The notes under the pieces: generated by a model
What the model was told of the DNA's origin: nothing
The model's database searches: none
The model's input: the letters and a program-made list of their open reading frames with translations, nothing else
Origin: Deltaproteobacteria bacterium
GTDB taxonomy: Bacteria > JAUYMQ01
Direction of reading: 5' to 3'
NCBI GenBank assembly: GCA_030698575.1
Contig: JAUYMQ010000571.1
Location: forward strand, 1-25,383
Length of the DNA: 25,383 nt
Made by a program: the position numbers and the translations under genes
In this document: piece by piece, positions 1 to 25,383 of the stretch
Numbering within the stretch: position 1 is the stretch's first letter
How the letters are laid out: each line of letters begins with the position of its first letter

Positions 1-2
1 TG

Positions 3-965
3 GAGATCGTGAGCAAGCCGGACATGCGCAGCCACGAGGAGGCTGGAGAGTACCTGCGCAGCCTGCGATCCATCCTCATGTACCTTGACGTGTGCGACGG
101 GAACATGGAGGAAGGATCGATGCGCTGCGATGCAAACATCTCCGTCCGGAAGAGGGGCCAGACCGAACTCGGAACCAAGGTGGAGATCAAGAACCTGAAT
201 AGCTTCCGGAATGTCGAGCGCGCGATCACCTATGAGCGCGAGCGTCAGATCGACTGCGTGGAGCGCGGGGTGCGCATTGTGCAGGAAACGAGGCTCTGGG
301 AAGCCGAGCGGGGGATGACGCAGTCCATGCGGAGCAAGGAAGAAGCGCACGACTACCGATACTTTCCCGAGCCCGATCTCGTGCCGATCGTGATCAACCC
401 TGCCTGGATCGAAGAGATCCGCGGGACCCTCCCCGAACTTCCGCGCGCCCGGATGGAGCGGCTCGCGCGCGAACATCAGATTCCCGCCTACGACGCGAAA
501 GTGCTCACTGGAACCAGGGCGCTCGCCGACTACTTCGAGGCGGTGATCGCCGGGGGGGCCTCGCCGAAGGGCGCCTCGAACTGGATCAAGGACGAGCTTC
601 TCGGGCTCATCGAGGGAGACATCACGAAGAGCAGGGTCACCCCGGAAGCCCTGGCCGGACTGCTTGGGCTGATTGACGACGGCACAGTCTCCGGAAAGAT
701 CGCGAAGGGCGTCCTGGCGGAGATGGCCACCACCGGGCGCGGCGCGCGGGAGATCGTCGAAGCGCAGGGACTGGTGCAGCTCAGCGACGAGAAGGCTATC
801 ATTTCCATAGTCGATGAAGTCCTTGCCGCCCATCCCGGCGAGAGGCAGCGTTACCGGGACGGACAGACCAAGTTGCTCGGGCATTTCGTCGGACAGGTAA
901 TGAAGCGCACCCAGGGGAAGGCCAATCCCGCCCTCGTGAATAAACTTCTCAAGGAACGCCTCTGA
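3..965 (+). CDS. gatB: Aspartyl/glutamyl-tRNA(Asn/Gln) amidotransferase subunit B, 5'-truncated
   Basis: GatB is the kinase/tRNA-binding subunit of the GatCAB complex, which converts Glu-tRNA(Gln) and Asp-tRNA(Asn) to the amidated forms in the cytoplasm. The reading frame is open from the first bases of the window and starts inside the conserved EIVSKPDMRS segment, so the N-terminal part lies upstream. Visible landmarks are the RCDANISVR segment, the KVEIKNLNSFRNVERAI segment, and the EEAHDYRYFPEPDLVP signature. The helical GatB/YqeY tail domain follows, from about nucleotide 440 to the stop, ending in GQVMKRTQGKANPALVNKLL. The roughly 320 residues present are about two thirds of a normal GatB. 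A GTG at position 9 is only an internal Val codon. gatA and gatC would be expected upstream or elsewhere. The identification is secure. Confidence 0.97.
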   Translation, partial: EIVSKPDMRSHEEAGEYLRSLRSILMYLDVCDGNMEEGSMRCDANISVRKRGQTELGTKVEIKNLNSFRNVERAITYERERQIDCVERGVRIVQETRLWEAERGMTQSMRSKEEAHDYRYFPEPDLVPIVINPAWIEEIRGTLPELPRARMERLAREHQIPAYDAKVLTGTRALADYFEAVIAGGASPKGASNWIKDELLGLIEGDITKSRVTPEALAGLLGLIDDGTVSGKIAKGVLAEMATTGRGAREIVEAQGLVQLSDEKAIISIVDEVLAAHPGERQRYRDGQTKLLGHFVGQVMKRTQGKANPALVNKLLKERL

Positions 966-999
966 CCCCCGTCACTGCCCACGGTCGGAAGCCTGATCA

Positions 1000-3981
1000 A
1001 TGCCATTGAAAATGCAGATAACGGGTGGGCTCCTTTCCTCCCGGAAGCGCCTTCTTTCCCTGGCCGCGCTGACCGCCGCCATCGTGCTCGGCATCGGCGT
1101 CCTGTCCTACCTGCGTTTCGATCCTGAATACTTCCAGAGAATTGTCATTTCCCGGATGGAAAAACGCTTCAACCTTCGGGTCTCCCTCAGCCGCGCCGAA
1201 GTCGTGCTCTGGCCCTCACTCGGCCTCGAGCTTGAGAATCTCGAGGCGCGTCGCAAGGAGCCCGAGGAGAGCGAGCCCTTCCTCACGGTGAAGGCCGCCA
1301 GCCTCTATGTCCGCACCCTCCCGCTCTTCTGGGGGCGCTACGAGGTGTCGCGCATCCTGCTCGAGGCTCCCGACCTCCGCGTCACGCGCGGCCCCGAGGG
1401 GCGTTTCGACGTGGAGGATCTCCTCGAACCGACCGGAACGAAGGACGGGAAGAAGACCGAGGGGGTCGACGGCCGGCTCTTCGTGACCAAGACGGAGGTC
1501 CGTCGTGGCCGGCTGACGATCACCCAACGGAACGCGGCGGGGAAACTCCGGCGGACCCGGGTCGAGCCGCTCGATCTGGAGATCAAGGATCTGGCCTATG
1601 GCGGAGAGCCGGAGTTCAAGCTCACAGCGGTAATGGGCGAGCCGTCTCCCGGGGCGCACCTCCATCTGGAGGGCGGTGCGGGCCGGCTCGAGCGGGGCAA
1701 GCCCTTCGGCGAACTGCCGCTCGACCTGAAGCTGGAGGCCGACCGCTTTGACCTCGGGCCCATCCGCGGCTTTCTTCCCGAAAAGTGGCGGGGCCGGGTG
1801 CGGACGGGCGCGCTCACCTGCGATCTGTCGATTCATGGAAGGGTGAAAAAAGACCTGTCGGTGAAGGGAGACTTCCGCATCGAGAACGCCGACTTCGGCG
1901 ACCACTACGCCCTTCAGGGAGTGATCATCGGGAAGATCGACTGGCGCGGCGCGGAGGGCAAGTCGGGCGGGAAGGCCGATCTGCGCCTGGCCCCCGGCGT
2001 TTTCACGAAAGGGAGCATGCAGATCGACGGGCAGACCGACATCCGGGCGGACGTGACCAGCGGCGTGGAAGGTTTCGGCGCGAAGCTCAGGATCGACGCC
2101 ACCCGGGCCGCCTACCTCCAGGGGAGCGTCTTCGAGAAGCCGCCCGGGACACGCCTCGAGCTCGAGGGGGTTCTGTCGCGGGGAGCGAGCGGGCTGCGGG
2201 TGAGAGAGGCCGAGGGGAAGCTGGGAGACCTGCCCTTCACCGGCTCGGCCGACATCGGGCGCTCGGTGGCGCCGGGTCGCTCGACCCCCTACGATCTGCA
2301 CTTCTTCCCCGAGAAGGTCGAGCTTGCGACGCTCCAGGATTACGTCGAGGCGCTGGGGGCCTTCGCCCTCGACGGAGAAGCGGAGATTTCCAGGCTCGAC
2401 ATCATCCGCCGGCCGGAGGAGAGCCGGGAATACCAGGTGACGATCGACATGAAGCTTGGGGGTGTGTCGGCGACGATTCCACTCAGCGACGGGCGCGCCC
2501 ACACGGTTCGCGATCTCACCGCCGGCGTCGCGATCGTCCCGGGCCGGCTGATCTCCGAGGAAGCGCAGGGCGAGATCAATGGTGCGCCCGTCCACTTTAA
2601 AGCCGACGTGACGGAGTTCATGGCGATGATTGCGCCCGCCCGGGGCCGGCCGCGCGCCGACGTCCGGCTCGAGATCTGGAATGACGAGATCGATCTCGAC
2701 CGGCTGCTCCAGGCCGCCGCAGGCGCCTTGCGGTCGGGCGCTGTTCCGGCGCCCCGCGGCGCTGCGTTCGCGGCGCCTCCGGATACGCCCGAGCCGGGCG
2801 GCGAAAACCAGCCCGCACCCTCGCAGGCGGTGCCAGAATCACTGACCGTCGTGCCGGGACCGGAGATCACCGGCGGGAACGTGGACTTCCTCGAGCGCTT
2901 TTTTGTGAAAGAGAGCATTCTGCGCGCGGATTCCGCCATCTACGCCAGGCAAGCGCTCACCGGGCTGGTCTCGCGCTTCAACTACCACAATCCCGTGCTG
3001 CGCCTCGATGAGACCCGTTTCAAGGCCCACGAGGGCGAGTGGAGCGTCGACGGCACGGTCGCCCTCAATACGACGAACACCTTCGATCTTGGCGTCAAGG
3101 TGGCCCATGCGCGCGTGGAGTCGATCAGCCGCGCTTTCTCGGAGACGGAGCAGGAGCCCGCCATCTTCGGTATGCTGGACGGCGAGGGCGAGCTGCACGG
3201 CCAGGGGAAGGATCTCGAGGCCTGGGAAAAGACGCTCCGTGGAAAGGGGCGCATCACCGTCCGGGACGGGCGCCTTCCGGGTTTCAACATCTTCGAAACG
3301 GTGATCCGGGCGATCCTCGGGGTGTTTGCCAAAGTCATCCCTGTGGGCAAGCTCAGCGCGGTAAGCGGCGAGAACACCTTCGAGAGCTTCGAGCAGGACT
3401 TCCGGATCGAGGAGGGCCGCATCTGGAGTGATCCAATCGAGCTGACGACGATCGACTACGTGATGAAGGGCAAGGGAAGCGCGGGACTGGACCGCACGCT
3501 GGACTACCGGACGACCGTGCGGTTGACCGCCGAGGGGACGCAGAAGATGATCGCGCTCGCATCGCTTCCGATCCTGAGCGGGGCCTTTCAGGGGATCGCG
3601 CCGGTTCCCGTGCGCATCAAGGGGACGACAAGCAAGCCCGTGATCCTGCCGAACGCCTCGGTCATCTCCGTGGGCTCGGTGCAGGCGCTCCTGCAGGGGG
3701 TCGGTGAAAAAGCCATCGGTGGCGCCAGGGACGCCGTGCAAGGCATGGGGCGCATCCTCGGCGTCGGGAAGAACGGCAAGCGGCCGGAGAAAGACGTAGA
3801 AGCGGGAGTCGAGGGGGAGGGTGCCCCGCCGGAAGGCGCGACTGTGATCGGAACGGCGCCCGGAGGCGAGCCCGCGGAGGAACCGGTGGAGGAACCGGCG
3901 GAGGAACCTACCGCCGAGGAGAAGGACCCCGATCTCCTGGATCAGGGGCTGAAGCAGCTGGAGGGACTCTTCGGCCGGTGA
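1000..3981 (+). CDS. AsmA family envelope protein
   Basis: A 993-residue protein with one N-terminal membrane anchor (about residues 17-37, LSLAALTAAIVLGIGVLSYL). It is followed by a large beta-rich periplasmic region of the AsmA/TamB-like repeating type. The start of the mature part (DPEYFQRIVISRMEKRF, then repeated short strands on LEAPDLRV and GRFDVEDLL) is typical of the AsmA N-terminal domain. Around residues 746-765 is the family motif LRGKGRITVRDGRLPGFNI, followed by the AsmA C-terminal domain. Family members are thought to help move phospholipid between the two membranes or assist outer-membrane biogenesis. The C-terminus is an acidic, proline-rich tail with short EEP repeats. The chosen ATG has GGAAG about 9 nt upstream; a second ATG lies 12 nt inside. 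The gene starts 34 nt after gatB, so the two may be co-transcribed. The family call is secure but the exact substrate is unknown. Confidence 0.88.
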   Translation: MPLKMQITGGLLSSRKRLLSLAALTAAIVLGIGVLSYLRFDPEYFQRIVISRMEKRFNLRVSLSRAEVVLWPSLGLELENLEARRKEPEESEPFLTVKAASLYVRTLPLFWGRYEVSRILLEAPDLRVTRGPEGRFDVEDLLEPTGTKDGKKTEGVDGRLFVTKTEVRRGRLTITQRNAAGKLRRTRVEPLDLEIKDLAYGGEPEFKLTAVMGEPSPGAHLHLEGGAGRLERGKPFGELPLDLKLEADRFDLGPIRGFLPEKWRGRVRTGALTCDLSIHGRVKKDLSVKGDFRIENADFGDHYALQGVIIGKIDWRGAEGKSGGKADLRLAPGVFTKGSMQIDGQTDIRADVTSGVEGFGAKLRIDATRAAYLQGSVFEKPPGTRLELEGVLSRGASGLRVREAEGKLGDLPFTGSADIGRSVAPGRSTPYDLHFFPEKVELATLQDYVEALGAFALDGEAEISRLDIIRRPEESREYQVTIDMKLGGVSATIPLSDGRAHTVRDLTAGVAIVPGRLISEEAQGEINGAPVHFKADVTEFMAMIAPARGRPRADVRLEIWNDEIDLDRLLQAAAGALRSGAVPAPRGAAFAAPPDTPEPGGENQPAPSQAVPESLTVVPGPEITGGNVDFLERFFVKESILRADSAIYARQALTGLVSRFNYHNPVLRLDETRFKAHEGEWSVDGTVALNTTNTFDLGVKVAHARVESISRAFSETEQEPAIFGMLDGEGELHGQGKDLEAWEKTLRGKGRITVRDGRLPGFNIFETVIRAILGVFAKVIPVGKLSAVSGENTFESFEQDFRIEEGRIWSDPIELTTIDYVMKGKGSAGLDRTLDYRTTVRLTAEGTQKMIALASLPILSGAFQGIAPVPVRIKGTTSKPVILPNASVISVGSVQALLQGVGEKAIGGARDAVQGMGRILGVGKNGKRPEKDVEAGVEGEGAPPEGATVIGTAPGGEPAEEPVEEPAEEPTAEEKDPDLLDQGLKQLEGLFGR
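3874..3909 (+). repeat. Three tandem 12-bp units coding EEP repeats
   Basis: Three in-frame copies of a 12-base unit, GCGGAGGAACCG, with single-base differences (second copy GT at the start, third copy ending in T). They encode repeated Glu-Glu-Pro blocks in the acidic tail of the AsmA-family protein. Because the unit length is a multiple of three, copy number could change without frameshift. Confidence 0.8.
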
Positions 3982-4029
3982 GTCCTGCGGCCGCCCCGAA
4001 CCCTCCCGAATGAGGAGAAGGCGTAACCG

Positions 4030-5085
4030 ATGTCGAGCTTCAAGACGCTGGAGTGGGCCGGTGACGCGGTACTCCTGCTGGATCAGCGCAAGCTCCCGGC
4101 GGAGGAGGTCATGCTGGCCTGCCGGAGCGCCGAGGAGACCGCCCGTGCAATCGAGAACATGGTGGTGCGCGGCGCTCCCGCCATCGGGGTCTGCGCGGCG
4201 ATGGGCCTTGCGCTGGGCGCCAAGCAGATCAAATCGAACGACAGCGCAGCCTTCGCGAAGTCATTCGAGACGCTCTGTGCCCGCATGGCCCGCACGCGCC
4301 CGACGGCGGTCAACCTTTTCTGGGCGATCGATCGAATGAAGGCGCGCTTCGCGCGCGAGGAGAAGCGTCCTGTTTCCGAGATCCAAAACGCGCTGGAGGA
4401 AGAGGCGCTGGCCATCCACGCTGAGGACATCGCGGTCTGCCGCGCACTCGGTCGGGTGGGGGCGGAGGTCGTTCCCGACGGCGCGCGAATCCTGACCCAC
4501 TGCAACGCCGGAGCCCTGGCGACGGGCGGCTACGGCACGGCGCTTGGAGTCGTGCGCGCCGCGGTGGAGGCCGGAAAGCGCGTCCATGTGATCTCGAGCG
4601 AAACGCGTCCGTTCCTCCAGGGTGCGCGCCTGACCGTGTGGGAGCTCCAGAAGGACAAAATCCCCGTGACCCTCATCACGGACAGCATGGCCGGCCATCT
4701 CATGCAGCGGGGCGAGATCGATCTTGTCATCGTGGGCGCCGATCGCATCGCCGCCAACGGCGACGTAGCGAACAAGATCGGCACCTACACGCACGCGGTG
4801 CTGGCGAGGACCCACGACCTTCCCTTCTACGTGGCCGCGCCGCTCTCGACCATTGATCTCCGCACCCCCACCGGCGCGGGCATTCCGATCGAATCGCGCG
4901 ATCCCGAGGAGGTGACCCGGGCGGGCGCCAGCCGCATCGCTCCCGAAGGGACTCGCGCTCTTCACCCCGCCTTCGACGTCACGCCCGCGGCCTACGTCTC
5001 GGGCATTATCACCGAGATGGGACTCGCGCGGTCCCCCCTTGCGGATTCGATCCGCGATCTCTTTCGGGACCCCGGTTCGAAATGA
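4030..5085 (+). CDS. mtnA: S-methyl-5-thioribose-1-phosphate isomerase
   Basis: MtnA converts methylthioribose-1-phosphate to methylthioribulose-1-phosphate, an aldose-ketose isomerisation in the methionine salvage pathway. The 351-residue length matches the family. The sequence shows VVRGAPAIGVCAAMGLALG near residue 46 and the active-site loop LTHCNAGALATGGYGTALG with Cys158. It also has VIVGADRIAANGDVANKIGT with Asp238, and FYVAAPLSTIDLRTPTG. Cys158 and Asp238 lie two residues before the catalytic Cys160/Asp240 pair of the Bacillus enzyme. Related eIF-2B-like proteins lack this Cys-Asp combination. GAGGAGAAGG lies just upstream of the ATG. The stop overlaps the glnE start (ATGA), so the two are translationally coupled. 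No other methionine salvage gene is present in the window. Confidence 0.96.
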   Translation: MSSFKTLEWAGDAVLLLDQRKLPAEEVMLACRSAEETARAIENMVVRGAPAIGVCAAMGLALGAKQIKSNDSAAFAKSFETLCARMARTRPTAVNLFWAIDRMKARFAREEKRPVSEIQNALEEEALAIHAEDIAVCRALGRVGAEVVPDGARILTHCNAGALATGGYGTALGVVRAAVEAGKRVHVISSETRPFLQGARLTVWELQKDKIPVTLITDSMAGHLMQRGEIDLVIVGADRIAANGDVANKIGTYTHAVLARTHDLPFYVAAPLSTIDLRTPTGAGIPIESRDPEEVTRAGASRIAPEGTRALHPAFDVTPAAYVSGIITEMGLARSPLADSIRDLFRDPGSK

Positions 5086-8000
5086 GCAGCGAGGCCGCCG
5101 CCATGTCGCGTCCGATCCTTCTTGCGCTCGAGAGCGGGGATCGGGAGGCGGCGCGAAAGGCGCTGGAGAACGCCGGCTTCCGCCGCCCAGGCGAGACCCT
5201 GGAGCATCTTCTCGCGCTCCGTGAAAACGATTCACTTCGCGCCCACGCGGAGGACACCCTCGTCGCCGCCCTCGGCGCCGCAGATCCCGCCGCGGTCCTG
5301 CTTGGCCTCCGCCGTTACGCCGAGGCCTGCCGCACCCGCCTCGGCCGCGCCTTTTCCTTCGAGCCTGGGAAACTCCGCCTGCTCGTCCCCGTTCTGGGGG
5401 CAAGTCGCTTTCTGACGCAATCCCTCGAGAACCATCCGGAGGATCTGGACGATCTTGCCGCATCGCCCTGGCTTGATCGCGAGGTAACCGCCGATGCCCT
5501 GCGCGAGGCAATTCGGGCGGAATGGGAGCACGCCGCTCCACGGGACGGCGGTGAGGCGCCGATCGAATCACTCCAGCGTGTGCTGCGACTCGTCCGCGCC
5601 CGCGAGATGCTTCGCATCGCCGCGCGGGATCTGACGGGGCGCGGTGACGTCGTGACGATCATGCGGGAGCTGACACTTCTAGCCGAGTGCACGCTCGATG
5701 AAGCAGTCAGGGGTTGCGAGGCGCAGCTCCGCCGCCGCTATGGGATTCCCTGGGTCGAGACCATGGGGGGCGACCGGGTGCCGGGGGAGTTTGTGGTCAT
5801 CGGCATGGGCAAGCTTGGCGCCCGTGAGCTGAACTTCAGCTCGGACGTGGATCTCATCTACGCCTACAGCTCCAGCAAGGGGGAGACGGCGGGCGGCGAG
5901 GGCGGCGAGCGCATCGGCGTGCATGCCTACTACGTGAAGCTTTCGGAACTGGTGACGAGGGCGATGGGCGAGCTGACACAGGACGGTTTCGTTTTCCGCG
6001 TCGATCTCAATCTTCGTCCGGACGGCAGCAAGGGGCAGCTGGCGAACTCGCTCATGGCTTACGAGGTGTACTACGCCTCCTGGGGGGAGACCTGGGAGCG
6101 ATCGGCGCTGCTGCGGGCGCGACCGGTGGCCGGGAATATGCGGCTGGGAGAGGAGTTCCTTCGTGTGATTGCGCCCATCGTCTATCGCAAGACCCTCGAT
6201 ATGGGAATGCTCGAGGACATGCGGCAGATGAAACAGAGAATCGACGCCCAGTCGAGGCGAACGCGCGAGGGCGCCTGGAACGTGAAACTCGGTGAGGGGG
6301 GGATTCGCGAGATCGAATTCCTGGTGAACGCCCTGCAGCTCGTCCACGCCGGCCGCAACACCGATCTCCGCGTCACCGAAACACTGCTGTGCCTGGAGCG
6401 ACTGCATGCGGCCGGCCTCTTGAGCGGCGAGGAGGCCCAGGATCTCGCCGAGGCCTACCGCTTCTACCGCAATCTTGAACACCGGATCCAGATGCTGGAA
6501 GACAGGCAGACCCATCTTCTGACTGCGCGCGGCGAGGATCGCGATCGCATAGCCCGCGCCATGGGCTTCTTCGGGAGGGGATGCGCCGCCGACGAGTCGG
6601 GCTTCGACGAAACGCTGGGGCGCCACCGCCAGAAGGTGTCCGGATCCTTCCGTCGCATTCTGGCCTCCCGGGAGTCCGAGGCAGAGGAGGAGGCGGTGAG
6701 CCCCGCGCTCCGCGATATTGTCGAACTGAAACTTCCGGCTGCGGAGGACGCGGCGCGTCTGGCTATGGCGGGTTTCGAGGATCCGGAGACCGCGGCCGAC
6801 CGTCTCGTCTGGTTGCGCGACCCGCCTGTGGAGGCGGGGCTCTCGGTGCGCAGCAGGCGGCACCTTCGTCGTCATGCGCCCGCTTTCCTGCAGGCAATTC
6901 TCAAATCGCCCGATCCTGATCGCGCCCTGGCCCATCTGGAGCGGTTCTTCCATTCGACCCAGGCGCGCTACACGCTTTTCACCGTGCTCGCCGCGCACCG
7001 TGAGACGCTGCGCGTCCTGATCCGGCTGTTCGGCATGAGCGACTATCTTTCCGACGCTTTCATCCAGCACCCCGAACTGCTTGATTCGCTCGTGCTCTCG
7101 AGCTACGCGACGGTCAAGAAGAGCCGTGCAGAGACCGAGGCCGAACTCTGGGGAGCGCTGAAGGACGTCGACAGCCTCGAGGAGCGGCTCGACGTGCTTC
7201 GCCGCTTCAAGCGCGGCGAGAACCTGCGCATCGCCTTCAACGATCTTTCTGGAACTCTCTCGCGGCCCCAGGTGAGCGCCCAGCTCTCCGATCTGGCCGA
7301 CGCTTGCCTGGCGGCTGCGCTGCGCCTGGGGCGGGAGGAACTGGACGAGCGCTTCGGCGCCCCCACCGCTGCGGGACGGCCGGGAGAGCCGGCGCGCTTT
7401 GCGCTTCTCGGCCTCGGTAAGCTCGGGGGACGGGAGATCGACTACCTGAGCGACCTCGACATCATCTTTGTGTTCGATCCCAGCGGAGAGACAAGCGGCG
7501 GCGCACGCGGCCGGCGCATCACGAACTTCGAATACTTCATTAAGCTCGGTCAGCGCATCATCTCCTTCATGACGCTGAAGACCGCAGAGGGTGCGCTGTA
7601 TGAAGTCGACACGCGGCTCCGTCCTTCGGGCAACGCGGGCGCCCTGGTGACCTCCCTCGAGGGCTTCGAGCACTACCATAAATCCTCGGCCAAGCTCTGG
7701 GAACGCCAGGCGCTCATCAAGGCGAGGTTCGTCGCCGGCGACGCCGCGCTGGGAGAGCGTCTGGAGGAACTGGCCCGCGCTTTCGCCTTCGACGGGCGGT
7801 GGAGGCCGGAGGACCGGCAGGAGATCGCGCGGATCCGCCAGCGGATGGAAAAGGAGATCGCGCGCGAGAAGCCCGGCCACTACAACATGAAGACCGGGCG
7901 GGGCGGCCTGGTGGACGTGGAGTTCGTGGTGCAGGCGCTCCAGCTCGAGCACGCACGCGATGGTCGCGCGATGCAGACGCAGAACACCGTGGCCGCGCTC

Positions 8001-8276
8001 GGCGCTCTCCAGCGCGCCGGGCGGCTGTCGGAAGCGGAAGCGCGCGATCTCGAAGAGGGGTACGTTTTCCTCCGGACGCTCGAAGATCGGCTGCGACTGC
8101 TGCACAACCGCTCGACCAGCGCGCTGGGGACAGGGGGGGCCGACCTGGAGAAGCTCGCGAGGCGGTTGGGCTTCGAGGCCGGGGGCGGGAAGACGGCCGG
8201 TGAGGTGCTCCTCGAGTCCTACCAGCTCCGGACCGAGCGGATCCGGGCGATTTACAGCCGCGTCTTCGAGGACTGA
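5082..8276 (+). CDS. glnE: Bifunctional glutamine synthetase adenylyltransferase / adenylyl-removing enzyme
   Basis: GlnE attaches AMP to, and removes it from, glutamine synthetase in response to PII signalling, linking enzyme activity to nitrogen status. At 1064 residues it is a full two-module protein, somewhat longer than the roughly 950-residue enterobacterial form. The first nucleotidyltransferase motif is [18 protein letters not shown] (residues 241-258, metal-binding Asp255/Asp257), the adenylyl-removing half. The second is [19 protein letters not shown] (from residue 777, Asp791/Asp793), the adenylylating half. Both are followed by the conserved [10 protein letters not shown] or [10 protein letters not shown] segment. 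Both catalytic carboxylate pairs are intact, so both activities are expected. The start used here overlaps the mtnA stop by four bases; an in-frame ATG at 5103 is an alternative. The partner glnA and PII gene are not in the window. Confidence 0.97.
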
Positions 8277-8479
8277 GGCGTCCTGCGGGCGCCGCCACAC
8301 CGGTTGCCCCCGGCGACGGGTCCCGGTATGGGCTGCGCTCCGGCTTTCGTGTACCCTCCCCCTTTGTCGGCAAACGCCGGGACGGGTGCTCACGCCCGGG
8401 CCCGAAGGGGCCGTTAAGCTGCAAAAGAATTCATACGGCGGGCGCGCGGGGCCGTGCCCGGCGACCAGGGGAGATCGCG
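8277..8479 (+). other. GC-rich glnE-ilvE spacer with small hairpins
   Basis: A 203-nt spacer with no coding frame that I can support. The second half holds two small fold-backs, GGGTG/CGCCC around 8385-8398 and GGCCC/GGGCC around 8399-8412. They are followed by an A-rich stretch (GCAAAAGAATTC) just upstream of the ilvE ribosome binding site. It could hold an ilvE promoter or leader, but I see no convincing -35/-10 pair, leader peptide with Ile/Val/Leu codons, or known riboswitch core. Confidence 0.4.
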
Positions 8480-9397
8480 GTGGTCGAGAAGGTCCGGAAG
8501 ATCTGGATGGACGGAAAGCTGGTGGACTGGGAAGCGGCGCAGGTGCATGTGCTGACGCACACGCTTCACTACGGCATGGGCGTGTTCGAGGGGATACGCT
8601 GCTACCGCACCGAGGACGGGCAGTCGGCGGTGTTCCGGCTGAAGGAGCACGTTGATCGGCTCTTCGACTCGGCTCATATCGTGCAGATGACCCTTCCATC
8701 GACACGCGAGGACGTCGCGTCGGCTGTCCTCGAGACGCTGCGCGCGAACGACATGCGTGAGGGGTACATCCGGCCCCTCGCGTTCATCGGCGAGGGCGCC
8801 ATGGGCCTCTACGCCACCGACAATCCCGTGCATCTGACGATTGTGGCCTGGCCCTGGGGGACCTACCTCGGCGAGGAGGGGCTCCGCAACGGCATCCGGG
8901 CGAAGATCAGCTCCTTCACGCGCCATCACGTGAACGTGGCCATGACGAAGGCGAAGGTCTGCGGCTACTACGTGAACAGCATCATGGCCAAGCGGGAGGC
9001 CATGGCGGAAGGTTACGACGAGGCGATCATGCTCGACGCCGATGGTTTCGTGGCCGAGGCGAGCGGCGAGAACCTCTTCATGGTCCGCGACGGCGGTCTC
9101 TTCACGCCGCCTCTGACGAGCGTGCTGCCGGGAATCACCCGCCATGCGATCATGCGCATCGCCCGCGACAAGGGAATCCCCCTTGAAGAGCGGCGCTTCT
9201 CGCGCGACGAGCTGTACACCGCCGACGAGGCTTTCCTGACCGGCACCGCCGCGGAGGTGACGCCCATCCGGGAGGTGGACCGGCGGCGCGTCGGAGAGGG
9301 AACCCGGGGGCCGGTGACCCACCTGCTTCAGGACGCCTTCTTCAATATCGTCAAGGGGAAGGACGCAAAGTATGAGGAGTGGCTGACCCGGTTCTGA
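8480..9397 (+). CDS. ilvE: Branched-chain amino acid aminotransferase
   Basis: A PLP-dependent fold-type IV transaminase that interconverts Val, Leu and Ile with their 2-oxo acids using glutamate. The 305-residue length is normal. The N-terminal block [20 protein letters not shown] and [16 protein letters not shown] are typical. The PLP-binding lysine is Lys159 in [16 protein letters not shown], the same number as in the E. coli enzyme. [13 protein letters not shown] and [10 protein letters not shown] (residues 255-264) bind the cofactor phosphate and complete the signature. A GTG start at 8480 is preferred because it has GGGGAG about 8 nt upstream and gives the family N-terminus; the first ATG at 8507 would remove conserved residues. 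The gene sits 203 nt after glnE and is followed by a strong hairpin. D-amino-acid transaminase is less likely given the N-terminal and [10 protein letters not shown] motifs. Confidence 0.95.
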
Positions 9398-9432
9398 CCC
9401 GCCGGGGCACCGCAGCGCCGCCTGGAAACGAC

Positions 9433-9458
9433 ACGAGCCGGACTTGCGTCCGGCTCGT
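9433..9458 (+). terminator. Perfect 11-bp hairpin after ilvE
   Basis: ACGAGCCGGAC at 9433-9443 pairs exactly with GTCCGGCTCGT at 9448-9458 across a TTGC tetraloop, 36 nt past the ilvE stop. It is followed by only a weak T run (TCGCGTT). Position and perfection suggest transcription termination or 3' end protection for the ilvE transcript. Confidence 0.7.
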
Positions 9459-9480
9459 TCGCGTTGACCCCAACGAGAAA

Positions 9481-9508
9481 CCCGGGACGGAGAGGGGGCC
9501 GTCCCGGG
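9481..9508 (+). terminator. Second perfect 10-bp hairpin downstream of ilvE
   Basis: CCCGGGACGG (9481-9490) pairs exactly with CCGTCCCGGG (9499-9508) around an 8-nt loop AGAGGGGG. There is no T tract on the plus side. The left flank CAACGAGAAA gives TTTCTCGTTG on the minus strand, so it might also stop transcripts coming from the SGNH gene. It may be a back-up or bidirectional terminator, or part of a small structured RNA. Confidence 0.5.
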
Positions 9509-9615
9509 CCTCGGGCCGATATCCTGCGCCACGGAAAAGCAGGACGTTCGGCTACGGTCACTGCGCTTGGTTCACTGCACTGCGTTTCAAACGTTCATCA
9601 AGGAGGTTGTTAACC

Positions 9616-9636
9616 ATGTTACGTGCAGGAGAATAG
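9616..9636 (+). other. Six-codon ORF (MLRAGE) with strong Shine-Dalgarno sequence
   Basis: AAGGAGG at 9600-9606 lies 9 nt upstream of an ATG that opens a frame of only six codons, MLRAGE, before TAG. The spacer GGTTGTTAACC is a small dyad (GGTT/AACC). The Shine-Dalgarno match is better than that of most real genes in the window. The ORF lies after the ilvE hairpins and would need its own promoter; none is clear (TTGGTT or TTCACT near 9568 are weak -35 candidates). It could be a translated micro-ORF, the start of a decayed gene, a leader peptide without its downstream gene, or chance. Confidence 0.3.
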
Positions 9637-9754
9637 CGGGAAGGGAATTAGCGCCCCATTAGCGATGCCTTAGATGTCCCTAATCAGCCGGTCTGCCCAA
9701 TCGGCGCCCGTACGCGGAAAGCCCGGTCTGGAAGGGGATCCGGCGGGGGCCTTT

Positions 9755-10840
9755 TTACCCCTCCTTGCCGATGTTCCCCATGGAGGACCTGCTCATCCAG
9801 CACTTGTCGGGCAAGGCGTCGAGACCCCCCAGCAGGGATCCCGCCAGAATGGCGTGCCCTTCCTCGTTCGGGTGTGAGTCGTAGTGGTTCAGCCAGAGCG
9901 CGGCCGCCGAGCGCCCCTCGAAGGCGGGGAAGGATTGCTTCACGTAGAAGCCTCTCCGCAGCGCGGCCTGGGCCACCGCCTGGTAAAGAGGCTGGAAAGG
10001 ATGGAACCAGTGGAGATAGAAGATCTCCGTGTGTATGAAGAGCGCGGCGCATACGTCCAGTTTCTTGCCGATTGCCGCGAGTTCGTCGAGGTGTTGCGTG
10101 AGATCGTCCCAGGCCTCCGGATTCTCGAAATAGTTGAAACGCAGTTCCGAGATGTAGGAATCGCGAGGCGGATCGATGAGGTCCCGAAGCGATGCCCACC
10201 GGGGCCCGAGGATGCGCGCCAGGTAGAGGCGCGATCGCCCTGCATTCTGCACCGCCTCGATGTAGCCCAGCTGTTCCTTCTCGACGAAGGGCTTGTAGTA
10301 CTTCCCCTCGATGTCGTTCAGCGTGAAGCCGTAGACGATCATGTCGGGGTTGTAGAGTAGCCCGATGAGCTTCATGCGCTCGACGACGGCATTGGCGTCG
10401 AGACCCGAAATGCCGAGATTCAGAACTTCGTAGCGGCGGTCCTTTCGTCGCTCGTTGAGGGCCCGCTCGAGCCGGGCGGCGTATGTGTCTTCCGCGAGTA
10501 CGCCCGCGCCCATCGCGAAAGAATCACCCAGAAGAACGATGCGGAATACGCCGGGGGGTTTCTCGCGCCCGTACTCGCGTCCCCGGAAGCCGTCGCTGTT
10601 GCCCTGGTAGTAAGCGCCGATGTGAATGCCGCGGGCGTTAGGATAGGAAAGCTCCACGGGGCCGGGCAGCTCCGGCAGGCCCTCCCACTCGACGGGCTGG
10701 GCCGCCGCGCGCGGCGGCGGCGGATCCTGCCAGAGCAGGCGCGCCGCCAGCTCGGCCATACCCAGCGTGATCGCGATGCTCACGAGCGCGAGGATCAGAT
10801 TGGGGATGAGCGTTCTTCGCTTGCGGCCGGGCTGAATCAC
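9755..10840 (-). CDS. Membrane-anchored SGNH/GDSL-family hydrolase
   Basis: A 361-residue protein with a basic N-terminus and one membrane segment (about residues 11-36, LIPNLILALVSIAITLGMAE), so the catalytic domain should face the periplasm. Family blocks are visible: IVLLGDSFAMG with nucleophile Ser107, NLGISG with Gly143, GFTLNDIEG with Asn175, and DSHPNEEGH with Asp321 and His323. Spacing in the last block is D-x-H instead of the commoner D-x-x-H. Such enzymes are esterases or O-acetyl transferring/removing enzymes for polysaccharide or lipid, but no substrate is indicated here. The GTG start has GGAAG about 8 nt upstream and a good promoter about 75 nt before it. The gene stands alone on its strand between oppositely oriented genes. 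Confidence 0.85.
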   Translation of the reverse strand: MIQPGRKRRTLIPNLILALVSIAITLGMAELAARLLWQDPPPPRAAAQPVEWEGLPELPGPVELSYPNARGIHIGAYYQGNSDGFRGREYGREKPPGVFRIVLLGDSFAMGAGVLAEDTYAARLERALNERRKDRRYEVLNLGISGLDANAVVERMKLIGLLYNPDMIVYGFTLNDIEGKYYKPFVEKEQLGYIEAVQNAGRSRLYLARILGPRWASLRDLIDPPRDSYISELRFNYFENPEAWDDLTQHLDELAAIGKKLDVCAALFIHTEIFYLHWFHPFQPLYQAVAQAALRRGFYVKQSFPAFEGRSAAALWLNHYDSHPNEEGHAILAGSLLGGLDALPDKCWMSRSSMGNIGKEG

Positions 10841-10913
10841 GAATCACGCTTCCGGACGAAGGTTCGGGAAGGGATAGGACTGCCTGGGTCGGTTCGCCTT
10901 GCCAGGGCGCTCT

Positions 10914-10941
10914 ATTCTAGGCGAGCCGGACCCGGTGGCAA
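10914..10941 (-). promoter_or_regulatory. Sigma-70-type promoter for the SGNH hydrolase gene
   Basis: On the minus strand TTGCCA (10941-10936) is followed after 16 nt by TAGAAT (10919-10914); each hexamer matches the consensus at five of six bases. Transcription would start near 10907 and leave a leader of about 67 nt before the GTG. An inverted copy of CCTTGCCA at 10897-10904 mirrors the -35 element across the -10 region. Confidence 0.55.
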
Positions 10942-11037
10942 GGCTTCCCTTTCCCCCTTTTCTTCTTCATCCTGCAGTCATCGGCGTGTGAGGCGCGCCC
11001 GGTGCCGCAGAAAATGAAAAAAGGAAAGGCTGACCCC

Positions 11038-11724
11038 ATGATTGACCTCTACACATCGTCGACGCCGAACGGCTGGAAGGCCTCGATCACGCTCGAGGAG
11101 CTCGATATTCCCTACGAGGTCCATGCGATCGATCTCATGTCCGGCGATCAGAAGAAACCGGAGTACCTGGCCATCAACCCGAACGGCCGCATCCCGACCA
11201 TCGTGGACCGCGAGGCCGACAACTTCGCCGTGTTCGAGACAGGCGCCATCATGATTTACCTCGCGGAGAAGGCGGGCAGGCTTTTGCCGGCCGACGCGAG
11301 GGGGCGCTCGCTGGTCATTCAATGGCTCATGTTCCAGATGGGAGGCATCGGGCCGATGATGGGGCAGGCGAATGTCTTCTATCGCTACTTCCCCGAGAAG
11401 ATCCAACCGGCCATCGATCGCTACCAGAACGAATCGAAGCGGCTTTTCACGGTGCTGGAAACACGCCTCCAGGACAACGAGTACCTCGCGGGCGATTTCA
11501 GCATCGCCGACATCGCCAACTGGGCCTGGGTGCGGACCCACCGCTGGTCGGGAGTCGACGTGGAAGACCTGCCGAACCTGCAGCGCTGGATGGCGGCCCT
11601 GGCTGCGCGCCCGGCCTGCGATCGGGGGGTGAAGGTCCCGATCGACCTCGAAGCGCTCCGGAAGGGGGACGGCGAGGGGGCCAAGGAGTTCGCCCGGCGG
11701 GCCGGGACAATCGTCAGCCGCTGA
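11038..11724 (+). CDS. Glutathione S-transferase family protein (YfcG/YghU-like)
   Basis: A 228-residue soluble protein with an N-terminal thioredoxin-like domain (about residues 1-82) and an all-helical C-terminal domain. The N-terminal motif [19 protein letters not shown] resembles the TPNGxK motif of the nu-class disulfide-bond oxidoreductases YfcG and YghU, where Thr and Asn contact glutathione. [12 protein letters not shown] carries the cis-proline and [14 protein letters not shown] the Glu-Thr/Ser glutathione-binding step. [12 protein letters not shown] is the helical-domain N-capping box. The start at 11038 is chosen because it opens directly on the fold and has GGAAAGG upstream; frames opening at 11002 or 11014 would add a Lys-rich stretch without support. 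The likely role is glutathione-dependent disulfide reduction or detoxification. A strong terminator follows, so it seems monocistronic. Confidence 0.9.
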
Positions 11725-11737
11725 GTCCGTGGCGGCG

Positions 11738-11784
11738 AAAAAGGGGACACACCCCTGTTTTTAGTGGGGTGCGTCCCCTTTTTT
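11738..11784 (+). terminator. Strong intrinsic terminator after the GST gene
   Basis: GGGGACACACCCC (11743-11755) pairs with GGGGTGCGTCCCC (11766-11778) with a single internal mismatch. It is flanked by five A on the left and six T on the right, with a 10-nt loop. The A and T tracts allow it to work on both strands. The GGGGACACACCCC core also looks like short palindromes scattered in many high-GC genomes. Confidence 0.85.
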
Positions 11785-11792
11785 CGGTTTGG

Positions 11793-11820
11793 TTGACAGG
11801 GGGACAACTTGGGATACACT
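11793..11820 (+). promoter_or_regulatory. Sigma-70-type promoter upstream of nuoB
   Basis: A perfect -35 hexamer TTGACA (11793-11798) is separated by 16 nt from TACACT (11815-11820), four of six matches to TATAAT. It lies 9 nt after the preceding terminator, as expected for a fresh transcription unit. The transcript would start near 11827, giving a leader of about 86 nt that can fold through CCTCGC (11854-11859) and GCGAGG (11885-11890). Confidence 0.65.
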
Positions 11821-11912
11821 CTGCTCGGTTTCCCGACCAGATGGGTCAATATCCCTCGCGGGCGGCCTTGGCGTCCCGCAGGGGGCGAGGTTGGCCAGCG
11901 AAAAAGGAACCC

Positions 11913-12446
11913 ATGGTAGAGTTTGGCGCCGGCCAAGATGCCCCGTTTGTCACCTCCCGGCTCGACAACCTCGTGAGCTGGGGGCGCAAGTACTCGTTTT
12001 TTCTCTATCCTTTCATCACCGCATGTTGCGGCATGGAGTTCATGTCCGTGGCGGGCCCCCGCTACGACATTGACCGTTTTGGTGCGGCGCTCCCACGGTT
12101 TTCCCCCCGCCAGGCCGATCTCCTCATGGTCGTCGGGACGATCAGCCACAAGCAGGCGCCGATTTTGAAGAAAGTCTACGACCAGATGTGTGAGCCCAAA
12201 TGGGTGGTGGCATTCGGTGGTTGCACCTGCTCCGGGGGGCCCTACGACAACTACGCCACGGTGCAGGGAATCGACACGATCATCCCTGTCGACTCCTATA
12301 TCATCGGTTGCCCTCCCAGGCCCGAGGCCGTTCTGGACGGCCTCATCAAGCTCCAGGAGCGCGTCACGCGCGAGAAGGTCCCGGCCGACGGAAGGCATGT
12401 GGAGCTGGAGAATCTCCCTATCCTGAATGTGAAGCAGGCAAGGTGA
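11913..12446 (+). CDS. nuoB: NADH-quinone oxidoreductase subunit B
   Basis: NuoB (PSST homologue) holds cluster N2, the last iron-sulfur centre before quinone in respiratory complex I. The 177-residue protein has all four N2 cysteines: the tandem pair Cys38/Cys39 in TACCGMEF, Cys104 in GGCTCSGGPYDNY, and Cys133 in GCPPRPEA. The intervals (65 and 29 residues after Cys39) equal those of E. coli NuoB. The ATG at 11913 is chosen because AAAAAGGA lies 4 nt upstream and it follows the promoter; the open frame extends further upstream through the GST gene but that part has no NuoB character. The stop overlaps the next gene's GTG start. nuoA, nuoC and nuoD, the usual neighbours, are absent, so the complex I genes are split. 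Subunits of related [NiFe] hydrogenases share the fold but the spacing and ends favour NuoB. Confidence 0.94.
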   Translation: MVEFGAGQDAPFVTSRLDNLVSWGRKYSFFLYPFITACCGMEFMSVAGPRYDIDRFGAALPRFSPRQADLLMVVGTISHKQAPILKKVYDQMCEPKWVVAFGGCTCSGGPYDNYATVQGIDTIIPVDSYIIGCPPRPEAVLDGLIKLQERVTREKVPADGRHVELENLPILNVKQAR

Positions 12447-13045
12447 AGAAGGCGAGCGCGACCAAGCGAGGACAGCGAGCCCGGCCCGCCGGGGCCGCCA
12501 AGAGCGGTAGCCGGGGGGCCAAGCGTGTGGCCAAGCGTCCGGCCAAGCCGGCAGGGAAGAGTTCCGGGCGGACGGCGAAGCGCCCCGCGGCTGGGAAGGC
12601 CCGCGTGGCGGCCAAGCCCAAGAGCAAGAAGGCCGCGAAGCCGCGCAAGCCCGTCGCGCAGGCTCGCCCGCAGCCCCCCGAGCAGGTCAGGCCTCCCCTC
12701 ATCCGCAAGGGGCTCCCCGTCACCAAGGCGGGACTGCGGCGGCTCGGGAAGATGCAGCAGGGGGAACGGCCGGAGATCAAGTCGATTATCGTCTACACCA
12801 CCGAGCAGAAGCCCAAGAATCTCTATCCACGCAAGATTATCTCGCCTCCCTTCCCGTCGAAATGTTGCACCGACGTGAACCGTCTCCGTGTCGGAAAGAT
12901 CTACGAGGAACTGGGGAGAAGCTATTACTACAAGGTCTGCAAGGTGTGCGGGCACGGGGTGAAGTACTATTTCAACCGCGAGACGGAATTCGAAATGCCC
13001 AAGCTCCGGAAGTACTACGAGTGGAAGAAATCTGTCTTCCACTAA
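12443..13045 (+). CDS. Unrecognised protein: Lys/Ala/Pro-rich N-terminal tail plus four-cysteine domain
   Basis: A 200-residue protein I do not recognise. Residues 1-85 are low-complexity and strongly basic, rich in Lys, Arg, Ala and Pro, with AKRPA/AAKPK-type motifs like histone H1 tails. Residues 86-200 look like a compact folded domain. It starts LIRKGLPVTKAGLRRLGKM, continues with a strand-rich IKSIIVYTT, then Cys141-Cys142 (SKCCTDVNRLRVG) and Cys166-x2-Cys169-Gly-His (YYYKVCKVCGHGVKYYF), and ends in an aromatic and basic KYYEWKKSVFH. The four cysteines suggest a zinc or iron-sulfur site. The GTG start overlaps the nuoB stop (GTGA), so translation is coupled, and nuoI follows after 54 nt. 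No signal peptide or membrane segment is visible. A complex I assembly or iron-sulfur role is suggested only by position. Confidence 0.75.
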   Translation: MKKASATKRGQRARPAGAAKSGSRGAKRVAKRPAKPAGKSSGRTAKRPAAGKARVAAKPKSKKAAKPRKPVAQARPQPPEQVRPPLIRKGLPVTKAGLRRLGKMQQGERPEIKSIIVYTTEQKPKNLYPRKIISPPFPSKCCTDVNRLRVGKIYEELGRSYYYKVCKVCGHGVKYYFNRETEFEMPKLRKYYEWKKSVFH

Positions 13046-13099
13046 CCCTCTGAACCCCGGGCGCGCGCTCTCCCCGCCGGCCCGGCGGCCCGAAGGTCC

Positions 13100-13741
13100 A
13101 TGGCTGCGCGCGTCGTCAAGGTCAAACGAGGACCCGAACTCACGCTCTGGGAGCGCCTGTACATCCCGGAGATAATCCGCGGCCTGGCCGTAACGTCCCG
13201 CCACTTCTTCTCGAATCTCTGGGGCTTCATCATCGGCAAGCCTCGCGTCGCCACCGTTCAGTATCCGGAGCAGCGCCTGGAACACCCGGCGGCCTTCCGC
13301 GGCATGCCGGTTCTGGTCGCACGCGAAGACGGCAGCGAGCGATGCGTGGCCTGCGGCATGTGCGAGGTCGCCTGCCCGCCGCGTTGCATTACGATCGTTC
13401 CCGAAGAGACCGAGGGCACGATCGAGAGGCGACCGAAGATCTTCGATATCGATCTGTCACGATGCATGTTCTGCGGCCTCTGCGAGGAGGCTTGCCCGGA
13501 AGAAGCGATCGTCATGTCGGCCGACTTCGAGATCGCCTGCGAGACGCGCGAGGGGCTCATCTGGGGCAAGGAGCAGCTGCTGAAGCCGCCGGAGCAGTTG
13601 CGGCGCCGGATCAATTACATCCGGGATGAGTTCAACAAGTACGACTCGGCCAAGGATGCGCCGACGAACGTGATCGGCGCGACCAACGCCCGGCTGGCGA
13701 AGCCGGCGGGAGAAGACCAGCGGCGGGCGGGGAGCCACTGA
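13100..13741 (+). CDS. nuoI: NADH-quinone oxidoreductase subunit I
   Basis: NuoI (TYKY homologue) carries clusters N6a and N6b, which pass electrons to N2 in NuoB. The 213-residue protein has two classical 4Fe-4S motifs: CVACGMCEVACPP with Cys82, 85, 88 and 92, and CMFCGLCEEACPE with Cys122, 125, 128 and 132. The N-terminal helical segment (LWERLYIPEIIRGLAVTSRHFFSNLWG) is the typical membrane-surface anchor, and YPEQRLEHPAAFRGMPVL and RCMFCGLC fit NuoI over generic ferredoxins. The C-terminus has about 30 additional, poorly ordered residues. GAAGG sits close upstream of the ATG. It is co-directional with nuoB and the unknown Cys-rich gene, forming a minimal cluster of N2-side subunits without nuoH. 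Confidence 0.93.
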   Translation: MAARVVKVKRGPELTLWERLYIPEIIRGLAVTSRHFFSNLWGFIIGKPRVATVQYPEQRLEHPAAFRGMPVLVAREDGSERCVACGMCEVACPPRCITIVPEETEGTIERRPKIFDIDLSRCMFCGLCEEACPEEAIVMSADFEIACETREGLIWGKEQLLKPPEQLRRRINYIRDEFNKYDSAKDAPTNVIGATNARLAKPAGEDQRRAGSH

Positions 13742-13779
13742 CCCGGGCGAAAGCGCGAAACCGTCCCCCCGATACCGAC

Positions 13780-13800
13780 CGGCGGAGAGCGTCTCCGCCG
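13780..13800 (+). terminator. Hairpin between nuoI and lpdA
   Basis: CGGCGGAGA (13780-13788) pairs exactly with TCTCCGCCG (13792-13800) across a GCG loop and is followed by TTCGTCGTTTG, a loose T-rich stretch. This may end or attenuate the nuoB-nuoI transcript 39 nt past the nuoI stop. Confidence 0.5.
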
Positions 13801-13871
13801 TTCGTCGTTTGAAAGACCGATCAACGCGCTCTTGCCCTCGTGTTTTCGAGGGGACGCTGCCTGGAGAGGGA

Positions 13872-15269
13872 ATGGAAAAATTCGACCTGACCGTGATCGG
13901 TTCGGGCCCGGGCGGCTACATCGCTGCTTTCCGCGCCTCCCAGCTCGGCATGCGCGTTGCGCTCGTCGAGAGGAAGGAGCTGGGAGGACTCTGCCTGAAC
14001 CTGGGTTGCATTCCCTCCAAGGCGATCCTGAAATCGGCCGAGGTCTTCGCGATGATGAAGAACGCCTCCAAATACGGGCTGTCCGCGGAGAACGTCTCGG
14101 TTGACTACGGAAAGGTCGTCGAGAGGAGCCGCAAGGTTGCCGCGCGGCTCTCCAGGGGCGTCGAGTTTCTGGTGAAGAAAAACAAGGTCACCGCGTTCTC
14201 GGGCACGGCCCGCCTTACGGGTCCCACGCGCCTCGTCGTCGAACGGCCCGCCGACGCGGGAGGCAACTGCGAAATCGAGAGCGCCCGGGTGATCCTGGCC
14301 ACCGGGACGGAGCCGAGATCGCTTTCGGGACTGGACGCCGACGGCAAGACGATCATGAACAGCGATCAGGCGATCCTCTCACGAGAGAGGCCCGCGTCGG
14401 TGGCGGTGATCGGAGGAGGCGCCGTCGGGGTGGAGTTCGCCTACTGGTACAACGCCTTCGGAAGCAAGGTCACGATCATCGAATTGATGGAACAGCTCCT
14501 CCCGAATACCGACCGCGAGATCGCCGATCAGCTCAGGAAGAGCCTGACGCGGCAGGGCATTTCCGTTCTCACCTCCGCCAAGGTGCGGGCGTCCTCCAAG
14601 CGGGAGGGAAAGGTGGCGATGGAGGTCGAGTTGGCGGGCGAGAAGCGGGCGGTCGACGCAGAGCTCGTTCTGGTGGCGGTTGGGCGGTCGGCGGTAGTGA
14701 AGGAACTGGGGCTCGATGAAGCCGGTGTCGAACTCAAGAACGGCTACATTTCGGTTGATGAACAGTACCGAACATCCTGCCTGAGCATCTACGCAATCGG
14801 GGACGTGATCGGGCCGCCGCTGCTGGCCCACGCGGCCTCGGCCGAGGGGGTCGCCGCGGTCGAGATGATGACCGGCAAGGGCCGCGGACCCGTTGATCCC
14901 TGGAAGATTCCCAGCTGCATCTACTGCCAGCCTGAAGTCGCAACGATCGGCCTGAGCGAGCAGGACGCCGAGGCGAAGGGAATTTCCGTGAAAGTCGGAC
15001 GATTTCCGTTCCGCGCTTCGGGGCGCGCGATTGCATCGGGCGACGAAGAAGGCATAGTGAAGATCATCGCTGACGAGAAGTACGGGGAGATACTCGGGGC
15101 GCACATGATCGGCAAAGGCGTCACAGAACTTATAGCGGAGATTGGCCTCGGCCAGACGGTCGAGGCCACGTCGAGAGATCTTCACAGCACGATCCACGCT
15201 CATCCCACGCTGGCAGAGGCAATCGGAGAAGCGGCGCTGGATCTCGACAAGCTGACTCTCAACATCTGA
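13872..15269 (+). CDS. lpdA: Dihydrolipoyl dehydrogenase
   Basis: The E3 flavoprotein that reoxidises dihydrolipoamide with NAD+ in 2-oxoacid dehydrogenases and the glycine cleavage system. The 465-residue length is typical. It shows an N-terminal FAD-binding GSGPGGYIAAFRASQLG and the redox disulfide GGLCLNLGCIPSK (Cys41/Cys46). It also has an NAD-binding IGGGAVGVEFAYWYNAFG, a second FAD contact YAIGDV, and the C-terminal catalytic HPTLAE with His444 and Glu449. The Leu after GG, where Thr is usual, is an accepted variant. The start at 13872 is preferred over upstream in-frame codons because GGAGAGGG lies directly before it and the protein opens on the first FAD strand. lipB follows, matching a shared lipoate theme. 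Mercuric reductase-like relatives lack this combination of motifs. Confidence 0.94.
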   Translation: MEKFDLTVIGSGPGGYIAAFRASQLGMRVALVERKELGGLCLNLGCIPSKAILKSAEVFAMMKNASKYGLSAENVSVDYGKVVERSRKVAARLSRGVEFLVKKNKVTAFSGTARLTGPTRLVVERPADAGGNCEIESARVILATGTEPRSLSGLDADGKTIMNSDQAILSRERPASVAVIGGGAVGVEFAYWYNAFGSKVTIIELMEQLLPNTDREIADQLRKSLTRQGISVLTSAKVRASSKREGKVAMEVELAGEKRAVDAELVLVAVGRSAVVKELGLDEAGVELKNGYISVDEQYRTSCLSIYAIGDVIGPPLLAHAASAEGVAAVEMMTGKGRGPVDPWKIPSCIYCQPEVATIGLSEQDAEAKGISVKVGRFPFRASGRAIASGDEEGIVKIIADEKYGEILGAHMIGKGVTELIAEIGLGQTVEATSRDLHSTIHAHPTLAEAIGEAALDLDKLTLNI

Positions 15270-15310
15270 AGCGGGTCCGGGGGCGACCTCCATCGCCCTT
15301 TGCGGCAAGC

Positions 15311-15330
15311 AGAGCCCCGCATGGGGCTCT
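15311..15330 (+). terminator. Hairpin between lpdA and lipB
   Basis: AGAGCCCC (15311-15318) pairs exactly with GGGGCTCT (15323-15330) across GCAT. It has no T tract (TCGTGCT follows). It lies 20 nt before the lipB start, so it may be a processing or attenuating hairpin rather than a full terminator. Confidence 0.4.
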
Positions 15331-15349
15331 TCGTGCTAGGATGCGCGCC

Positions 15350-16057
15350 ATGGCGGGCGAACCATTCCGGATTCTGCGTCTGGGGAGCGTTCCTTACGAC
15401 GAGGCTCTCGCCCTGCAGACGGCGCTCCTCGAGCGGCGCCAGCGGGGGGAGATTCCCGACACGATCCTGCTGCTGGAACACCCTCACGTGATCACGCTTG
15501 GCCGCCGGGGTGATGCGTCAAACGTCGTTGCCGACAAGGCGGCCCTTGAGGCCATGGGTATCGAGGTGCGCCGCGTGGGGCGGGGCGGCGACGTGACCTA
15601 TCACGGCCCCGGGCAGCTCGTCGGGTACTGGATCGTTTCGCTCTCGCGGTGGAAGAACGACGTTGGCAAATTCGTGCGGACGATCGAAGAATCGATCATC
15701 CGGACGCTGGCCGAATTCGGCATGGAAGGGCGGCGTGTGCCGAAGTTCACAGGGGTTTGGTGCCCGGTCGCGGGCGCGCCGGAGCCCGAGAAGATCGCCA
15801 GCATCGGTGTCGGTATCAAGCGCTGGGTTGCCCACCACGGCTTCGCGCTGAACGTGACGACCGACCTCCGTTACTTCGATGCGATCATCCCCTGCGCGCT
15901 TCACGACAAACGCATGACCTCGATGGCGCGCCTGCTGGCCCGCGATTTGCCGATCGCGACCGTCGAGGACGCACTGGCGGGCGTGCTGCCGGGGCTTCTC
16001 GGGGGGCCGTTGCTGAAGGACGAGCGGATTCGGCCCGAGGCCGCTCGAGAATTCTGA
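15350..16057 (+). CDS. lipB: Octanoyl-[acyl-carrier protein]:protein N-octanoyltransferase
   Basis: LipB moves octanoate from acyl carrier protein to a lysine on lipoyl domains, the first step of endogenous lipoate synthesis. The 235-residue protein shows LLLEHPHVITLGRRGDASNV, the signature RRVGRGGDVTYHGPGQLVGY, KIASIGVGIKRW and FDAIIPCAL. The catalytic pair is Lys148 and Cys182, 34 residues apart as in characterised LipB enzymes. The start is ambiguous by three codons: an ATG at 15341 is also in frame, but AGGA directly before it can serve only the ATG at 15350. The window does not contain lipA. Its place after lpdA is functionally consistent because E3 acts on the lipoyl groups that LipB helps to make. 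Confidence 0.94.
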   Translation: MAGEPFRILRLGSVPYDEALALQTALLERRQRGEIPDTILLLEHPHVITLGRRGDASNVVADKAALEAMGIEVRRVGRGGDVTYHGPGQLVGYWIVSLSRWKNDVGKFVRTIEESIIRTLAEFGMEGRRVPKFTGVWCPVAGAPEPEKIASIGVGIKRWVAHHGFALNVTTDLRYFDAIIPCALHDKRMTSMARLLARDLPIATVEDALAGVLPGLLGGPLLKDERIRPEAAREF

Positions 16058-16090
16058 GCGGCCTGCGCACGCCACGGAGGGAGAGTTTCG

Positions 16091-16441
16091 ATGGCTTACT
16101 ACCTGCTGAAGTTGCTGATCACCGCCGCGCTTGTCGTGATCGTCTCTGAGGTCGCCAAGCGCGCGCCCCTCTTCGCCGGTCTCCTGGCGTCGCTCCCGCT
16201 TGTCTCTTTCCTGGCCTTCATCTGGCTCTATCGCGATACGCAGAGCACCGAGCAGGTGGCGCGGCTATCCACGAGCATCTTCTGGCTCGTTCTCCCCTCG
16301 CTTTCGCTCTTCCTGATTCTTCCCTGGCTCCTCCGGCAGGGTGTGGGGTTCGCCCTGAGCCTCTCTCTCGCCACGGCGGCGATGTTCGTTCTCTATCTCG
16401 CCCAGATCTGGTCGCTTGGCCGCCTGGGCGTGCGCCTCTGA
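16091..16441 (+). CDS. DUF3147 family inner-membrane protein
   Basis: A small hydrophobic protein of 116 residues with about four predicted membrane segments (roughly residues 5-22, 27-47, 61-82 and 86-108). The pattern KLLITAALVVIVSEVAKRAPLFAGLLASLPLVSFLAFIWLY followed by STSIFWLVLPSLSLFLILPWLL is that of the DUF3147 family, recognised from memory. Function in this family is not established; transport has been guessed. GGAGGGAG precedes the ATG at good spacing, and the gene starts 33 nt after lipB, so it is probably the last gene of that operon. It is convergent with arfB. Confidence 0.82.
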   Translation: MAYYLLKLLITAALVVIVSEVAKRAPLFAGLLASLPLVSFLAFIWLYRDTQSTEQVARLSTSIFWLVLPSLSLFLILPWLLRQGVGFALSLSLATAAMFVLYLAQIWSLGRLGVRL

Positions 16442-16503
16442 CGCCCTTCCAGTAAATGGTCGAGCTGCGCCCGGACGACTCGCGGGTGTGATCGTGTCCC
16501 GCC

Positions 16504-16923
16504 TCAGTCATCCCGCATGGGCCGCCGCATCCGTTTGATCTCCCCCCGTTGCTTCTTCTTTTTGATCCGCCGTTCCCTGGCTCCCGCCCCCGGCTTCGTT
16601 GCGCGGCGTTTCTTGCGCGGGACGAGCGCCGCGTCGACGGCCGCCTGCAACCTGACCAGCGCTTCTACCTTGTTGGCGCTCTGGCTGCGGGAGCGGCGCG
16701 CCACCGCGCGCAACGCGCCTTCGGCGTCGAGGCGCTTCGCAAGCACCCGGAGCAGCTTTGCCCGCGCGGAATCGTCGAGAGCGCCCGAGGCGCGCAAGTT
16801 CCAGCGCGCCTCGACCTTCGTCTCCGTCTTGTTCACGTGCTGCCCGCCCGGCCCCCCCGCGCGGGCCGTCCGGTATTCGACCTCGCGGGGTGGAATGATG
16901 AAGCGAACCTTTTCGAGAGGCAT
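16504..16923 (-). CDS. arfB: Peptidyl-tRNA hydrolase for ribosome rescue (ArfB/YaeJ type)
   Basis: ArfB releases nascent peptides from stalled ribosomes without a stop codon. This is a release-factor-like domain with the catalytic GGQ at residues 26-28 (RAGGPGGQHVNKTETKVEARW), the same numbering as in E. coli YaeJ. It lacks the stop-codon recognition domains. The C-terminus is the basic tail (KPGAGARERRIKKKKQRGEIKRMRR) that enters the mRNA channel. The ATG at 16923 gives 139 residues, matching the family at about 140. An upstream in-frame GTG at 16980 would add 19 basic residues and overlap the preceding gene; I consider it less likely but possible given coupling to that gene. It is convergent with the DUF3147 gene. 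Confidence 0.9.
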   Translation of the reverse strand: MPLEKVRFIIPPREVEYRTARAGGPGGQHVNKTETKVEARWNLRASGALDDSARAKLLRVLAKRLDAEGALRAVARRSRSQSANKVEALVRLQAAVDAALVPRKKRRATKPGAGARERRIKKKKQRGEIKRMRRPMRDD

Positions 16924-16973
16924 CGCGTCGCGGTCCCGGCGGCGGGAAGCGCCGCGGGACTTCGGCGGAGGGC

Positions 16974-18599
16974 TCACCACGGGGGCTGAAGCGAAAGCGG
17001 GACCTCGATGAGCGTCGGCAGGTCGCGCTCCAGCGCCTTCTGTATGGCCCGGGGCAGGGAAGCGGCGTTGGGAACGCGCACCCCCTCCCCACCGTAAGCC
17101 TTGGCGAGCGCAGGGAAATTCGGGTTCACGAGATCGACTTCACCCGAGCGGTTGAAGGCGCGCATCTGGAGCGTCCGGATGACCCCGTACTGATTGTCGT
17201 TGAAGACGATGACCGGGATACCGAGGCGGTACTGGACCATCGTCGCGAACTCGGCCCCGGTGAAGTGAAATCCCCCGTCACCGATCACCACGGCCACGGG
17301 CGTGCCGGGCTGCGCGATCTTGGCGCCGATCGCCGCCGGCAGCGCGTACCCGAGGACCCCCGACCCAGCCGGATAGAGGAACGCGCGCGGCTGGAGGCAG
17401 GGGTAATAGAGCTCGCACCAGTATCCCGGCACGGTCTGATCGACCGCGAGGATCCCGTTTCCACCCAGCCCCTCTGAGATGGCCGCCATGAAATCGAGGG
17501 CCAGTGGTTCGCGATCAAGATTGCGCATCCGCTGCAGGTGGAGCAGCTCGCGGACCCGCTGCCGGGCGGGTTGCCCTTCGCGCGCCGGCCCGAGCGCCAG
17601 CTCCGCGAACAACACTTCGAGGAACGCGCAGGCGTCGGCCTCGATGCGGATGGAGGGGCGCCAGGTCCGCGCGAATACCGTGGGATCGATGTCGACGTGC
17701 ACGAGCTCGCCCGGCACGGGTGACTTCACCCGGCGGAGATCGCGGTGAGCGATGCGTGTACCGAGGGCGATGAGGAGATCCGCGTTCGAGATGATCTGAT
17801 CGACGACGCCGCCCGCGGCCAGCACACCGGCGTGAAGCGGATGGTCGGCGGGGATAACGCCCTTGGCGGCGCTCGTCGTCACAACGGGCGCGCCGAGCCA
17901 TTCCGCCACCCGGAGCAGCGCCCGCTCGCCGCGCGCGTGCAGCACGCCCCCGCCGGCGAGAAGCGCCGGGTACTCGGCCGTCTCGAGGGCGGTGAGCACC
18001 TGCCGCACTGATTCTTCTGATGGGGCGACGGGAGAGGTCTCCGCAGGTTCGAGCACCGGGGCCGCGCATTCGGCATGGAGCAGATCGTGGGGGATCTCGA
18101 GGTAGGCCGCGCGCGAAGGTCCCCTTCGCATGTGGGCGAAAGCTTGCTGCGCCCGCGCGGGAATCTCGCCCACCGCGCCAGCCCGCTCAGCGTGCTCCAC
18201 CACGGCCCGGAAGGCGCCGAGCTGATCTTTCATTTCGTGCAGGGCCTGCCGCCTGGCGCCGAGGAGCCCCGAATGAATCTGCGAGGCCAGCAGCAGCACC
18301 GGAACGTCCGAGCAGGCGGCTTCGTTCAGCGCGGCCATCGCGTTGAGGGCGCCGGGGCCGGTCGTGGCGAGCGCGATACCGGGCCGGCCGGTGGCGCGGG
18401 CATGGCCGTCGGCGGCGTACACGGCAGATTGCTCGTGACGGACGAGAATGTGCGCGGGAGGCTGCTGGGTCGCGCCCAGCTCCACAAGCACGTCGTAGAT
18501 GGCGAGGTTGTGAACGCCGGGAATGCCGAAGACGTGCCGGACGCCTTCGGCCACAAGACTCTCGACGAGCGCCTTGGCGCCGGTACGCTTGGTGACCAC
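16974..18599 (-). CDS. Thiamine diphosphate-dependent enzyme (acetolactate synthase / 2-oxoacid decarboxylase-like)
   Basis: A 541-residue ThDP enzyme with the three-domain acetohydroxyacid synthase layout. The N-terminal Pyr domain holds GVRHVFGIPGVHNLAIYD and the cofactor-activating Glu56 in VRHEQSAVYAADGHARATG. The central domain spans about residues 190-330. The C-terminal PP domain has the metal-binding GDGG near residue 438 ending with NDNQYGVIR. The LHEM-DQ segment (about residues 119-125) and the lack of a nearby regulatory subunit resemble decarboxylases such as the 5-guanidino-2-oxopentanoate type as much as true IlvB. I cannot decide the substrate. The GTG start has GGGAG upstream. 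The 3' end lies just before or within the arfB start region, so both are likely in one transcript. It is divergent from the alpha/beta hydrolase gene. Confidence 0.85.
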   Translation of the reverse strand: MVTKRTGAKALVESLVAEGVRHVFGIPGVHNLAIYDVLVELGATQQPPAHILVRHEQSAVYAADGHARATGRPGIALATTGPGALNAMAALNEAACSDVPVLLLASQIHSGLLGARRQALHEMKDQLGAFRAVVEHAERAGAVGEIPARAQQAFAHMRRGPSRAAYLEIPHDLLHAECAAPVLEPAETSPVAPSEESVRQVLTALETAEYPALLAGGGVLHARGERALLRVAEWLGAPVVTTSAAKGVIPADHPLHAGVLAAGGVVDQIISNADLLIALGTRIAHRDLRRVKSPVPGELVHVDIDPTVFARTWRPSIRIEADACAFLEVLFAELALGPAREGQPARQRVRELLHLQRMRNLDREPLALDFMAAISEGLGGNGILAVDQTVPGYWCELYYPCLQPRAFLYPAGSGVLGYALPAAIGAKIAQPGTPVAVVIGDGGFHFTGAEFATMVQYRLGIPVIVFNDNQYGVIRTLQMRAFNRSGEVDLVNPNFPALAKAYGGEGVRVPNAASLPRAIQKALERDLPTLIEVPLSLQPPW

Positions 18600-18678
18600 C
18601 CGATCTCCCGGGGCGGGGAAGCTCCGACAGTCTAAGTGAGTGCGGAGTCGCGATCAACGTATTCTGCGTGCTTCTTGC

Positions 18679-18708
18679 TTGCCTCGGCGCCAGCGGTCCC
18701 GCTAGATT
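18679..18708 (+). promoter_or_regulatory. Possible promoter for the alpha/beta hydrolase gene
   Basis: TTGCCT (18679-18684) and TAGATT (18703-18708) with an 18-nt spacer each match the sigma-70 consensus at four of six bases. The start of transcription would fall near 18715, giving a very short leader that still contains the GGGGAGG ribosome binding site. This is a weak match in a divergent 128-nt spacer. Confidence 0.35.
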
Positions 18709-18727
18709 GGCGGAAAGGGGAGGCGAC

Positions 18728-19561
18728 ATGGAAACGGGAGATACACCCTACGATGTAAGAGTCGTAGTTCGAGAGCCTGCGGCCCCCGCCGACCGGCCCC
18801 CGCTCATCTTCATCCATGGCGCCTGGCACGGCGCCTGGTGCTGGGAGCAGTTCCTGGATTACTTCGCCGCGAGGGGCTATCCCTGCTACGCTCTCGATCT
18901 CGCGGGGCACGGCGAATCGGCCCGCCCACGGGGCTTCAACCTCCATACGATCTCCGTCCATGTGCCCCCGCTCCGGCGTGCGATCTCCGAGATCTCCCGG
19001 CGCGGCAAGCCCTTTCTCGTCGCCCACAGCATGGGGGGCTGGCTCGCGCAGATGCTTCTCTCGGAGCCCGATCCGGTGCAGGTCGCCGGGGCGGTGCTGG
19101 TGGCGCCAATTCCCGCACGGGGTGTTCCTCTCAAGACCGTCGCCAAGATCCTCCTGCAGCATCCCCTTAAATTTCTCCGCACATCGTTTCTCGCCTCATT
19201 CAAAATCGATGACCCGGCGATGGCGCGAAAGCTTTTTCACGGGCCCGAAATGTCCGAGCAGGAAGTCCTGGCGTCGACCGCTCGGTTGCGGCCTGAGAGC
19301 GGCCTCGGGTGCATCGACATGATGCTCGGATTTTCCCGGATCGCCCCACGGAAGGTGAGCCGTGTGCCCCTGGTGATTCTCTCGCCGGAGCTGGACTACT
19401 TCTTCCCCCCGCCGAATGAGCGCGGGCTGGCAAGAAGCCTCGGCGCGGAGATACGGGAGTTCCCGGGCATGGCGCATAACCTCATGGAGGAGGCGCGCTG
19501 GCGGGAGGTCGCGGACTTCGTGGGTGAGTGGATCGCCCGCGTGGAACGGAAGGCGGCCTAG
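18728..19561 (+). CDS. Alpha/beta-fold hydrolase
   Basis: A 277-residue single-domain hydrolase. The oxyanion-hole HG lies in FIHGAWHGAWCWE (residues 29-40), the nucleophile elbow is AHSMGG with Ser101, the acid is Asp223 in ILSPELDYFFPP, and the base is His250 in PGMAHNLM. All triad residues are in order with a lid region between about residues 130 and 205. The HGAWHGAWCW pattern resembles the esterase/lipase and hydroxynitrile-lyase-like branch, but no substrate can be named. No signal peptide is seen, so it should be cytoplasmic. The ATG at 18728 is chosen because GGGGAGG precedes it; an upstream in-frame ATG at 18668 lacks a ribosome binding site. Its TAG stop overlaps, on the opposite strand, the stop of the next gene. 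Confidence 0.88.
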   Translation: METGDTPYDVRVVVREPAAPADRPPLIFIHGAWHGAWCWEQFLDYFAARGYPCYALDLAGHGESARPRGFNLHTISVHVPPLRRAISEISRRGKPFLVAHSMGGWLAQMLLSEPDPVQVAGAVLVAPIPARGVPLKTVAKILLQHPLKFLRTSFLASFKIDDPAMARKLFHGPEMSEQEVLASTARLRPESGLGCIDMMLGFSRIAPRKVSRVPLVILSPELDYFFPPPNERGLARSLGAEIREFPGMAHNLMEEARWREVADFVGEWIARVERKAA

Positions 19562-20244
19562 CGGGCGGCCGGCGGGGTGCTCTGCCCGGGGGGCAACGCA
19601 TAGCCGTAGGGCGCGAGCCGCGGCAGGGGGCGTTGCACCGCTCCGGGCTGTCCGGGTGGGGGAATCGGGGGCGCCGTTGGGTCGACCAGAACCGGGTTCG
19701 GCGTGACGGCGGCGTCGTAGCCCGTCGCCGTTCCGACGGCGCGGGGAGCGCGCTCGTAGACGAAGGGCCTGGGCGCGTCAGGTCCTGGAGAAATTCCTTC
19801 GGTCCCCGCCTCCCGTTCAGGCGCAGCGGCGCCCAGGCGGGGGGCGGGCGTCCTGCCCGGAATGGCCGGCGCCACGATGGCCGGCCGTTCGAGCATGCGC
19901 GGGGCGTGGGCCATGTTCCCGGCTTCGCCCCCGGAGGGCGCGAGCGTTGCGGGCGTTCCCGGCAGCGCGAGAGCTTCCGCCTCTCCGGTCTGCGCTGCGA
20001 TATCTTCCTCGCTCCCCTCCACCAGCGCATCCTGGCGGGCCGAGCCCGCGCTTCCCTGCGCCGTTCCATTCGCTCCACCTTCGGCCGTTGCGTCCTCCCG
20101 CTCGCCGGATCTTTCGTCGCGTTGCACGGGCGTCCCCTCCTTCTCGAACCTCAGGATGGATTTGACCTCCGCTGCCTGACTCGGAGGTCCGGCGGCGGCC
20201 AGGAAGGTGATCATGATCGCGAGTGGGTACCATCGTAGTTTCAT
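19558..20244 (-). CDS. Secreted Pro/Ala/Gly-rich protein of unknown function
   Basis: A 228-residue protein with a clear Sec signal peptide (MKLRWYPLAIMITFLAAAG, probable cleavage after SQA before AEV, about residue 24). The mature part starts with a short KSILRFEKEGTPVQ segment. It then becomes low-complexity and probably disordered: Glu/Ala/Gly-rich in the first half and Pro-rich in the second (PNPVLVDPTAPPIPPP, PPGQSTPPAAR). No cysteine or catalytic motif is seen after the signal peptide, and I do not recognise a family. The start is supported by CAGGAGG 7-8 nt upstream. The frame remains open far upstream, but that part lies inside the M28-like gene and is a shadow. Its TAG stop and that of the convergent hydrolase share the bases CTAG. 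Confidence 0.7.
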   Translation of the reverse strand: MKLRWYPLAIMITFLAAAGPPSQAAEVKSILRFEKEGTPVQRDERSGEREDATAEGGANGTAQGSAGSARQDALVEGSEEDIAAQTGEAEALALPGTPATLAPSGGEAGNMAHAPRMLERPAIVAPAIPGRTPAPRLGAAAPEREAGTEGISPGPDAPRPFVYERAPRAVGTATGYDAAVTPNPVLVDPTAPPIPPPGQPGAVQRPLPRLAPYGYALPPGQSTPPAAR

Positions 20245-20257
20245 CGCGGAACCTCCT

Positions 20258-20283
20258 GGACGAGAGGGCGGGACGAGAGGGCG
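20258..20283. repeat. Two tandem 13-bp repeats upstream of the secreted-protein gene
   Basis: GGACGAGAGGGCG occurs twice in exact tandem (20258-20270 and 20271-20283). The first copy overlaps the region just upstream of the ribosome binding site of the minus-strand secreted protein. It could be a duplication, or a direct-repeat binding site. Confidence 0.6.
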
Positions 20284-20366
20284 GGTCGGGCGTGGCGGGA
20301 GCGGTATTCTCGTGGCGGCCCCCCCACCTCGTCTTGTGTCCAGTGTAGGCCCACCCGCAGCGGGCT

Positions 20367-22097
20367 TCAACCGCTTGTGAGACGCCACGCGTTCGCAGAT
20401 CGCGTGAAGGCGACTGCGGCGGCGAAGGCCAGCCCCGCCGCGCAGACGGCCTGCAAGCCCAGGACACCGTAGCCCGCGAGCAGCGGGCCGTACCAGACTA
20501 TCCAGGGCCCGATCAGGAGCCGTGCTCCCGCGACGCAGAGGAGCGCTGCCAGCGGCGCGACGCCGATGAGTAGCAGCAGCGCGTCGAGCCACCGCCCCCG
20601 CTTCCCGCCGCCGGCGCCGATCCAGGGCCAGGACCATGCGGCCGGCCCCAGGAAAAGCGCCGCGGAGAGATCGTTCAGCGTCCACGCCCAGATCGACGCC
20701 CCGAGCAGCAACAGGAGGCCCGCTTCCCATCTCGTGCGCGGGGCGAGCGCGGCCGCGGCGAGGGCGCCGCAAATGATCGTCGCCGCCATCGAGGCCATCG
20801 GAAGAGGAGCCCATGCCGTGAGAAGCGGATCCCGAAGCTCGGAGGGGAAGCCCGAGAAGCGGGGGAGGAAATCCAGCCGGACGCAGAGGCGGAGCGCCAG
20901 CGCCGCCAGCAGCAGTGGCAAAGCCCAGGCGGCTGCCCGTGCCGCATCGAGGAGCGTTGACCGGAAAGCGCCCTTCCGGCGAAGCAGCGCCTCGAGCGCA
21001 AGAACGGCCAGCGGCAGGAAGAGAAGCGCCGCCATCCACCGGACCGTTTCGCGCGGGAGATCCCTCGAAGGCGACAGGATGATCGCGTCGGACGATCCAG
21101 TTGCCGCCGCCGTGAGCAGCCCGCGGGCCGCGAGTTCCGCCGCGCTTCCGAACTGCAGCAGGGCCCCGGGCCGGATGTCGCCGGCGCTGCTTTCGCCGGC
21201 GGGAGGAGGCCGAGGGATCGCCCTCTCGCCGGGTGCGGGCAGGGCCCCGAGGTTGATCGCGGGGATGCCCCACGCCAGCATGGGGCCCTGATCCTGGAAA
21301 GTATGAGGGACCGCGCGCGATGCGATCTGCGGGAGCAGCCCCTCGTGGCGCAGCCCGAGGCCGGCCGAGGCGATGGCCTCGGCAACCCGCGCGCGGATCC
21401 AGACGGGCGCGTGGGCGCCCGACGGGCCGCCCGCTTGCAGGGCGATGTCTCCGGCCACCCCGGGGGGCAGATGATCGAGCGACAGCGCGGCGTAGGGCGC
21501 CGACTCACCCTGGCCGGAAAAGCCTTCCCAGGCCTTTTCCCGCGCGAGAGCGACCGCGCCCAGGGCGCTCCAGAACCCGGCGTCCGTCGCGGCGAGAATG
21601 ATCGTGCGCGCAGGTCTCTCCTGCGAAAAGACGCGCGCCAGCTCCAGCAGCGCCGTCACGCCCGTGCCGTTGTCCGACGCAGCGTCCCCGCCGCCGGGGG
21701 GGGCGTCGTAATGGGCCATGAGCAGGAGCGTCAGGCTGCTCGTTCCGGGGATCCGGGCGAGGACATTCGTACCCTCGACTTGCTTCCCCCGGAGCCAGAG
21801 CGGGAACCGCTGCGTGCTTGTCGCCAGGCCGGCTTCACGGAATCGCGACTCGATGAGTCGCGCGGCACAGCGCCCGCCGTCGCTGCCCGTAACCCGTGCA
21901 GGACATTCCTCGACGAGCGCCCGGAGGTCGGCCATCGCCCTCGCGGCATTGAAACGCGGCTGAATGAGCGCCAGCACGTCGCCGGGGATCGGCGGAGGCT
22001 TCCGAATGAAGAGGGCGTAGGAAAGGAACGCCGCGACGAGCGCGGCGAGAACGAAGAAGGTCGCTTGCCGGATGAAGAATTCCCTGTCGATGGGCAT
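20367..22097 (-). CDS. Membrane protein with degenerate M28 peptidase-like domain
   Basis: A 576-residue protein: a membrane anchor (about residues 11-30), an extracytoplasmic M28-like domain (about 50-290), and about six or seven hydrophobic segments from about residue 345 to the end. The peptidase part keeps the first metal ligand in LLLMAHYDAPPGG (His129), the bridging aspartate in ASDNGTGVTALLELARVF (Asp142), and an Asp at LSLDHL (Asp208). The catalytic Glu-Glu step expected in DGEExGLxGS is replaced in TDAGFWSALGA (Gly174-Phe175). The last metal ligand, normally SDH before the GIPA motif, reads QDQ (Gln270). The architecture resembles ER/vacuolar-type M28 membrane aminopeptidases, but activity is doubtful. 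The ATG at 22097 has GGAG directly adjacent, a poor ribosome binding site. It is divergent from the rhodanese operon. Confidence 0.8.
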   Translation of the reverse strand: MPIDREFFIRQATFFVLAALVAAFLSYALFIRKPPPIPGDVLALIQPRFNAARAMADLRALVEECPARVTGSDGGRCAARLIESRFREAGLATSTQRFPLWLRGKQVEGTNVLARIPGTSSLTLLLMAHYDAPPGGGDAASDNGTGVTALLELARVFSQERPARTIILAATDAGFWSALGAVALAREKAWEGFSGQGESAPYAALSLDHLPPGVAGDIALQAGGPSGAHAPVWIRARVAEAIASAGLGLRHEGLLPQIASRAVPHTFQDQGPMLAWGIPAINLGALPAPGERAIPRPPPAGESSAGDIRPGALLQFGSAAELAARGLLTAAATGSSDAIILSPSRDLPRETVRWMAALLFLPLAVLALEALLRRKGAFRSTLLDAARAAAWALPLLLAALALRLCVRLDFLPRFSGFPSELRDPLLTAWAPLPMASMAATIICGALAAAALAPRTRWEAGLLLLLGASIWAWTLNDLSAALFLGPAAWSWPWIGAGGGKRGRWLDALLLLIGVAPLAALLCVAGARLLIGPWIVWYGPLLAGYGVLGLQAVCAAGLAFAAAVAFTRSANAWRLTSG

Positions 22098-22105
22098 CTC
22101 CGGTG

Positions 22106-22124
22106 CTTGGCGTGACGCGCCAAG
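22106..22124. promoter_or_regulatory. Inverted repeat just upstream of the M28-like gene
   Basis: CTTGGCG (22106-22112) and CGCCAAG (22118-22124) form an exact 7-bp dyad with a 5-nt centre, about 10 nt before the start codon of the minus-strand gene. It could be an operator or a leader hairpin occluding translation. Confidence 0.35.
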
Positions 22125-22203
22125 GTATCACGGAGTCCCTATAATCGACAAGGCACCCGGCATGGCGGTCGGCGCAACACAGGAATGCGTCAATCGGCGC
22201 GCC

Positions 22204-22221
22204 TCCGCGGCTGGCCGCGGA
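22204..22221. promoter_or_regulatory. Short perfect hairpin upstream of the rhodanese promoter
   Basis: TCCGCGG (22204-22210) pairs with CCGCGGA (22215-22221) around CTGG. It has no T tract and lies directly upstream of the -35 region of the rhodanese operon promoter, so it may be a protein-binding dyad. Confidence 0.3.
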
Positions 22222-22227
22222 CAGTCT

Positions 22228-22255
22228 TTCGCAGTCAGGAAGAGCGACCTATAAT
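22228..22255 (+). promoter_or_regulatory. Sigma-70-type promoter for the rhodanese operon
   Basis: A perfect TATAAT (22250-22255) has TTCGCA (22228-22233) 16 nt upstream, four of six -35 matches. The start would be near 22262, leaving a leader of about 100 nt. The perfect 10-bp palindrome GCACTAGTGC (22267-22276) sits immediately downstream of the start, a position suited to a repressor site. A second perfect TATAAT on the same strand at 22140-22145 lacks a good -35. Confidence 0.55.
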
Positions 22256-22266
22256 TGGGCCAGCAT

Positions 22267-22276
22267 GCACTAGTGC
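22267..22276. promoter_or_regulatory. Palindrome at the rhodanese operon transcription start
   Basis: GCACTAGTGC is a perfect 10-bp palindrome. A further AGTGCA at 22290-22295 is the inverse of TGCACT at 22266-22271. Both lie in the first 35 nt of the predicted transcript. Operator function is inferred from position only. Confidence 0.35.
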
Positions 22277-22361
22277 CACGCCGGCAGCGAGTGCACGCAA
22301 CGGAACAGGGATCGTTCGAGGACGCCCCTGTCCCGCCATTCAAGAAGCGGAGGATTGTGCC

Positions 22362-22805
22362 GTGGGAGAGGTAAAGCAGGTCACGCCCGCCGAGGCCAGC
22401 CGGATCCTGACGGCTTCTGGCGACGCGCTGTACCTGGATGTCCGCACGGAAGAGGAGTTCGCCGCGGGGCATCCCGAGGGCGCCCTCAACATTCCGATTC
22501 TCTTCCGCGGACCGGGAGGGCCGTCGCCTAATCCCGATTTCCTCGCGGTGGCGGAAAGCGTCCTTCCGAAAGACCGGGCCATCCTCTGCGGGTGCCAGAG
22601 CGGCGGGCGTTCGCAGATGGCCGCGGGGGCCCTCACGGGCGCGGGCTACGCCAACGTCTCGAACGTGGACGGCGGGTTCGGCGGAAAGCGCGACGCAACC
22701 GGCAGGACGGTCGTCCCGGGCTGGCAGGAGAGCGGGCTCCCCGTGTCGCAGAGTCCCGCCGCCGGTGCGAGCTACGTGGAACTGAAGAAGAAGGCAGGCT
22801 TCTGA
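22362..22805 (+). CDS. Rhodanese-like sulfurtransferase
   Basis: A single-domain rhodanese of 147 residues. LYLDVRTEEEFAAGHPEGALNIP (residues 23-45) is the typical CH2-like entry segment. The active-site loop is CQSGGRS with Cys78, preceded by a second cysteine, Cys76, in ILCGCQ. NVDGGFGG is the usual closing glycine-rich strand. Such proteins carry a persulfide on the active cysteine and pass sulfur to acceptors. A GTG start at 22362 is chosen because GGAGG lies 8 nt upstream and the promoter is at about 22255; the frame is open further upstream but this is non-coding in appearance. The C-terminal extension of about 35 residues ends GWQESGLPV. The stop overlaps the next start as TGATG. The neighbouring MBL-fold hydrolase suggests a persulfide or thiol-related pathway, which is inference. 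Confidence 0.88.
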   Translation: MGEVKQVTPAEASRILTASGDALYLDVRTEEEFAAGHPEGALNIPILFRGPGGPSPNPDFLAVAESVLPKDRAILCGCQSGGRSQMAAGALTGAGYANVSNVDGGFGGKRDATGRTVVPGWQESGLPVSQSPAAGASYVELKKKAGF

Positions 22806-23515
22806 TGGTCAAGATCAACAAGGTCTACACCCGCACCGGCGATCAGGGCGATACGGGTCTCGTCGACGGCTCGCGCGTGGCCAAGGACTCGCTCCGCGTC
22901 GAGGCCTACGGCGCCGTTGACGAGCTGAATGCCGGACTTGGCCTGGCGCGCGTCTGGAACGACCGTGGGAAGAAGGATCGCGCATCACGCTGGCTCGACG
23001 GGGTGCTTCGGAAGCTTCAGGACGAACTTTTTGATCTGGGGAGCGAACTTGCCTCGCCTCCTGGTTTCGACTATCCGGGGAAGTTTGTGGTCGGCGCGGA
23101 GGAGATCCGCGCCCTCGAGGCGATCATCGACCGGTGCACGGCCGAGACCGATCCCCTTACCTCGTTCATTCTGCCCGGAGGCGGGCCGGTGAGCGGGTTC
23201 CTTCATCTGGCGCGGACCGTGGCCCGCAGGGCGGAGCGCGATGTGCTCCGGCTTGTTCGGGATGAGCCGGCAACCGGCACGCAGGTGCTGGCCTATCTGA
23301 ATCGCCTGTCCGACCTGCTGTTCGTGCTCAGCCGGTGGGCGGGCAAGCACCGGGGCGAAACCGAATATCTTTGGGAGCGGGGGCTTCGCACCCATGCCGC
23401 TAAGCGGCGATCAGCATCTCGCCGGCCCACGACCGCGAGAGCGTCGCGGCCAGCGTCCGGAAAGGCCCCCGCAAAGCGGAAGGGCGGGCCCGGCCGTGGA
23501 AGGAAGGGGAGCTGA
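22805..23515 (+). CDS. Cob(I)alamin adenosyltransferase (PduO type) with basic C-terminal tail
   Basis: Transfers the adenosyl group from ATP to cob(I)alamin or a corrinoid to make adenosylcobalamin. The catalytic domain is a trimeric four-helix bundle. It shows the ATP-binding YTRTGDQGDTGLVDGSR (residues 8-24), VEAYGAVDELNAGLGLA (32-48), FILPGGGPVSGFLHLARTVARRAER (121-145), and YLNRLSDLLFVLSRWA (164-179). The domain ends near residue 195. Unusually, the last 40 residues are a Lys/Arg/Ala/Pro/Gly-rich tail (AAKRRSASRRPTTARAS, then KAPAKRKGGPGRGRKGS). The start codon overlaps the rhodanese stop (TGATG), and the stop overlaps the next start in the same way, so all three genes are coupled. The coding sequence of the tail also supplies the next gene's ribosome binding site. 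Confidence 0.93.
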   Translation: MVKINKVYTRTGDQGDTGLVDGSRVAKDSLRVEAYGAVDELNAGLGLARVWNDRGKKDRASRWLDGVLRKLQDELFDLGSELASPPGFDYPGKFVVGAEEIRALEAIIDRCTAETDPLTSFILPGGGPVSGFLHLARTVARRAERDVLRLVRDEPATGTQVLAYLNRLSDLLFVLSRWAGKHRGETEYLWERGLRTHAAKRRSASRRPTTARASRPASGKAPAKRKGGPGRGRKGS

Positions 23516-24213
23516 TGACCGAGCAGAAGACGGAGGGGATCTACTTCAAGCAGGTTCTCGCGGGGCCGATGGAAAACTTCGTCTATCTGATTGGCGATCC
23601 GGTCACGCGCGAAGCCGCCGTCGTCGACGCTGCCTGGGACGTGGGGGCATTGCTCGATCTTGCCAATGAGGACGGCTACCGTGTCACCCACGCGCTGGTC
23701 ACTCACACCCACCCCGATCACGTGGGCGGGCAGTTCTCCGGCATGGACATCGAGGGGATCGCGGCGCTTCTGGAGCGCCAGCCGGTGAAGGTCGTCATCC
23801 ACAAGGACGAGGCCGAGTTTCTCAAGCGCTTCACCGGCGTTTCGGATTCCGATCTCGTCAAGGCCAGCGGCGGTGATGAGGTGCGCGTGGGAAATATCGA
23901 TGTCAAGCTCGTCCACACGCCCGGGCACACACCGGGATCTCAGTGCTTCCTCGTCGATCGACGCCTGGTCTCGGGCGACACCCTCTTCATCGGTTCCTGC
24001 GGGCGGATCGATCTTCCGGGCAGCGATCCGGAGGCCATGTACCGCAGCCTCAACGAGACCCTCCGGCGGATGGACGATGACGTCGTGCTATATCCTGGCC
24101 ACAACTATGCCGACAGGCCTTTCTCGACCATGGGGGAGCAGAAGCGTGACAACCACTTCTTGCGCTTCAACAACGTCTCGGACTTTCTGAGGGTTATGGG
24201 CTCGCCTATGTGA
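23515..24213 (+). CDS. MBL-fold metallohydrolase (glyoxalase II / persulfide dioxygenase-like)
   Basis: A 232-residue metallo-beta-lactamase-fold protein. Metal ligands are HTHPDH (His64, His66, Asp68, His69), His138 in HTPGHTPGS, Asp155 in SGDTLFIGSCGRIDLPGSD, and His196 in YPGHNY. The set fits both glyoxalase II and ETHE1-type persulfide dioxygenases; GSCGRIDLPGSD resembles the GGCGRTDFPGGD of the latter. Proximity to a rhodanese favours a sulfur role, but I cannot separate thioesterase from dioxygenase activity by eye. The start overlaps the cobalamin adenosyltransferase stop (TGATG), and GGGGAG lies a few bases upstream within that gene. No signal peptide is seen, so it should be cytoplasmic. 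It is the last gene of the coupled trio; a lipoprotein gene follows after a 73-nt gap. Confidence 0.88.
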   Translation: MTEQKTEGIYFKQVLAGPMENFVYLIGDPVTREAAVVDAAWDVGALLDLANEDGYRVTHALVTHTHPDHVGGQFSGMDIEGIAALLERQPVKVVIHKDEAEFLKRFTGVSDSDLVKASGGDEVRVGNIDVKLVHTPGHTPGSQCFLVDRRLVSGDTLFIGSCGRIDLPGSDPEAMYRSLNETLRRMDDDVVLYPGHNYADRPFSTMGEQKRDNHFLRFNNVSDFLRVMGSPM

Positions 24214-24286
24214 GGCGCGCCTGATTCATTCGCGGGTCGCGGCGCGCGGACGCGCACGCGGTAACTTGAAAAAAAACGGGGAGATT

Positions 24287-24628
24287 ATGCGTCATTCCAG
24301 AACGGCAAGACTCTGTCTTATTTTCGCCCTGCTCGGCACGCTGGCCTTTTTCGGGGCCTGCGGAAAGGCCGAGAAGGGCACGCAGATCATCATCGATGAT
24401 CCGACTCGCACGAAGTACGGCCACAATCTGTATAGCGAACCCGGGGGGCTCGGCGGCACTACAGAGTGGGTGAACGTGGGCGAATTCGCGGAGCAGCTCG
24501 AGGAGCGACAGGTGGGAGGCGAACTGGCCGGCGCCATACCGGGCGTCTGGGTGAAGGTCAGGACGCTCTATGATCCGCGCGAGGGGTGGATCGAGAAGGA
24601 CAACACCCGCCCGGCGGCAACAAAATGA
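24287..24628 (+). CDS. Small lipoprotein, possible SH3-like domain
   Basis: A 113-residue protein with a lipoprotein signal peptide (RHSRTARLCLIFALLGTLAF) and lipobox FGAC, so Cys25 should be lipidated. The mature part of about 89 residues has a short linker and then GTQIIIDDPTRTKYGHNLYS, EWVNVGEFAEQLEE and GVWVKVRTLYDPREGWIEKDN. The W-V-K-V-R and G-W-I pattern near the end resembles the last strands of bacterial SH3 domains, which often bind peptidoglycan or protein partners; this is only a pattern match. The ATG at 24287 is preferred (GGGGAG upstream, 3-nt spacing, tight). A TTG at 24266 in frame has no ribosome binding site. It may belong to the preceding operon or be separate. Confidence 0.7.
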   Translation: MRHSRTARLCLIFALLGTLAFFGACGKAEKGTQIIIDDPTRTKYGHNLYSEPGGLGGTTEWVNVGEFAEQLEERQVGGELAGAIPGVWVKVRTLYDPREGWIEKDNTRPAATK

Positions 24629-24666
24629 CTGCCTGACGGGCCGCGCCCGCATATCTACCGAAAAGC

Positions 24667-24698
24667 CATCGGGCCCTCCCCTGCGGGAGGGCCCGATG
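24667..24698 (-). terminator. 14-bp perfect hairpin between lipoprotein and NnrU-like gene
   Basis: CATCGGGCCCTCCC (24667-24680) pairs exactly with GGGAGGGCCCGATG (24685-24698) around CTGC. On the minus strand it is followed by GCTTTTCGG, a T run, so it should terminate the minus-strand gene that ends at 24720. It probably also serves the convergent lipoprotein transcript. Confidence 0.8.
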
Positions 24699-24719
24699 CC
24701 GTCAAGCTCCCGCACGCCC

Positions 24720-25382
24720 TCAGATGAGGGGCATGCCCCACCAGTTGTCGTGATAGTTCCGGATCAAGTAGGCCGCCACCACCCCGACGCCCCCCCTCAG
24801 CCAGGGCAGCTCACCGGGCTTCAGCGTCTGGGCCCCGGCGAGGATCGCCGCGAAGGGAATCACGGAAGTGTGCTCGAAGAACGCCTGTGCCTCGGGCGCG
24901 GCCTCGCGCCGCTTCCGGGCATCCTGGTGGAACGCGCCCGCTAGGGAAAACAGCGACAGGCCGCCGAAGAACGCGAGGTCGCTCGGAAAACCGTTGGGGA
25001 TGCAGTGCGCCAGCCCCAGTAGGGCCGTGCCCGCGAGGAAGGGGTGCCGGGTGATGCGCGTCAGCCCCCGGGGTTCGTAGGGGTCGCGCGAACCCAGTGA
25101 AAGCGGGCTCGGCGCGAGGAGACCGGCGCTTATCAGGAAGAAGGCGACATAGGCGAGCGCCTCGGTGACGCGCACGGCCGGAATGCTCAGGCGCAGATCC
25201 CAGAACGGCGCGCCGGCATGCCGCGCCGGAAAGTACGCCATGACGAGAACGGTGAACGCCGCCCGGGCGATGCGTGAGTAAACGCCGCTGAAACCCAGGG
25301 GGCCGAGCTTGCCGGTCAGCGCTGAACGGTTGCTTCCGTGGGAGAGGAGGATGTGGCTTCCGCCGAAGGTAATCCAGCCGAG
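24720..25382 (-). CDS. NnrU family membrane protein, 5'-truncated
   Basis: The frame runs in from the right edge of the window without a clear start, so the N-terminus is missing; an ATG at 25241 lies inside the protein. About 220 residues are present with about five or six hydrophobic segments. The region LTRITRHPFLAGTALLGLAHCIPNGFPSDLAFFGGLSLFSLAG is the NnrU signature (a polytopic domain related to the isoprenylcysteine carboxyl methyltransferase fold). The edge segment LGWITFGGSHILLSHGSNR fits the family's first loop. NnrU proteins were named from a link to nitrite/nitric oxide reduction, but most members have unknown function. The gene faces the lipoprotein gene and is ended by a strong hairpin. 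Its neighbours give no further indication. Confidence 0.82.
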   Translation of the reverse strand, partial: LGWITFGGSHILLSHGSNRSALTGKLGPLGFSGVYSRIARAAFTVLVMAYFPARHAGAPFWDLRLSIPAVRVTEALAYVAFFLISAGLLAPSPLSLGSRDPYEPRGLTRITRHPFLAGTALLGLAHCIPNGFPSDLAFFGGLSLFSLAGAFHQDARKRREAAPEAQAFFEHTSVIPFAAILAGAQTLKPGELPWLRGGVGVVAAYLIRNYHDNWWGMPLI

Positions 25383-25383
25383 G

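Follow-up and report, generated by a model that had tools for sequence, protein, structure and literature searches.

A four-cysteine protein encoded between nuoB and nuoI belongs to an unnamed family of very probable zinc ribbons

How the Q-module subunits of complex I acquire their iron-sulfur (Fe-S) clusters in bacteria is, to our knowledge, little understood. NUBPL/Ind1, a relative of Mrp, is a complex I assembly factor that has been proposed to insert Fe-S clusters (PMC6196649). NDUFS6, a Zn-binding subunit of mitochondrial and alpha-proteobacterial complex I, contacts NDUFS8, the homologue of NuoI, and has been suggested to originate as an Fe-S assembly factor (PMC8762328). Here we analyse a gene, called X below, that lies between nuoB and nuoI in a contig of a Deltaproteobacteria bacterium. 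This whole stretch of DNA (25,383 nucleotides) is referred to as the window, and its relevant features are the following.

11738..11783, + strand: hairpin (arms of 18 nt, complementarity 94%) and then T's; probable end of the upstream transcript (repeat search)
11793..11820, + strand: sigma-70-like promoter TTGACA-16-TACACT upstream of nuoB (10/12 matches, consensus match only)
11913..12446, + strand: nuoB, NADH-quinone oxidoreductase subunit B, cluster N2 (profile match)
12443..13045, + strand: X, protein of 200 aa with four cysteines; its start overlaps the stop of nuoB (ORF)
12443..12697, + strand: X residues 1-85, tail rich in K, R, A, and P and resembling histone H1, presumably disordered (net charge +27)
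12698..12775, + strand: X residues 86-111, segment G[LV]P..xG..LRR.G, common to the Glo_12 orthologue only (alignment)
12776..12991, + strand: X residues 112-183, ribbon domain, I..Y...N.YP..IISPP.PS.CC-x23-CxxCGH.V (conservation)
12863..12868, + strand: first knuckle, adjacent C141 and C142 (conservation)
12938..12949, + strand: second knuckle, C166-x-x-C169, then GH (conservation)
13100..13741, + strand: nuoI, NADH-quinone oxidoreductase subunit I, clusters N6a/N6b (profile match)

The reading frame of X is open from the GTG at 12443 to the TAA at 13043-13045 (200 aa, + strand). The first-pass annotation, made from the sequence alone, had described a GTG start overlapping the nuoB stop, an 85-residue basic tail resembling histone H1, and CC and CxxCGH pairs in a C-terminal domain, between nuoB and nuoI. 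All of these were confirmed. The TGA of nuoB (12444-12446) shares a 4-nt GTGA with the start of X, which implies translational coupling, and nuoI starts with an ATG at 13100, after a 54-nt gap. Profile searches identified the neighbours as NuoB (Oxidored_q6; nuoB_fam, 9e-59) and NuoI (TIGR01971, 2e-35). The promoter-like site (1 found in a motif scan, 0.3 expected) and the hairpin both lie upstream of nuoB, and nuoB-X-nuoI is therefore probably a single transcript. The strong, GC-rich hairpin (AAAAAGGGGACACACCCC...GGGGTGCGTCCCCTTTTT), situated between a glutathione-transferase-like gene and nuoB, is terminator-like and possibly a repeat element.

The tail of X (20 Ala, 16 Lys, 12 Arg, and 12 Pro) had no second copy when its own genome was searched. 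Its third-codon G+C (0.87) fits that of the neighbouring genes (0.79-0.85), as for a coding region. Because an in-frame ATG is also present at residue 104, we consider translation of the tail, on these sequence features, to be likely only. The protein ends about 24 residues past the ribbon. Sequence comparison indicates that the four-cysteine domain is more than a chance occurrence, since homologues with the same four cysteines are found in the same genome, in the metagenome-assembled genome (MAG) Glo_12, as well as in 34 genomes from a different phylum.

The C-terminal ~70 residues of X represent a small-protein family to which none of Pfam, NCBIfam, and PHROGs gives a name, as neither X nor its relatives had a match above cut-off in these collections; the initial description of the protein as "unrecognised" was thus borne out. 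Searches of the PDB sequences with the single X sequence and with the family profile gave nothing significant, and no relative was found in the plasmids searched or the viral contigs scanned. We found no experimental work on any member of the family in the literature. A second copy (90 aa) is present in the same genome, on contig C154 (L041:3737-4006), 2 nt upstream of a gene for a DegP-type protease. One orthologue was found in the GTDB genome contigs searched; it lies upstream of folC in the unrelated MAG Glo_12 (L005). A profile built from these three sequences detected the family in 34 of the 95 genomes of a Methylomirabilota-like phylum (the G225 phylum), with 1-6 copies in each, and not in f85, a large family of that phylum. 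The first-pass proposal that X is lineage-specific does not agree with this distribution. When the profile of the family alignment (A2) was run on ~386 diverse genomes (two samples, largely overlapping), only the window genome and the G225 phylum were retained; matches elsewhere at E 0.004-0.007 were partial or stop-containing and were left out of the count.

All four cysteines are invariant in the 27 non-redundant members of alignment A2, as expected of the metal site that had been suggested for X, and the invariant residues overall are Y, SP, CC, G, Y, C, and CG. X and the Glo_12 orthologue are sisters in the tree (support 95/87), with the own-genome paralogue adjoining them (86/86); the deep forks are poorly resolved because the tree is based on 72 columns only. 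Most members are ~90-110 aa long and devoid of a basic tail, with a core charge of -3 to +11. Basic tails, mutually unrelated and placed at either end, occur in at least four subfamilies: N-terminal in the window (+27), C-terminal in G475 (+16), N-terminal in f263 (about +16 to +18), and C-terminal in the DegP group of f261 (mostly +9 to +12). The pairing of the paralogue with DegP is also seen in f261, a family of another phylum, in reversed order. Three loci (L061, L075, and L083) each contain a tandem pair of X copies, with a TetR gene alongside in L061 and L075.

The fold of the X domain is very probably a zinc ribbon, as judged from a predicted structure, and its four cysteines would hold a zinc ion. 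The AF2 model (two sequences) contains a three-stranded sheet (strands 36-45, 48-55, and 61-66) with the CC at 30-31 and the CxxC at 55-58, so that the knuckles precede strand 1 and separate strands 2 and 3, which is the layout of a zinc ribbon. The core (31-66) had a pLDDT of ~72-81 (block means), for a mean of 65 and a pTM of 0.51, and a longer fragment gave a pLDDT of 50. Structure prediction, which had been proposed in the first-pass annotation, thus yielded a ribbon-like sheet and no significant Foldseek match (best E 0.74). Because Foldseek found no match at E below 0.7, we do not assign X to a structural family. In the VIA structure comparison, the best Z was 3.5, and the rows for the zinc ribbon of NrdR covered the same core (Z ~3.0, rmsd 2.5-2.8, 39-40 residues), a weak likeness that is within noise.

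We also looked for the other complex I genes in the window's genome (G000; 653 contigs, 91.6% complete). The main nuo operon is on contig C287 (L114:9633-19000 and L115) and comprises nuoA, C, D, (E), F, G, H, J, (K), L, and M, of which A, C, D, F, G, H, J, and L are confirmed by NCBIfam, and E, K, and M are assigned by position and sequence only. Neither nuoB between A and C nor nuoI between H and J was found by tblastn of this contig, and the nuoA/C and nuoH/J gaps are only a few dozen bases long. The sole other NuoB-like gene of the genome is on contig C72 (L116), in a group-4-hydrogenase-like set, and its product is only 40% identical. From the lack of both genes on C287 and the character of the C72 copy, the complex I of this organism apparently obtains its NuoB and NuoI from the window cluster. 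The pairing of X with nuoB and nuoI is therefore tighter than the first-pass annotation had stated, both genes being absent from the main operon. Tetranucleotide use in contigs C373 and C287 is near-identical (r 0.98), indicating that they very probably belong together. NuoI-like and NuoH-like genes are also present on C72, which probably encodes a group-4 hydrogenase or a related membrane oxidoreductase.

The idea that X is linked to the N2-side module of complex I was upheld as far as the operon pairing with NuoB and NuoI is concerned and found no counterpart in the rest of the family. The arrangement nuoB-X-nuoI was seen in none of ~60 other loci, the window being the only case among 61, with some stretches ending at contig ends; the orthologue precedes folC and the paralogue precedes the DegP gene. 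A lack of conserved nuoB linkage, which the first-pass annotation had named as speaking against its idea, is thus what the genomes covered here show. The survey covers one genome of the window's own phylum, so that the absence of nuoB-X-nuoI elsewhere is not final. The conserved nuo linkage expected of a complex I subunit or of a dedicated assembly factor was accordingly not observed in the 61 loci. Four loci were considered as candidates for the same arrangement and rejected: L089 encodes instead a small subunit of the hydrogenase type that has ferredoxin repeats; in L078, more than 2 kb separate X from the nuoI-like ferredoxin, and the nuoB-like piece lies at the contig end; in L054 and L059, the matches to the nuoB and nuoI queries are ~3 kb from X.

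In three families of the G225 phylum, X is located in or at the head of SUF/Mrp operons for Fe-S assembly (loci L042, L046, L053, L058, L064, L072; L049, L054, L059; L062). The gene order is receiver domain-X-Mrp-SufB...SufS in f191, sulfite reductase-X-ferredoxin-Mrp-Suf genes in f262, and X-Mrp in f264. Pfam identified the partners as the NUBPL iron-transfer NTPase, FeS_assembly_P, SUFBD_core, Fer4, NIR_SIR, and NadA. A nadA-nadC-nadB set lies downstream of X in f191. No SUF/Mrp linkage of X was found in the window's own genome. Other neighbours were a TetR_C_13-type regulator upstream of X in f191, f261, and f262, DegP on either side of X in f261, f263, and the own genome, and CcdA, MscL, and folC; the paralogues are spread over different operons, next to genes for TetR and response regulators. 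After collapsing of the loci, ~20 independent contexts remained, three or four of them with Fe-S genes. By a rough estimate this share is not clearly above chance; the theme is real for SUF and not yet statistically secure.

X is thus best regarded as belonging to a so far undescribed family of small proteins, very probably zinc ribbons (a Cys pair, then CxxC), and is extended by an unrelated polycationic tail. The reading that we tentatively favour, with a probability of about 0.38, is that it acts as an accessory zinc ribbon in the maturation of Fe-S or redox proteins. This would fit the gene neighbourhoods of X: Mrp and SUF genes in one phylum, nuoB and nuoI in the window. We infer each step of the mechanism as follows. 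The conserved ribbon surfaces YP..I[IV]SPP and Y[KR].C would bind a partner protein, and X would help to make, load, or protect Fe-S and redox proteins. Translated together with NuoB and NuoI, as would be the case in this lineage, it may help both Fe-S subunits to mature, after which these would join those complex I subunits that the main nuo operon encodes. The basic tail might tether X to nucleic acid, to the ribosome, or to an acidic surface of its client. In favour of a role in Fe-S maturation are the four cysteines kept by 27 members, the ribbon-like AF2 core, the placement in SUF/Mrp operons, the Fe-S neighbours (nadA, the hydrogenase-type small subunit of L089, and nuoB and nuoI here), and a possible analogy with NUBPL/Ind1 and NDUFS6. 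Against it stand the many non-Fe-S contexts (TetR in three families, DegP in two families and the own genome, CcdA, MscL, and folC), the sole orthologue, which has no nuo linkage, and the histone-like tail, which is unexpected in an Fe-S accessory factor. A bolder version appears quite unlikely to us, namely that X is the first bacterial zinc-ribbon factor to partner carriers of the Mrp/SUF type in loading or guarding the Fe-S subunits that are its clients, one paralogue of which is now dedicated in this phylum to NuoB and NuoI, having left the main nuo operon with them.

A close second to the Fe-S/redox accessory reading, though doubtful in itself, is that X is a nucleic-acid-binding regulator, its ribbon and basic tail binding RNA or DNA and each paralogue acting locally, perhaps by controlling its own operon in response to redox state or metals; binding to nucleic acid had also been raised as an alternative in the first-pass annotation. 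The strongly basic tails, unrelated to one another and found at one end or the other in four subfamilies or more, fit nucleic-acid binding about as well as the Fe-S role, and the scattering of paralogues over operons beside TetR and response-regulator genes, as well as the presence of the repressor NrdR among the VIA rows, point in the same direction. However, the tail is missing from most members, the best-conserved surface is proline- and aromatic-rich, and a Z of 3 for NrdR does not stand out from noise. It is less probable still that X is a general stress or redox zinc ribbon, devoid of complex I function, that became inserted between nuoB and nuoI as the two parted from the main operon. 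The uniqueness of the arrangement among ~61 loci, the folC and DegP neighbours of the orthologue and the paralogue, and the reshuffled nuo order in this genome are consistent with such an origin, whereas the 4-nt overlap with nuoB and the fact that both flanking genes encode Fe-S subunits argue against it. Finally, X could be a stable accessory zinc subunit of this lineage's complex I, situated near NuoI and analogous to NDUFS6, which touches NDUFS8/NuoI (PMC8762328). We hold this to be very improbable: the operon position, the four-Cys site, and the finding that a profile search of the window's genome revealed no zf-CHCC protein speak for it, but the relatives are not linked to nuo, show no similarity to zf-CHCC, and exist as several paralogues per genome in varied contexts.

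Under the Fe-S/redox accessory reading, an unnamed zinc-ribbon family that recurs in SUF operons, and whose member here is presumably translated together with NuoB and NuoI, offers a concrete test protein for cluster delivery. Should this idea fail, what is left is a clean family that lacks a name in Pfam, NCBIfam, and PHROGs and occurs in Methylomirabilis-type bacteria, and whose recurrent basic tails suggest nucleic-acid binding.

Compared with known domains, the nearest sequence relative of X appears to be, below threshold, the C-terminal half of RNHCP (Pfam PF12647, function unknown; nothing was found on it, or on the nuoB-X-nuoI arrangement, in the literature), which contains C...M ... 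hRCxxCG and resembles the second half of the X domain. An HMM-HMM comparison, of the kind proposed in the first-pass annotation, gave an hhalign probability of 67% for this half-domain (E 5e-5, one comparison). The half-domain was matched in 10/27 members (best E 7.6e-4), those shown being below the curated cut-off; the best single-member score was 19.7 bits, as compared with a cut-off of 24 bits. X carries the CC pair and the N-terminal YP..IISPP segment, while the N-terminal CxxC and the RNHCP motif are absent from every A2 member. Whole-domain membership of RNHCP is not supported on these grounds, the curated cut-off having been missed. NrdR shares with X the CxxC of the second knuckle and a sheet on which the predicted one superposes weakly, but X has no ATP cone (no Pfam match), its first knuckle is CC, and no nrd linkage was seen. 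The likeness to histone H1-like or AlgP-like K-A-P-rich tails concerns the composition of residues 1-85 only; X is without a globular H1 domain, and no matching repeat was found elsewhere in the genome.

As to complex I, NDUFS6/zf-CHCC (PF10276) and X have in common a small zinc-binding domain, predicted in X, on the NuoI side, where the tie of X is its operon position only. The zf-CHCC profile matched none of the 27 family members at E up to 10, the site of NDUFS6 consists of three Cys and one His and that of X of four Cys (CC and CxxC), and the relatives of X are not linked to nuo. X belongs to neither the NUBPL/Ind1 nor the NDUFS6 family; it is a novelty at the level of the family rather than a dedicated part of complex I.
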